Position numbers and translations under genes: made by a program
Part shown: one piece after another, positions 1-64,000 of the stretch
Position numbering within the stretch: the first letter of the stretch is position 1
Layout of the letters: each line of letters starts with the position of its first letter
The notes under the pieces: generated by a model
The model's input: only the letters and a program-made list of their open reading frames with translations
What the model was told of the DNA's origin: nothing
Databases searched by the model: none
DNA from: Streptomyces sp. Mut1
GTDB lineage: Bacteria; Actinomycetota; Actinomycetes; Streptomycetales; Streptomycetaceae
Direction of reading: 5' to 3'
Assembly (NCBI RefSeq): GCF_030719295.1
Contig: NZ_CP120997.1
Coordinates: forward strand, 186,001-250,000
Length of the DNA stretch: 64,000 nt

Positions 1-3000
1 TGGTCAGGTGGGTGACGCCCCGTTCGCGTACGAGTGCGGCCAGGGCCGGGCCGGGCAGCAGGGCTTCACGTGTGTCGATCTCCAGGCAGGCTCCGGAGAG
101 CAGGCCCATGCACAGCTCCCAGAACGCGGCGTCGAAGCTGACCGACGCCATGTGCAGCACCCGGCTGCCGGGCCCGACGCGCAGCCGCTCGCTCTGGGTC
201 CTGGCCATGGCCCGGACGCCGCGGTGGGTGACGACGACGCCCTTGGGGCGGCCGGTGGAGCCGGAGGTGTAGATGACGTACGCCGGGTTGGCCGGGTGTG
301 CGGGGGCGGGGCCGCGGGTGGGGGTGCGCCCGTCGGTGGCGAGGTCGTCGGTGTACAGGTGCGGCACCGCGTTCCCGGGGAGGCGGTCGTGGATCGCGGG
401 GGTGGTGAGGAGCAGGCGCGGGTTCGCGTCGTCGAGCATGTAGGACAGGCGCTTGGCCGGGTAGTCGGGGTCCAGTGGCACGTAGGCGGCGCCGGTCTTG
501 AGGACGGCGAGCAGGGCCACGACGAGGTGATGGGTGCGGGGCAGGGCGACGGCGACCCGGTCCTCGGGACCGACCCCCCGGTCGGCGAGGTGCCGGGCGA
601 GGGCGTCGGCGCGTGCGTCGAGTTCGCCGTAGCCGAGGGTGGTGTGCGCGTCGCGGACCGCCGGGGCGTCGGGGGTGCGCCGGGCCCACTCCTCGAAGAG
701 CGCGGGGACGGTGGTGGCGGGCAGGCCGTCGTCGGGCCCGGTGCCGAGGGCGGTGAGGCGGCGGTGCTCGGCGGCGGTGAGCAGGTCGTACGTGTGCACG
801 GGCCGGTCCGGGTCGGCGGTGACGGCGCCGAGCAGCAGGACGAGGCGGTCCGCGAGGCCGTGGACGGTCGGGGCGTCGAACAGCTCGGTCGCGTAGTCGA
901 CGGTGGCCCGCATGCCGTCGAGGGCGCCGGTCTCGTCGTAGGTCTCGGTGAAGGCGAACGACAGGTCGAACTTGCTGACTTCGGCCTCGGCGGGCACCCC
1001 GGAGACGGTGAGGCCCGGCAGGTCGACGGCGGCGGACGCCTGGTTCTGGAGGACCAGCATGGTCTGGAAGAGCGGGTGGTGGCTCTGGGCGCGCGCGGGG
1101 TTGAGCAGTTCGACCAGGCGCTCGAAGGGCACGTCCTGGTGGGCGTACGCCGCCAGGTCGAATTCCCTGACGCGGCCGAGGAGTTCGCGGAAGGTCGGGT
1201 CGCCGCTGAGGTCGGTGCGCAGGACGAGCGTGTTGACGAAGAAGCCGACGAGACCCGACGCGGCTTCGTCGGTGCGTCCGGCGACGGCGGTGCCCAGGGG
1301 GATGTCGTCCCCTGCGCCGTGCCGGGACAGGACGGTCGCCAGGGCGGCCTGGAGCACCATGAAGACGCTGCATCCGCAGGCGCGGGCGAGTTCGGTGACC
1401 TGGCGGGCGGTGGCGGGGTCGACCGAGAAGCCGAGGGTGGCCCCGGTGTGCCGGGAGGTGGCGGGGCGCGGCCGGTCCCAGGGCAGCTCGACGGCTTCCG
1501 GGAGCCCGTCCAGCGCGTGTTTCCAGTGGGCGAGCTGACGGCATACGAGGCTGTCGGCGTCCTGTTCCTCGCCGAGCAGGTCGCGCTGCCACAGGGTGTG
1601 GTCGGCGTAGTCGACGGGCAGCGGCGCCCAGGAGGGTTCCTCGCCGCGGACGCGGGCCCGGTAGGCGGCGCCCAGGTCGTGGGCGAGAGGGGCCAGGGAG
1701 GTGCCGTCGGCGGCGATGTGGTGGACCACGAGGACCAGGACGTGGGCGTCGGGGTTCAGCCGCAGGAGGGTGGCCCGCAGGGGCAGGCTGCGCTCGATGT
1801 CGATGGGTTCGGCGGTGGCTGCCGCGACCCGGTGGCGGAGCTTGGCCTCGTCGACGGCCTCCATCGCGAACGGGATGAGGACGTCGTCGGGTGCGGTGAT
1901 GTGCTGGTGCGGTCCGTCGTCGCCCTCGGGGAAGACGGTGCGCAGGGCGGCGTGCCGGCCGATGAGGTCGGCCACGGCCCGGCACAGCGCGTCCGCGTCG
2001 AGCGGTCCGTCGATGCGCACGGCGAGCGGGATGTTGTACGTGGCGGAGGGGCCGTCGAGCCGGTGCAGGAACCACAGGCGCTGCTGGGCGTAGGACAGCG
2101 GGAGCGTGGCGGGGCGCGGCTGCGGGACGAGGGCGGGGCGGGTGGTGCCGTCCGCGCCCTCAAGGGCGGTGGCCAGCGCGGCGACGGTGGGGTGTTCGAA
2201 GAGGGTGCGGATGTCGGTCTCGGTGTGCAGGGCGGTGCGGATGCGGCCCACGAGACGGGTGGCGAGCAGGGAGTGGCCGCCGAGGGCGAAGAAGCTGTCG
2301 TCGGTGCCGACGCGGGGCACGCCGAGCACGTCGGCGAACAGTCCGGCGAGGATCTCCTCCATGGCGCTGCGCGGCGCGCGTCCGGCGACGGTGCGCGGTC
2401 CCGTGGGGGCGGGCAGGGCGGCCCGGTCGATCTTGCCGTTGGGGGTCAGGGGCAGTGCGTCGAGGGGCTGGATGACGGCGGGCACCATGTAAGCGGGCAG
2501 CAGGCGGCCGACGTGGGCGGCGAGCAGTCCCGGGTCGGGGGTCTCGCCGTCGGCGGGGACGACGTAGGCGGTGAGGGTGCGGTCGCCCGGCAGGTCCTCG
2601 CGTACGAGGACGCAGGCGGCGCGCACGGCCGGGTGGTCGCGCAGGACCGTTTCGATCTCGGCGGGTTCGATGCGGTGGCCGCGCAGTTTGATCTGCTGGT
2701 CGGCGCGCGCCACGTAGGTCAGGCTGCCGTCGGCGCCGCGGCGCACCAGGTCGCCGGTGCGGTACATCCGGCCGCCCGCCCGGTCGAAGGGGTCGGCGAC
2801 GAAGCGGGTCGCGGTCAGGGCGGGCCGGCCCAGGTAGCCACGGGCGACGCCGGGGCCCGCGAGGTACAGCTCGCCCTCGGCGCCGGGCGGCACGGGCCGC
2901 ATCCCGGCGTCCAGGACGTAGGCGCGCATGCCGTCGAGCGGGCGTCCGATGGGGGCCGCGCCGCCGGGGGCGTCGTTGGGGCGTACGTGGTGGGCGGTGG

Positions 3001-5305
3001 CGAAGGTGGTGGTCTCGGTGGGCCCGTAGACGTGCAGGACGGTGGTGCCGGGGTGGTCGGCGGCGAGGCGCTGCATGGCTCCGGGGGCGGCGGCCTCGCC
3101 TCCGGCGGCGACCAGGCGCAGTTGTCCGAGGCAGTCCGGGTCGGTGTCGGCCAGGACGTTGAACAGGGCCGTCGTCAGGAAGGCGGCGGTGACGCCGTGC
3201 CGGGCCACCAGGTCCCGGAGCGCGGAGGGCTGGAGCGGCCCTTCGGGTGCCACGACGACGCGGCCGCCGTTGAGGAGCGGGGTCCAGATCTCGAAGGTGG
3301 AGGCGTCGAAGACGTACGCGGAGTGCAGCAGGACGGCGTCGGCGGCGCCGTCGCCCCAGCCCCGGTGGGCCGCCAGCGCGCCGACGTCGCCGTGAGTGAC
3401 GCCGACCCCCTTGGGCAGTCCGGTGGAGCCGGAGGTGAACATCACGTACGCGAGGCGGCGGCCGCCCGTGGCCTCGGGGAGCGCGCCGGGGGCGGCCGGG
3501 CCCCCGGTGTGGACCCGGCCCGCCGCGTCGACGCTCAGCACGGCGGTCCCGGCGCCGAGCCGGCGGACCCACGGGAGGGTGCGGGTCGTCTCGTCGACGA
3601 CGAGGACCTTCAGGGGGACGACCTCGGTGACGCGGTTGAGCCGTTCGGTGGGCCAGCGCGGGTCGAGCGGGACATAGGCGGCGCCCGCGCGCAGGGCGGC
3701 GAGCGAGGCGGTGACGGTGGCGGCCGAGCGGGCGACGAGGATGCCGACGCCGTCCTCGGGGCCGGTCCCGAGCCCGGTGAGCGCGCCCGCGAGGTCGTCC
3801 GCGAGGCCCTGGAGCTGCCCGTACGTCAGCTGCTCGCCCGCCCCGGACACGGCCACCGCGTCCGGGTGGCGGCGGGCGCGCTCGGCGACGGCCCCGGGGA
3901 TGCTCACGGCCGTTGTTCCGCCGGGGAGTCCGTCGCCCGTCCCCTGGGCGATCAGGTGCTCGTGCTCGCCGTCCAGCAGGACGGGGGCGGTGTCGGCGCG
4001 GCCGTCGAGGCCCTGGGCCATGGCGGTCAGCAGGTGCCGCAGGCGGGAGACGGTGTGGGCCACCTCCTGCCGGTCGAGCACGGCGGGCCGGTAGCCGAAG
4101 GTGATCCGCAGGGTCTCCCCCGGCGCGACGGTGAGGGTGAGGGGGTAGTGGGCGGCGTCGGTGCCGCTGAATCCGGTGACGGTGAGTCCGGGCAGTCCGC
4201 GCTGGGCGGTGCGCAGGGCCTCGTCGTCCATCGGGTAGTTCTCGAACACGACCAGGGTGTCGAAGAGTTCGTCCAGGTGGGTGACGCCCCGGATGTCGCT
4301 CAGGCCCACGTGCCGGCTGTCCAGGAGCCGGCCCTGCTCCTCCTGGAGCCGGGTCAGCAGCCCGGCCAGGGTCTCGCCGGGTGCGGGGCGGAGCCGTACG
4401 GGGACGGTGTTGATGAACAGGCCGACCATGGACTCGATGCCGGGGATCTCCGGCGGGCGTCCGGAGACGGTGGCGCCGAACACCACGTCGGACCGGCCGG
4501 TGAGGTGGCCGAGCAGCAGTCCCCAGGCGCCCTGGACGAGGGTGTTGAGGGTGAGGCGGTGGGCGCGGGCCGTCTCGCGCAGGCGGTGCGTCGTCTCCGC
4601 GTCCAGGTCGAGGACGAGCGTCTCGGGCAGCTCGGCCGGGCCGGGGCCTTCCCCGGCGCCCGGGCCGGCGAGGAGGGTCGGCGTCTCGATTCCGGCCAGG
4701 GCGGCGGTCCAGGTTTCGAGGGCGGCGGCGCGGTCCTGCTGGGAGAGCCATACGAGGTAGGTGCGGTAGGGGGTGACGCGCGGCAGGGCGCTGTCGTCGC
4801 CGCCGGACGCGTACAGCTCGAACAGCTCCCGTACGAGCACGGGCAGCGACCAGCCGTCGAACAGGATGTGATGGCTCGTCATGACCAGGCGGTGCCGCCC
4901 GGGTGCGGTGCGCACGAGGGTGAACCGCATCAGGGGCGGGGTGGCCAGGTCGAAGCGGCGGGTGCGGTCGGCGGCGAGGAAGGCCGTCAGCCGCTGTGGC
5001 GCGTCGGCGTCCGGGTCCGGGCCGGTCAGGTCCAGTTCCTCCAGGGGGACGGGGACCTCGGCCGCGACCGCCTGCACGGGCTCGTCCAGGTCCTCGTGGA
5101 GGAAGCCCACGCGGAGGTTGGCGTGGCGGCGCAGCAGGGCGCCGATGGCGGCGCGCAGGGCGGGGACGTCGACGGGGCCCTCGATGTCGAAGACGAACTG
5201 CGCGGTGTAGACGTCCACGGCGTGGGAGTCGTAGAGGGCGTGGAAGTACATGCCGGCCTGCAATGGCGTCAGGGGGAGTACGTCCTCCAGTTGGAACCCG
5301 TTCAC
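1..5305 (-). CDS. Non-ribosomal peptide synthetase, modules 5-6 (C-A-T-C-A..., cut by the window edge)
   Basis: About 1768 residues are visible; the 3' end lies outside the window. Domain order: a DCL-type condensation domain (residues about 1-440, starting with an LTPLQ..M.FH motif, active site HHILFDG near 145); an adenylation domain (about 450-980, core [10 protein letters not shown] near 628); a carrier domain (GGHSLL near 1006); an LCL-type condensation domain (HHIAADG near 1195, with an AQQRLWFL start); and the beginning of a second adenylation domain ([10 protein letters not shown] near 1678). The DCL type fits the epimerase that ends the upstream protein. The GTG start at 5305 overlaps the upstream TGA as GTGA and is preceded by GGGGTGGA, so the two proteins are probably translationally coupled. 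The first A domain has the same readable pocket residues as A1 and A3 of the upstream protein. The second is of another type, but its pocket is incomplete here. Confidence 0.95.
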
Positions 5306-8300
5306 TTGCGTCCACCCCACTTGTTCTGCAGTCGGTCGATCTGGTTCTGGTTGAGCGAGACCAGAGGAAGGTCGGACGGCGTGTAGCCGCCTGCTCCGGG
5401 CTGTTCGGCGTGCTCCGCGATGGCGCGCAGGGCACGCGTGAAGGCGTCGGCCAGGGCGCCCACGTCCTCCTCCTTCAGGAGGTCGCTGGGCCAGGTCCAG
5501 CGGGCCACCAGGCGGGGGCCGTCCGGCAGGTCCTCGGTGTGTGCGTTGATGTCCAGGACGTGGTGGACGGGCATGTCGGGGTCCTGGCTGCGCGGCCCGC
5601 CCGCGTCGAGCAGGACGTCCCAGTCGCCGCCCGCCGCCGTCCCGGCCGCCGCGTACCGCCCCAGGTAGTTGAAGCCGATCTGGGGTGCGGCGGCGGCCAG
5701 CCGGGGGCCGGTCGCGGGGTTGAGGTGGCGCAGCATGCCGTAGCCGACGCCGTGGTCGGGGACGGCCCGCAGTTGCTCCTTGACGCGCTTCACTGCACGT
5801 TCAACGAGCGCGGCGCCGAAGCGTGCCGGGTCACGTCCGTCGAGCGGTCCGGGGTCGAGCCGGACCGGGTGGAGACTGGTGAACCAGCCGACCGTGCGGG
5901 ACAGGTCGATGTGGCCGGCGATCTGTTCGCGGCCGTGGCTCTCCAGGTCGAGCAGGACGGCGGTGTCCGGCCGGGGGGAGCCGGGCCGCTGGGCCCGCCA
6001 GGCGTTGACGGCGAGGGTGAGTCCGGTGAGCAGGATGTCGTCGACTCCGGCATGGAAGGCGCCGGGGACGGTGGTGAGCAGGGGCTTCGTCCAGGTGGCG
6101 GGCAGATGGGCAACGAGGGTGCGCGTCCCGTCGGCGGTGTCCAGGTAGGGGTCGAGCGGCCGGTATCCGAGCTGCGGGTCGGGTGTTTTCAGGGCCTCCT
6201 CCCAGAGCGGGAGTTCGGCCTGGCGTTCCGTGCCGTTGGCCTGCTCGGTGAGGAGCTGTGCCCAGCGCCGGTAGGAGGTGGTCGCGGCGGGCAGCGCGGT
6301 GTGCGGGCCGGGTGCCTTCCCGGCGGACGTCGCCCGGGTCGCCGCCTGCCAGGCGCGGGCCAGGTCCTCGGCGAGGACGCGCCAGGAGACCGCGTCGACG
6401 GCCAGGTGGTGCACGACCAGGAGCAGCCGGCCGCGTTCCCGGGGGCCGGCGTCGGCCCACACGGCTTCGAACACGGACCCGGCCGAGGGCCGCAGGCGCC
6501 TGCGGGCCCGTTCGCCCGCCTCGGTGAGGACGCCGCGGACGGCGTCCGCGTCGAGCCCGGTGATGTCGACGCGGGTCAGGCGGCGCCGGGCCGGCACGGT
6601 GCCGGGCGGCAGCGTGTGCAGGACGGGGTCGCCCCCGGCGGTGCGGGTGACGCGCAGGCGGAGCATGTCGTGGTGGTCGGCGAGGAGTTGGAGGGCGGCG
6701 GCGAGGGTGTCCTCGTCGGCTCCGGCGGGGGTGCTCAGGACGCCGGACTGGTTGTAGCCGTCCGTCGTGCCGGGGCGCTCCAGGAGCCAGGCGGCGATGG
6801 GCGTCGGTGGCATCTCGCCGGTGCCGTGGCCGGCCGGTTCGGTGGTGCTGCCGTCGAGCGGGGCGGCGACGGCGGCGATGGCCTCAGGGGTGCGGTGGGC
6901 GAAGACGTCGCGGGGTGTGACGGCGAGCCCTGCTTCCCGTACGCGGCTGACGAGCTGGATGGACAGGATGCTGTCGCCGCCGAGCGCGAAGAAGTCGTCG
7001 TCGGCGCGCACGGCGGCGGAGGCGCGCAGTACGGAGGCGAAGGCGTCGCACAGGGCGCGTTCCGCCGCGGTGCGCGGCTGCCCGCCGGGCCGGCCGGCGG
7101 CGGGGAGCGCCGGGGCGGGCAGGGCGGCGCGGTCCGTCTTGCCGTTCGGCAGGAGCGGCAGTGCGTCCAGGGCGACGAAGGCGGCGGGCACCATGTAGGG
7201 CGGCAGTGACGAGGTCAGCCGGCCGCGCAGTTCGCCGTCGGTGAGCGGGGCGGAGCCCACGGTGTAGGCGACCAGGCGCCGTTCGCCCGGCCGGTCCTCG
7301 CGGACGAGTGCGCAGGCGGCGGTGATGCCGTCGACTGCGGTGAGGGCGGCCTCGATCTCGCCGAGCTCGATGCGGAAGCCGTGCAGCTTGACCTGGTCGT
7401 CGGCGCGGGAGACGTAGTGGAGCAGTCCCTCGTTGTCCTGTCTGACGAGGTCGCCGGTGCGGTACATGCGGCTTCCCGCCGGGCCGAAGGGGTCGGCGAC
7501 GAACCGGGTCGCGGTCAGGGCGGGGCGGCCCAGGTAGCCGCGGGCGAGGCCGTCGCCCGCGATGTGGAGTTCGCCGGTGACTCCCGGCGGGACCGGCCGC
7601 AGCGCGGCGTCAAGGACGTAGGCGCGGGTGTTGTCGACGGGGCGGCCGAGGGGGATGCCGCCCTCCTGCGCCGTGCTGTCGTCCGCCTCGGCGCGGAGGT
7701 GGTGGGCGGTGGCGTCGATGGTGGTCTCGGTGGGCCCGTAGAGGTTGTGCACGGCGGCCAGCCAGGTGCGGCCGGCTCGTACGGCCAGGGCCCGGGGCAG
7801 GGGTTCGCCGCCGCAGGCGACGGCCCTCAGGGTGGTGGGCGCGTCATCGGGGCCGGTCTCGGTGAGCAGCAGGGACAGGTGCGAGGGCACGAACTGGGCG
7901 ATGGTCACGCCCTCCTCGCGCATCCGCGCCAGCAGCCCGGCGGGGTCGTGGTTGAGCGCGGGCGGGACGGGGCAGGTCGCGCCGCCGTGCAGCAGGGGCA
8001 GCCAGGTCTCCCACACCGAGGCGTCGAAGCTGGGCGAGGTGCGCGCGAGGACCCGGTCCTCGTCGGTCAGGGCGAGGTGGCGGGCCATCCACGCCATGTG
8101 GTTGGCCAGGGCGGCGTGGGTGACGACGACACCCTTGGGCCGCCCGGTGGAGCCCGAGGTGTAGATGACGTACGCCGCGTCGTCCGGCTCCGGCGCGGCC
8201 TCGGGTGGCGCGGCGCTTCCGGTGGCCCAGGCGGTCCGGTCGTCGAGCGCGAGGAGGGGCACATTCGTGAAGCGGGCGGCGCGGGCGGCGCCGTGGACGA

Positions 8301-11300
8301 GGAACAGCGCCGGGCGCGCGTCGTCCAGCATGTGGGTGACGCGTGCCTCGGGGTAGTCGAGGTCGACGGGCAGGCAGGCGGCCCCGGCCTTGGCCACCGC
8401 GAGCATCGCGACGACCTGCTCGGCGGTCCCTTCGGCGGCGAGGGCGACGAGATCGCCGCGGCCGATGCCCCGCGCGCGCAGGTGCCCGGCCAGGGCGTCG
8501 GACAGGGCGTCCAGTTCGCCGAAGGTGAGCCGCCGCGCGCCGGCCCGGACGGCGGTCTGCCCGGGTGTCCGGGCGGCCTGTGCGCGGAACGCCTCGGGGG
8601 CGGTACGTGCGTGCACGGGGCGGACCGGGCCGTGGGAGGCCCGCTCCAGCGCCGCGCGTTCGTCCGCGCCGAGGAAAGCGGCGGTGCGGACGGGTCCGTC
8701 GGGGTCGGCGGCGAGCGAGGCGAGCAGGCGGGTCAGGCGTGCGGCCAGGGCGTGTGCGGTGGTGTGGGTGAACAGGTCGGTGGAGAACTCCAGGACTCCG
8801 TCGAGACCGGCGGGCCGGCCCGCCTCGTCGCGGCTCTCGGTGAAGGTGAAGGTGAGGTCGAACTTGCTGATGCCGGTGTGTACGGGCTGTTCGGTCACGG
8901 TGAGAGCGTGCAGGCCGAGCGAGGTGTCCGCCTGGTTCTGGAGGACGATCATCGTCTGGAACAGCGGGTGGTGGTCCTGCGCCCGGTCCGGGCTGAGGGC
9001 GTCCACCAGCCGCTCGAACGGCACGTCCTGGTGGGCGTAGGCGGCCAGGTCGAACGCCCGTACGCGGTCGAGCACTTCGGTGAAGGCGGGGTCGCCCGTC
9101 AGGTCGGTGCGCAGGACGAGGGTGTTGACGAAGAAGCCCACCAGGTCGTCCAGCGCTTCGTCGGTGCGCCCGGCGACGGCGGTGCCCAGCGGGATGTCCT
9201 CACCGGCCCCGTGCCGGGAGAGCAGGACCGACAGGGCGGCCTGGAGCACCATGAAGAGGCTGCACCCACGGGCGTGGGCGAGCTCCGCGAGTGCCCGGTG
9301 CGTGTCCGCGCCGACGGGGAAGGTGAACGCGTCCCCGCGGTACGTCGTGACGGCGGGGCGCGGCCGGTCCAGGGGCAGGGTGAGCAGACCGGGCGCGTCC
9401 GCCAGGGCGGTGCGCCAGAAGTCCAGCTGGCGCGCGCCCCGCCCGGCGGTGTCGTCCGCCTCGCCGAGGAGGGCGCGCTGCCACAGGGTGTAGTCGGCGT
9501 ACTGGACGCGCAGTCGCGGCCAGGAGGGCTCCTCGCCGTGGATCCGGGAACGGTAGGCGTCGCCGAGGTCGCGGGCCAGCGGGGCAAGCGACCAGCCGTC
9601 TCCGGCGATGTGGTGGACGAGAAGGACCAGGACGTGGGAGTCGGGGCCGAGCCCGAGCAGCCTGGCGCGCACCGGGAGGTCGGTGCGCACGTCGAAGGCG
9701 TGCGCCACCTCGGCGCTCAGCACCTCCTCCAGGCGGGACGGGTCGATGTCCCGGGGTGTCAGGTCCAGGTCGGCGCCGGCCGCGTCGAGGACGAGCTGAC
9801 GGGCCACCCCGTCGGTCTCGGGGAAGACGGTACGCAGGCTCTCGTGGCGTTCCACGACGTCCCCGAGGGCGCGCTCCAGGGCCTTCGCGTCGAGCGGTCC
9901 GTCCAGGCGGAGCACCAGCGGCACGTTGTAGGTGGCGCTGGGTCCCTCGAACCTGTTGAGGAACCACAGGCGTTGCTGCGCGAAGGACAGCGGCAGCGGA
10001 TCGGGCCGGTGCCGGGCGGGCTCCAGGGCGCTCCCGGCCGCGTCGGCGCCGTCCAGCGTGGCGGCGAGCGCGGCCGGCGTGGGGTGTTCGAAGACGGCCT
10101 TGACCTGGACCTCGACGGCGAGTGCGGTCCGGATGCGGGCGACGAGCCGGGTGGCGAGCAGGGAGTGGCCGCCCAGGGCGAAGAAGTCGTCGTCCACGCC
10201 CGCCTCCCGGATGCCGAGCACATCGGCGAAGAGTCCGCAGAGGATCTCCTCGCGTGCGGTGCGGGCGGCGCGCCCGCGTGGCGCGGCGCGGTGCTCGGGC
10301 GCGGGCAGGGCGCGGCGGTCCACCTTGCCGTTGACGGTGAGCGGCAGCGCGTCGAGCAGGACGAACGCGGCGGGCACCGTGTAGGCGGGCAGGGACCGGG
10401 CGACGGCTTCGGCGAGGTCGGCGGGGTCGGGGCGGGCGGAGTCCGTGGGCACCACGTAGGCGACGAGCCGGCGGTCCCCGGGGGTGTCCTCGCGGACGAC
10501 GGTGTAGGAGTCGGCGACGCCTTCGCAGCAGGCCAGCACGGATTCGATCTCGCCGGGCTCGATGCGGTAGCCGCGCAGTTTGACCTGGCTGTCGGCGCGG
10601 GAGACGTAGGCGATCTGCCCGTCCCTGGTCCACCGGACCAGGTCGCCGGTGCGGTACATGCGCCCGCCCGCCGGGTCGGCCGGGTCGGCGACGAACCGGG
10701 TCGCGGTCAGGGCCGGCAGGCCGGTGTATCCACGGGCGAGGCCGCGCCCCGCGAGGTACAGCTCGCCCGTGACCCCGGCGGGTACCGGGCCCAGGGAGTC
10801 GTCGAGGACGTACAGCCGCATGCCGTCCAGGGGGCGTCCGATGGGCGGCGGCCCCGACGGCAGGTCGGCGGTCACGTCGTAGCGGGTGGCGAAGGTGGTG
10901 GTCTCGGTGGGCCCGTACACATGGAGGACGCGTACGCCGGGTGCGGCGCCCGCGACCCGCTGCATGGCGTCCGGTGAGGCCAGTTCGCCGCCGGCGCAGA
11001 CGAGGCGGAGACCGGCGAACGCGCCGGGTCCGGTGTCGGCGATCACGTTGAGCAGGGCCGTCGTCAGGAAGACGGCGGTCACCCCCTGCTCACGGACGGC
11101 GTCGCCCAGGATCCGGGCCTCCAGGACGCCGTCGGGTGCGACGACGACCTTGCCGCCGTGCAGGAGCGGGGCCCAGATCTCGAAGGTGGAGGCGTCGAAG
11201 ACGTACGCGGAGTGCATCAGGACCGCGTCGGCCGCGCCGTCCCGCCAGGCGGAGTCCGCCGTCAGCGCCGCCACGTCGGCGTGGGTGACGCCGACGCCCT

Positions 11301-14300
11301 TGGGCAGGCCGGTCGAGCCGGAGGTGAACATGACGTACGCGAGGCTGTCGGGCCCCGGTACGGCGGCGGGGCGGCCGGTTGCCGGGGGCGCGCCGCGCAG
11401 GACGCGGCCGGTCCGGTCGACGACCAGGACCGGGATGCGGTGGGCCGTCTCCCGCACCCAGGCGGTGGCCGCGGCCTGTTCGTCCACGACGAGGACCCGC
11501 ACGTCCGCCACGTCGGTGACCTGTTCGAGCCGTTCCCGGGGCCAGCGCGCGTCCATCGGGACGTATGCGGCGGCCGCGCGGACAGCGCCGAGCGACACGG
11601 TCACGACGGCCGGCGAGCGGCTGAGTAGTACGCCGACGCCGGTCTCGGGTCCGGCCCCCAGACCCGCCAGGGCGTGCGCGAGTGCCAAGGACGCCCGGTC
11701 GAGTCCGGTGTACGTGAGGCAGGTGCCGTCGTCCGATACGGCCACGGCGTCCGGGGTGCGGTGTGCCTGCGCGGCGAAGAGCGCGGGCAGGGTGGTCTCC
11801 GGTGCGGGGGCGGGGAGTTCGCGGCCGGTGCCCCAGTGGGTGACGCGGCCGTGTTCCTCCGGCGTCAGCAGGTCGTAGTCCGCCAGCGGCAGGCCGGCGT
11901 CGGCCGTCACCTGTCCGAGGAGGGTGAGCAGACGGTCCGCGAGGGCTTCGGCGGTGGCGCGGTCGAAGAGGGCGGTCGCGTACTCGATCCCGGCGGTGAG
12001 ACCGCCGCCGTTCTCCTCGCCGAACGCGAAGGTCAGGTCGAACTTGCTCAGTCCGTTGTGGACGAGCCGGTCCTCGACGGTGAGGCCCGGCAGTTCGGGG
12101 CGGACCGCCTCCTGGTTCTGCAGGACCAGCATGGTCTGGAAGAGGGGGTGGTGGTTGCGTGCCCTGACCGGGTTGACGCTCTCGACGAGCCGCTCGAAGG
12201 GCACATCCTGATGCGCGTAGGCCGAGAGGTCGAACTCCCGGACACGAGCGAGGAGTTCACCGAAGGTCGGGTTGCCCGCGAGGTCGTTGCGCAGGACCAG
12301 GGTGTTGACGAAGAAGCCGACCAGGTCCTCCAGCGCCTCGTCCGTGCGGCCGGCGACGGGGGTGCCGAGCGGGATGTCGTCGCCCGCGCCGTGCCGGTGC
12401 AGCAGGGTGGCGACCGCCGCCTGGAGCACCATGAACAGGGTGCTGCCGGACTCCCTTGCCAGGCGCAGCAGTCGTGCGTGCAGTTCGGGCGGTACGTCGA
12501 AGCTGTGGACGGCCCCCGAGGGGTCGGTGATGACGGGACGCGGCCGGTCCAGCGGCAGGTCGATCAGGCCGGGCAGGCCGGCGAGCGCGGTGTTCCAGTG
12601 GTCGAGCTGCTCGCGCAGCACGCTTCCGGGGTCGTCCGCGTCACCCAGGACGGTGTGCTGCCACAGGGTGTAGTCGGCGTACTGGAGCGGACTGCCCGCC
12701 TCGGGCCCGTGACCGGCGAGCCGGGCCCGGTAGGCGTCGCCGAGATGGCGGGCGAGCGGGGCCAGGGACCAGCCGTCGCCCGCGATGTGGTGCAGGACGA
12801 GCACGAGGACGTGGCGGCCGGGTGCGGTGCGCAGGAGCAGGGCGCGCAGCGGCGGGTCGGTGAGCACGTCGAACGGCTCGCCCACGGCGTCCAGGACCGC
12901 CGCTTCCAGCTCGGCGGGGGCCGTGCGGAGCACCGGCAGACGCGGGACGACCGCTTCGGCGGGAAGGACGACCTGGTGCGGCACTCCGTCGCGTTCGGGG
13001 AAGACGGTGCGCAGCGACTCGTGCCGTTCCACGACGTCCCGCAGTGCGGCGCGCAGGGCGACGGTGTCCAGGGGGCCGTCGATGCCGAGGACGAGCGGAA
13101 TGTTGTAGGAGGAGCTGGGTCCTTCGAGCCGGTTCAGGAACCAGAGCCGCTGCTGTGCGTGGGACAGGGGAAGCGGGTCGGGCCGGTCCGCGGCGGGCAG
13201 CACCGGCGGACGGGAGCGCCCCTGGGAGTCGAGTGACCGGGCGAGCCCGGCGACGGTCGGGTGCTCGAACAGGGTGCGTACGGCGATGTCGCTGCCGAGG
13301 ACCGCGCGGACTCGGCTGACGACGCGCATGGCGAGGAGGGAGTGTCCGCCGAGGTCGAAGAAGCTGTCGTGCGGGCGGACCTCCGCGCGTCCCAGCACAT
13401 CGGCGAGGATTCCGGCGAGCAGGTCCTCGCGCGGGGTGTGCTCCCCCGGGCCTTCGATGGTGGTCCCGGCGTCCGCTTCGGGCCGGGGCAGGGCGCGCCG
13501 GTCCGTCTTTCCGTTGGGCAGGAGCGGCAGTGCGTCCAGGACGACGACGGCTGCGGGCACCATGTAGTGCGGAAGCGTTTCGGCAAGGGCGTCGCGCAGC
13601 GCGGCGGGTCGGATTCCGGGGTCCGTGGTGACGGCGTACGCGACGAGGCGGAGGTCGCCGGGTATGTCCTCCCGGATGACGGCGCAGGCGGCGGTGACGC
13701 CGGGCCGTGCCAGCAGGGCGGCCTCGATCTCGCCGGGTTCGATACGGAAGCCGCGCAGTTTGACCTGGTCGTCGGCGCGGGAGACGTAGGCGAGCAGCCC
13801 GTCCCGGTTCCACCGTACGAGGTCGCCCGTGCGGTACATGCGGGCGCCGGCGCCGTCGAAGGGGTCGGCGACGAACCGTGCGGCGGTCAGACCGGGCCGG
13901 CCCAGGTAGCCGTGGGCCAGGTTGGGGCCGGAGAGGTACAGCTCGCCGGTGACCCCTGCCGGTACGGGCCGCAGCCGGTCGTCCAGGACGTAGGCGCGCA
14001 TGGTGTCGACGGGCCGGCCGATCGGCACCGTTTCGTGCGGGGTGCCGGTGCCCGCGGTGGCGGGGACGCGGTGGGCGGTCGCGTCGATGGTGGCCTCGGT
14101 CGGGCCGTAGAGGTTGTGCACCTGGGCCTGCCACAGCATGGCCGTGTCGCGTGCCAGGGCGCTCGGCAGTGGTTCGCCGCCGCACAGGACGGCGCGCAGG
14201 CCGGGCAGGGGCGCGGCGTGGGCCGCTTCGGACAGGACGAGGCTCAGGTGGGAGGGGACGAACTGGGCGACGGTGACGCCGAACCGGCTCATCCAGGTGA

Positions 14301-17300
14301 CCAGCGCGTCCGGCTCGGTGTTGGCCCCGGGCGGCAGCACGCAGACCTCGGCGCCGTTCATCAGGGGGAGCCAGAGCTCCCAGACGGACGCGTCGAAGCT
14401 GGTGGAGGTGCGGGCGAGGACGCGGTCCTGCGGGGTGATCGCCAGGTGCCGTGCCATCCAGGCCATGTGGTTGGCGAGGGCGGCGTGCGGCACGACCACG
14501 CCCTTGGGACGGCCGGTGGACCCGGAGGTGTAGATGACGTAGGCGGGGTCCGCCGGGTGCGGTGCGTCCGTCGGCGGCGTCGTGGGGGGTGCGGTCCACA
14601 GCGCCGGGTCGTCGAGGGCGAGCCGGGGGATGTCCCCGGCGGGCAGGTCCGGGTGTACGTCCCCGGTGGTGAGGAGGAGGACAGGACGGGCGTCGTCCAG
14701 CATGTGGCGGATGCGGGCGTGGGGGTACCGCGGGTCGACCGGCAGGTGGGCGGCGCCGGCCCGCAGCACGGCCAGCGTGGCGGCCACGGTGTGCACGGAG
14801 GGCGGTGCGGCGACGGCGACCCTGGTCCCCCGTGCCGCGCCCCGCGCGCGCAGCACCTGGGCGAGGGCGTCGGCGCGGGCGTCGAGTTCGGCGTAGGTGA
14901 GGTGGGTGTCCGCGTCGCGCACGGCGACGGCGCCGGGCGTGCGCCGGGCCTGTTCGCGGACCGCTTCGGGGGCGGTCGGCACCGGCAGCGCGCCGGGCAC
15001 GCCGCGTCCCTGAGTGAGGAGTTCGTCGCGCTCGCCGGGGGTGAGCGGGTCCAGGCCGCTGACGGGGCGGCCGGGGTCGGCCACGGCCTGGGTGAGGACG
15101 CGGGCGAAGCGGGCGCACAGGGCGCGGGCGGTCGCGGCGTCGAAGAGGTCGGTGGCGTACTCCAGATAACCGCCGATGCCCCGGGCACCGGGGCCCGCGC
15201 CCCGCTCGTCGCCCCCGGCGGGTTCAGCGGTCCCGGCGGTCCCGACGGCTTCGGCGGGTTCGGTGGTTTCGGTGGCTTCGGTCAGTGAGAAGGTCAGGTC
15301 GAACTTGCTGCCTCCGCGGTGCCGGGACCGGTCGTGGACCGTGACGCCCGGCAGGTCCAGCTCGGCCCGCTCCTGGTTCTGGAGGACCAGCATCGTCTGG
15401 AAGAGCGGGTGGTGGTCGCCGGACCGCTCCGGGTTGACGGCCTCCACGATCCGCTCGAAGGGGAGGTCGCTGTGGCCGAGGGCCGCGATGTCGAACTCCT
15501 TGACCCGGTCGAGCAGTTCGCGGAACGTCGGGTCGCCGGAGAGGTCCGTGCGCAGAACCACGGTGTTGACGAAGAAGCCGACCAGATCGTCCAGGACCTC
15601 GTCGGTGCGCCCGGCGACCGCCGTGCCGAGCGGGATGTCGGTGCCGGCGCCATGGGCGCGGAGCGTCACGGCGAGGGCGGCACGGAGCACCATGAACGGG
15701 GTGCAGCCGGCGTCGCGGGCGAGCCGGACGAGCGCGGCGTGCGCGGGTGCGGGCAGTTCGAAGGGTACGGAGGCGCCCCGGTGGCTGGGCACGGCCGGGC
15801 GGGGCCGGTCCAGGGGCAGGTCGAGCAGGTCGGGGATGCCGCGCAACGCCTCCTGCCAGAAGGTGAGCTGGCGGGCCGCCAGGCTGCCGGCCTCCCCGTC
15901 CTCGCCGAGCAGCCGGCGCTGCCAGAGGGTGTAGTCGGCGTACTGCGCCCGCAGCGGCGCCCAGCCGGGTGTGCCCGTTCCCTCGCTCCTGGCCCGGTAG
16001 GCGGCGGAGAGGTCACGGCTGAGCGGGGCGAGGGACCAGCCGTCGGCGACGATGTGGTGCAGGACGAGGACCAGGACGTGCCGGCCGGGTCCCGGGCACA
16101 GCAGGTGGGCGCGGAGGGCGGCGTCCTCGGTGAGGTCGAAGGGGGCGGTGCTCAGGCGGCGTACCGCTTCGCGCACCCAGGCATCGGCGGCCTCGCCGGC
16201 CGGGGGGTGTTCGACGGGGAGCGGTACGAGGGAGGCGGCGGACGCCGCGTCGATGATGTGCTGGCGGGGGACGCCGTCGTGTTCGGCGAAGACGGTGCGC
16301 AGGCTCTCGTGCCGGGCGACCACGTCGGCCAGCGCGGCGCGCAGCGCGTCGGTGTCCACGGGGCCGTCGAGTTCGAGGACGAGCGGCACGTTGTACGTGT
16401 CGCTCGGGCCGTCTGCCCGGTTGAGGAACCAGAGGCGCTGCTGCGCGAAGGACAGCGGGAGCACGTCGGGTCTCGGCTGCGGCGCGAGAACCGGCCGGGC
16501 CGCGCCGGAGGTGTCCAGGACGGCGGCGAGGGAGGCGACCGTGGGGTGGGCGAAGAGGGTGCCCAGGGCGAGTTCGGCGCCCAGGGCCGCCCGCACCCGG
16601 CCGGTGAGGCGGGCGGCGAGCAGCGAGTGGCCGCCCAGGGCGAAGAAGCTGTCGTCCACACCGACCGCGTGTACCCCGAGGACATCGGCGAACAGCCCGG
16701 CGAGGACCTCCTCGTACGCGGTGCGCGGGACCCGGCCCGTACCGGTGGCGGTGCGCGGCGCGGGCAGCGCGCGGCGGTCGACCTTGCCGTTGGGGTTCAG
16801 GGGCAGGGCGTCGAGCGTCACGAAGGCGGAGGGCACCATGTACGCGGGCAGCGCGCGGCCGATCCGGCGGGCCAGGACGGCGGTGTCCGGGCGGGCGCCG
16901 GGGGCGGGCACCACGTAGGCGACGAGCCGGCGGTCGCCGGGGGTGTCCTCGCGTACGACGACGCAGGCGCCGTGCACGTCCGGGTCGGTGAGCAGGACGT
17001 GCTCGGTCTCCGCGGGCTCGATGCGGAATCCGCGGAGCTTGATCTGGCCGTCCGCCCGCCCCACGTACTCGATGTCGCCCCCGGCGGTCCAGCGCACGAG
17101 GTCGCCGGTGCGGTACATGCGTGAGCCCGGCAGCCCGTACGGGTCGGCGACGAAGCGGCCGGCGGTCAGCGCGGGCCGGCCCTGGTATCCGCGGGCGACA
17201 CCGTGACCGCTCACGTACAACTCCCCCACGACGCCCGGCGGCACCATGCCGAGAGTGTCGTCCAGGACGTACAGGCTCATGCCGTCCAGTGCGCGGCCGA

Positions 17301-19725
17301 TGGGCGGTACCCCGCCGCTGTCGGCGGTGACGGGGTGGCGGGCGGCGAACGTGGTGGTCTCGGTGGGGCCGTACACGTGCAGGACGAGCGTGCGGGGCGA
17401 GGCGGCGGCGGCCCGCTGCATCAGGTCCGGCGTCGCGGCCTCGCCGCCGGCGGCGACCAGCCGCAGGCCGGAGAACACCGCCGGGTCCGCCTCGGCCATC
17501 ACGTTGAACAGAGCGGTCGTCAGGAACAGCGCGGTGACACCGTACGTGTCCGCCATGTCGTGGACGACGCGTGCCTCCAGGACGCCGGGGGGTGCGACGA
17601 CCACGCGGCCGCCGTTGAGGAGCGGCACCCAGATCTCGAAGGTGGAGGCGTCGAAGACGTACGCGGAGTGCATCAGCACCGCGTCGGACACACCGCCGGT
17701 CCAGGTGCGGTCGGCGGCCAGCGCGAGGATGTCGGCGTGGGTGACGCCGACGCCCTTGGGCAGGCCGGTGGAGCCGGAGGTGAACATGACGTACGCGAGC
17801 CGGTCGGCTCCGCCGGTCCGGGGCAGCGGGCCCGGCCGGGGCGGCGTTCCGCGCAGCACATGGCCGCGCGCGTCCACGACGAGGAGCGGGAGACCGGCTG
17901 CGGCGGCCGCCCGCACCCAGGGCGTGCGGGCGGCCGCCTCGTCGGCGATCAGGGCGCGGACGCGGGCCGCTTCCGCGACGCGGTCGAGCCGTTCGGCGGG
18001 CCAGGCGGCGTCCATCGGCACATAGGCCGCGCCGGCGGCGACCGCGCCGAGGGTGGCGGTCAGCACGGCGGCCGAACGACCCACGAGCACGCCGACTCCG
18101 TCCTCGCCGACGATGCCCAGGCCGGTCAGGGCGCCCGCGAGGGCGTCGGCGGCCCGCTCCAGCTGCCGGTACGAGACGATGAGGGCCGCGTCCACGACGG
18201 CCGGGGCGTCCGGCGTGCGGCGCACCTGCGCGCGGAACGCCCGGGGCAGATCCGGGCCGGCGGCCTGTGCGGGCAGAGCGGTGCCGCGCCCCTGGTCGCG
18301 CAGTACCCGGACGGCGGTGTCGTCCAGGAGCGGCAGGTCGCGCAGGGGGAGGCCGGGGCCGGCGTCGGCCAGGGCCGTCACGAAGGACACGACGGCCCGT
18401 TCGTGCAGCTGGACGTCCTCGGGGCGGTACAGCTCGGGGTTGGCGTCGAACCCGATCAGCGGCCCCTTGCCCTCGGCCCGTTCGGAGACGAAGAGCGACA
18501 CGTCGTCCACCGGGCCGATGGACAGCACCCGCGAGGGGGCCGGGACGCCGGCGAGGTCGAGGTCGTAGTCGTAGCCCATGATGTTGACGACGACGCCGGT
18601 GAGGCGGGACGCGTCGTCGCTCATGCCGAGTTCACGGGCGAGTTGTTCGCGTGAGAAGCGGCGGTGGCGCAGGGCGCCGCGCATCTCGTCGGCGACCTCG
18701 CGGATCAGGGCGCCGACGGTCATGTCGGCGGTGAGGGTGAGGCGCAGCGGCAGGATGTTGGACGTCATGCCGACGATGTGGCGCAGTCCGCCGTGCCGGC
18801 CGTTGGAGGCCAGGCCCACGGTGACGTCGCGGTTTCCGGTGACCCTGGCGGTGTAGGCGGCGACCGCGCTCACCATGACCGCGCTCCAGGTGGTGCGGTG
18901 GGCGGCGGCGAGCCGGCGCAGGCCGTCGAGAACGCTCACGGGCAGTGTCTCGCCCGTGTGCAGCCGTACCTCGGTTCCGTCGGGGCCGGGCGTCGCGGGG
19001 GTGTCGGTGCGCCGGCGGATGAGGGTCCTGCCGCTGTGCGCGTCGTCGCCTTCCCCGGCGGCGCCGGGGGCCAGGTCGGCGAACCTGCCGGTCCAGTAGG
19101 CGCGGTCGGCCTCGTAACGGCCGGAGTCGCGGTAGGCGGTCTCATCGGCGACGAGTTCGCGCAGGGGCGCGGCGGGCAGGGTGACCCGGGCGAGGTCCTC
19201 GCCCCGGACGGCCCGGCCGTAGAGGTCGGCCACGGTGCGGGTGAAGACGGCGCCGCCGAGACCGTCGACGGCTATGTGGTGGAAGCGCACGTACCAGTAG
19301 CGCAGCCCGCCGCCGGCGCGCAGCAGTGCGAAGTGGTGCTGCGGGCGGTGGAGTGTGTCGGCGGACGCCATGTCCTCGGCGAGATAGCGCTCGACCTCGG
19401 CGGCGGGGTCGGCGGAGCGGGACAGGTCCACGGTACGGAGCCGGCCGGTGTCGGCCCGGGGGTGGCGGACGACGCGCTGGCGGACGGTGTCGCTCTCCGT
19501 GACGAATTCGAGGTTCAGGCTGTCGCACAGGTCGGCCGCCCGGTCGACCGCTGCGGCGAATAGCGTCTCGTCGAGGTCGCCCCGGATCTCGAAGCATTCA
19601 CCGATGTTGTATTTCGGACTGTCGGGGTCGACCAGCTGCCCGTACCAGACGCCCCGTTGGGCGATGGTCGTACCGAAGAACTCATCGAGAACCGATTCCG
19701 AGGCGACAGATCTGTTTTCGCGCAT
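5302..19725 (-). CDS. Giant four-module non-ribosomal peptide synthetase (C-A-T)x4 with terminal epimerase
   Basis: Cytoplasmic megasynthase of about 4807 aa that activates and joins four amino acids. Order by approximate residue: C1 1-460 (HHIAVDG near 150), A1 480-1000, T1 (GGHSLLA) 1028, C2 (active site 1226), A2 (1736 core), T2 2128, C3 2313, A3 2805, T3 3185, C4 3372, A4 3862, T4 (GGDSILS) 4247, epimerase 4280-4740 ([10 protein letters not shown] near 4440, RTVGWFT, FNYLGRY), then a short C-terminal tail that may be a docking peptide. C2-C4 look like LCL domains. C1 resembles the EntF condensation domain, which takes an acyl or aryl starter. By alignment to GrsA, A1 and A3 both read D-A-F-F-V-A-V-T-F, and A2 and A4 both read D-A-W-Q-V-C-L-I-D. 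The second code resembles a remembered Gln code; the first may be an aliphatic residue. Both readings are tentative. The ATG at 19725 has AAAGG 11 bases upstream; the alternative GTG at 19737 has no spaced site. Confidence 0.97.
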
Positions 19726-19952
19726 GCCGGGACACACCTTTGGGGAGAGTTTTCAGGGGGACGAAGAGGGCAGGACGAAGCCGGTCTTGCCGGTGTGGCA
19801 CCCTTCGCCGACAACGGGCGGGTAAAGCGAAGAGAGACATCGCCGCCCCGGACACCGGGCACCGACGGAGCACCCTCCGGCTCCGGTACCCGCGAGGAAA
19901 CTCCGCTGTCTTCGCGTATTGAGGACATGCCCCTGGGCAGTCCATCAGTGAT

Positions 19953-19981
19953 TCGAGAAAGCCGCATGAAGGCGGCATGAA
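19953..19981 (-). promoter_or_regulatory. Heptameric direct repeats with 11-base period (SARP-type site candidate)
   Basis: On the minus strand two exact TTCATGC copies (19981-19975 and 19970-19964) and a degenerate third, TTCTCGA (19959-19953), are spaced exactly 11 bases apart. They lie about 230-260 bases upstream of the NRPS start. Heptamer repeats with 11-base spacing are the known layout of SARP activator sites in Streptomyces, but no SARP gene is in the window. GCCGC...GCGGC also forms a small hairpin here, so a structural role is possible. Confidence 0.4.
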
Positions 19982-20001
19982 CATTTTCAGCCGAGGCGCG
20001 A

Positions 20002-20055
20002 TCGATCAGCACGCTCACTTGATCGATTTTGCTCGAATGCGAGCAGTGTCGATCA
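20002..20055. promoter_or_regulatory. Cluster of TGATCGA inverted half-sites with a 36-base imperfect palindrome
   Basis: Half-sites TCGATCA (20002-20008), TGATCGA (20020-20026) and TCGATCA (20049-20055) form two overlapping inverted repeats. Within the second, TGCTCG-AATG-CGAGCA (20030-20045) shares exactly the same centre, which gives a symmetrical 36-base element at 20020-20055. It sits 72 bases past the end of the MbtH-like gene and about 300 bases upstream of the NRPS. It could be an operator or an RNA hairpin. No T-run follows it on the minus strand. Confidence 0.5.
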
Positions 20056-20126
20056 GATCAAGGAGAAGTAGCGGGACCGCCCCGGACCGGGCGGTCTGCG
20101 CACCCTCGACAGCCCCCGAGACCGCC

Positions 20127-20345
20127 CTATCCGGCGTCGGCCTCCATCGCCCGCACCAGGCCGGCGGGCCGCATGTCGGTCCACGCGGCCTCGATCGCGT
20201 CCAGACACTCCTGCCGCGATCCTTCCGGACCGCCGACGCTCCAGCCGCCCGGGATCTCGATGTGCGCGGGCCACAGCGAGTACTGACCCTCGCCATTCAC
20301 CAGCGTCACGAACCGACCCGACTCGTCATCGAAAGGATTGGCCAC
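20127..20345 (-). CDS. MbtH-like protein (NRPS adenylation partner)
   Basis: A 72-aa protein with the full MbtH signature: N-E-Q-S-W-P around residues 17-25, then PGGW, a conserved leucine, and WTDMRP near 56-61. MbtH proteins bind adenylation domains and help them fold and activate amino acids. It is the first gene of the NRPS set, on the same strand, and probably serves the megasynthases downstream. The GTG start at 20345 has a GGGGGAC ribosome site a few bases upstream. The length is typical of the family. Confidence 0.93.
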   Translation of the reverse strand: MANPFDDESGRFVTLVNGEGQYSLWPAHIEIPGGWSVGGPEGSRQECLDAIEAAWTDMRPAGLVRAMEADAG

Positions 20346-20898
20346 GACCGTCCCCCACTTGTTTCACACATGCCACGACATTTTCTCCGGACGGATACGG
20401 GCCTGCCGTACGGATTTCCCCCGGCCCACCGCCGAGCCGCCCACCCCTTCCGCCACGACCTCGGCCACGCGGGCGGAGATACGTTACGTCTCGGGATACC
20501 GGCGTAACACCGATGGCCGAGCCGGCTTCCCGGCTTCGCCCGTTCACGCCAATCACCATAGATGACGCCCGACAGCCAAAGGGACAAATTCAGCCCATTA
20601 CTTATGGCCGCACACGGCCGCGACACGCGCCCAGGCCGGCCGGAGACATATGCCAGGCCCACTCCTACGGAAACATTCAGCCACCCCATGTCCTGATTGT
20701 TCACGTTTCACTGAATACGACCCGCGCAAATCCGGATAACCGCCGGCGTACGCCCCCAGCCCCTCGGACACGCGCCGATCACATCGCGCTCCCGTGCGCC
20801 GGTTGCGCGCCCCGCCCCGAACCAATGGCCATTTCCATCACCGTGCGTAAGGTTCTCTGTGGTGGTGCCACCTGTCCGGCGGAGGCGGCTCGGAACGC
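20346..20898. other. Divergent intergenic region upstream of the MbtH-like gene
   Basis: About 550 bases with lower G+C and no convincing gene. It should carry the promoter of the NRPS operon on the minus strand and that of the cyclic phosphodiesterase on the plus strand. One inverted repeat, GTTACG (20483-20488) and CGTAAC (20503-20508), is visible. A CATATGCCAG decamer near 20645 recurs near 54288 ahead of another gene. No confident -35/-10 boxes were seen. Confidence 0.5.
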
Positions 20899-21513
20899 AT
20901 GGGATACGAATGCCGTGTGAACGAACAGAACCCGCCCGCGACCGTTCGCGTGTTCATCGCCCTCGCCCCGCCCGACCCGGCGAAGGAGGAGCTCGCCCAG
21001 GAGCTGCGCCCCTTGTACGGCACGCACCCCCACGTGCGGTGGAACCGTGTCGAGGACTGGCACATCACCCTGGCGTTCCTGGGCGAACTCCCGGCCCGGA
21101 CCGTTCCGCTGCTCCGCCCTCCGCTCGCGGACCTCGCGGCGGCCCATCGCTCTCCCCGCCTGTCGCTGCACGGCGGCGGGACGTTCGACGAACGGGTCGC
21201 GTGGAGCGGGATCGCCGGAGACCTCGACGCACTGCATCTGCTCGCCGCCGACGTCAGGTCCGTGGTCAAGGGCTGCGGCGTCACCCTGGAGGACCGGCCC
21301 CTGCGGCCCCACCTGACCCTGGCCCGCGTCCGCCGGGGCGATCACACCTCGGCGGCCGAGATCGCCGCGCGGCTCGACGGGTTTCGCGGCCACGCCTGGC
21401 ACGCCGAGCGGCTCCACCTGGTCGGCAGCAACGCGGGGCGCGGCCAGGAGCAGATCCGCTACCGCGACATAGAGGCGTGGCCGCTCGGTGGTACGCGGAG
21501 CGTCGAGGGCTGA
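20899..21513 (+). CDS. thpR: RNA 2',3'-cyclic phosphodiesterase (2'-5' RNA ligase family)
   Basis: A 204-aa two-histidine phosphoesterase. The two HxT motifs appear as WHITLAFLG (about residue 54) and RPHLTLARV (about 136). Members open 2',3'-cyclic phosphate ends of RNA and can ligate tRNA halves. The ATG at 20899 has GGAGG about 13 bases upstream. A GTG at 20917 is a possible later start but has no better site. It stands alone between the NRPS promoter region and a convergent oxidoreductase-like gene. Confidence 0.88.
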   Translation: MGYECRVNEQNPPATVRVFIALAPPDPAKEELAQELRPLYGTHPHVRWNRVEDWHITLAFLGELPARTVPLLRPPLADLAAAHRSPRLSLHGGGTFDERVAWSGIAGDLDALHLLAADVRSVVKGCGVTLEDRPLRPHLTLARVRRGDHTSAAEIAARLDGFRGHAWHAERLHLVGSNAGRGQEQIRYRDIEAWPLGGTRSVEG

Positions 21514-21618
21514 ACCAGGACGGCCGGGCGCGCGGACCACGCCCCCGGGCGTCGGCACCGGCCGGACGGCCGCGAGCCCACCTCACCCTCCGCTTCAGCT
21601 TCACCTTCGGCTGATGGT

Positions 21619-22704
21619 TCAGTCGAGAATGAAGTCGCCGCCGGCCGCAGTGGCGAGGTCCGGGCCGAACGCGGCGGCCGGTGTGTACGCGCCGGGCCGG
21701 CCCTCGCCCCGCGCCAGCCGCACGGCGGCCTCGGTGGCGACATCGGCCGTGTAGTCCATGCCGTCACCGGCGCGCAGCCACCCTTCGCGACTTGTGCCGT
21801 CGGGCCAGGTGATGACGGCGTGTCCCCAGGAGTGCCGCCGGGGCATCGGGGCGGCCTTCATGCGCATCCCGGCCATCCGGCTGACGGCGAGACGCCGCAG
21901 GACCGGGACGGACAGGAGGGCCCCGAGCACGGGGAGCACGGCCCGCACGGCGGGAGAGGCGGGAGCGAGAGCGGAGGTCGCGGTGACGGAAGGTGATCCG
22001 CTGGCCCGCTGGGCGGCCAGGAGCTCACCCGAGGGCAGGCCGGCGGACCTCACCGTCTGCCCGTCCGGGAGGATGTGGGTGAGCGGGCCGGCGCCGAGCC
22101 GGGCCCTGACCGGCCGGCCCTCGCGGTAGCGGCGTCCGCCGGTGGTCAGCACGTCGACGGAGGTGGCCGCGAAGGCGGCACCGACGGCTCCGGCTTCCAT
22201 GGCCACCGAAGCGAGCGCGTCGACGCGCACCTCGCGCGGAGCGGGCCGACCCTCGCACAGTTTCACGACCACGGACTCGGTCGCCAGGACACCGAAGCCC
22301 GCACCGGTCACCAGTGTGCTGCCGGCCGCCGTCGCGTCCTGGTGCAGGCCGAGCAGCCGGGGAACGGCGACCAGGTCGGCGGCCAGATCCACATAGTGGC
22401 CACCCGGCATGCAGGCGCGGGCGATCGGCGCGGCCGTCGCCGCGTAGTCGCCGATGGTGTTGACGACCACCCCGGGACGCTTCTCGCCGATCCGGGCGGC
22501 GATGCGCTCCGCCGTATCGGCCTGCACGATCCTCGAATCGCCGTCCCGGCCGAGGGCCGTCGCGGCCTCGCGCAGACGCCCGGGGTCCCGCCCGACCAGG
22601 ACGGGATCGATGCCCCTGGCCGCCAGTCGAGCGGCGACCGCGCGGCCGATCCGGCCCGTGGCTCCCAGAATCCACACCTCATCGGTTCTCGTGTCCGGTG
22701 TCAT
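21619..22704 (-). CDS. Saccharopine dehydrogenase-like NAD(P)-binding protein
   Basis: A 361-aa protein with an N-terminal Rossmann fold (VWILGATGRIGRAVA near residue 10) and the second conserved block around VVNTIGDYAATAAPIARAC, typical of saccharopine dehydrogenase-like reductases. The substrate is unknown. The C-terminal part is the usual variable catalytic domain. The ATG at 22704 has AAGGAG 7 bases upstream; an upstream in-frame start at 22734 lacks a site. It is divergent from a TetR regulator, and a large operator lies between the two, so it is very likely that regulator's target. Confidence 0.82.
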   Translation of the reverse strand: MTPDTRTDEVWILGATGRIGRAVAARLAARGIDPVLVGRDPGRLREAATALGRDGDSRIVQADTAERIAARIGEKRPGVVVNTIGDYAATAAPIARACMPGGHYVDLAADLVAVPRLLGLHQDATAAGSTLVTGAGFGVLATESVVVKLCEGRPAPREVRVDALASVAMEAGAVGAAFAATSVDVLTTGGRRYREGRPVRARLGAGPLTHILPDGQTVRSAGLPSGELLAAQRASGSPSVTATSALAPASPAVRAVLPVLGALLSVPVLRRLAVSRMAGMRMKAAPMPRRHSWGHAVITWPDGTSREGWLRAGDGMDYTADVATEAAVRLARGEGRPGAYTPAAAFGPDLATAAGGDFILD

Positions 22705-22745
22705 GCCGGCTCCTTCCGCCGGTCCGGGCCCCATGCGTCCCGCAC

Positions 22746-22808
22746 CAAGTGATGTCTCACTGTGTCATCACTCAGGCTAGCACCGATGACACACCGAGAC
22801 ATCACTTG
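22746..22808. promoter_or_regulatory. Nested palindromic operator between the TetR and dehydrogenase-like genes
   Basis: Two 24-base arms (22746-22769 and 22785-22808) are inverted copies with only two mismatches, separated by 15 bases. The left arm also forms its own palindrome, AGTGATG (22748-22754) with CATCACT (22766-22772). The right arm ends 13 bases before the TetR start codon. This is the layout of a double TetR-family operator that covers both divergent promoters. Confidence 0.85.
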
Positions 22809-22821
22809 CTAGGGTCGGGCC

Positions 22822-23403
22822 ATGGCGAGATGGGACCCCGGTACGCAGGAGCGCCTCAAGAAGGCCGCGCTGGAACTCTTCCAGGAGCACGGCTACGAGG
22901 GCGTGACGGTGACCCAGATCGCCGAACGCGCCGGGATCACCCGGCGGTCGTACTTCCGCTACTTCCCCGACAAGCGCGAAGTGCTGTTCGCGGGATCCGA
23001 ACAGCTGCCCGTCGCGGTCTCGGACGCGCTGCTCGACACCGCCGAGGCGGCCGCCCCGCTGGCCGCGGCCCTCGACGCCCTCTCCCGGGTCGGCTCCCGG
23101 CTGGTCGCCCACGTCGATCAGGCCGCGGAGCGCCGTGCCGTGATCGACAGCAGCGCGGAACTGCGGGAACGCGAGCGCACCAAGCTCGCCACCCTCACGA
23201 TGGCGATCCGCGACGGGCTGACGCGGCGCGGCGTACCACCCGACAGGGCCGGCCTGGTCGCTCAGATCGCTGTGGTCGCCTTCCAGAGCGCGTTCGGCCA
23301 ATGGATCGACGCCCGGGGACAGCGCGATTTCCCGTCGTGTCTGCGGACGGCGACCACGGCGCTGAGGGAAGCCATGGCCACGGACGCCGTGCCCCGGCAC
23401 TGA
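22822..23403 (+). CDS. TetR-family transcriptional regulator
   Basis: A 193-aa protein with an N-terminal TetR helix-turn-helix (VTVTQIAERAGITRRSYFRYF, about residues 29-49) followed by an all-helical ligand domain. It probably represses itself and the divergent saccharopine dehydrogenase-like gene through the palindromic operator immediately upstream. The ATG at 22822 follows an AGGGTCGGGCC stretch that can serve as a weak ribosome site. The effector is unknown. Confidence 0.9.
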   Translation: MARWDPGTQERLKKAALELFQEHGYEGVTVTQIAERAGITRRSYFRYFPDKREVLFAGSEQLPVAVSDALLDTAEAAAPLAAALDALSRVGSRLVAHVDQAAERRAVIDSSAELRERERTKLATLTMAIRDGLTRRGVPPDRAGLVAQIAVVAFQSAFGQWIDARGQRDFPSCLRTATTALREAMATDAVPRH

Positions 23404-23509
23404 TCCGCCGCGCAGGCGCCGGCGCCGTTCCCGGCCGGTGGGTCCGTCCCGCGTACGCGACCCGGGCGGGTGCGGTTACGCCAGGCTGCGCAGCGTGAGG
23501 CGTGGCTCC

Positions 23510-23534
23510 GTGTGTTGGAAGGGTTCGGGGGTAC
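23510..23534 (+). promoter_or_regulatory. Candidate SigB-type promoter for the hemerythrin gene
   Basis: GTGT at 23510-23513, a 15-base spacer, then GGGTAC at 23529-23534. This fits the Streptomyces SigB-family consensus as I recall it (GNNT, 14-16 bases, GGGTAC/T). It lies 76 bases before the start codon of a stress-type hemerythrin gene, and a SigB-family sigma factor is encoded 5 kb away. It was read by eye only. Confidence 0.5.
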
Positions 23535-23609
23535 CCCTGTGGAACGGTGAGCTGGCTGCGGCTCGCACCAGCACAACGGGCACCACACAAGCGGAGAGGG
23601 TTTTCTCTG

Positions 23610-24170
23610 ATGGGACACGGCGGCAACGTGATCGCGGAACTCACCACGGACCACCGCGAGGTCGACGAACTGTTCGCGGAGATCGAGAAGCAGCCGGTCG
23701 GTGACGACCGGCGCAGGAAGCTGGCCGACCAGCTGACCATCGAGCTGGTCCGCCATTCCGTGGCGGAGGAGATGCACCTCTACCCGGCCGTGCGCAGGTT
23801 CGTGGACGACGGGGACGACATGGCGGACAAGGAGCTGTCCGACCACGCGAAGGTGGAGCAGCACCTCAAGGAGCTGGAGGGGCTGCCCGCGGACGACCCG
23901 CAGTTCGACCACCTGGTGGCGAAGCTGAAGCTCGAGGTCAGCGAGCACGTGCGCGACGAGGAGGGCCGGCTGTTCCCGCTGCTCGCGGCGGCCTGCTCCC
24001 CGGAGGCCCTGGACACGCTGGGGGAAAGGGTCCGCGCGGCCAAGAAGACCGCCCCGACCCGTCCGCACCCCTCGGCCCCCGACACCCCGCCCGGCAACAA
24101 GATCCTCGGCCCCGGTGCCGGGCTGGTCGACCGGGCCCGTGATCTTCTTTCCGGCCGCGGCAAGGGCTGA
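23610..24170 (+). CDS. Hemerythrin HHE cation-binding domain protein
   Basis: A 186-aa protein with a four-helix hemerythrin-like fold. Iron ligands can be picked out as H in TTDHREVDELF, HSVAEEMH, SDHAKVEQH and SEHVRDEEG. Such proteins bind a di-iron centre and are linked to oxygen or oxidative-stress handling. A Pro-rich, basic tail (about residues 145-186) follows the domain. The ATG at 23610 has GGAGAGGG 9 bases upstream; upstream in-frame starts lack a site. A SigB-type promoter candidate precedes it. Confidence 0.88.
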   Translation: MGHGGNVIAELTTDHREVDELFAEIEKQPVGDDRRRKLADQLTIELVRHSVAEEMHLYPAVRRFVDDGDDMADKELSDHAKVEQHLKELEGLPADDPQFDHLVAKLKLEVSEHVRDEEGRLFPLLAAACSPEALDTLGERVRAAKKTAPTRPHPSAPDTPPGNKILGPGAGLVDRARDLLSGRGKG

Positions 24171-24194
24171 CCCCGCCGTGGCCGCGCCGGGCGG

Positions 24195-24716
24195 TCAGCA
24201 GGTGCGGGCCCGCCCCAGGCGGTCGAGCAGGCCGGCATGGTGGAGGCGGGCTACCGGCTCCAGCAGATCGGGGTGGCGCAGCAGTGCGGTGGCCGCCAGG
24301 TCGTGGGCGCTCGGTTCGGTCAGCCGGCGGAACTCGGCGGGTCCGGCACAGGTGTGCTCGCACGTTTCGAGGGCCCGCACCGCTTCCCCGGCGGCGTCCG
24401 GTGCGGTGAGCAGATGGGCCGCCCAGCTGGCGACGACCTCGTCGACCCAGCTCCGCCAGGCCGGCTCCCGCGGGTCGGCCGCCCCGCCGCCGCGGACCCC
24501 GGTGAGCGCGTCGAGGCGCGCCGAGCCGCCAGGTCCGACCAGTGTCACCAGGGCGGCGTCCAGGTCCGTGGGGTAGCGCAGCCAGGCGGCGACGGTGACG
24601 GCCTGGCGGGCCTGCGCCTCGGCCAGGGCAGCGGTGAGCGCGCCGCCGCCGGAGGGAAACGCGCGGGTCAGCCACTGGGTGGTGGCGGATATGAGTGGAG
24701 CGAGGTCTGCGGGCAT
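24195..24716 (-). CDS. Hypothetical helical protein
   Basis: A 173-aa, Ala/Leu-rich protein with no family I recognise. It has no signal peptide and no clear membrane segment. Two cysteines sit close together near residue 118-122 (ETCEHTC) and one at the C-terminus. Third-position G+C is coding-like, and the ATG at 24716 follows GAGGGGAC. It is convergent with the hemerythrin gene and shares its strand with the downstream femX-like gene's neighbours. Function unknown. Confidence 0.6.
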   Translation of the reverse strand: MPADLAPLISATTQWLTRAFPSGGGALTAALAEAQARQAVTVAAWLRYPTDLDAALVTLVGPGGSARLDALTGVRGGGAADPREPAWRSWVDEVVASWAAHLLTAPDAAGEAVRALETCEHTCAGPAEFRRLTEPSAHDLAATALLRHPDLLEPVARLHHAGLLDRLGRARTC

Positions 24717-24819
24717 CGGGGCGTCCCCTCGGGTGCTGGATCGCCGAGCAGACTACTGCGCCGCCGCACCGGACCCGTATGACCCAGGGCACGTTCGGCC
24801 CCCCGGGATGACGCTCAGC

Positions 24820-25941
24820 TCAGCGCCGCGCCAGGTAGAGGCTGAACGCCTTGTGCAGGACCTTGCTGATCGGATAGTCCCACTCGCCCACGTACTCGGC
24901 CGCCTCCCCGCCGGTGCCGACCTTGAAGCGGAGCAGACCGAGCAGGTGGTTGCTCTCGTCCAGCGTGTCGGTCGTGCCGCGGAAGTCGTAGACGCGTGCG
25001 CCCATGGCGTGGGCGTCGCGGATCATCTGCCACTGGATGGCGTTGTTGGGCTGAACCTCGCGCTTTCGGCTGGTGGAGGCACCGTAGGAGTACCAGACGT
25101 GCTCCCCGACGGTGAGCATGGTGGCGGCGGCCAGCACCTCCCCGTCGTGTTCGGCGAGGTAGAGCCGCATGCGGTCCGGGTCCTCGGCGGTCAGGGCCTT
25201 CCACATGCGCCGGAAGTACTCCGGCGGGCGCGGGACGAACCGGTCCCTGGCGGCGGTCTCGGTGTAGAGCGCGTAGAAGGTGTCGAGGTCGGCGTAGTCG
25301 CCCTGGACCACCTTGACGCCGGCCTTCTCGGCCTTCCTGACGTTACGGCGCCACAGTTGGTTGAAGCCGCGCTGGATGTCGTCCGGGGAGCGGCCGGCGA
25401 GGGAGAGCTGGAAGACATAGCGCGGCTGCCCGGCGGCGAATCCGTCCGCGCCGGCGCCGCCGGACTGCTGCCAGCCCAGGGAGCGCAGGCGGTCCATGAG
25501 TGCGAAGGCGCGGGGGTCGCGGGTGGTGGGTTCGACCTCGCCGAGCCGGTGGGCGCGCGGATCGGCGATCGCGTCCTTCACCGTGGCCGCGTCCCAGCGC
25601 CGGGCGACGACCGGCGGCCCCATTTTCACGGTGAACGCGCCCTGCTCCTTGAGGTGGCCCAGCAGCGGATTCAGCCACCGGCCGAGGTCGTCGTCGTACC
25701 AGTCGATGACCGGGCCCTCGGGCAGGTAGGCGAGGTGGCGCCCGAGCTTCGGCAGCGGCCGGTACAGCACGAGGGCCGCGCCGGTGATCCGGTTCTCCTC
25801 GTCGATCCATCCGAGGCTCTCCGCCCGCCAGTCGGGTTTCACCCCGCCCCAGGACGGCACCTGCATGTGGCTCGCCGACGGCAGGCCGTCGATGAACGCC
25901 ATGTGCTCGTCCCGGCTGATCGTCCTCAAACGGAGGTCCAT
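24820..25941 (-). CDS. femX: FemX-like aminoacyltransferase (FemABX family)
   Basis: A 373-aa FemABX peptidyltransferase made of two GNAT-like halves. Typical blocks are MQVPSWGGVKPDW (near residue 26), LWRRNVRKAEKAGV (near 196-209), ALTAEDPDRMRLYLAEHDGEVLAA and the C-terminal YDFRGTTD segment. In Streptomyces FemX adds the first glycine to the stem-peptide side chain of lipid II, using charged tRNA. The ATG at 25941 has GAGGAG 7 bases upstream. It is a single-gene unit downstream of the MFS gene (184-base gap). Confidence 0.85.
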   Translation of the reverse strand: MDLRLRTISRDEHMAFIDGLPSASHMQVPSWGGVKPDWRAESLGWIDEENRITGAALVLYRPLPKLGRHLAYLPEGPVIDWYDDDLGRWLNPLLGHLKEQGAFTVKMGPPVVARRWDAATVKDAIADPRAHRLGEVEPTTRDPRAFALMDRLRSLGWQQSGGAGADGFAAGQPRYVFQLSLAGRSPDDIQRGFNQLWRRNVRKAEKAGVKVVQGDYADLDTFYALYTETAARDRFVPRPPEYFRRMWKALTAEDPDRMRLYLAEHDGEVLAAATMLTVGEHVWYSYGASTSRKREVQPNNAIQWQMIRDAHAMGARVYDFRGTTDTLDESNHLLGLLRFKVGTGGEAAEYVGEWDYPISKVLHKAFSLYLARR

Positions 25942-26124
25942 CGGTCTGCTCCTCGTTCACGGGCCGTGATCCTCTGGCAGCGTACTGGCGCACGGCCCGG
26001 GCGACGACGCGAGCGCTTCGCGGAGCGCCGCGGTCGGACCGCGCGGTGACGGCCCCGCGCGGGCGGGGGCACGGGCCGGGCAGGGTCCCGCGCCCCCGCC
26101 CGGACACCGCGCGTTCGGGCGACG

Positions 26125-27519
26125 TCACCGCCTGGGCAGCACCAACGCCGGGGCCAGGCCGAGCGCGGCGAGTGCCGCCACCGCCATCAGGGCCTGGCCC
26201 ATGGCGGGCCCCGACATCGCGAGGGCCGGTTCCGCCGGGGTGGCGACGGCGGACGAAGTGAGGGGCATCAGACCGGCCGCGACGGCGATCCCGAGGGTCG
26301 GACCCACGTTCATGGCCGTCTGTTTGAGCCCGCCGACGACCCCGGCGTGGCCGGGCGGCGCGTCCCCGACGACGGTACCGGTGGCGGTGACCATCACGGT
26401 GGCGAACCCGGCGCCCAGCACCGCGAAGAGCACGCCGGTCTCCGGCCAGGCACTGTCCGGGGAGAGCCGGGAGAGCCCGATGATGGCGAGGACGACGCCC
26501 GCCTGGCCCGCGACGGCGGTGCGGCGCGGCCCGAATCTGCGGGCCCCGGCCGCGGCGGCCGGGGCTCCGACGACCATGAGCACGGTCAGCGGGAGGACGC
26601 GCAGACCTGTGGTGAGCGGGTCGAGGCCGAGCCCCTGCTGCAGGAAGAACGTGGCTACGAACAGCGCGCCGAACATTCCGCCCGAGGTGACGAGCAAGAG
26701 CGCCATCGACGCCATCACCGGCACCGAACGCGTCACCACCGCGGGCACGACCGGCTGTGCGCTGCGGCGTTCGTACACGACGAGCCCGGCCGCGAACACC
26801 ACGGCCGTCACCAGCCCGAGGACCGTCCGCACGCCGGTCCACCCGTGGTCCGGAACACCGGCCAGGGTGTGGACCAGGACGGCGAGCGCGGCGGCGAGCA
26901 GGGCGCCGGCAGCCAGGTCGAACCGCCGGAACGCGGTGCGCGGCGACACAGGTGTCCGTACGGCGAGGGTGAGCGCGGCGATGGCGAGGGCGGCCGGGAT
27001 GTTGATCAGGAACACGGCACGCCACCCCCAGTGCGCGACGAGCACTCCGCCGAGCACCGGGCCGGCCCCCGCGGCCACCCCGATCGCGCTGGTGCGGGCG
27101 GCGACCGCCGTGCCGAGCCGGTCGGCCGGGTACACCAGCCTCAGCAGGGCGAGCGTCGCCGGTTGCAGGAGTGCCCCGAACACGCCTTGTGCGGCACGCA
27201 GGCCGATCACCCAGCCGACCCCCGGGGCGAGGCTGATGCCCGCCGAGGCCGCGCCGAAGCCGAGCACTCCGATGAACAGCAGCCGCTTGTGCCCGTACCG
27301 GTCGCCCAGCCGCCCGGCGATGACGAGGAAGGCGGCGACCGCGAGCAGGTAGCCGGTGCTGGTCCACTGGACCTGGGTCACGTCCGCCCCGAGGTCGCGT
27401 TGCAGATCCGGCTGCGCGACGAGCAGCACCGTGCCGTCCAGCGCCACGATCATGGCGCCCGCCACCGAGGCCACGAGCGCGACGCGTGGCCGCAGGGCGG
27501 GGGCGGCGGTCACCGTCAC
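26125..27519 (-). CDS. MFS drug-efflux transporter (DHA2-like)
   Basis: A polytopic membrane protein of about 464 aa. Family motifs include ALDGTVLLVAQPDL in TM1 (motif D1-like), GRLGDRYGHKRLL (motif A, about residue 70) and GAGPVLGGVLVAHWGWRAVF (motif C plus the loop after TM5). Such proteins export drugs or metabolites by proton antiport. The GTG start at 27519 overlaps the TGA of the upstream TetR gene (GTGA), so the two are coupled. A GTG at 27513 is an alternative start. It is controlled with the regulator from the GTAGACA operator. Confidence 0.88.
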   Translation of the reverse strand: MTVTAAPALRPRVALVASVAGAMIVALDGTVLLVAQPDLQRDLGADVTQVQWTSTGYLLAVAAFLVIAGRLGDRYGHKRLLFIGVLGFGAASAGISLAPGVGWVIGLRAAQGVFGALLQPATLALLRLVYPADRLGTAVAARTSAIGVAAGAGPVLGGVLVAHWGWRAVFLINIPAALAIAALTLAVRTPVSPRTAFRRFDLAAGALLAAALAVLVHTLAGVPDHGWTGVRTVLGLVTAVVFAAGLVVYERRSAQPVVPAVVTRSVPVMASMALLLVTSGGMFGALFVATFFLQQGLGLDPLTTGLRVLPLTVLMVVGAPAAAAGARRFGPRRTAVAGQAGVVLAIIGLSRLSPDSAWPETGVLFAVLGAGFATVMVTATGTVVGDAPPGHAGVVGGLKQTAMNVGPTLGIAVAAGLMPLTSSAVATPAEPALAMSGPAMGQALMAVAALAALGLAPALVLPRR

Positions 27520-28181
27520 GAATTCACCCGGCCGAGGTGGGCGTCGAGCACCGCCGCGACGAGGGGCTCCAGCGGGTCTCCGCCGTCGGACGACGAGGCG
27601 CCCAGGGCGAGTTGGAGGCTGCGCCGGGCGCGGAGTTCGGCGATGCCGTGCAGGTTGGTCCACAGCGCGGCGGCGGTCACGGCCGGCGGCGGGGCGGCCT
27701 CGTGGGAGGGGCCGGTCCGGCGTTGCGCGTTCTCCTCGCGGTCCTGGGTGACGAGTTCGACCAGGTGCGCGAAGAGCGGGAGGGTCGACTCGCGCAGGCG
27801 GGGCCGCTCCGGGCCCCGGGCCCCGCCGGACGGCTCCTGGCTCTCACTGTCGAGCAGGTCGTGACGGAACATCAGCTCGAACATGCCGTGGTGCTCCCAG
27901 GCGTAGCCGAGGTAGGCGTCCGCGAGGGCCCGCAGCCGGGCGCGCGGGGAATCCGCCGGGTCGGCCGCCGCCGCGAAGCGGTGGGCGAGATCGGCGAAGC
28001 CCCGTCGAGCGATGGCGGAGAGCAGGGAGTGGTGCGTGGGGAAGTGGCGGCGCGGGGCCCCATGGGACACGCCGGCCCGCCGCGCGATCTCGCGCAGCCC
28101 GAGCGACGCGGACCCCTCGGTCATGACGAGTTCCACACCGGCGTCGATCAGCCGTTCCCGCAGGGGGTTTCCAGAATCCAT
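27516..28181 (-). CDS. TetR-family regulator of the adjacent MFS transporter
   Basis: A 221-aa protein. The N-terminal helix-turn-helix LGLREIARRAGVSHGAPRRHF lies at about residues 27-47. The C-terminal part contains a WTNLHGIAELRARRSL segment like that of TetR_C (WHG-type) ligand domains. It is the first gene of a two-gene operon with the MFS transporter. A GTAGACA/TGTCTAC operator directly abuts the start codon, so autorepression relieved by an efflux substrate is the simple model. Confidence 0.9.
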   Translation of the reverse strand: MDSGNPLRERLIDAGVELVMTEGSASLGLREIARRAGVSHGAPRRHFPTHHSLLSAIARRGFADLAHRFAAAADPADSPRARLRALADAYLGYAWEHHGMFELMFRHDLLDSESQEPSGGARGPERPRLRESTLPLFAHLVELVTQDREENAQRRTGPSHEAAPPPAVTAAALWTNLHGIAELRARRSLQLALGASSSDGGDPLEPLVAAVLDAHLGRVNS

Positions 28182-28187
28182 GGGCCG

Positions 28188-28218
28188 TGTCTACCAGGTC
28201 GCCGTAGACACTGTCTAC
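28188..28218. promoter_or_regulatory. TetR operator with three GTAGACA half-sites
   Basis: TGTCTAC (28188-28194), GTAGACA (28204-28210) and TGTCTAC (28212-28218). The last two form a perfect 15-base palindrome with a single central base, and the first two form another inverted repeat with a 9-base spacer. It starts 7 bases upstream of the TetR ATG, as expected for an autoregulated TetR-MFS operon. Confidence 0.85.
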
Positions 28219-28350
28219 AGGGTCTCGCCGGCCACCCGAATGGCGGGTCGGCGAGGGCCGGAGGAGAGTGGGAGACGGGCCGGACCGTGGCGGAAGGTGA
28301 TCCGCCCGGACGAATCCCCCCTCCCCGACAAGCTTCTGTGTGAGGAACTC

Positions 28351-28806
28351 ATGGCGACCAACGAAAGCGTCAGCGGCACCCGGCTGGAAAGCGGCAATTC
28401 GAGCGGTTCCCGAGGGACGACCACCATCGCGGACAGTGTGGTCTCCACGATCGCCGGCATCGCGGTACGGGATACGGACGGTGTCCATTCCGTCGGCTCG
28501 GGACCGTCGCGGGCACTCGGTGCCGTCAAGGACAAGGTCTCCCGCTCCAACGATCCCGGGCGGGGCATCAAGGTGGAGGTCGGCGAGAAGCAGACCGCCA
28601 TCGATGTCGACATCGTCGTCGACTACGGCATCCCCATCCTGGACACCGCGCACAACATCCGTACGGACGTCACGGACGCGGTCGAGACCATGACCGGTCT
28701 CGAAGTGGTCGAGATCAACATCAACGTCACGGACGTCCACGTGCCGGGATCGGACGACGACGAGGACGAGGACGAGTCGTCCGGGAGCACCTCGCGCGTC
28801 CAGTAG
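28351..28806 (+). CDS. Asp23/Gls24 family envelope stress protein
   Basis: A 151-aa protein. The Asp23 core runs from about residue 25 (TTTIADSVVSTIAGIAVRD) to VEININVTDVHV (about 133), followed by an acidic tail (GSDDDEDEDESS). The family is linked to envelope and alkaline stress. There is no membrane segment. The ATG at 28351 has GAGGAAC 6-9 bases upstream; the much longer open frame upstream is not coding. It is convergent with the SigB-family sigma gene, 33 bases apart, in what looks like a stress gene block. Confidence 0.9.
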   Translation: MATNESVSGTRLESGNSSGSRGTTTIADSVVSTIAGIAVRDTDGVHSVGSGPSRALGAVKDKVSRSNDPGRGIKVEVGEKQTAIDVDIVVDYGIPILDTAHNIRTDVTDAVETMTGLEVVEININVTDVHVPGSDDDEDEDESSGSTSRVQ

Positions 28807-28839
28807 GCGAGGCCGCACAGCCCCCGCCCGGTTCTCCGG

Positions 28840-29712
28840 TCAGTCCTCGGTGAGGATGCCTTCGCGGAGCCTGCCGAGTATGCGGGCGATGAGCCGCGAG
28901 ACGTGCATCTGGGACAACCCCAGCCGTTCGCCTATCTGGGACTGCGTCATCTCCTGCCCGAAGCGCATCTCCACGATGGCGCGCTCCCTGTCGTCCAGCG
29001 TCTCCAGGAGGGGCGCCAGGGCGTGCAGGTTCTCGACCAGTTCGATGCCCGGGTCGCACTCACCGGTGATGTCCGCGTGGGTGCGGCTCACTCCGCTGGG
29101 GCTGTCGGTCTCCGCCCCGTCGAGGGGCACGTCCAGCGAGTGCGCGGTGTAACCGTTGGAGGCGACGAGGCCCTCGATGACCTCCTCCTCGCTGATCTCC
29201 AGGCGCTCGGCGAGTTCGGCGACCGTGGCCTCCCGGCCCTGCGCGGTGGCCAGTTCCTCCTTGGTCTTGGCGAGGGTGACCCTCAGCTCCTGGAGCCGCC
29301 TCGGTACATGCACGGACCAGGTGGTGTCGCGGAAGAAGCGCTTGATCTCCCCCACGATGTAGGGGATCGCGAACGAGGTGAACTCGACTTCGCGGGTGAG
29401 TTCGAAGCGGTCGATGGCCTTGATCAGCCCGATGGTCCCCACCTGGATGATGTCTTCCATCTGGCCGTTGCCGCGGTTGCGGTAGCGGGCGGACGCGAAA
29501 TGAACCAGGGTCAGGTTCATTTCGATCAGCGTGTTACGGGCGTACTGGTACTCCGCCGTGCCTTCTTCGAGATTCCGCAGCCGGTCGAAGAACAGCTTGC
29601 TGAGCGCGCGGGCGTCCTTGGGTGCGACCTTCAACGGGTCGGCGATCTCCGGGAGTTCCGCCGGCGCACCTGTTGTGGTCCCCGGTACCTGCACAGATAC
29701 GGGTATCGACAT
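28840..29712 (-). CDS. SigB/SigF-family RNA polymerase sigma factor
   Basis: A 290-aa group-3 sigma factor. Region 2 contains NLTLVHFASARYRNRG and MEDIIQVGTIGLIKAIDRF with FTSFAIPYIVGEIKRFFRD (about residues 85-145). Region 3 follows, and region 4 contains LETLDDRERAIVEMRF and MTQSQIGERLGLSQMHVSRLI (about 235-275). Streptomyces have many paralogues (SigB, F, G, H, I, K, L, M, N), and I cannot say which this is. The second ATG (29712) is chosen because GGGGA is 9 bases upstream; the first ATG (29721) touches the ribosome site. No anti-sigma or anti-anti-sigma gene is adjacent. Confidence 0.92.
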   Translation of the reverse strand: MSIPVSVQVPGTTTGAPAELPEIADPLKVAPKDARALSKLFFDRLRNLEEGTAEYQYARNTLIEMNLTLVHFASARYRNRGNGQMEDIIQVGTIGLIKAIDRFELTREVEFTSFAIPYIVGEIKRFFRDTTWSVHVPRRLQELRVTLAKTKEELATAQGREATVAELAERLEISEEEVIEGLVASNGYTAHSLDVPLDGAETDSPSGVSRTHADITGECDPGIELVENLHALAPLLETLDDRERAIVEMRFGQEMTQSQIGERLGLSQMHVSRLIARILGRLREGILTED

Positions 29713-29876
29713 CGCGATCATTCCCCTTCCGTCGGGCGGCGCCTGCTTTCGCATACGCGAAGCTGCGACTACCCGGAGCCATGCGTTCCACACACGCGGC
29801 GGCCAAACGGTGTGCCGCTGCCGTTCTCTGACACGACAGCGGCACAGGGCGGGGACGAAGACCGGGCGGACACCGG

Positions 29877-30275
29877 TCAGCGCGGCGGATAAGGGGTGTC
29901 GGCCAAGACCCGGGCCAGGTGAGCGGCGTTGACGGTCATCGAACGCGTGGTGGACCTGACGGCCTCGGGCGTCTCGTCGAGGTCCTGGTAGTCGGTCCCG
30001 TGCCGGGCCTCTCCGACCCAATAACTCACCGCCCCGGGGGCCGGCGTGAATCCCAGGTCGTTGAGACCCTGGAAAGCATCGGCGCTCACCTTGTGGGCGC
30101 CGTCCTCGTTGCCCACGACGGCCACCATGGCCACCTTTCCGTAAGGCAACTGCCTTCCCTCGCCGTCGGTTTCACAAATGCCGGCGTTCAGCCGTTCCAG
30201 CACCCGCTGGCACAGGCTCGACGGGTGCCCGAGCCAGATCGGGGTGGCCAGCAGCAGGATGTCCGCCGCCAGCAC
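29877..30275 (-). pseudogene. N-terminally truncated flavodoxin-like NAD(P)H-dependent FMN reductase
   Basis: 132 residues match the C-terminal two-thirds of the FMN reductase/flavodoxin-like family: LLLATPIWLGHPSSLCQRVLERL, YGKVAMVAVVGNEDGAHKVSADAFQGLNDLGF and AVSYWVGEA. Family members are about 190 aa and begin with a GSPR-type phosphate-binding loop, which is missing here. An in-frame TAG lies two codons before the only available GTG start (30275), and the upstream sequence does not encode the missing part in any frame. It is most likely a gene remnant, although expression of the short product cannot be excluded. Confidence 0.75.
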
Positions 30276-30417
30276 CCACTATGGGTGTTCCACGTACTGT
30301 CCGCCCGGCACAGCGGGCGAGGACATCTCCTTCCCGTTCTCGCACAGGAAAGTCGTGAAATTCTCCAGGAATACAGAACGGAGGCCGGGGCACGTGAAGC
30401 CTCGGAGGTTGATACCC

Positions 30418-30588
30418 ATGGTTCCCATCATTCTGGTTCTTCTGCTTGCGCTCATTCTCTTCGGGGCCGGCTTCGCCCTGAAGGCTCTGTGGTGGATAGC
30501 CATCGCCGTCCTCGTGGTGTGGCTGCTCGGCTTCGTCGTACGCCCGGCGGGCGGCGGTGGAAAGCGCGGCCGCTGGTACCGCTGGTAA
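30418..30588 (+). CDS. Small hydrophobic membrane protein
   Basis: A 56-aa protein with almost wholly hydrophobic residues 2-42, able to form two short membrane helices (ILVLLLALILFGAGFAL and WWIAIAVLVVWLLGFVV), and a basic Gly/Arg/Trp tail. Similar mini-proteins annotated only as hydrophobic protein are common in Streptomyces. The ATG at 30418 has a perfect GGAGG 10 bases upstream. A very strong terminator follows 20 bases after the stop, so it is a single-gene transcript. Function unknown. Confidence 0.8.
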   Translation: MVPIILVLLLALILFGAGFALKALWWIAIAVLVVWLLGFVVRPAGGGGKRGRWYRW

Positions 30589-30608
30589 ATAATTCCCGCT
30601 GCCAACAG

Positions 30609-30651
30609 AAATGGGCTGGGACATGACCGCTGGTCATGTCCCAGCCCATTT
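30609..30651 (+). terminator. Rho-independent terminator, perfect 20-base stem
   Basis: Arms 30609-30628 and 30632-30651 are perfectly complementary (starting AAATGGGCTGGGACAT), with a 3-base GCT loop. The right arm ends in a T-rich run (TTTTATTGTT). It lies directly downstream of the hydrophobic mini-protein gene. Confidence 0.92.
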
Positions 30652-30676
30652 TATTGTTCTCGGCCCCTGTATGTGA

Positions 30677-30733
30677 CTCCCGGGATACCACGAGCAGATC
30701 GGCGGCTACTACCACGGGCACCGCGGCATCTGA
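30677..30733 (+). pseudogene. Possible 3' remnant of a lost gene
   Basis: Eighteen codons ending in a Tyr/His/Gly-rich tail (YHEQIGGYYHGHRGI) and a TGA stop at 30731-30733. An in-frame TGA lies directly upstream, and there is no usable start. A 42-base perfect palindrome follows 26 bases later, just where a terminator would be. The block sits alone between two terminators, which suggests that the body of a gene was deleted. The evidence is thin. Confidence 0.3.
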
Positions 30734-30759
30734 CCGGTCCGTACGGAGCTCGTACGCGT

Positions 30760-30801
30760 AAAGGAGGGGCCGTCCGGGAATTCCCGGACGGCCCCTCCTT
30801 T
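30760..30801. terminator. Perfect 42-base palindrome, probable bidirectional terminator
   Basis: 21-base arms (30760-30780 and 30781-30801) are perfectly complementary with no spacer, beginning AAAGGAGGGGCCGTCC and ending in CCTTT on both strands. The intact gene nearest upstream is already closed by the terminator at 30609-30651, so the element may belong to a deleted gene, or it may block read-through toward the SpoIIE-type phosphatase gene. Confidence 0.75.
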
Positions 30802-30918
30802 CTGTCGTCGTCCCTCACTCGGACCGTCAGCCGAATGGCGTCCCGGACTGGCCGTTCCCGGCCCCCGGACGGTTGGCTTGTCCCCAGCGCGCACATCTGC
30901 CGGACGGGTGATACCCCC

Positions 30919-32118
30919 ATGACGCACTCCCCCACCAGCGGCGGCGAGCAGCTGCTGCACGGGTTCCTGGCGCAGGTGCACGCCACCGCACCGACCGACC
31001 TGCCCGCGCTCGTCGACCGGTACGCGGGGCTGCTGGGGATGCGCCGCGTCGAGATCTACCTCGTCGACCTTCAGCAGCAGCTCCTGACACCGCTCTCCGG
31101 CGACACGGAGCTGCGTGTGGACGCGTCACTGGCCGGAGCGGCCTACCGCTCCCTGGCGCTGCGCGTCGAGACCACCGACACCGGCACCCTGATCGCGTGG
31201 CTGCCGCTCGTCGACGGGGCGGAGCGGCTGGGCGTGATCGGCGTGTCCGTGGACACGCTGGACAAGACGCGGCTGGAGCGGTGCAACAGTCTCGCGACCG
31301 TGATCGCGATGGCCGTCACGTCGAAACGCGCGTTCAGTGACCGCTTCGTGGAGCAGGCGCGTACCGAGGCCATGACGCTGCCCGCGGAAATGGTGCGGGC
31401 CCTTCTGCCCCCGCGCACGGTGGGTGAGGAGCGCGCGGTGTCGGCAGCGGTCCTCGAACCGGCCTACGAGCTCGGCGGGGACGCCTTCGACCACTCCCTC
31501 ACGGAGTCCACACTGCACGCCGTGATCCTCGACGCGATGGGCCACAACCTCGCGTCGGGAATGACCAGCGCCATCGCCATGGCCGGCTGCCGCAGTGCCC
31601 GCCGCAAGGGCGCGGGGCTGAGGGAACTCGTCGAGACCGTCGACGACGTCCTGGCCGAGTGGCTGCCCGACCAGTTCTGCACCGGCATCACCCTGCAACT
31701 GGACATGTCCAGCGGGATTCTGAGCTGGATCAACTGCGGCCACCCGCCTCCCCTGCTCATCCGGGACAACCGCGTCCTGGACAACGTGCTCGACCGCCCC
31801 GGCGAACCCCCCATGGGCACCCCGGGAAAGCTCGCCGGAGCGGACCGGAGGGTGCACCAGGTGCCCCTGCGGCCCGGCGACCGCGTCCTGCTCTACACGG
31901 ACGGGGTGACCGAGGCCCGCATGGCGGACGGCACCCAGTTCGGGCTGAACCGCTTCACGGCCTTCGTCATCCGGGCCACCGCCGCCGGCGAGCCCGCGTC
32001 GGAAGCCCTCCGGCAGCTCATCCACTCCATCAGGGAGTCCCAGCACGACAGGCTGAACGACGACGCCACCATCCTGATGCTGGAGTGGCGCCGGCCCACT
32101 CCCACTCCCGCTCCCTAG
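30919..32118 (+). CDS. GAF-like / PP2C-type SpoIIE phosphatase
   Basis: A 399-aa protein. Residues about 15-140 look like a GAF-type sensor. Residues about 165-395 are a SpoIIE/RsbU-type PP2C phosphatase with ELGGDAFDH (metal-site GGD), ILDAMGHNLASGM, NCGHPPPLLI and LLYTDGVTEAR. Such enzymes dephosphorylate anti-anti-sigma proteins and so switch on SigB-type sigma factors; one is encoded 1.2 kb upstream. DAMGHN replaces the more usual DGMGHG. The ATG at 30919 is favoured by homology, although its ribosome site is weak. The stop overlaps that of the convergent hydrolase gene by 4 bases. Confidence 0.87.
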   Translation: MTHSPTSGGEQLLHGFLAQVHATAPTDLPALVDRYAGLLGMRRVEIYLVDLQQQLLTPLSGDTELRVDASLAGAAYRSLALRVETTDTGTLIAWLPLVDGAERLGVIGVSVDTLDKTRLERCNSLATVIAMAVTSKRAFSDRFVEQARTEAMTLPAEMVRALLPPRTVGEERAVSAAVLEPAYELGGDAFDHSLTESTLHAVILDAMGHNLASGMTSAIAMAGCRSARRKGAGLRELVETVDDVLAEWLPDQFCTGITLQLDMSSGILSWINCGHPPPLLIRDNRVLDNVLDRPGEPPMGTPGKLAGADRRVHQVPLRPGDRVLLYTDGVTEARMADGTQFGLNRFTAFVIRATAAGEPASEALRQLIHSIRESQHDRLNDDATILMLEWRRPTPTPAP

Positions 32119-34163
32119 GGGGCGACGCGGGGCACGTCCTCGTTCCAGGTACGGGAGAAGACCCTGCGGCCGCCCTCGTATCCGTCCAGGGTGGCGTCCA
32201 CGTGGAACGCGGTGTCGTCCGAGGTCAGAGTGGTGCGGGTCTCCACGCGCACGTCCCAGCCGGAGCGCCCGAACCGCATGGTCCAGGCGGACTCGCCGCT
32301 CACCGACCCGAAGTCGTCGGCGACGGAGGTGTACTTCTCGCAGGCGCGCAGCCCCACCTCGATGCCGTTCTCCTCGAACCGCTGGAGCCCCCGGTCCTTC
32401 ACGATGTCGAGCACGGAGCGGTAGTCGACCAGATTCCTCGACACGGTCCACGCCTGCTCGGGCTCGGTCAGCTGCGTGACCTCGGGGGGCGCGCACCCCT
32501 CGGGCTCGCCGAAGGGCACCCCCGGCATCCCGTCGGGGGCCTCGGGCGGGCGGACGGGCAGGGTGAGGCCGCTGCCGCTCTCGTGGACGCTCAGGCAGGC
32601 CGGTGCGGCGGCCGGCCAGACCAGCGGCCAGTAGGAGGTGGAGAGCGACAGGCGGATGCGGTGACCCGCCGGGAAGACCTGGGCGACGCCGTTGAGCGGG
32701 ACCCGGACGCGGTACTTCTCGCCGGGCTCCAGCGGCTCGGACCGGCCGCCGCCGGAGCGGTGGGCCAGGTTGAGCACCCCGTAGGTGACCCGGGTGGCGC
32801 TGCCGTCGGGCGCCACGTCGGACAGCCGCACGGCGACCTGGGCGGTCTCCCTGGACGAGGACAGCAGCAGGTCCACCGCGGGTGCGCCGAGGATCTCCAC
32901 GCGTTCCGCGAGCGGCTCGGTCTCGAAGACGAGTGAGCCGCCGTCCTCCTCCCGCTGGTCGTAGGGCAGGTCCGGCGGGGCGTTGTACGAGGCCCACTTC
33001 CCGGCGAACTGGCCCACGGACAGCGGTGACTGGATGGTGTGGACGCGTTCCGCCGCTTCCGCTCCCCCGGCTTTTGGCGGGTCGTCGTCGGCGCACACGA
33101 TGCGGTGGTCCCGCAGCGGGTGGGCCACTTCCCCGATGTGCGGGGACGGCCAGCCCGGCTCCCCCACCCAGCGGCCCGGCCGTTCCTGGTACGCCGTGGA
33201 GGGCGGCACGCTCTCCTGCATCCAGGCGCGGATCATGGGCCCTTCCATGACGCCGTTCTCGATGCCCTTGAGCCAGTGGTCCCACCACCGGACGACCTCC
33301 TGGAGGTATCCGATGGCCGGTCCCGGTTCGCCGAGGTGGGGCAGCTTGTGCGACCAGGGCCCGATCAGCCCCTTGCGCGGTACGCCGACGCGGCTCAGGA
33401 GCCGGGTGACGGCGTTGGAGTACCCGTCGGCCCAGCCGCTGGAGGCGAGTACGGGGCAGCCGAGCGCGCCGTAGTCCTCGCTGAGCGAGGCGTGGCGCCA
33501 GTAGTCGTCGCGTTCCTGGTGACGCAGCCATTCCAGGACCCAGGGGCGCGCCGAGTCCAGCCGTTCGAGCCACATCTCGCGCCAGCGGTCGCCGACGGCG
33601 GCGGGGTCGGGCGGGCAGGTGGAGTAGGCGAACATGGTGCCCGCCTCGGCGAGGTTGTCGGAGAGCATGGCGCCGCCGACGTAGTGCATGTCGTCCGCGT
33701 ACCGGTCGTCCGTGAAGGACGCGATGACGATGGCTGCCAGGCCCGGGGGCCGGCGGGCCGCGACCTGGAGGGCCGCGAAGCCGCCCCAGGAAATGCCCAT
33801 CATGCCGGTGGTGCCGTCGCACCAGGGCTGCGCGGCGAGCCAGGCGAGCACCTCCTCGGCGTCGCGCTGTTCGCGTTCCAGGTATTCGTCCAGCAGGACG
33901 CCTTCGGACTCGCCGGTCCCCCGCAGGTCGACGCGTACACAGGCGTAGCCGTGGCCTGCGATGTAGGGGTGGTGGATGGCGTCGCGGGTGGAGGTCAGGT
34001 CGTTCTTCCGGTAGGGGACGGCCTCCAGGATCGCGGGGACGGGTTGCCGGTCGGCGGTGGTGGGCCGCCAGATCCTCGCCGACAGCCGGATCCCGTCCGA
34101 CATGGTGATGGTGACGTGGTCCTCCCGCCGCACCGTGTACGGCAGCCGGTCGACGTGTCGCAT
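32115..34163 (-). CDS. CocE/NonD-type alpha/beta hydrolase (X-Pro dipeptidyl-peptidase S15 family)
   Basis: A 682-aa protein. The N-terminal alpha/beta hydrolase has the nucleophile motif GISWGG (Ser about 125) and a GPWSHK block with the likely catalytic His (about 264). The C-terminal half is the jelly-roll domain of the S15/CocE family. Substrates are esters or N-terminal X-Pro peptides, and the real one is unknown. No signal peptide is seen. The ATG at 34163 has AAAGGAG 12 bases upstream. It lies 35 bases after an ATP-grasp ligase gene, probably in one operon. Confidence 0.87.
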   Translation of the reverse strand: MRHVDRLPYTVRREDHVTITMSDGIRLSARIWRPTTADRQPVPAILEAVPYRKNDLTSTRDAIHHPYIAGHGYACVRVDLRGTGESEGVLLDEYLEREQRDAEEVLAWLAAQPWCDGTTGMMGISWGGFAALQVAARRPPGLAAIVIASFTDDRYADDMHYVGGAMLSDNLAEAGTMFAYSTCPPDPAAVGDRWREMWLERLDSARPWVLEWLRHQERDDYWRHASLSEDYGALGCPVLASSGWADGYSNAVTRLLSRVGVPRKGLIGPWSHKLPHLGEPGPAIGYLQEVVRWWDHWLKGIENGVMEGPMIRAWMQESVPPSTAYQERPGRWVGEPGWPSPHIGEVAHPLRDHRIVCADDDPPKAGGAEAAERVHTIQSPLSVGQFAGKWASYNAPPDLPYDQREEDGGSLVFETEPLAERVEILGAPAVDLLLSSSRETAQVAVRLSDVAPDGSATRVTYGVLNLAHRSGGGRSEPLEPGEKYRVRVPLNGVAQVFPAGHRIRLSLSTSYWPLVWPAAAPACLSVHESGSGLTLPVRPPEAPDGMPGVPFGEPEGCAPPEVTQLTEPEQAWTVSRNLVDYRSVLDIVKDRGLQRFEENGIEVGLRACEKYTSVADDFGSVSGESAWTMRFGRSGWDVRVETRTTLTSDDTAFHVDATLDGYEGGRRVFSRTWNEDVPRVAP

Positions 34164-34198
34164 ACCTGTGTTCTGCTCCTTTCCGCCCGCGGCCCTGT

Positions 34199-35512
34199 TC
34201 ACGAGGCCTTGACGTCGTGGCCGCCCGGTGCGGTGTCGTCGAAGGAGAGGCCGAGGGCGGCGACGCACTGGTCGTACTTGCGCCGCAGCCCCTCCTCGTC
34301 GTCCGCTCCGGTGAAGATGTGGGCGATCTCGTAGCTGTAGCTGTCCTGCCCGGGGACGGTGGAGAGCTTCTGTCCCTCGGACGGCACGACGTCGATGCGT
34401 ACGCCGGGTATGTCCCGTTCGATGGCCGAGAGCGCCTCGGGGGTGGGCACCTCGTGCACGGTGCCCTCGCCGAACCAGCGGTAGTACCACTTGGCTGCCA
34501 GGCGGTAGGCGCCCTGCCCACCGGGTGTCACGGGGTCGTCGCCGAGCGCGAGGCGGATCATCCGGTGGTGGTTGGGGACGCCGTCGACGTACTGGAACAG
34601 CTCCGCGTGGGACTGGGAGTGGCGCGGGTTGATCTCCAGCAGGCCGATCCGCCCGGTCCGCGGGTCGTAGAAGTACTCGATGCTGAACGTCGCCGCGTCC
34701 ATGCCGATCTGCCGGATGGTCCGCTCGCTCACCTCGTGCAGGCGGCGGATCACGGACGGGGGCAGCGTGCTCGGATACTGGTGGCGCAGGAAGCAGGAGG
34801 AGCCGGGGTAGCTGATCGAGTCGAGCACCCCGTAGACCGTGACGTCGCCGTCGTGCGCGTAGCCCTCCACGGCGACCTGGATCCCGGTCATGGCTTCCTC
34901 GGCGAGACAGACCTGTCCGCCCACGCCCTCCATCTCCGGGGGCAGGTCGAGGAGTTCGAGCACCGCGTCGAAGGGCCTTCCGACCCGGCCGATGCCCTCT
35001 CGTATCGTGTCGACGGCCGTACGGAACTCCGTCATGTCCTTCACCCCGTAGGCGAGTTCCGAGGAGTAGGCGAGGGCCGGCTTGAGCCACATGGGGAAGT
35101 TCACGCCTTCGGGCGGCTGCGGGTCGGCGCTGTCGAGGTCCACCCGGCCGAAGTTGGGGCAGGCGTCGACGGCCTTCCGCTGCTCCAGCCGGCTCCAGTA
35201 CTTGTGCTCGCATTTGACGACGGATTCCAGGCTGGTGGTGCGGGTGCCGTACTCGCTGCCGAGCATCGGCACGAGCGTGCTGACGGGGAAGTCCCAGTAG
35301 CCGACGATCGCGTCGATGCTGCCCTCGTGCGCGTCGAGGACGGCGCGGGCGCGGTTCATCAGATCGCGGACCGACACCTCACCGCCCTGCAGCTCATCGA
35401 GACCGAGCAGGGGGTGGAAGTGGTAGGTGCCGGCGTCCGGGACGGCACGCAGCGTCGGCAGGTTCGCGTCGTCCAGGCCGAGTACGAAGATGTTCTTGCG
35501 CTGTGGGGACAC
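34199..35512 (-). CDS. ATP-grasp superfamily ligase
   Basis: A 437-aa protein. The ATP-grasp fold is recognisable from SLESVVKCEHKYWSRLEQRK (about residue 92), FPMWLKPALAYSS (nucleotide-binding Lys, near 141) and the metal-binding GRIGLLEINPRHSQSH block (near 286). Such enzymes activate a carboxylate as acyl phosphate and join it to an amine or similar group. The substrates are unknown. The GTG at 35512 follows GGAAGG by 7 bases, and the protein then starts SPQRKNIFVLG. The upstream in-frame start at 35611 has no site. It leads a two-gene unit with an S15-type hydrolase and is divergent from an ECF sigma gene. Confidence 0.85.
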   Translation of the reverse strand: MSPQRKNIFVLGLDDANLPTLRAVPDAGTYHFHPLLGLDELQGGEVSVRDLMNRARAVLDAHEGSIDAIVGYWDFPVSTLVPMLGSEYGTRTTSLESVVKCEHKYWSRLEQRKAVDACPNFGRVDLDSADPQPPEGVNFPMWLKPALAYSSELAYGVKDMTEFRTAVDTIREGIGRVGRPFDAVLELLDLPPEMEGVGGQVCLAEEAMTGIQVAVEGYAHDGDVTVYGVLDSISYPGSSCFLRHQYPSTLPPSVIRRLHEVSERTIRQIGMDAATFSIEYFYDPRTGRIGLLEINPRHSQSHAELFQYVDGVPNHHRMIRLALGDDPVTPGGQGAYRLAAKWYYRWFGEGTVHEVPTPEALSAIERDIPGVRIDVVPSEGQKLSTVPGQDSYSYEIAHIFTGADDEEGLRRKYDQCVAALGLSFDDTAPGGHDVKAS

Positions 35513-35682
35513 GCGGCGTCCTTCCGTGGGGGTCCACCGCGCGTACCCGCCATCGTCCGGATCAATGGGCGCCGCCACACCCGGCTGAGAGGTGGGGTGC
35601 GTGGACCTCACATTCGGGTGCGCTGTTCCGTCGAACCGGCGGGAACGGAATCGGACGAGAAGAATCAGGGACGGTCACGATC

Positions 35683-36687
35683 ATGAGCACACCATCCGAG
35701 CCGGGCGACGAGCGGTCCGACGCACGCCCGGAGCCGAGCCTGAGCGCGGTCGTCGGCGAACGCCGCCGGCTCATCAACCTCGCCTACCGGATGCTCGGTT
35801 CGCTCGCCGAGGCGGAGGACGCCGTGCAGGAGACGTACGCCCGCTGGTACGCGATGCCCCGGAGCCGGCAGGAGGCCATCGCGTCCCCCGGCGCGTGGCT
35901 GACGACGGTGGCCGCCCGGGTCTGCCTGGACGTCCTCGGCTCGGCGCGTGTCAGGCGCGAGCGTTACGTCGGCGAGTGGATCCCCGAACCGCTGCCCGAC
36001 CGTACGGAGTGGGTCGGCGGGGGCGCCGCGGGCGGCGGGGACGGACCGGTGGACCCCGCGGACCGGGTCACCCTGGACGAGTCCGTGAACATGGCGTTCC
36101 TCGTCGTGCTGGAGTCGATGACACCGGCCGAGCGGGTGGCGTTCATCCTGCACGACGTCTTCCGCTACCCGTTCGCCGAGGTCGCCGGCATCGTCGGCCG
36201 GAGCGCCCCGGCCTGCCGGCAGCTCGCCGCTTCGGCCCGTCGGCGCGTCCGTGAAGCGCGGGCGCAGACGGGTCCGTCGGCGGAGCAGGCCGTGCTGGTG
36301 CGGGACTTCAAGGAGGCGTGGGAGGCGAAGGACATCGAGGCGCTGGTCGGCCTGCTCGACCCGGAGGCCGCGTTGATCACCGACGGGGGCGGGCTGGCCG
36401 GGGCGGCCCTGCGTCCGGTGGAGGGCGGCGAGCGCGTCGCCCAGTACCTGGTCCACTTCGCCGAGAAGGTTCCCGCGCTGGTGCTCCTGGAGCGGACGGT
36501 CAACGGCCGGCCGGGGCTGGTCGCCCAGCACGCGGGCGCCACCGTCACGGTGGCCGCGTTCGGCCTGGCCGGGGACCGCGTCCACCGTGTCTGGGCGGTG
36601 CGCAACCCGGAGAAGCTGCGGCCCTGGCCCGGGAACGGCCCCGGCGCGCCCGGCGCCGGCGGGCCGCCTCAGTCGTGGGGCGGGTAG
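35683..36687 (+). CDS. ECF sigma factor with SnoaL-like C-terminal domain (SigJ/ECF41 type)
   Basis: A 334-aa protein, much longer than a minimal ECF sigma. Region 2 is LINLAYRMLGSLAEAEDAVQETYARWY (from about residue 30), followed by the linker WIPEPLPD. Region 4 holds MTPAERVAFILHDVFRYPFAEVAGIVGRS (about 148-176). Residues about 210-325 form a SnoaL/NTF2-like domain that in ECF41 members regulates the sigma factor itself. The ATG at 35683 follows CAGGGACGG. The usual neighbour, a carboxymuconolactone decarboxylase/oxidoreductase (COE) gene, is not present. The last 19 bases overlap the convergent DUF488 gene. Confidence 0.9.
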   Translation: MSTPSEPGDERSDARPEPSLSAVVGERRRLINLAYRMLGSLAEAEDAVQETYARWYAMPRSRQEAIASPGAWLTTVAARVCLDVLGSARVRRERYVGEWIPEPLPDRTEWVGGGAAGGGDGPVDPADRVTLDESVNMAFLVVLESMTPAERVAFILHDVFRYPFAEVAGIVGRSAPACRQLAASARRRVREARAQTGPSAEQAVLVRDFKEAWEAKDIEALVGLLDPEAALITDGGGLAGAALRPVEGGERVAQYLVHFAEKVPALVLLERTVNGRPGLVAQHAGATVTVAAFGLAGDRVHRVWAVRNPEKLRPWPGNGPGAPGAGGPPQSWGG

Positions 36688-37193
36688 ACGAGACCGCCGT
36701 CGCGGACCCGCGCGTCCTTGTTCAGGACCGCGGGCCGCGTCGAGGTGGGCGACAGGATGTCGACGACCTCCGCGCCCGCGACGATCAGCGCGTCGGTGAT
36801 CAGTCTGCGGTGGCAGCGCCACGGGACGGCCTCGCTGCACATGATCGCGGGCCGTTCGTGCTCCGCGAGTTCCAGCAACGCGTCGAGACCTTCCCGGAAC
36901 TCGCCGGTCGCCATGTAGTCGGCGTAATCGCGGAAGGCTTTGACCCGCCAGGCGCCGTTCACGCTTTCCACGCCCTTCGGGGTGTGCCGCCGTCCTCCGA
37001 GCTTCGGCATCCACCGGTATCCGATGCCGGGCGGCAGGGCATCGATGATTTCCTGCTGGTTCCACTGCGGGAGCCTTCTCGACGACGGGAACGAGCGCAC
37101 GTCGGCGAGACAGGTGACGTCGTTCCCGCGCAGCAGCTCCAGCAGCTCGTCGAACTCGCGCGTCGAGTGCCCGACCGTGCAGATCCTGTTCAC
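36669..37193 (-). CDS. DUF488 family protein
   Basis: A 174-aa protein with DUF488 hallmarks: TVGHSTREFDELLELL at the N-terminus, LADVRSFPSSRRLPQW (about 30-45), GGRRH, and MCSEAVPWRCHRRLI (about 118-132) with conserved Cys and His. The biochemical role is not established. The GTG start at 37193 follows GAGGTGGCGCG. The 3' end overlaps the ECF sigma gene by 19 bases on the opposite strand. Confidence 0.88.
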   Translation of the reverse strand: MNRICTVGHSTREFDELLELLRGNDVTCLADVRSFPSSRRLPQWNQQEIIDALPPGIGYRWMPKLGGRRHTPKGVESVNGAWRVKAFRDYADYMATGEFREGLDALLELAEHERPAIMCSEAVPWRCHRRLITDALIVAGAEVVDILSPTSTRPAVLNKDARVRDGGLVYPPHD

Positions 37194-37352
37194 CGCGCCA
37201 CCTCACGCCACCTCGCCCAGGTCACTTCTTCTCGTGGTGCGCGGGCCAGGTCCGTGGCCTTCGCCCCCTCCGCCCTGGGTACGCTCATTCCGAAGGGCCC
37301 GCCACCCGGCGAGCCCCGAGGAGCGTCGGCACGGACGGGAAGCGGGTCGGGC

Positions 37353-38123
37353 ATGTGCACCGCCGAGGACTACCCGGTACGGGCCGCGGCCCGCTCCCGC
37401 ACGCTGGCCGGCCTCGACGCGGAGCTGATCCGGTGCCGCGCCTGCCCCCGCCTCGTGGAGTGGCGGGAGGAGACCGCCCGCGCCAAGCGTCCGGCGTACC
37501 GCGACTGGGAGTACTGGGGACGTCCGGTGCCCGGTTTCGGGCCCTCCGACGCCTCCCTGGCGATCACGGGCCTCGCGCCCGCCGCGCACGGTGGGAACCG
37601 GACGGGGCGGATGTTCACCGGGGACCGGGCCGGCGACCTCCTGTACGCGACGCTGTACGAGCTCGGCCTGGCCTCCAGGCCGACGGTGACGGGTCCGGGC
37701 GACGGCCTCGAACTGTACGGGGTGAGGGTCACGTCGCCCGTGCACTGCCCGCCGCCCGCCAACCGCCCGACACCCGGCGAGCGGGACACCTGCCGGCCCT
37801 GGCTGGCCCGGGAATTCGAACTGCTGCGGCCGACGGTCCGTTCCGTGGTCGTGCTGGGCGGCTTCGGCTGGCAGGCGGCGCTCGCCGCCCTGGAGCGGGC
37901 CGGCCGTCAGGTGCCGAAGCCCCGGCCGGTGTTCGGCCACGGTGTCCGTACGACGCTCGCGCCCGCCGACGGGGCGGGCGACCCGCTGACGGTGTTCGGC
38001 TGCTACCACGTCAGCCAGCGCAATGTCTTCACCGGCCGGCTCACCGCGGCGATGTTCCGCGAGGTGCTCGCCGAGGCGGCCCGGACGGCCGGGCTGCCCG
38101 TCGCAGGGTCCGCCCCGGAGTAG
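37353..38123 (+). CDS. Uracil-DNA glycosylase, family 5 (UdgB-like)
   Basis: A 256-aa base-excision repair enzyme that removes uracil, and often hypoxanthine, from DNA. The Fe-S cluster site starts with RCRACPRLV (about 28-36). The catalytic region has GLAPAAHGGNRTGRMFTGD (about 75-92). The second cluster half is HCPPPANRPTPGERDTC, and the C-terminal motif is CYHVSQRNVFTGRL (about 217-230). The ATG at 37353 is preceded by GGAAGCGGG. It stands alone between DUF488 and a lipoprotein gene. Confidence 0.9.
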   Translation: MCTAEDYPVRAAARSRTLAGLDAELIRCRACPRLVEWREETARAKRPAYRDWEYWGRPVPGFGPSDASLAITGLAPAAHGGNRTGRMFTGDRAGDLLYATLYELGLASRPTVTGPGDGLELYGVRVTSPVHCPPPANRPTPGERDTCRPWLAREFELLRPTVRSVVVLGGFGWQAALAALERAGRQVPKPRPVFGHGVRTTLAPADGAGDPLTVFGCYHVSQRNVFTGRLTAAMFREVLAEAARTAGLPVAGSAPE

Positions 38124-38215
38124 GCCGGCCACCGCTCGGGGCCGGACGGCACCGGCCGCCACAATTTCGTAAGATCATCAGGTTCGGACCGCCGGAAATC
38201 GAGCAGCCGTCCGTT

Positions 38216-38968
38216 ATGGGTTCACTCTCACGTGCCACCGCCACCCCCTCACCGTCCGGGCGCGCGCTCCGTCCACGAGGCCGCACAACCGCCGGGAGAG
38301 CCCGGCCACTCCGCCGACACCTCCTCGCCCCGGTCGCCGTGCTGTCGTTCGCGCTCGTCGCGGCGGCCTGCGACGGCGCCTCGTCGTCCGGCGACCCGGC
38401 CGGGGCCGCGGCCCACACCAAAAGCACCGGCTCCGCGCAGACCCCTGCGCCCCCTCCGGACGCGGCCTCGTCGGCGCCCGCCACGCCGCCGTCCTCCCCC
38501 GGCACCACACCCACCACGACGCCCGGTTCCGCCACCGCCACGGCCGGCGGCTCCGGTTCCGCTTCGGGCTCCGCACGGTGCACGGCCGAGGGCCTGACCA
38601 TGAGTGTGCGGCGCGCCGACGCGGGCGCGGGCCACCTTTACTACCGGCTCACCTTCGTGAACAAGTCCGCGCACTCCTGCACCCTCACCGGCTTCCCGGG
38701 GGTCTCCCTGATCAAGCGCGACGGCAGCGTCATCGGCGTACCCGCGAAGCGCGAAGGCGCGGCGCAGGGGCGCAGGGTGATCGCCCCGGGCAAGGCGGCG
38801 AACGTCACCCTGCACACACTCAACCAGCACATCAACGGTTCCGGGTGCTGGGCCGGCGCCGACTACCTCCGCGTGTACCCGCCCGGTTCCAAGGAGGCGC
38901 TCACCCTGCGCGACCCGCAGCTCCGAATCTGCGGCGACCGATTCACGACCAGCTCGGTGGGCGGCTGA
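38216..38968 (+). CDS. DUF4232 secreted lipoprotein
   Basis: A 250-aa protein. An unusually long, Arg-rich N-region (about 37 residues) precedes a hydrophobic stretch and the lipobox VAAAC, with the lipidated Cys at about residue 55. A Ser/Thr/Pro/Gly-rich linker follows (about 56-120). The DUF4232 domain runs from RCTAEGLTMSVRRADAG to the end, with conserved Cys in SCTLTGFPGV, SGCW and RICG. It is probably anchored on the outer face of the membrane; function unknown. The start could be a little downstream, since the signal part before the hydrophobic core is longer than usual. Confidence 0.8.
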   Translation: MGSLSRATATPSPSGRALRPRGRTTAGRARPLRRHLLAPVAVLSFALVAAACDGASSSGDPAGAAAHTKSTGSAQTPAPPPDAASSAPATPPSSPGTTPTTTPGSATATAGGSGSASGSARCTAEGLTMSVRRADAGAGHLYYRLTFVNKSAHSCTLTGFPGVSLIKRDGSVIGVPAKREGAAQGRRVIAPGKAANVTLHTLNQHINGSGCWAGADYLRVYPPGSKEALTLRDPQLRICGDRFTTSSVGG

Positions 38969-39035
38969 CCCGCGGTGGACGTGACCGGTCAGGAATCGAG
39001 AAGCGTGGCGCGCGGGACGGAAATAGCCTCGACGC

Positions 39036-39650
39036 ATGACCTCCATCGAACACATCACCCTTGAGGCCGAGGACCCGGCCGCCACCCTCCGCTTCTACAA
39101 TGCGGCCTTCGGTCTCGACTCGCAGATCCGGGCGCGGGCCGCGGAAGCACCGACGACCGGCTTCCGCGGTTACACCCTGTCACTCACCGTCGCCCAGCCG
39201 GCCACCGTGCGAAGCCTCATCGACGCGGCGCTCGACGCCGGGGCCACACCGGTGAAGCCGGCCGCCAAGTCGTTCTGGGGCTACGGCGGGGTCGTACGGG
39301 CGCCCGACGGCGCGCTGTGGAAGGTCGCGAGCTCGGCGAAGAAGGACAAGGGCCCGGACACCGGGAGGATCGACCAGTTCGTGCTCCTGCTCGGGGTCGG
39401 GGACATGGCCGCGAGCAAGCAGTTCTACATCGACCGCGGGTTCACCGTCGGCAAGAGCTACGGGCGCAAGTACGTCGAGTTCGCGACGCCGCAGAGCGCG
39501 GTCAAGCTGGCCCTCTACCCGCGCCGCGCCCTCGCCGAGGACGCCGGTGTGCCGCCGGAGGGCACTGGTTCGCACCGGCTGGTCGTCGGCGGCGGCAGCG
39601 CCTCGTTCACCGACCCGGACGGCTTCGCCTGGGAGCCCGCCACGCGGTGA
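39036..39650 (+). CDS. VOC superfamily (glyoxalase-like) protein
   Basis: A 204-aa protein with two vicinal-oxygen-chelate repeats: SIEHITLEAEDPAATLRFYNAAFG (residues 3-26) and DQFVLLLGVGDMAASKQFYIDRGF (about 113-136), each ending in a PDG block (APDGALWKVA; DPDGFAWEPA). Members include glyoxalases, antibiotic-resistance proteins and dioxygenases. Metal ligands are only partly conserved, so activity is unpredictable. The gene sits between a lipoprotein and a TerD-like gene, 59 bases before the latter. Confidence 0.85.
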   Translation: MTSIEHITLEAEDPAATLRFYNAAFGLDSQIRARAAEAPTTGFRGYTLSLTVAQPATVRSLIDAALDAGATPVKPAAKSFWGYGGVVRAPDGALWKVASSAKKDKGPDTGRIDQFVLLLGVGDMAASKQFYIDRGFTVGKSYGRKYVEFATPQSAVKLALYPRRALAEDAGVPPEGTGSHRLVVGGGSASFTDPDGFAWEPATR

Positions 39651-39709
39651 ACCGCCGGGGCCCCGAAACTCGCGTGCCTCTTCCCCTGCGGTTCTGGGAT
39701 CCTGCCCGG

Positions 39710-41884
39710 ATGTCGTTGCACCCTTTCGACCCTCTGGTCATCCGTCACACCCACCGCCTGCCCGCCCCGTCCGGGCCCGCCGGGCAAGGCGACGGCGCCG
39801 CGCGGCAGTTGGACATCGCGTTGATGTCCGTGGGCTTCAAGCTCTCGGCCGGCGTGCTGGAGCGTCTGTCGGCCCTGTCCGAGGACACCGTGGCCGAGAC
39901 AGCCACCCGCACGCTGGACGTCGTGCGGCAGATGGTGGGCGACCATGTCCAGCACAACACGTACTTCCGTGACTTCCCCGCGGGTGTGCCGGACACCTTC
40001 GACTTCTGGAGGGAGTGCATCACCGACGCGCTCCTGGACGGCACCTCGCGCGCCGGCGCGATCGAGCAGCTGCGCACGGGGCTGGTCGATCTGCTGACCC
40101 TGCCGTCGTACGGCAACTACCGGCACTCGTACGCCGAGATGCTCGCCGCGCACGACGAGTTGACGGCTGCCGCCGGCGACCGGATGACGGTCCTGCACCT
40201 GGGCGGGACCTCGGAAGAGGAGGTCACCGCGCTCTACCTCGCCCTCGCGGGCAGCAGCACCCCGCTGGGCGAGGAGGGCCTGCGCGACCTCGCCGCGCTG
40301 GCCGCGCACTGTGCGGACGGGCCGCAGCCGGAGGCCGTACCCGTGCGCGAGAACAGGGCCGTCGTCAACGCCGGCCGTCTCGCGGCCGGCCGGGACCTTC
40401 TGCTGGACACCGTCACCGATGTGCTCCGCCTGGCCTGCGCCCTGAGCGACGGTGATGTGACCCTGGTGGAACCGACCCGCTTCCGGTCGCTGTCCCGGCC
40501 GGTGCGCCGGGCGCTGCTGGCCGGGCTCGACGCCGTGGTCGCGGCGGCGCCCGGCAAGCTCGCCGACGTGCCGGCCCATCGTGAGGCGTTCAAGCGTCTC
40601 GGCGAGCGCCTGCATCCGCACGAGTACCCGAACCGGCCGCATGCCGCCGAGGTCTTCGCCGTGGCCCGGGGCGAGCGGGAGGCCCGGTCCCTCGACAGCC
40701 GCGTCGAGGAGCTGCTCGGCGCCGATGACGTGACCGGCGCGGCGCGGCTGCTGGCGGCCGCCCCGGGCAAGCTGTTCCGCTCGCTGGACCGTCTGCTGCG
40801 CTTGTGCCGTACAGACGGCGAACGCGATGCGGTCGTGGCCGCCGCCGGGCAGGCCGCCCCGCACGTGTCGGGCAGGGTCCTGCTGTCGGTCCGTGAGCAC
40901 CTGCACAACCGGACCGGGGCACCGGGCGGGCGCCGTGTCTTCGTCAATCAGCGCGCCCGTGCCTGGGTCGCCACCGACACCCGTCCGCCGGTACCGCGGC
41001 CCGGGATCGAACGCCTGATCGCGGCGCTGGACGCGGAGACGAGCCGCCGCCTGCCGGAGGCCGGGCACCTGCTGATCGACCCGGATGTCCTGGATGTGGC
41101 GCTCCCGCTCAGCGGCAAGTCGACGGCCGAGGGCCTCGGGGTGCTCCCCCGCGGCTCCCTGACCCCCGTCGACGGTGAGCTGCTGCGCTTCTTCGTCCAC
41201 TGGAGGCAGACGGAGCACGACACCGACTTCGACCTGTCCGCGCTGATGCTCGACGCCGACTACGAGACGGTGTGCTGGCTGTCGTACACCGCGCTCACCG
41301 AGGTCGGGGGCGAACACTCCGGTGACATCACGGAAGCCCCCGAAGGCGCCTCGGAGTTCATCAACCTGCGTCTGGACGCCGTACGCGGTGACTTCATCGT
41401 CCCGCAGGTCAACATCTTCTCCGGGGAGAGCTTCGAGGCCGTCGAGGAGTCGTTCTTCGGGTTCATGACCCGCGACGCCGAGCAGGCGGGCCGCCCGTTC
41501 GAGCCGCGTACGGTCCGCATGAAGTCCGAACTGCGCGGGCCGGGCAGGGTTGCCCTGCCGCTGGCATTCCTGCGCGGCCCCGACGGCGGCTGGCGGGCCA
41601 GGTGGCTCCACCTGTACCTGGCGGGCAGCCCGTACGCGAACCGCGTCGAGGGCAACCGGGTGTCCGTGGCGACCCTGGTGCGCGGCGTCGTCGAGCGCGA
41701 CTACCTGACGGTCCGCTACCTCACCGGTCTGATGGCGGGGCGTGGAGCGGCCACCACGCTGTGGGACGGGGTGACGGTGCCGGACGGCCCGGTCACGTAC
41801 ATCGGTCTGGAACGCCCGGACGGCCTGCACCCGGACTCCGTGATCGTCACTCCGGCACATCTGCGCGACCTGATCCCCGCGTGA
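39710..41884 (+). CDS. Large protein with C-terminal TerD-like domain
   Basis: A 724-aa soluble protein. Residues about 1-490 are mostly helical and unassigned. Residues about 500-660 resemble the TerD (tellurium resistance/stress) fold: DTDFDLSALMLDADYETVCWLSYT, then GGEHSGDITEAPEGASEFINLRLDAV and a GDFIVPQVNIFSGESF strand-loop. TerD domains bind calcium and occur in stress and phage-defence-linked operons, but no other ter genes are nearby. The ATG at 39710 is chosen from the MSLHPFDPLVIR start; its ribosome site is weak. Confidence 0.72.
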   Translation: MSLHPFDPLVIRHTHRLPAPSGPAGQGDGAARQLDIALMSVGFKLSAGVLERLSALSEDTVAETATRTLDVVRQMVGDHVQHNTYFRDFPAGVPDTFDFWRECITDALLDGTSRAGAIEQLRTGLVDLLTLPSYGNYRHSYAEMLAAHDELTAAAGDRMTVLHLGGTSEEEVTALYLALAGSSTPLGEEGLRDLAALAAHCADGPQPEAVPVRENRAVVNAGRLAAGRDLLLDTVTDVLRLACALSDGDVTLVEPTRFRSLSRPVRRALLAGLDAVVAAAPGKLADVPAHREAFKRLGERLHPHEYPNRPHAAEVFAVARGEREARSLDSRVEELLGADDVTGAARLLAAAPGKLFRSLDRLLRLCRTDGERDAVVAAAGQAAPHVSGRVLLSVREHLHNRTGAPGGRRVFVNQRARAWVATDTRPPVPRPGIERLIAALDAETSRRLPEAGHLLIDPDVLDVALPLSGKSTAEGLGVLPRGSLTPVDGELLRFFVHWRQTEHDTDFDLSALMLDADYETVCWLSYTALTEVGGEHSGDITEAPEGASEFINLRLDAVRGDFIVPQVNIFSGESFEAVEESFFGFMTRDAEQAGRPFEPRTVRMKSELRGPGRVALPLAFLRGPDGGWRARWLHLYLAGSPYANRVEGNRVSVATLVRGVVERDYLTVRYLTGLMAGRGAATTLWDGVTVPDGPVTYIGLERPDGLHPDSVIVTPAHLRDLIPA

Positions 41885-42105
41885 CTGGTAGCGTCGGTCC
41901 CGGCGAGGCCATGGGAGGACTTCCTTCTCACACCTTCGATTAGTCCTTCCGCTTTCCTCGCCCTCGACGTGACGCCGTACAGGGTGGCTCGCCGCCCGGT
42001 GGGGCGATACTGATCGTGACGGTCGTCCCGCCGGTGGACCGAGGTCGGATGCCGGCTGGACCGACCGGGACAGAGCTCTGCCGACGTCTGCGAGGGGAGC
42101 CGTTC

Positions 42106-42708
42106 ATGACCACGGCGAAAGACCTGTTCATCACCGCCATGGACCCGAAGGCGGAACACCCCGTCGGACAGGGCGACCTCTCACTCGCACTCGCGGGAGC
42201 GGAACTGATCGACCTCATCGGCGCGGGAGCGGCCGGCCTGGACGGTGACCGCGTCGTGGCGGGCGGTCCCCCGGAGCCGGAGGACCGGCTCCTGGCCGAG
42301 GCCGCCGCCGCGCTCACCCGGCAGGGGCCCCACGAGCGGATCGACGACTGGCTGTGGCGCCGGGGCCGGGATCTCGCGGCCGCGTACCAGGCCGCCCTGG
42401 AGGCGGACGGCGAGCTGAACCCGAAGCGGGGCCGCCGGCTGTCCTTCGGCGCGGAACGCGTGGAGGCCGCCGATACGCCCGCGCGCCGCCGGGCGGCCGC
42501 CCGCTGGGAGGAGAGGGAGCCCGTCCTGACCGCTCTTGCCTCGGCGGTGGGCATCGAGAGCGAGCGGTCCGACGAGGAGACCGATCTCGGTGACGAGGTG
42601 ACGGTCGTGGTGGCCGGCGTCCATGACGCGGTGATGGAGCTGGAGGCCGTACGCCAGAGGCGCTCCATCGAGAACGCCGCCTTCGCCAACGTGTGGCGCG
42701 GACCCTGA
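42106..42708 (+). CDS. GPP34 family (GOLPH3-like) phosphoprotein
   Basis: A 200-aa protein with the GOLPH3/VPS74-like pattern of bacterial GPP34 proteins: TAKDLFITAMDP at the start, GDLSLALAGAELIDLIGAGAAGLDGDRVV (about 27-55), then alternating helices. Eukaryotic relatives bind phosphoinositides; the bacterial role is unknown, and Streptomyces genomes often hold many copies. The ATG at 42106 follows GAGGGGAG by 5 bases. The longer frame from 42016 lacks a site. Confidence 0.82.
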   Translation: MTTAKDLFITAMDPKAEHPVGQGDLSLALAGAELIDLIGAGAAGLDGDRVVAGGPPEPEDRLLAEAAAALTRQGPHERIDDWLWRRGRDLAAAYQAALEADGELNPKRGRRLSFGAERVEAADTPARRRAAARWEEREPVLTALASAVGIESERSDEETDLGDEVTVVVAGVHDAVMELEAVRQRRSIENAAFANVWRGP

Positions 42709-42727
42709 CCTTGCACGCCGCCGGAGC

Positions 42728-42746
42728 CGCCCGAGGACGTCGGGCG
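42728..42746. terminator. Short GC hairpin between convergent genes
   Basis: CGCCCGA (42728-42734) pairs with TCGGGCG (42740-42746) around a 5-base loop, 20 bases after the GPP34 stop. There is no T-run, so terminator function is likely but weakly supported. Confidence 0.4.
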
Positions 42747-42810
42747 TCCCCGTAGCGGGTCTTGCCGCCGATACGGGCTTCGGTGGTCCCCTTCCTCCCC
42801 CGTGGGCCCG

Positions 42811-43440
42811 TCAGCCGGGGAGTGCGTCGACGGTGCGGGCGACGGGGGCGAAGAGGTCGCCGATGGCGGTGAGGGCCGCGGTCTTGAGCGCGGCGGCCGG
42901 CAGGACCGTGCCGTCGGGTGCGGTGAGGCTGCGGGTGGCGGTGGCCTCGGCGACGACGGCGGGCCGGTAGCCGAGGTTGAAGGCCCCCTGAGCGGTGTAG
43001 TTGACGCACATGTGGGTCATGAAGCCGGCGAGGACCAGCTCCTTGCCGCTGCCGGGCGCCGCGCCCAGGGCGGTCAGGGTCTTCTCCAGTTCGGTCCGGT
43101 GGAAGGAGTCGGGGAAGTGCTTGACCACCACCGTCTCGCCCTCCCTGGGGGCCACCTCGTCGCTGATGGCACCGATGCGGGCGCGGATGTCGTACGCGGA
43201 GCCCTCACCGCCGTCGTGGACGACGTGGATGACGGGGGTGCCGGCGGCCCTGGCCCGTTCCAGCAGGCGGGCACAGGCGGCGACGGCCTCCTCGGCACCC
43301 TCCAGGGCCATGACGCCGGTGCGGTAGGTGTTCTGGACGTCGATGAGGATCAGGACGGAGTCGCTCAGCCGGGGCAGCCGGGTTTCCGCGCCCGTGACCT
43401 CGCGCAGCGTCGGGGACGGCCGGTGGGTGGCGGTGTTCAT
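42811..43440 (-). CDS. Isochorismatase-family cysteine hydrolase
   Basis: A 209-aa hydrolase. The catalytic triad is readable: Asp in LILIDVQNTY (about residue 34), Lys in VVVKHFPDSF (about 107), and Cys in AGFMTHMCVNYTA (about 140). Family members cleave isochorismate, nicotinamide or similar amides. The ATG at 43440 has GAGAAAGG upstream. It lies 91 bases after a GlxA-type regulator on the same strand, a common pairing in which the regulator controls the hydrolase. Confidence 0.88.
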   Translation of the reverse strand: MNTATHRPSPTLREVTGAETRLPRLSDSVLILIDVQNTYRTGVMALEGAEEAVAACARLLERARAAGTPVIHVVHDGGEGSAYDIRARIGAISDEVAPREGETVVVKHFPDSFHRTELEKTLTALGAAPGSGKELVLAGFMTHMCVNYTAQGAFNLGYRPAVVAEATATRSLTAPDGTVLPAAALKTAALTAIGDLFAPVARTVDALPG

Positions 43441-43531
43441 GGTGTGCCTTTCTCGGGGATGCGGGCAGGGCGGAGCTGTCCGCCCCGCGTGGGCGGGAAG
43501 AAGTCGCGGGTGACGGTGGAAGGCCGACGCG

Positions 43532-44524
43532 TCAGGCCGGCCCGGTGCGGAAGCGGCGGCGGTAGGCGGCGGGGGTCGTGGCGAGCTGCCGTCGGAACAC
43601 CCGGTGCAGGGTCTCCGCCGAGCCGAGCCCGGCCGTCGCCGCGACACGGTCGAGCGGGTCATCGGTCGTCTCCAGCAGCCGGCGGGCCGCCTCGACCCGG
43701 GCGGCCTCCACATAGGCGGCCGCGGAGACGCCGGTCTCCTGTGTGAAGACCCGGGCGAAATGCCGCTCGCTCAGACACATCCGCCCGGCGAGCACCTCCG
43801 CACGGAGGTCCGCGTCGAGGTGGTCGGCGATCCACAGCCGCAGGTCGTCGATGTCGCGCCGCGAGGAGGCAGGCCTGCTGAGGGGAACGGAGAACTGGCT
43901 CTGCCCGCCCTGCCGCTTGAGGTACATCACCAGTTGCCGCGCCACGGCCAGCGCGACGTCCTCGCCCCGGTCCTCGGCCACCAGGGCGAGTGCGAGATCC
44001 AGGCAGGCGCTGATGCCGGCCCCGGTCCACACCCGGCCCCGGTCGGCACGGACGAAGATCGGGTCCGCGTCGACGGTGACCTCCGGGTGCGCGGCGGCGA
44101 GCTGCGCGGCCGTCGACCAGTGGGTGGTGGCCGTTCTGCCGTCGAGGAGTCCGGCCGCGGCCAGCAGGTGTGCGCCCACGCACACGGACGCCACCCGACG
44201 GGCGTGCCGGGCGGTCTCCTTGACCCACGCCACGATGTCCTGGTCGATCCGGGCGACGGGGCCGTCGTCGGTCATGTCGACCGCGCCGGGCACCAGCAGG
44301 GTGTCCACCTGCCCGCCGACCTCGGCGAAGGTCAGGTCGGGGACCAGCCGGACACCCGCCGATGTCCGTACCGCGCCCGCTTCGGGGGCGGCGAGCCGGA
44401 CCTCGTAGTCGGCGCGGCCCCCGCCGGCCCGGTTGGCCAGGGCGAAGACCTCGGCGGGGCCGGCGACGTCGAGGAGGTCGACGCCGGGGAAGACCGCGAT
44501 GACGACGCGGTGTGGGGTGGGCAT
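43532..44524 (-). CDS. GlxA-type AraC-family transcriptional regulator
   Basis: A 330-aa protein. Residues about 1-185 are a DJ-1/PfpI-like domain (VVIAVFPGVDLLDVAGPAEVF; RRVASVCVGAHLLAAAGLLDGRTATTHW with the nucleophile-elbow Cys). Residues about 220-325 are an AraC/XylS DNA-binding domain (LAGRMCLSERHFARVFTQETG and VAATAGLGSAETLHRVFRRQ). It probably regulates the isochorismatase-family gene that follows in the same orientation. Confidence 0.92.
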   Translation of the reverse strand: MPTPHRVVIAVFPGVDLLDVAGPAEVFALANRAGGGRADYEVRLAAPEAGAVRTSAGVRLVPDLTFAEVGGQVDTLLVPGAVDMTDDGPVARIDQDIVAWVKETARHARRVASVCVGAHLLAAAGLLDGRTATTHWSTAAQLAAAHPEVTVDADPIFVRADRGRVWTGAGISACLDLALALVAEDRGEDVALAVARQLVMYLKRQGGQSQFSVPLSRPASSRRDIDDLRLWIADHLDADLRAEVLAGRMCLSERHFARVFTQETGVSAAAYVEAARVEAARRLLETTDDPLDRVAATAGLGSAETLHRVFRRQLATTPAAYRRRFRTGPA

Positions 44525-44706
44525 GGACCCATCGTCGTCAGGATCCGGGGTGGCCGCAATGACGGTTGACTGTCACATCCGGACATGCGGGCACCGGGCG
44601 GCCGGGCACCCGGGCGGCCCCGGGGCGGCGGCGGTTCGAGATGCGGGCGCGGGGCGGCGCTGATTCGCTGGAGTGGTCGGCTCTCCATCGAGAACCAGGA
44701 GTGATC

Positions 44707-44895
44707 ATGAGCGTTGCGGACGAAACCGGCGGCCGCGCCGAGCGGATCCGGGCCAAGGCGCGGGAGATGCAGGAGGCCGCCGATCGTGCGTCCGACCCGC
44801 AGGAGCGCCGGCGCCTCCAGGACAAGGCGCGCCGGCTCCGGGAGCGGAGCGACCAGGTGACCACCAAGGGCGACCACGGGACGAACCCGCTCTGA
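44707..44895 (+). CDS. Small charged coiled-coil protein (DUF6381-like)
   Basis: A 62-aa protein, strongly charged and helical (RAERIRAKAREMQEAADRAS, then DPQERRRLQDKARRLRERSDQ). It matches the pattern of small Streptomyces proteins annotated as DUF6381. No function is known; a coiled coil is likely. The ATG at 44707 has a good CAGGAG site 6 bases upstream. It is convergent with the DUF6221 gene, 38 bases away. Confidence 0.78.
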   Translation: MSVADETGGRAERIRAKAREMQEAADRASDPQERRRLQDKARRLRERSDQVTTKGDHGTNPL

Positions 44896-44933
44896 CCCGC
44901 GGTGCCACCGGAGCGGGCCGGCGGCCCCGGGGG

Positions 44934-45332
44934 TCACTGGGTGAAACGGGGCAGCCATTTCACCTGGTAGTCGGGGTGCCCGGCGTGTTCGGCGGCCATC
45001 TGCCGGACCGCGAAGCCCAGGCCGAAGGCCCGGCCCGAGGCGAAATCGCGCTGCGGCCGGTCGATGTCGAGGGCGGCGACCTCGGTGTACTCGTCCAGGA
45101 GGACCCGGTTGGTCTCGATGCGCTGGAGGGTGCGGGCCGGGTCCTGCCGGGCGATGTGACGGTCGTAGCCGTGGTTGCGCAGGGTGAAGGCGATCGCACC
45201 GCCGCGGTCGTGGATCTCGCCGGGCACCTCGGCCGGGCAGCGCCACCCCTCGCCGCCCGCTGCCCGCGCTGCCTGCTCTTCCTCGTCGAGGCGTGCCCGG
45301 ACGAACGCGACGAGGCCTGAGTTGTCTGTCAT
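44934..45332 (-). CDS. DUF6221 family protein
   Basis: A 132-aa protein of the actinobacterial DUF6221 type: LVAFVRARLDEEEQAARAA at the N-terminus, HIARQDPARTLQRIETNRVLLDEY in the middle, and GFAVRQMAAEHAGHPDY near the end. It is abundant in Streptomyces, often near mobile or regulatory genes, and its function is unknown. The ATG at 45332 is preceded by GGAAGGA at about 10 bases. Confidence 0.82.
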   Translation of the reverse strand: MTDNSGLVAFVRARLDEEEQAARAAGGEGWRCPAEVPGEIHDRGGAIAFTLRNHGYDRHIARQDPARTLQRIETNRVLLDEYTEVAALDIDRPQRDFASGRAFGLGFAVRQMAAEHAGHPDYQVKWLPRFTQ

Positions 45333-45501
45333 AGGTTCTGCATCCTTCCGCTCGACCCCACCCCTCAGGGGCCGAGCTGGACACTATCCCGCCACGCGCG
45401 CCAGGTCCCGCAGCTGCTCACGCCACGCGATCCGGGTCCCGCGCCGGCCGGTGGCGCGCCGCCCCGGGGCAGCGCCCACCGGCCGCGGTGTTCCCGCCGT
45501 C

Positions 45502-45948
45502 TCAGTGGCCGCCGTCGACCGGCTCCAGTACGAAGACGGGGATCTCCCGGTCCGTCTTCTTCTGGTAGTCGGCGTAGTCGGGGAACGCCTCGACCGCGCG
45601 CTCCCACCAGAGCGCCTTCTCCTCGCCGGTCACCTCACGGGCGGTCATGTCCCGGCGCACCGGCCCGTCCTGGAGCTCCGCGCGCGGGTCGGCGACGAGG
45701 TTGTGGTACCAGACCGGGTGCTTCGGGGCGCCGCCCTGGGAGGCGACCACCGCGTACCGGCCGTCGTGCTCGACGCGCATGAGGGGCGTCTTGCGGATCT
45801 TCCCGCTCTTGGCGCCGACGGTCGTCAGGACGATGACCGGCATGCCGCGCATCGTCGTCCCCTCCGTTCCCCCCGAGCTCTCGTACTGCTCGACCTGGTC
45901 ACGGACCCACTGTGCGGGGCTCGGCTGGTACTCGCCCTGAAGAGGCAT
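45502..45948 (-). CDS. Deazaflavin (F420)-dependent nitroreductase family protein
   Basis: A 148-aa split-beta-barrel protein of the Ddn/DUF385 family. The conserved block [19 protein letters not shown] (about 41-59) and [22 protein letters not shown] (about 67-88) are diagnostic. Relatives use reduced F420 to reduce quinones, nitro compounds or enones. The ATG at 45948 is at the conserved [19 protein letters not shown] start. It is a single gene, with the GNAT gene 125 bases upstream on the same strand. Confidence 0.88.
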
Positions 45949-46073
45949 GCGTCTTTCCCATCGTCGACGTCCGGCCGGGTCATCTCATCGGCCGCGGCAC
46001 CTCATCATGGCTTCAACGACTTCGGCCTCCGCGAAAGTCCGCCCGGTCGACGTGTCGCACGGATCGGCCGGGT

Positions 46074-46586
46074 TCACTCGGTGTCGACGAAACCCATGGT
46101 GCGGTTCATCCCGATCGCGCTCGCGTTCGCGGGGTGGTGGAACGTACGGATCCGGTGCAGACCGCACAGGCGCGCGAAGTCCATCCCGAACGTCTTCATG
46201 GCGATGGAGATGCCACGGCCCCGGTAAGGAGCCCTCACCCCGGTCATCTCGTTGAACACGAAGCCGGTGTGGCGGGACGTGGCCGCCAGTCCGATCCACT
46301 CCTCGCCGTCGAGGGCGATCACGACACCGCGCGGGTCGTACGACGGTACGTCGAAGCGGCGTGCGCAGAATTCCTCGTACGTGAAGAACTCGCCCCGCTC
46401 CGGAATGTCGGCGGAGCACTCCTTGTTGAGCTCGTACAGCGCGCGGCGGTGCTCCGGGGTGTCGCCCAGCTCCGCGAGCGTGGTCAGCCGGATGCCCTGG
46501 TCCCGGCACCGGGTGACGTAGGCGCCGAACCGTTCGGCGTCGAAGGTCGTGGTGTCGAGTTCGAGCCGCACCCAGTGGTCAGTCAT
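46074..46586 (-). CDS. GNAT-family N-acetyltransferase
   Basis: A 170-aa acyltransferase with the acetyl-CoA binding motif GVRAPYRGRGISIAMK (about 117-132) and the C-terminal NASAIGMNRTMGF block (about 154-166). The substrate is not predictable. It resembles the halves of MshD-like or other two-GNAT enzymes, but a second domain is absent. It is followed by a 125-base gap to the deazaflavin-dependent gene. Confidence 0.85.
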   Translation of the reverse strand: MTDHWVRLELDTTTFDAERFGAYVTRCRDQGIRLTTLAELGDTPEHRRALYELNKECSADIPERGEFFTYEEFCARRFDVPSYDPRGVVIALDGEEWIGLAATSRHTGFVFNEMTGVRAPYRGRGISIAMKTFGMDFARLCGLHRIRTFHHPANASAIGMNRTMGFVDTE

Positions 46587-46627
46587 GTTCCGCCCTCCGC
46601 CCGTGCCGCGTCCCGCGCGACCACCGA

Positions 46628-46655
46628 AGCCCCCACCCTACGCAGGGCGGGGGCT
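46628..46655. terminator. GC-rich hairpin downstream of the polysaccharide monooxygenase gene
   Basis: A 12-base stem with one mismatch (AGCCCCCACCCT at 46628-46639 against AGGGCGGGGGCT at 46644-46655) around a 4-base loop, 34 bases past the stop of the AA10 gene. On the minus strand it separates that gene from the GNAT gene. Confidence 0.65.
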
Positions 46656-46688
46656 CCTGTTCCCGGTGGGTTCCGGTGACGGGTGTCG

Positions 46689-47204
46689 TCAGCTGACGTT
46701 GACGTCGATGCACGCGTAGAAGGCGTTGGCGGTGTCGGCGATGTTCCAGACCGCGAGGACCTTCTGCTTGCCCGAGAGGTTGCCGAAGTCCACCTGGTGG
46801 GTGACGGTCGCGCCGGGCTGGGCGCCGTTGTCGTTGAACTCCGCGATCTTCTGGCCGGACGCGAAGTACTGCCAGGTACTGGTGGCGTGACGGGCGGTCA
46901 GTACCCACTGGAACGAGGTGCTCCGGCTCACCGGGGTGACCTGCCAGCCCTTGGAGTCGTCGTCCAGCTCGGCGAAGCCGCTGTTGCCGCCGCTGCAGCT
47001 GGTCAGCCCCTTGGGGCCCTCCACGCTCTGCGGTTCGTACGTGATGGAGCCGCAGCTGACGGTCCCGGCGGCGCACTGGGCCTGCCGGCTGGGCGGTGAC
47101 GAGATGTAGCCGTGGGCGCTGGCGGAGCCGGTCGGCAGGGTGAGCGCGAGTACGGGGGCGAGTACGGCCCCGACGGCCGCGGCGGTCTTCCTTTTCGCGT
47201 GCAT
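46689..47204 (-). CDS. Secreted lytic polysaccharide monooxygenase (AA10, chitin-type)
   Basis: A 171-aa precursor. The signal peptide is about 30 residues and cleavage after SASA exposes His-1 (HGYISSPPSRQ), the first copper-brace ligand. The second ligand is in LTARHATSTWQYF (about residue 107). The catalytic domain has the size of single-domain Streptomyces chitin-active AA10 enzymes, with no added binding module. It cleaves crystalline chitin (or cellulose) oxidatively outside the cell. The ATG at 47204 has GAAGGAG 6 bases upstream. A DasR-like operator lies about 160 bases upstream, consistent with aminosugar control. Confidence 0.93.
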   Translation of the reverse strand: MHAKRKTAAAVGAVLAPVLALTLPTGSASAHGYISSPPSRQAQCAAGTVSCGSITYEPQSVEGPKGLTSCSGGNSGFAELDDDSKGWQVTPVSRSTSFQWVLTARHATSTWQYFASGQKIAEFNDNGAQPGATVTHQVDFGNLSGKQKVLAVWNIADTANAFYACIDVNVS

Positions 47205-47542
47205 GCTTCTCCTTCACATGAGGCGTCGCTGCGCGCGGACTGTGGGGAGTCCGAAAGCGGCAGACCGGCCTCTCAGGTGTGGGGCCAAGAGGTGCGAAGG
47301 GCACGGCAGAACCATGACCGGACACCCCTGCGTAGGGGGTGGCCGGGGCCGGGCCCTGCACTTGGACTAGACCATACCCAGGGAGCAGTGGGCGTCAAGG
47401 GTCCCGCTGGAGAAGCGAGTTGGGGTGGCGGGTGAGGGGCGGGCGGTGCCGGCCGGATTCACACCGGAGGCCGCGGCACCTGCGCCGGTCGCTGTACGAG
47501 GGAGCGGACGGTCCGGTCGCCGCACGCCGTCACCCGCCTCCC
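47205..47542. other. Upstream region of the monooxygenase gene
   Basis: About 340 bases without a gene. It holds a DasR-like site (47363-47374) and the end region of the DinB-like gene. Imperfect GC-rich inverted repeats around 47435-47480 could end transcripts of the upstream gene. No clear -10/-35 boxes were identified. Confidence 0.5.
47363..47374. promoter_or_regulatory. DasR-responsive element (dre)-like site
   Basis: TGGACTAGACCA differs at one position from the core TGGTCTAGACCA of the DasR operator as I recall it. It lies about 160 bases upstream of a chitin-type AA10 gene. DasR represses chitin and N-acetylglucosamine genes in Streptomyces and releases DNA on binding aminosugar phosphates, so the position makes biological sense. 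Confidence 0.7.
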
Positions 47543-48058
47543 TCACGCCCCGGTGACGCCGTCCAGCCGCTCCCGTACCAGGTCGGCGTGGCCGATGTGG
47601 CGCGCGTACTCGCTGATCATGTGGACGTGGATCAAGCGCAGGGAGTAGACCTCGCCGTTGTGGGTGAAGGTGTCGTCCAGTGAGGCGCCCGCCACGATCT
47701 CGTCGGCGAGCCGGCACTCCTCGACCAGCCGGGCGTAGTCCTCGGCGGCTCGGGCCGGGTCGAGGTCCTCGAAGTCCGCGTCCTTGCCCTTCGCGGGGTC
47801 GTACATCGGCTCCAGCTCCTGGCCGGCGAACCGCTGCCGGAACCAGGTGCGTTCGACCTTGGCCATGTGGCGTACGAGCCCCAGGAGCGCGAGGTTCGAC
47901 GGCGGGACGGTCCGCTCGGCGAGCTGCTCACCGGTCAGGCCGGCGCACTTCTGGAGCAGGGTGGAGCGGAACCAGTTCAGGAATCCGGTGAGCGTCTCCC
48001 GCTCTCCGGCGACGAGCGAGCCGGGCGTACGTGTGGCCTCAGGGGCTGTCCATGTCAT
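47543..48058 (-). CDS. DinB-like/DUF664 family protein
   Basis: A 171-aa four-helix-bundle protein of the DinB/DUF664 superfamily. LTGFLNWFRSTLLQKCAGLTGEQL begins the domain. Likely metal ligands are H in GLVRHMAKVERTWF (about 63) and in HVHMISEYARHIGHADLVRE (about 143-162). Many relatives are thiol-dependent transferases (e.g. mycothiol), but the substrate is unknown. The ATG at 48058 begins MTWTAPEATRTPG. It lies 41 bases after the DUF4389 gene on the same strand, so the two may be co-transcribed. Confidence 0.85.
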   Translation of the reverse strand: MTWTAPEATRTPGSLVAGERETLTGFLNWFRSTLLQKCAGLTGEQLAERTVPPSNLALLGLVRHMAKVERTWFRQRFAGQELEPMYDPAKGKDADFEDLDPARAAEDYARLVEECRLADEIVAGASLDDTFTHNGEVYSLRLIHVHMISEYARHIGHADLVRERLDGVTGA

Positions 48059-48099
48059 CCGGCGATCATGCCCGGGGAGCGGGCGTGCGCACGAACCCT

Positions 48100-48882
48100 T
48101 TACGGCCGCATGCTGTAGCCGCTGTCGTCCGGGGAGGAGCGGGTCACGGACGTCGTGACGCCGCTGATGACCCCGATGACGAGGAAGAGGACCAGCAGCG
48201 CCTTTCCTGCGGTGCTCATGACCAGCGGCCTGGTGGCGGAGCGCGGTTCCTCCTGCGGTACCAGGGCGGCGTCCTCGCCGAACAGGCCCTTGGGGTAGGC
48301 GGGGCTGAGCATCGACAGATAGGCGGACACCCGCATCTCGTAGCGCAGGGTGGCCGCCGTGGCCTCGAACAGGGGCCGGGGCATGCGCCCGAGGATCAGC
48401 GTGATCAGCCACCACAGGATCGCCAGGGCGGACCAGCCGGATGTGGCGAGCCCCTGCACGATCGCCGCGGGGATCACCAGGATCAGGCGGAACAGGACGG
48501 CGAGCCGGTTGAGCCGGGTCGGCCGGACATCGATGCGTACCGGGTAGTGCGGCGGCTGGGTCAGGGTGAAGGGCGGGTAGCTGTCGATGAGCAGCATGCC
48601 GCTCGCGCCCACCCGTGTCCGGTAGGCCAGGACCCCGGCGAGGAAGCGGTAGACGGGTGCGGGCAGCCGGCCGAGCGCCAGGGCGGCGAACCAGCCGAAC
48701 ACGACGGTGAAGAAGGCCGCGATCTCCAGGAAGAACAGCACGACGGCGTGCGGGATCAGCAGGAGCAGCCGGAACAGGATGGTGAGCCTGCGCCGGCGCG
48801 CGGGTTCGGTCACGTCCAGCACGGGCAGGAACTCGGCGGCGTCTCCGGCTCGTCGCCCCGGGCTCCACTGGGCGTCCGTCAT
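48100..48882 (-). CDS. DUF4389 membrane protein
   Basis: A 260-aa protein with two DUF4389-type units. Each has a hydrophobic hairpin (LTILFRLLLLIPHAVVLFFL and LAVLFRLILVIPAAIVQGLA) followed by a second hydrophobic stretch (ILWWLITLILGRMP). A final C-terminal helix (LLVLFLVIGVISGV) makes about five membrane segments. Function unknown. It precedes the DinB-like gene by 41 bases in the same direction. Confidence 0.85.
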   Translation of the reverse strand: MTDAQWSPGRRAGDAAEFLPVLDVTEPARRRRLTILFRLLLLIPHAVVLFFLEIAAFFTVVFGWFAALALGRLPAPVYRFLAGVLAYRTRVGASGMLLIDSYPPFTLTQPPHYPVRIDVRPTRLNRLAVLFRLILVIPAAIVQGLATSGWSALAILWWLITLILGRMPRPLFEATAATLRYEMRVSAYLSMLSPAYPKGLFGEDAALVPQEEPRSATRPLVMSTAGKALLVLFLVIGVISGVTTSVTRSSPDDSGYSMRP

Positions 48883-49022
48883 GTCGCTCCCCTTCGGCGG
48901 TGACCGGCGCGGCCCCTGTTCATGTCACGCCCGGTGTCCTGTCACCGTCGGCCCGGGGAAAGCCCTCCGCAATCGGCCACGGGCCGATCGAGGTATCGGT
49001 CGGTTCCCGGCGCTCGTCCCGG

Positions 49023-49682
49023 TCAGCGCTTGCGGGGGCGGCCCCGGGCGGCCCCGGCCCGTACGCCCTGCCGCATCCGTGACCAGCGCGAACCGGTCCG
49101 CCCACTGTGTGCCTTCGGCCGGGCACGGCGGCGGGCCGTCTTCGGGCGGGGTACCGGGGCGGGCTTCGCCGTACGGCCGGGCCCGTCCGCGAGGACGTGG
49201 TAGCGGTGGCTCAGGCGGCGCCCGATCAGCAGGTAGGCCAGGACCGCTCCCGCGGTGTTGAGGATGACGTCGTCCACGTCGAAGGCGCGGCCCGCGACGA
49301 GTGCTCCCTGTGCCAGTTCGACCACGGCGATGACCAGCACCGTCAGCAGGATCATGCGGATCATCCGCAGCCGTCGCGGTACGAGGACGGGCAGCAGGAC
49401 ACCGAACGGCATGCCCAGCAGAAGGTTGCCCCCGGCCTGCTTGCACGCGGCGAGGAAGGTGTAGTCCTCGGCGTACTGGCGCAGGGAGCGTCCCGGTCGC
49501 AGGTTCGACGTGACGAGATCCTCGGACGCGGGCGACGGGGTGAGCGTCACCTTCGCCAGGACGACGGAGAATCCGACCAGGGCCAGGAAGGCCAGGCCCA
49601 GTAGGGAGACGCGCAGCAGAAGCCGCCCCCATCCCCTGGACCGGGTCGTGTCGCGTTCACCTTGCGCGGCTGCTGCGTCCAT
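49023..49682 (-). CDS. VanZ-like family membrane protein
   Basis: A 219-aa protein with about four membrane helices (LLGLAFLALVGFSVVLA; GGNLLLGMPFGVLLPVL; MILLTVLVIAVVELAQG; ILNTAGAVLAYLLIG). It has the VanZ hallmark of GNLLLGMPFGVLLP and DVDDVILNTAGA. The cytoplasmic tail of about 50 residues is extremely basic (Arg/Lys/Pro). VanZ relatives influence glycopeptide sensitivity, but most are of unknown role, and no van genes are present. The ATG is at 49682; the start is divergent from the SDR-DUF2867 gene. Confidence 0.85.
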   Translation of the reverse strand: MDAAAAQGERDTTRSRGWGRLLLRVSLLGLAFLALVGFSVVLAKVTLTPSPASEDLVTSNLRPGRSLRQYAEDYTFLAACKQAGGNLLLGMPFGVLLPVLVPRRLRMIRMILLTVLVIAVVELAQGALVAGRAFDVDDVILNTAGAVLAYLLIGRRLSHRYHVLADGPGRTAKPAPVPRPKTARRRARPKAHSGRTGSRWSRMRQGVRAGAARGRPRKR

Positions 49683-49823
49683 GGAGCCCGGATGCCCCGG
49701 AAGGCGCGGGCCACTCCCGGCGCGGCCGTGCGGGGACCGGGTCCGCAGGTCAGACTGGTCGCAGTGGGCCGGTCGCGGAAGGCCCGGCGCATACGGCAGG
49801 AAACGAACCGATGCGGAGGTCCT

Positions 49824-51353
49824 ATGACGGGCGACCACGCGAACGCGCCGCTGCACTGTCTGGTCACCGGCGCCACCGGGTACATCGGCGGCCGGCTGGT
49901 GCCGGAACTCCTCGCGGCGGGGCACCGGGTGCGGTGTCTGGCCCGCACCCCGGAGAAGCTCCGGGACTATCCGTGGGCCGGGGAGGTGGAAGTCGTCCGG
50001 GGCGATGTCACGGACGCGGAGTCCCTGGCCCCGGCGATGCGCGGCATCGACGTCGCGTACTACCTGGTGCACGCCCTGACGACCGGGGCCGGCTTCGAGG
50101 AGACCGACCGGCGGGCCGCCTCCGGGTTCGCGGAGCAGGCGCGGGCGGCGGACGTCGGCCGCATCGTCTACCTCGGCGGCCTCACGCCCGAGGGCACGCC
50201 GGCGCGTGAGCTGTCGCCGCATCTGCGCTCGCGGGCGGAGGTGGGCCGCATCCTGCTGGACTCCGGCGTCCCGACCACCGCCCTGCGCGCCGCGGTCATC
50301 ATCGGTTCCGGCTCCGCCTCGTTCGAGATGCTGCGCTACCTCACGGAGCGGCTGCCGGTCATGGTGACGCCGAGCTGGGTGTCGACCCGGATCCAGCCGA
50401 TCGCGGTGCGCGACGTGCTGCGCTACCTGGTGGGCGGAGCGGGCATGCCCCGGGACGTGAACCGCACCTTCGACATCGGCGGGCCGGACGTCCTGACCTA
50501 CCGGGACATGATGCAGCGGTACGCGCAGGTCGCCCAGCTGCCGCACCGGGTGATCCTGCCCGTGCCGATGCTGACACCGGGCCTCTCCAGCCACTGGGTC
50601 GGGCTCATCACCCCCGTACCCGCGCCGATCGCCCGGCCGCTCGCGGAATCCCTGCGGTACGAGGTGGTGTGCCGGGAGCACGACATCGCACAGTACGTGC
50701 CGGACGGCGCGGGGCAGCCGTTCACCTTCGACACGGCGCTGCGGCTGGCCCTGCAACGGGTCAGGGAGGCCCGCGTCACCACCCGGTGGTCCTCCGCCTC
50801 CGTGCCGGGGGTGCCCAGCGACCCCCTGCCCACGGACCCCGACTGGGCGGGCGGCAGCCTGTACACGGATGTGCGCGAGCGCACCGTCGACGCGTCACCG
50901 GCCGCTCTGTGGCGGGTGGTCGAGGGCATCGGCGGCGAGCACGGGTGGTACTCGTTCCCTCTGGCCTGGGCGGTACGCGGCTGGCTCGACCGGCTGGTGG
51001 GAGGCGTGGGCCTGCGGCGCGGGCGGCGCGACACCGACCGGCTGCGGGTGGGCGACTCGCTGGACTTCTGGCGGGTCGAGGAGATCGAACCGGGCCGGCT
51101 GCTGCGACTGCGCGCGGAGATGCGGCTGCCGGGCCCGGCCTGGCTGGAGATGTACGTGGAGCGGGACGAGAACGGGCGTACGCGTTACCGGCAGCGGGCC
51201 CTGTTCCATCCTCGCGGGCTGCTCGGTCACGCGTACTGGTGGGGCGTCTCGCCCTTCCACGCCCTGGTGTTCGGCGGCATGGCCCGCAACATCGCGCGGG
51301 CGGCCGAGACCGCCGTGTCACCCGGACGGGCGGTACCCGCGGTGTCGTCCTGA
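49824..51353 (+). CDS. Atypical SDR epimerase-like / DUF2867 fusion protein
   Basis: A 509-aa protein. Residues about 10-220 are an NAD(P)-binding atypical SDR (CLVTGATGYIGGRLVPELL; DVAYYLVHAL; VYLGGLTPEG). Residues about 345-500 are DUF2867, an SRPBCC-like fold (DASPAALWRVVEGIGGEHGWYSF; GWLDRLVGGVGLRRGRRD; YWWGVSPFHALVFGGM). The fusion is known in actinobacteria, with no firm substrate. The ATG at 49824 has a perfect CGGAGG site 4 bases upstream. It is followed 66 bases later by the photolyase gene on the same strand. Confidence 0.88.
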   Translation: MTGDHANAPLHCLVTGATGYIGGRLVPELLAAGHRVRCLARTPEKLRDYPWAGEVEVVRGDVTDAESLAPAMRGIDVAYYLVHALTTGAGFEETDRRAASGFAEQARAADVGRIVYLGGLTPEGTPARELSPHLRSRAEVGRILLDSGVPTTALRAAVIIGSGSASFEMLRYLTERLPVMVTPSWVSTRIQPIAVRDVLRYLVGGAGMPRDVNRTFDIGGPDVLTYRDMMQRYAQVAQLPHRVILPVPMLTPGLSSHWVGLITPVPAPIARPLAESLRYEVVCREHDIAQYVPDGAGQPFTFDTALRLALQRVREARVTTRWSSASVPGVPSDPLPTDPDWAGGSLYTDVRERTVDASPAALWRVVEGIGGEHGWYSFPLAWAVRGWLDRLVGGVGLRRGRRDTDRLRVGDSLDFWRVEEIEPGRLLRLRAEMRLPGPAWLEMYVERDENGRTRYRQRALFHPRGLLGHAYWWGVSPFHALVFGGMARNIARAAETAVSPGRAVPAVSS

Positions 51354-51419
51354 GCGGCGCGGGCCGGGGCGTGGAACGGACGGCAGCATGGCAGTCCCCG
51401 CCTCACCTGGAGTTGCCCC

Positions 51420-52793
51420 ATGACCACAGCGGTCGTCCTGTTCACCGCCGATCTCCGCCTGCACGACCATCCGCCGCTGCGGGCCGCACTCGCCGGCGCC
51501 GACGAGGTCGTGCCGCTGTTCGTCCACGACCGCGCGATCGAGGCGGCCGGGTTCGACGCCCCGAACCGGCGTGCCTTCCTCGCCGACTGTCTGCGCGATC
51601 TCGACGCCGGGCTGCGGGACCGGGGCGGCCGGCTGGTGATCCGGTCGGGCGAGGTGGCCGCCGAGGTGTGTGCCGTCGCCGCCGAGACCGGCGCGCGGGA
51701 GGTGCATGTCGCGGCGGGGGTCAGCGCGTACGCCCGCCGCCGGGAGGAGCGGCTGCGTGAGGCACTGGGGTCCGCAGGGCGTGGGCTGCGCGTGCACGAC
51801 GGGGTGATCACCGCGGTGGCGCCGGGCGCGGTGACCCCCGCGTCCTCCGACCATTTCGCCGTGTTCACCCCGTACTTCAGGCGCTGGTCGGGCGAGCGGC
51901 TGCGCGATGTCTTCGGCGCTCCGCGCACGGTGCGGGTGCCTGAGGGGGCGCGCTCGGAGAAGGTGCCGGCCCGGGGCGGTGTCCGTGGGGTCTCGGAGGG
52001 TCTCGCGGAGGGCGGCGAGAAGGCGGCGCGCAGGGCCTTCACGAACTGGCGGCGTCACGGGCTCGCCGCGTACGAGGACCGGCACGACGACCTGGCGGGC
52101 GACGCCACCTCCCGGCTCTCCCCGCATCTGCACTTCGGCACCCTGTCCCCGGTCGAGCTGGTGCGCCGGGCGCGGGACACGGGCGGCGCCGGCGCCGAGG
52201 CGTTCGTCCGGCAGCTGTGCTGGCGCGAGTTCCACCACCAGGTCCTCGCGGCGCGGCCGGCCGCGTCCTGGGAGAACTACCGCACCAAGCACGACCGGTG
52301 GCGCCGTGAGGCGGACGCGGCCGGCGAGGTCGAGGCGTGGCGGCAGGGGCGCACGGGCTATCCGGTGGTCGACGCCGCGATGCGCCAGCTGCGGCACGAG
52401 GGCTGGATGCACAACCGGGGCCGGCTGCTCGCCGCCTCCTTCCTGACGAAGACCCTGTACGTGGACTGGCGTGTCGGCGCGCGGCACTTCCTGGACCTTC
52501 TGGTGGACGGTGACATCGCCAACAACCAGCTGAACTGGCAGTGGATGGCCGGGACCGGAACCGACAGCCGGCCCAACCGGGTGCTCAGCCCGGTGGCGCA
52601 GGCCAGGCGTCTGGACCCGGACGGCGACTACGTCCGGCGCTGGGTACCGGAGCTGGCGTCACTGTCCGGGGCGGCCGTGCACGAGCCGTGGAAGCTGCGC
52701 GGCGCTGAGCGTGAGCGCCTGGACTATCCGGAGCCGGTGGTGGACCTGGCCGATGGCCTGACCCGGTTCAGGCAGGCGCGCGGGCTCGGCTGA
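51420..52793 (+). CDS. phr: Deoxyribodipyrimidine photolyase (cryptochrome/photolyase family)
   Basis: A 457-aa flavoprotein that repairs UV-induced pyrimidine dimers with blue light. The N-terminal antenna domain starts AVVLFTADLRLHDHPPL. The C-terminal FAD domain shows LSPHLHFGTLSPVELV (about 235-250), QLCWREFHHQVL (about 262), RQGRTGYPVVDAAMRQL (about 306) with MHNRGRLLAASFLTK, and NNQLNWQWMAGTGTDSRPNRV (about 366-386). The length is typical of class I CPD photolyases. The SDR-DUF2867 gene lies 66 bases upstream, as is common in actinobacterial UV-response clusters. Confidence 0.93.
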   Translation: MTTAVVLFTADLRLHDHPPLRAALAGADEVVPLFVHDRAIEAAGFDAPNRRAFLADCLRDLDAGLRDRGGRLVIRSGEVAAEVCAVAAETGAREVHVAAGVSAYARRREERLREALGSAGRGLRVHDGVITAVAPGAVTPASSDHFAVFTPYFRRWSGERLRDVFGAPRTVRVPEGARSEKVPARGGVRGVSEGLAEGGEKAARRAFTNWRRHGLAAYEDRHDDLAGDATSRLSPHLHFGTLSPVELVRRARDTGGAGAEAFVRQLCWREFHHQVLAARPAASWENYRTKHDRWRREADAAGEVEAWRQGRTGYPVVDAAMRQLRHEGWMHNRGRLLAASFLTKTLYVDWRVGARHFLDLLVDGDIANNQLNWQWMAGTGTDSRPNRVLSPVAQARRLDPDGDYVRRWVPELASLSGAAVHEPWKLRGAERERLDYPEPVVDLADGLTRFRQARGLG

Positions 52794-52799
52794 CGGCGG

Positions 52800-52825
52800 C
52801 GGCGTGGACCCGGGCCGCCACGCCG
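52800..52825. terminator. Hairpin after the photolyase gene
   Basis: CGGCGTGG (52800-52807) pairs with CCACGCCG (52818-52825) around a 10-base loop, starting just after the photolyase stop. There is no T-run, so support is weak. Confidence 0.35.
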
Positions 52826-52874
52826 GACGCGGCGCAACACGGCCGGGCGGGCGGGCTGCGGCGAAGATGCTGGG

Positions 52875-53627
52875 GTGGCGACTCCCCGTTACCAGTCATC
52901 CACCGGTCCGGCCGGCCCCGAGGGGGCGGGGGCGGCGCACGGCCACCTCGCGCTGTTGCTGCTGTCGGCTGCCTCCGGGGCGGCGGACGCCTTCGTCTTC
53001 ATCTGCGTGGGACAGGTCTTCGCCGGGGTGATGACCGGCAACCTCGTGCTGCTGGGCGCCTCGGCGGTCGGGGCGGGCGAGGAAGGCGTGGCGCTGCGTG
53101 TGGTGACCGCGCTGTTCTCGTACGGCTGCGGTGTGGCCGGGGCCGCCGTCGTGGGTGAGCGGGTGTGGCGGCGGATGCCGGTGATGCTCCTGGCGGAGGT
53201 GGTGCTGCTCGCGGCCGGGGCGGCGCTGTGGGCGGCGCGGCTGATCACGTCGGACACGGACCGGCTGGGGCTGCTGGCGCTCATGGGGCTCGCGATGGGA
53301 ATTCAGGGGCGGGTGCGCGCCACGCCCACGAACTACTTCACCGGCACCCTGACCTCTCTCATCGGCCGGCTCGCCGTGGGCAGACGGCACGACGGCGACG
53401 GCTGGGTGGCGGGGCGGCTGGCCGCCGTGGTGGCGGGGGCCGCGCTGGCGGCCCTGATGGTGCGACTGTGGCCCGCCGCGGGAGCCGTGGCACCCGCCGC
53501 GCTCGCCGGGGCCGCGCTGCTGGCCGGGACGGTGGTGGGGCGCGGGCAGGGTGATGCCGCCGGGGCCGGGGAGCCGGGCAACGGGAAGCCCCGGCCGGAT
53601 CGGGGGAATCCAGCCGGGGCGGCTTGA
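52875..53627 (+). CDS. DUF1275 (YoaK-like) membrane protein
   Basis: A 250-aa protein with about six membrane helices. DUF1275 hallmarks: LLLLSAASGAADAFVFICVGQVFAGVMTGNLVLLG (about 27-61) and MGIQGRVRATPTNYFTGTLTSLIGRLA (about 140-167). A Gly/Pro-rich tail ends the protein. Function unknown. The GTG start at 52875 lies near a weak GCTGGG stretch; the N-terminal 15 residues are not conserved-looking, so a later start is possible. Confidence 0.82.
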   Translation: MATPRYQSSTGPAGPEGAGAAHGHLALLLLSAASGAADAFVFICVGQVFAGVMTGNLVLLGASAVGAGEEGVALRVVTALFSYGCGVAGAAVVGERVWRRMPVMLLAEVVLLAAGAALWAARLITSDTDRLGLLALMGLAMGIQGRVRATPTNYFTGTLTSLIGRLAVGRRHDGDGWVAGRLAAVVAGAALAALMVRLWPAAGAVAPAALAGAALLAGTVVGRGQGDAAGAGEPGNGKPRPDRGNPAGAA

Positions 53628-53745
53628 ATGTGGGCGCTCAGGGCGTCATCCACATATAGGTGAACGATAAACCACCGCGCACTGTTCCCGGCCATCCCTG
53701 CCCCAAACTGTGATCCAGGGCACGACGCGGGGCGCGCGAGGGGCT

Positions 53746-54009
53746 TCACGCCCCCTGGGAGGACGTCTCGCCGCCGTAGCGGCGGTTGAACCGCTCGATC
53801 CGGCCGGCCGTGTCCAGCACCTGCTGGGTGCCGGTGTAGAACGGGTGGCTCGCCGACGAGGTCTCCACGTCGATCACGGGGTAGCTGCGGCCGTCCTCCC
53901 ACGTCGTCCGCCGGTCGGAATCGGCGGTCGAGCGGGTGAGGAAGGCCGTCCCGGCGGCACGGTCGCGGAAGACCACCGGACGGGAGACGGGGTGGATTCG
54001 TGACTTCAT
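53746..54009 (-). CDS. rpmE2: Ribosomal protein L31 type B (zinc-free paralogue)
   Basis: An 87-aa L31 of the C-minus form: no Cys pair, but [17 protein letters not shown] at the start and [25 protein letters not shown] near the end. In Streptomyces such paralogues replace the zinc-binding L31 when zinc is scarce and are usually under Zur control. The second ATG (54009) is chosen because GGAGAGG lies 6 bases upstream; the first (54015) touches that site. An inverted repeat at 54055-54077 upstream is a candidate operator. Confidence 0.92.
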
Positions 54010-54054
54010 GGGCATCCTCTCCGGACTCGTGGACCACGACCCGCCCCCTTTACG

Positions 54055-54077
54055 GGAACGGGATTCGTTTTCGTTCC
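54055..54077. promoter_or_regulatory. Inverted repeat upstream of rpmE2
   Basis: GGAACG (54055-54060) and CGTTCC (54072-54077) with an 11-base AT-richer centre (GGATTCGTTTT). It lies about 45 bases upstream of the rpmE2 start codon, where a Zur box would be expected. The match to the Zur consensus is only partial, so identity is uncertain. Confidence 0.4.
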
Positions 54078-54283
54078 GCCCCGTACAACACGAGGGCACC
54101 CGCCCCCATTCCCACCCCTCCGCACCCGCCGCACCCCGGCAGCCGCATATGCCACGACGCCCGGCGCGCGCGCCGCGCGAACACGGCGCGCGTGCGCCCG
54201 CCACCCCCTCCACGCCCCCGCTGACTTGCACCAACCACCGCCAGCAGCAAGGCTGTTCGAAAAATATGGGCTACAGTCAGCCG

Positions 54284-54297
54284 CTGGCATATGCCAG
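54284..54297. promoter_or_regulatory. Perfect 14-base palindrome CTGGCATATGCCAG
   Basis: It lies about 115 bases upstream of the PAS-SpoIIE phosphatase start. The decamer GCATATGCCA recurs at 54145-54154 in the same intergenic region, so it may be a repeated regulator site. No regulator is assigned. Confidence 0.4.
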
Positions 54298-54412
54298 ATG
54301 CAAGAACGCGTCGAGTGTTGCCAAATCACTTACGGGCCTCTTCCGGCTGTGCGAAAGTCGTATGCGGTCCACCCTTCAGAACTGGTTGTGCCGCCCTGTA
54401 TCGGAGTACGAC

Positions 54413-55858
54413 ATGCCGTCCCCCCTCTCCGCGGACCGCCCCGCCCCCCAGCCGCCCGAGCGCGATGCCGTCGATGCGTTGATCCATCGGACGCGTCGAC
54501 TGCGCGGCGATGTGGACGCGGTGCGGCGCGATGCCGTGCGCATCGACGAGGACGATCCGCAGATGCGCTGGCAGCGCGCGCTCTGCGACCTGGCGGTCCA
54601 CCACCTCGACGATCTCGGCACCCACCTCGGACAGCTCAAGGAGGGCCTGCCCGCGGAATGCGCCGGCCCGCCCGCGCGTACGAGCGAGGAGGACGCCGCC
54701 GACGAGCCCGCCGGCTCCCTCATCGGCCGGGTGGGCAGCGCCGAATGGAATCTGCTGACCGACGCGGTCAGCTGGTCCGACGAGCTGTTCGGAATCTTCG
54801 GCCGTGCCCCGGAGGCGGGCGGTCTGTCGCTGGACGACCTGCCGTCGACGCTGCTCCCCGAGGACCAGCCCTTACTCACCGCGCTCGTGACGGACTGCCT
54901 GGTGGACGGCAAGCCGATAGACGGCGAGTTCCGCATCACGCACACCGACGGGCGCATCCGCACCCTGCACATGACGGGCGAACCCGTGCTCGACACGGAC
55001 GGCTGCACCGCATCCATGTGGGCGGTCATCCGGGACGTCAGCGCACTGCGGCGCAGCCAGCAAGTGGTGCGCCGCACGCACGACTCCCTGCGGCGCGAAC
55101 AGCACATCGCCAGGGCCGAGCGCCGGATCGCGGTGGAGCTGAAGGAGGCCGTGCTCCCCCCGTGGCAGAGCTCCCTGCGGCTCCCGGACCACGGCCCCGG
55201 CACCCTGGACATCGCCGCCCACTACCTCCCGTCGGAGACGAGCGCCCTGGTCGGCGGCGGCTGGTACGACGCGATGGAACTGCCGGACGGCAGGACCCTG
55301 CTCACCGTCGGCGATCTGACCGGCCACGGCATCCAGGCCACCTCCGCGATGGCAGTGGTCCTGGGCGCCCTGCGCGGCATGGCGGTGGCCGGCATCGAGC
55401 CCGGGGCCCTGATGGGCCACCTCAATCAGTTGCTGGAAACCTCCATTCAGCCCGCTCTGGGCAGTGCCGTGTGCTGCCGCTTCGACCCGGAGACACGCAC
55501 CCTCGACTGGGCACAGGCCGGGCATCCCGCGCCACTGCTCTTCCGCGACGGGACCGGGCGCCCGCTCCCCCCACCGGACGGAGTGCTGCTCGGAGCGGCC
55601 TCCGAAGTCGCCTACGAGCAGGACGACGTGCGCCTGCTGCCCGGCGACGTGCTGGTGCTGCACACCGACGGACTGGCCCGGGACAGGGCCGACGGGCGCG
55701 GCGGCGCGCACCCGGGCACTCGGACGCTGCTCGCCCTTGCACCACGCTTCAGCCGGGCCCGTTCGGCGCAGGAGTGCGTCCGGGCCGTCGTCGAGGAGTT
55801 CGGCGGGGCCGAGCGACTGGACGACGCGGGTGTGCTGATCGCCCGCATCGGGGCATAG
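54413..55858 (+). CDS. PAS / PP2C-type SpoIIE phosphatase with a rare TTA codon
   Basis: A 481-aa protein. Residues about 105-215 are a PAS sensor (WSDELFGIFGRAPEAGGLSLDD). Residues about 245-480 are a SpoIIE/RsbU-type phosphatase (TVGDLTGHGIQATSAMA; AQAGHPAPLLF; LVLHTDGLARDR). The first metal motif reads VGGGWYD instead of the usual VGGDWYD, so one metal ligand is lost and activity may be changed. Codon 154 (54872-54874) is TTA, which makes translation dependent on the bldA leucyl-tRNA. The ATG at 54413 has GGAG 7 bases upstream. Confidence 0.87.
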   Translation: MPSPLSADRPAPQPPERDAVDALIHRTRRLRGDVDAVRRDAVRIDEDDPQMRWQRALCDLAVHHLDDLGTHLGQLKEGLPAECAGPPARTSEEDAADEPAGSLIGRVGSAEWNLLTDAVSWSDELFGIFGRAPEAGGLSLDDLPSTLLPEDQPLLTALVTDCLVDGKPIDGEFRITHTDGRIRTLHMTGEPVLDTDGCTASMWAVIRDVSALRRSQQVVRRTHDSLRREQHIARAERRIAVELKEAVLPPWQSSLRLPDHGPGTLDIAAHYLPSETSALVGGGWYDAMELPDGRTLLTVGDLTGHGIQATSAMAVVLGALRGMAVAGIEPGALMGHLNQLLETSIQPALGSAVCCRFDPETRTLDWAQAGHPAPLLFRDGTGRPLPPPDGVLLGAASEVAYEQDDVRLLPGDVLVLHTDGLARDRADGRGGAHPGTRTLLALAPRFSRARSAQECVRAVVEEFGGAERLDDAGVLIARIGA

Positions 55859-55945
55859 CGAATCAGCGGCGGACCTCGCCGAGGCGCCGACGGATCAGCT
55901 CGCGTCGTTCATGGACCTGCGGGACTCATCCGGCCCCGGAGCTCA

Positions 55946-57442
55946 TCAGATCTCCGCACTCCTCGGTTTCACCACGCGGTTCTTCTGGGGGAGCGAGAGC
56001 TGGATCTCCTGGCGCAGGTCCTCGATCTTGGCGTAGCCCGCGAACTGCCCGGTCAGCCGGTACATCTCGCGCAACCGGTCCCAGGTCCGGTGGGAGGAGG
56101 TCTCCCCCATCGTGACCAGGGCGAGCCGCGCGTAGCGGTCGGCCTGTTCCGGGTCGTCGGCGATGAAGCAGGCCGAGGCGAGCGAGATGTAGTCGAAGAT
56201 CTTGGACCGCTGGCGCCCGTTGACCCGCAGTTCGAGCGCCTGCTTCGCGTGACGCTGGGCGATGGTCGCCGCCGACGGATCGTGCTCGGCGAGCGTGCGG
56301 AAGGCCAGGGCCTGCATGCCGTGCATGTCGGCCTCGTCAAACATCTGCATCCAACTGGGCGGCGGCACGTCGCTCTTGTCCGAGACGAACAGCTCCTCGG
56401 CCCGGCCGAGGGTGCGCCGCATGGCCTGGCCCCGGCCCATGGACGCCTGCGCCCACGCCTCGATGGTGTACAGCATCGCCTGGGTGCGCGGCAGGACGTT
56501 CTCGCCCGAGCCGGACTTGGCGAGCTTCATCAGGTCCAGCGCGTCGTCGGGGCGGCCCAGGTGGACCATCTGACGGGCCGCGCGGGACAGTGCCTCGCCC
56601 GCGCGCGGGCGGTCGCCGCCCTCACGCGCCGCGTGCGCGGCGATGACGAAGTACTTCTGGGCGGTGGGTTCGAGGCCGACGTCGTGGGACATCCATCCCG
56701 CGAGCACGGCGAGGTTGGCGGCCACGCCCCACAGGCGCTTCTGGAGATGGTCGGGGTGGCGGTAGGCGAGCATGCCGCCCACCTCGTTGAGCTGGCCCAC
56801 CACCGCCTTGCGCTGGAGACCGCCGCCCCGGGAGGCGTCCCAGGCCCGGAACACCTCCACGGACCGCTCCAGCGCCTCGATCTCCTCGGAGCCGATGGGA
56901 GCGGCCTCGTACCGGTCGAAGCCGGCGGGGTCCGCGTGTACGGGATCGCCGGCGCGAGGGGCGTCGGCGGCCAGTACGGGGTCGGTGTGCAGCCAGTCGT
57001 GCATGGGGCCGGCGATGGTGGAGCCGGCGGCGAGCGCGGCGCCCGCGCCCACCAAGCCGCGTCGGTTGAGCATAAGGTCCATTCCCGTGAATTCGGTGAG
57101 GACCGCTGCCGTCCGCTCGGGCGCCCACGGGAGTTGGTCGGGATTGTCCTGCGTCCCGGCCTCTCGCCGCTTCCCCACACGCCCGCGCCGGCCGAACCCG
57201 AGGTCCTCGATGGTCACGACACGGCCGAGCCGCTCGGTGAACAGGGCCGCCAGCACCCTGGGCACGGGATCACGGGGGGACTCCCCCATGTCGATCCAGC
57301 GCCTCACGCGCGAGGTGTCGGTGGCCAGTTGCGGGTGGCCCATGGCCGCCGCCTTCCGGTTCACCATTCTCGCGAGTTCGCCCTTGGACCAGCCGGCTAG
57401 GCCGAACAGGTCGGACAGGCGGGTGTTGGGTTCTCCGGTCAC
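55946..57442 (-). CDS. NsdA-like regulator (TPR-type developmental/antibiotic repressor family)
   Basis: A 498-aa protein. The N-terminal 75 residues carry a conserved regulator-type block (LSDLFGLAGWSKGELARMVNR; RVRRWIDMGESPRDPVPRVLAALFTERLGR). The rest is helical and TPR-like (about 170-480; AREGGDRPRAGEALSRAARQMVHLGRPDDALDLM). This layout matches the Streptomyces NsdA/NsdB family, which represses sporulation and antibiotic production. Several paralogues exist, so I do not assign a symbol. A short hydrophobic stretch near 131-145 (GAGAALAAGSTIAG) is too weak to call a membrane helix. The start is divergent from a phosphotransferase-like gene. Confidence 0.78.
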   Translation of the reverse strand: MTGEPNTRLSDLFGLAGWSKGELARMVNRKAAAMGHPQLATDTSRVRRWIDMGESPRDPVPRVLAALFTERLGRVVTIEDLGFGRRGRVGKRREAGTQDNPDQLPWAPERTAAVLTEFTGMDLMLNRRGLVGAGAALAAGSTIAGPMHDWLHTDPVLAADAPRAGDPVHADPAGFDRYEAAPIGSEEIEALERSVEVFRAWDASRGGGLQRKAVVGQLNEVGGMLAYRHPDHLQKRLWGVAANLAVLAGWMSHDVGLEPTAQKYFVIAAHAAREGGDRPRAGEALSRAARQMVHLGRPDDALDLMKLAKSGSGENVLPRTQAMLYTIEAWAQASMGRGQAMRRTLGRAEELFVSDKSDVPPPSWMQMFDEADMHGMQALAFRTLAEHDPSAATIAQRHAKQALELRVNGRQRSKIFDYISLASACFIADDPEQADRYARLALVTMGETSSHRTWDRLREMYRLTGQFAGYAKIEDLRQEIQLSLPQKNRVVKPRSAEI

Positions 57443-57503
57443 GTCAAGCCCCCAGGTTCTCGGCTGTGTTGACAGTAACCCCGCGTCAGATGCCGTGCGA
57501 CTA

Positions 57504-57533
57504 TTCGCCAGGGTTCGCCAGGGTGCGCCAGAT
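57504..57533. promoter_or_regulatory. Tandem 10-base repeats in a divergent promoter region
   Basis: TTCGCCAGGG (57504-57513), an exact second copy (57514-57523) and a degenerate third (TGCGCCAGAT, 57524-57533) run head to tail. The 10-base period is one helical turn, as for regulators that bind one face of DNA. It lies 60-90 bases upstream of the NsdA-like start and 140 bases upstream of the phosphotransferase-like start. Confidence 0.5.
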
Positions 57534-57673
57534 GGTCCACTACCCGCGCGCCGGTGTCAGGTAGGAAAGCGCAACCCCGCCCGGCAGCCCTAGGTACTCC
57601 CCAGGGTGCCGAACGGCCGCCGGCCGGGGCGGCGCACGCAACTTGTCGGCGCGCGAAGGGATCTGTCTCGCCC

Positions 57674-58810
57674 ATGTACACAGCATCGTCCTCCGTGTCC
57701 GCCCCGCCCCGGCCGCTGCGTCCCATCGGAGCGGGCGGCGGACCGTACCTCGACCCCCGCGCCACCGTCCCGGCGCCCGGCATCGGCCGGCCCAGGCGCG
57801 CGGCGGGGCCGGGTACCCCCTCGCTCAGCGGGCGGCTGGACCTGTCGGGCCCGCAGGGCGCCCAGCTGCGGATGGTGATCGCGTCGGTGCACCGGATCTG
57901 CCCGGAGTTCAACCCGGTGCAGGTGCTGCGGCGCAGCGGGCGTTCGGTGCTGCTCGTCGGCTCGACGGGGCGGGCGACGGCGGTCGCCAAGTGCTTACTG
58001 GACCACTCCCCCGAGTGGTCGGAGCGATTCAGGCACGAAATAGCGGCATACCGGGCGTTCGTCCGGCACCGTCCGCCGGTCCGGGCTCCCCGGCTCATCG
58101 CCGCCGACCCCGAGAACTGCACCCTGGTCATCGAGCGGATGCCCGGCCGGGTGGCGGCGCTGACCCGGCATCCGTCCGAGGCGCCGCCCCGGGCGGATCT
58201 GCGGGCGGTGCTCGGGGCGATCGCCCGGGTCAACGCCTGGCGTCCGCCGACGGGTCTGTTCGACAAGCCGCTGGACTACGCCGCGCGGATCACCCGCTTC
58301 CATGAGCTGGGCCTCTTCACCGACCGGGACCTGGGTGATCTGCAGAAGCTGCTGCACGGCCTCGCGCACGCGGGGGGCCGGCACGGCATGAGGCAGTTCT
58401 GTCACGGGGACGCGCTGCTCTCCAACATCCTGCTGTCGCCCACCGGTCCGGTGCTGGTGGACTGGGAGCACGCGGGCTGGTATCTGCCGGGCTACGACCT
58501 GGCGACGCTGTGGACCGTACTGGGCGACGCGCCGGTGGCCCGGCGCGAGATCAGCAAGCTGGCCCAGCTGGCGGGCCCGGCGGCGCGGGACGCGTTCCTG
58601 GTGAATCTGATGCTCGTGCTCACCCGGGAGATCCGCACGTACGAGACGGCTGTGCAGCGGGCCATGCGGGACCCCGGTCCCGCCCGGGCGGGGCACGACC
58701 GGCCGGGCGCGCTGTCGCCCGGCGAGGAGCAGCGGCTCCTGCTGCGCCGCCTGCACGACGACTGTGCGATGGCCCGGAGCGCCGTGCGGGCAGCGGTCGG
58801 CACACGCTGA
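57674..58810 (+). CDS. Aminoglycoside phosphotransferase-like kinase with a rare TTA codon
   Basis: A 378-aa protein. Residues 1-60 are Pro/Gly/Ala-rich and look disordered. The kinase-like domain follows, with the catalytic loop [13 protein letters not shown] (about 237-249) and metal-binding [20 protein letters not shown] (about 256-275). It belongs to the APH/choline kinase family; the substrate is unknown. Codon 108 (57995-57997) is TTA, so translation should depend on bldA. The ATG at 57674 has AAGGGAT about 10 bases upstream. It is divergent from the NsdA-like gene and convergent with the amidase gene. Confidence 0.83.
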
Positions 58811-58823
58811 CCCGCCCCACGGG

Positions 58824-58867
58824 GCGCGCCGCGGGTCCGGTGCCGACACACCGGGTCCGCGGCGCGC
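58824..58867. terminator. Long GC hairpin between convergent genes
   Basis: 19-base arms (58824-58842 and 58849-58867) pair with two mismatches around a 6-base loop. The plus strand continues into TGTTGTGTGTT. It lies between the convergent phosphotransferase-like and amidase genes and probably ends both transcripts. Confidence 0.75.
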
Positions 58868-58897
58868 TGTTGTGTGTTCCCGCCCGCTTCGCCCGTC

Positions 58898-60229
58898 TCA
58901 GCGCGCGCGGACGATGTTTACGTCGGATGCCTTCACGAAGGCGACGCGGTGGCCGATCTGGACGGTCACGTACTTCTGCCCGCCCTGGAAGTAGGCGTGG
59001 TCCAGGGGGTAGGAGGCGTCGATCGTCGGCGCGTAGAAGAAGCCGGTGGGGGCCTGGCCGCCGCCGGGGTAGGACTGGCCGGCCTTGATGGTGTACTGGA
59101 GCGGCGCTCCCACCCGCTGGTCCGCGAAGTCGGCCGGGTACTCGGACTTCTCCGGGTACGCCACCCCGTACACCGGCACCTCGGCCCTGCCCGCCTTCGG
59201 GCGTACGACATAGCCGGAGGTGGGGGTGGTGGTGCGGGTGTGGGCGGGCGTGCGGAACCAGGCCTTCTCGCCGTACCACCAGATCGCCGTCCAGCCGGGT
59301 GCGTGGCCGGCCACGACGGCTTGCTGGGTGGCGCTGATCTTGCTGCCCCAGTCCGCGGCGCAGTTGGTGCCGGGCGATCCGTCGGGGTGGACGCCGGGGT
59401 CGGAGAAGAGGGGCGCGTCGTCGGAGGGCGCCGTGTGCAGCGGGACGGCGCTGGACCCCTGGACCGGGAGGTCGACGTTCTTCTCGCAGTCGCGGAAGGC
59501 CTGCTTGTTCTGCTTGAACGCGGGGCTGACGGTGACCAGTCGGCTGTTCTTGCGGGCGGTGGGCACGGTGGGCTTCCCGAGGAGCGCCATGAAGCGGTTC
59601 CAGTCCCAGTAGGTGCCCGGGTCCCAGTGCATGTTCTGGGTGCCGGCGGCGCTGGTGGGCGGGACGCCGTCGTGGCCGATGATGTGCTGGCGGTCCAGTG
59701 GGATGTCGTACTTGGCGGCGAGGTAGCGCACGAGGGCGGCGGTCGAGCGGTACATCTCGGGGGTGTACCACGTGGCCCCCTCGACGGCCACGCCTTCCTG
59801 CTCGATGCCGATGGAGTGGCTGTTGACGTACCAGTTCCCGGCCTGCCAGGCGACGTCCTTGTTCTTCACCATCTGCGTGACGTGCCCGTCGGCGGACCGC
59901 ACCACGTAGTGGGCGGAGGTCTGCTTCAGCGGGTTCTGGAAGATCTTCAGCGTGGTGTCGAAGTCCTCTTCGGTGTCGTGCAGCACGATGAATTTGATCT
60001 TGTTGCTGTGCGGCCGGTCCGCGGTGTCGTAGTTGCCGTACGTCTCCTTGTCGGCCGGGTCGCCGGTCTGCTGGTAGGCGGCGGGGACCCAGTCGCAGGC
60101 GAGGCCGCGCGGGCACTCGGGCCGCACGCCGTCGGCGCCGGCCTGTGCGGCGGGGCTGAGCAGCGCGAGGCTGAGCGCTCCGGCGGTGGTGAAGGCGAGT
60201 GCGAGCCTGGTCCTCTGCTTGGACGTCAT
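58898..60229 (-). CDS. Secreted N-acetylmuramoyl-L-alanine amidase (Amidase_2/PGRP fold)
   Basis: A 443-aa precursor. A signal peptide (RTRLALAFTTAGALSLALLSPAAQA) ends near residue 30. The amidase domain spans about 70-220 with FIVLHDTEEDFDTT (zinc ligand His), AHYVVRSADGHVTQMV, IGIEQEG and HIIGHDGVPP...HWDPGTYWDW (second and third ligands). The C-terminal half (about 260-440) holds two repeat-like regions that may bind cell wall. It cuts the amide bond between muramic acid and the stem peptide. The ATG at 60229 has GAAGGG 6 bases upstream. A DasR-like site lies about 150 bases upstream. Confidence 0.9.
   Translation of the reverse strand: MTSKQRTRLALAFTTAGALSLALLSPAAQAGADGVRPECPRGLACDWVPAAYQQTGDPADKETYGNYDTADRPHSNKIKFIVLHDTEEDFDTTLKIFQNPLKQTSAHYVVRSADGHVTQMVKNKDVAWQAGNWYVNSHSIGIEQEGVAVEGATWYTPEMYRSTAALVRYLAAKYDIPLDRQHIIGHDGVPPTSAAGTQNMHWDPGTYWDWNRFMALLGKPTVPTARKNSRLVTVSPAFKQNKQAFRDCEKNVDLPVQGSSAVPLHTAPSDDAPLFSDPGVHPDGSPGTNCAADWGSKISATQQAVVAGHAPGWTAIWWYGEKAWFRTPAHTRTTTPTSGYVVRPKAGRAEVPVYGVAYPEKSEYPADFADQRVGAPLQYTIKAGQSYPGGGQAPTGFFYAPTIDASYPLDHAYFQGGQKYVTVQIGHRVAFVKASDVNIVRAR

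Positions 60230-64000
<3,771 letters not shown>

Follow-up and report, generated by a model that had tools for sequence, protein, structure and literature searches.

INTRODUCTION

The closest known products to the one predicted here are the flavopeptins, as compared by published descriptions. Flavopeptins are described as N-capped peptide aldehydes from Streptomyces sp. NRRL F-6652, made by a nonribosomal peptide synthetase (NRPS) with a terminal reductase (R) domain, and as inhibitors of the proteasome and of cysteine proteases. Leupeptin, antipain, chymostatin, MAPI, and tyropeptin are likewise listed as NRPS peptide aldehydes (PMC10548850), those from systems with an R domain gaining their C-terminal aldehyde by reductive release.

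We analyzed 64,000 nucleotides of Streptomyces sp. Mut1 (contig NZ_CP120997.1, positions 186,001 to 250,000; hereafter, the window). Our main reading, to which we assign a probability of about 0.78, is that an mbtH gene and two NRPS genes, NB and NC, encode a six-module line producing an acyl-hexapeptide aldehyde and that the adenylation (A) domain types of this line come from an old internal duplication. The system studied here shares with that of the flavopeptins a reductase-terminated NRPS and a Streptomyces host, and for its product an N-capped aldehyde with protease or proteasome inhibition is predicted too, as is the reductive release of the listed aldehydes. The latter are shorter and partly ureido-linked, whereas our prediction is a six-module line in which a Val/Ile-Gln unit recurs.

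RESULTS

A conserved three-gene unit

The assembly line consists of mbtH and two adjoining NRPS genes, six modules in total, in about 22.6 kb (Table 1). Domain matches confirmed the preliminary description of a four-module NRPS with an epimerization (E) domain on the minus strand and of another NRPS gene after it, which exits the window. The start of NB was placed at the ATG at 19725 from the conserved start region; comparison with the N termini of relatives indicates that NC probably starts at a GTG overlapping the NB stop. Rfam gave no match in the window, including the mbtH-NB gap, where covariation of an inverted repeat was not clearly above that of shuffles.

Of 295 genomes sampled from the genus, 21 carry close relatives of the unit, with the window's own genome counted. 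All 12 upstream regions examined contain mbtH, which escaped our flank comparison (open reading frames of ≥90 amino acids with GC3 of ≥0.8) and was found by its PF03621 match. Besides mbtH, NB, and NC, no gene is common to more than two flanking regions, and the flanks vary: the conserved unit is mbtH plus the two NRPS genes.

A seven-module NRPS (contig positions 157055 to 181000, plus strand) neighbors NB and NC both here and in a same-species genome, and NB and NC might be thought to work with it as one larger system. We rejected this highly improbable arrangement because the neighbor is absent from the other seven downstream regions examined (20 kb each, about 11 kb past NC); it also carries its own mbtH, and its C terminus, judged by eye, is presumably a thioesterase.

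TABLE 1 Features of the NRPS locus, in window coordinates
Feature	Position	Strand	Basis or remark
mbtH gene, 72 aa	20127..20345	-	PF03621 match; open reading frame; kept upstream of NB in 12/12 relatives' regions
NRPS gene 1 (NB), C-A-T-C-A-T-C-A-T-C-A-T-E	5302..19725	-	Domain matches
C1, starter-type (acylating) condensation domain	18319..19668	-	Domain match; nearest solved relatives
A1, DAFFAGVTF (Val/Ile predicted)	17185..18237	-	Domain match; GrsA-anchored alignment
C2	15016..16467	-	Domain match in two stretches
A2, DAWQLGLID (Gln predicted)	13903..14958	-	Domain match; GrsA-anchored alignment
C3	11851..13173	-	Domain match
A3, DAFFCGVTF (Val/Ile predicted)	10726..11778	-	Domain match; GrsA-anchored alignment
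C4	8647..9996	-	Domain match
A4, DAWQAGLID (Gln predicted)	7531..8589	-	Domain match; GrsA-anchored alignment
Epimerization domain, module 4	5398..6768	-	Weak PF00668 match; HHxxxD motif
NRPS gene 2 (NC), C-A-T-C-A-T-R	1..5305	-	Extends outside window to contig position 183746
C5, divergent	3953..5287	-	29-32% identity to C2, C3, C4, C6
A5, DAFFAGVTF (Val/Ile predicted)	2831..3886	-	Domain match; GrsA-anchored alignment
C6	755..2107	-	Domain match
A6 part (rest outside window), DAWTVAAVC (Phe predicted)	1..697	-	Domain match; GrsA-anchored alignment
Repeat block A1-T1-C2	15274..18232	-	vs 8832-11773 (A3-T3-C4), 72.7% DNA identity, offset 6459
Repeat block A3-T3-C4	8832..11773	-	Partner of 15274-18232
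Repeat block around A2	13486..15165	-	vs 7117-8793 (A4), 72.6% DNA identity, offset 6372
Longer stretch	8116..11777	-	vs 224-3888 (A5-T5-C6), 71.6% DNA identity

Acylation, epimerization, and release

C1 precedes module 1 and shares 23 to 24% identity with the other condensation domains of the line. Its nearest solved relatives are acyl-starter domains, namely, the 7c1k group, which we take to be rhizomide RzmA, and the C domain of CDA peptide synthetase I; we predict from this that the peptide is N-acylated. Unlike in those acyl-starter systems, neither an acyl ligase nor a carrier gene accompanies the unit. The flanking regions of relatives conserve no acyl-activating gene and no exporter, so a free acyl-CoA is the likely donor.

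The domain that ends module 4, a weak PF00668 match, is assigned to the E domain family. The divergence of C5 is as expected for a DCL domain positioned behind an E domain.

Beyond the window, NC ends after its last T domain in a reductase (NAD_binding_4, PF07993, 203.8 bits), with no thioesterase there. The reductase aligns over its full length with solved R domains and has intact nucleotide-binding and YxxxK motifs, presumably catalytic. Among the full-length R domains of relatives, TGxxGxxG is found in 27/27 and YxxSK in 26/27, the exception being relative L042. Chain release is thus predicted to occur through a terminal thioester reductase and would yield an aldehyde rather than an alcohol.

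Pocket codes and substrates

The pocket codes of A1, A3, and A5, and those of A2 and A4, had been called identical. Reading the codes on GrsA numbering, by alignment to the 1AMU segment, we found that only A1 and A5 agree fully; A1/A3 and A2/A4 are each alike at 8 of 9 positions and differ at 299 (Leu versus Ala in A2/A4). Differing residues in a structure-based alignment had been named in advance as grounds for refutation, and this alignment gives such a difference in both pairs, though at one position only. A motif-anchored reading reproduces the earlier letters and was rejected: it is one residue off in GGE-type domains, where codes 5 and 6 (GrsA 299 and 301) are read one residue early. Such a shift near the GGE motif makes near-standard Ile/Val and Gln codes look new. 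Position 278 of A1, A3, and A5 depends on the alignment, being F in two readings and L, V, or A in another MAFFT run.

The A1/A3 difference is conserved among relatives, whose 12 upstream loci have Ala299 in A1 (12/12) and Cys299 in A3 (12/12). Leu, the residue of A2, occupies this position of A4 in 22 of 31 rows from relatives, which are non-independent because some genomes are present twice; in the window, A2 and A4 differ. For the 31-row count, GrsA-anchored positions were transferred pairwise and domains assigned by best score, which seemingly swapped A3 and A5 of relative L029, put A4 of L008 under A2, and left out A1 of L064.

The code of A2 and A4 is near the printed Gln codes DAWQFGLIDK and DAWQTGLIDK, in keeping with its earlier assignment. 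The code of A1, A3, and A5, for which no match could previously be named, is near DAFFLGVTFK, printed for Ile with Val as a variant in cyanopeptolin synthetase, and DAYFWGVTFK, a printed Val code. Since Ala or Cys at 299 had no match among the printed codes found in the literature, another aliphatic residue is possible at these modules. An arylglycine, raised by the presence of teicoplanin A1 (Hpg) and its pocket mutants near A1 among solved relatives, was dropped because the codes, once corrected, and A domains from outside the line are Val/Ile-like. The predicted substrates are Val/Ile for A1, A3, and A5, Gln for A2 and A4, and Phe for A6. The proposed core X-Y-X-(D)Y-X keeps its order and gains a final Phe module, so that the chain would end in X-Phe.

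We propose that the starter C domain couples an acyl group to Val/Ile and that the later modules would then add, in turn, Gln, Val/Ile, a second Gln that is converted to the D form, Val/Ile, and Phe. The product would be acyl-(Val/Ile)-Gln-(Val/Ile)-D-Gln-(Val/Ile)-phenylalaninal. The calculated mass of uncapped H-Val-Gln-Val-Gln-Val-phenylalaninal is 702.406 Da, to which every Val replaced by Ile would add 14.016 Da and an isobutyryl cap 70.042 Da.

Origin of the alternating modules

The six A domains comprise two types in alternation and a different, Phe-type sixth domain that ends the pattern. The alternating framework noted previously is borne out by segment identities of 60 to 63% among A1, A3, and A5 and 59% between A2 and A4, against 43 to 47% between types. 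A quick tree places A1+A3+A5 in one clade and A2+A4 in another (SH-aLRT of 100 for both), each separate from the other sampled Streptomyces A domains (21 genomes). Among outside matches, the best-scoring full-length ones share 52% identity with A1, and partial ones, about 240 residues long, share up to 58% with it; for A2, the figure is up to 56%. One exception runs against module position: A3 and A5 of Streptomyces noursei group with A1 of L064.

DNA self-comparison revealed repeats at dimodule spacing, 3.0 kb at offset 6459 and 1.7 kb at offset 6372. These matches and the two clades favor the suggested dimodule duplication, although the A1/A3 and A2/A4 codes, first offered for it as identical, are alike at only 8 of 9 positions. 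Since C2, C3, C4, and C6 are all 55 to 59% alike, duplication of the whole C-A-T-C-A-T block is no more than possible.

The same uniformity of the C domains would fit repeated exchange of A cores by recombination or gene conversion, with the other parts homogenized per module and no single dimodule duplication. Single-module offsets also give DNA self-matches, and those of 2.0 to 2.1 kb, the longest, span the C-terminal part of A, T, and C; in S. noursei, A2 and A4 are very close (path 0.076) and C4 and C6 are joined (99/95). We nevertheless regard such exchange as less likely, given that the dimodule-offset matches run through A core, T, and C (3.0 kb) and then the next A core (1.7 kb). The best C-domain tree also pairs C2 with C4, though weakly (85/54) and with S. 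noursei C6 inside; their union is not rejected (p-AU, 0.297). The most likely source of the two A types is an internal duplication in dimodule register that predates the divergence of today's family members.

DISCUSSION

The main reading is compatible with the unit belonging to the flavopeptin synthetase family, its product being flavopeptin or a close congener and only the host new. We think this rather probable. NC has orthologues named from Streptomyces pratensis that are 75 to 76% identical to it across A6 to R, and the flavopeptin name derives from the species S. flavogriseus/S. pratensis. S. flavogriseus ATCC 33331 is reported to have been reassigned to S. pratensis, and the N-capped aldehydes of strain NRRL F-6652 come from an R-domain NRPS. 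This putative identification draws on published descriptions of the flavopeptins. More tentatively, the product could be an acyl-hexapeptide aldehyde new to science, one that contains a Val/Ile-Gln repeat, differs from the flavopeptins, and is made by a three-gene family present in a minority of Streptomyces in varying surroundings.

The size of the unit, about 22.6 kb in three genes, suits heterologous expression. Its internal repeats, together with the apparent homogenization in S. noursei, offer a natural case of NRPS module duplication followed by joint evolution. The likely product would be a covalent protease or proteasome inhibitor. If it is an undescribed aldehyde, the good conservation of the codes would speak for a single conserved target, which might be proteases of the producer itself.

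An mbtH-NRPS unit conserved in a minority of Streptomyces genomes

The window (bases 186001-250000 of the main contig, in a genome of 8.0 Mb) carries mbtH and two NRPS genes, NB and NC. The domain order of NB is C-A-T-C-A-T-C-A-T-C-A-T-E and that of NC is C-A-T-C-A-T-R; a weak PF00668 match and motifs led us to treat the final C-like domain of NB as an epimerization (E) domain. Comparison with N termini in relatives points to a GTG that overlaps the NB stop codon as the start of NC, so translation of the two genes is probably coupled.

Coordinates of the NRPS unit and other features (C1, main contig)
Feature	Position	Strand
mbtH	window 20127-20345	minus
NRPS gene 1 (NB)	window 5302-19725	minus
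NRPS gene 2 (NC)	from window 5305 past left end to C1:183746	minus
Inverted repeat	window 20020-20055	
Seven-module NRPS locus (L002/L003/L005)	C1:157055-183271	
mbtH of seven-module NRPS	C1:181004-181159	
Further multimodular NRPS loci	C1:398000-525000; C1:6625000-6655000	

The E-domain end of NB was searched against 295 genomes of the genus, and 260 gave some match. Only 21 of the 295, own and same-species genomes counted, had a best match of 65-100% identity (E of 3e-218 or lower); the next genome had 52% (E 1.5e-155). The A6-R part of NC matched 7160 proteins at E of 1e-60 or lower; among the 120 matches listed, identities were 70-98% and every readable organism name was Streptomyces. A pattern scan of genome contigs yielded 37 loci, 34 of them with the A-domain types of this family, whole or partial; L038, L040, and L041 (42-47% identity) were rejected as other NRPSs. 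Apart from the NRPS, no gene of at least 90 aa was common to more than two of the regions compared in relatives (12 upstream, 8 downstream), and mbtH was present in 12/12 upstream regions (71-100% identity). Thus, the conserved unit is mbtH-NB-NC, and its surroundings vary.

A 36-base imperfect inverted repeat (TGATCGA...TCGATCA) lies between mbtH and NB, and its core pattern matches only this site genome-wide; it may be an operator, a terminator, or an mRNA element. In five relatives the gap holds a hairpin with arms of 17-29 positions, that of G166 being a perfect 29 bp; covariation in this hairpin was not clearly above shuffles.

Left of the window is a convergent seven-module NRPS (∼7980 aa), accompanied by an mbtH of its own, a P450, and an SRPBCC-like protein. 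Its codes include Thr-like DFWNVGMVH and Phe-like DAWTVAAVC, two domains are near-identical (DANEAGLVN/DADEAGLVN), and module 6 has, by eye, a methyltransferase-like insert. Among the 8 downstream regions, it occurs in the same-species genome only. The genome also holds several more multimodular NRPS loci, some of which have mbtH nearby.

Adenylation-domain codes and predicted substrates

The preliminary description assigned one identical code to A1, A3, and A5 and another to A2 and A4. Simple motif anchors reproduced its letters, but the residues before GGE had been read one place early. A GrsA segment was checked against PDB 1AMU, and 107 segments, GrsA among them, were then aligned; outside domains gave typical Ser-like (DVWHFSLVD) and Val-like (DAYWWGGTF) codes, a sign of correct register. 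The codes became DAFFAGVTF (A1, A5), DAFFCGVTF (A3), DAWQLGLID (A2), DAWQAGLID (A4), and DAWTVAAVC (A6). A1/A3 and A2/A4 each agree at 8/9 residues and differ at 299, so full identity does not hold. Column 278 of the A1/A3/A5-type domains was displaced in another MAFFT run.

The 12 upstream loci of relatives have the same codes at A1 (12/12), A3 (12/12), and A2 (11/12). A wider count, whose rows are not independent and include two or three mis-assigned, gave DAFFAGVTF in 11/11 for A1; DAWQLGLID in 37/41 for A2; DAFFCGVTF in 41/43 for A3; DAWQLGLID in 20/31, DAWQAGLID in 9, and DAWQLGLVD in 2 for A4; DAFFAGVTF in 25/32 and DAFFAGATF in 6 for A5; and DAWTVAAVC in 26/30 and DAWTAAAVC in 4 for A6.

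Printed Gln codes include DAWQFGLIDK and DAWQTGLIDK (PMC2866473), in keeping with the proposed Gln-like character of A2/A4. The A1/A3/A5 code, earlier left unnamed, can now be placed near DAFFLGVTFK, listed for Ile with Val as a variant in cyanopeptolins (PMC2533009; also PMC13122637), and DAYFWGVTFK, which, like DAYWWGGTFK, is printed for Val in lipopeptide clusters of Streptomyces that include predicted homologues (PMC9113097). These codes make Val/Ile the most likely residue of A1/A3/A5 and Gln that of A2/A4; comparison of A6 with GrsA (DAWTIAAIC) points to Phe as the most likely last residue. Our literature search found no published match for DAFFAGVTF or DAFFCGVTF, so another aliphatic residue is possible.

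Dimodule repeats

A-domain identity alternates along the line (62-66% among modules 1, 3, and 5; 62% between modules 2 and 4), and a quick tree of 97 rows joined A1, A3, and A5 in one clade and A2 and A4 in another (SH-aLRT of 100 each). Within the former clade, A3 and A5 of S. noursei group with A1 of another locus (L064), leaving no clean split by position. In a search against 21 other NRPS-rich genomes, the best-scoring outside match of A1 had 52% identity over its full length (partial matches up to 58%), versus 66% for A1/A3; outside matches of A2 reached 56%, versus 63% for A2/A4.

DNA self-matches link A1-T1-C2 to A3-T3-C4 (3.0 kb, offset 6459), A2 to A4 (1.7 kb, offset 6372), and, as the longest, A3-T3-C4 to A5-T5-C6 (3.7 kb, offset 7889); those at single-module offsets (2.0-2.1 kb) spare the A core. 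The repeat thus runs from one A domain to another, and module 5 and C6 may be part of a third copy.

The duplicated two-module block proposed at first is favored by the A-domain clades and dimodule-offset matches, but the C domains do not alternate: C2, C3, C4, and C6 all share 55-59%. C2 and C4 united at only 85/54 in a C tree with C domains of the neighbor NRPS as sole outside rows, and their union was not rejected (p-AU of 0.297). In S. noursei A-2-1 (L029), A2 and A4 are very close, C4 joins C6, and positions 1-9975 hold an 82.6% DNA match of 3.6 kb at the dimodule offset; we read this as homogenization, apparently recent, within the lineage. These sequences are best explained by an old dimodule duplication followed by later exchange, though this is not proven.

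Acylation, release, and likely product

C1 shares 23-24% identity with the other C domains of the line. Among solved structures it comes closest to the 7c1k group, which we take to be the rhizomide starter C, and the C domain of CDA peptide synthetase I; the peptide is thus probably N-acylated. Module 4 is followed by an E domain and then by a divergent C5 (29-32% to C2, C3, C4, and C6), an arrangement that implies D-Gln as the fourth residue. The final domain of NC is a thioester reductase (R) with intact motifs, and full-length R domains of relatives keep the glycine motif (27/27) and YxxSK (26/27). As far as tested, mbtH-NB-NC is of the terminal-reductase peptide-aldehyde kind, and its predicted product would be acyl-(Val/Ile)-Gln-(Val/Ile)-D-Gln-(Val/Ile)-phenylalaninal.

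Streptomyces sp. NRRL F-6652 is described as using an R-domain NRPS to make flavopeptins, N-capped peptide aldehydes that inhibit the proteasome and cysteine proteases. The matches listed for NC include orthologues from S. pratensis; S. flavogriseus ATCC 33331 has been reassigned to this species. The balance tips toward the mbtH-NB-NC family making flavopeptins or close congeners.
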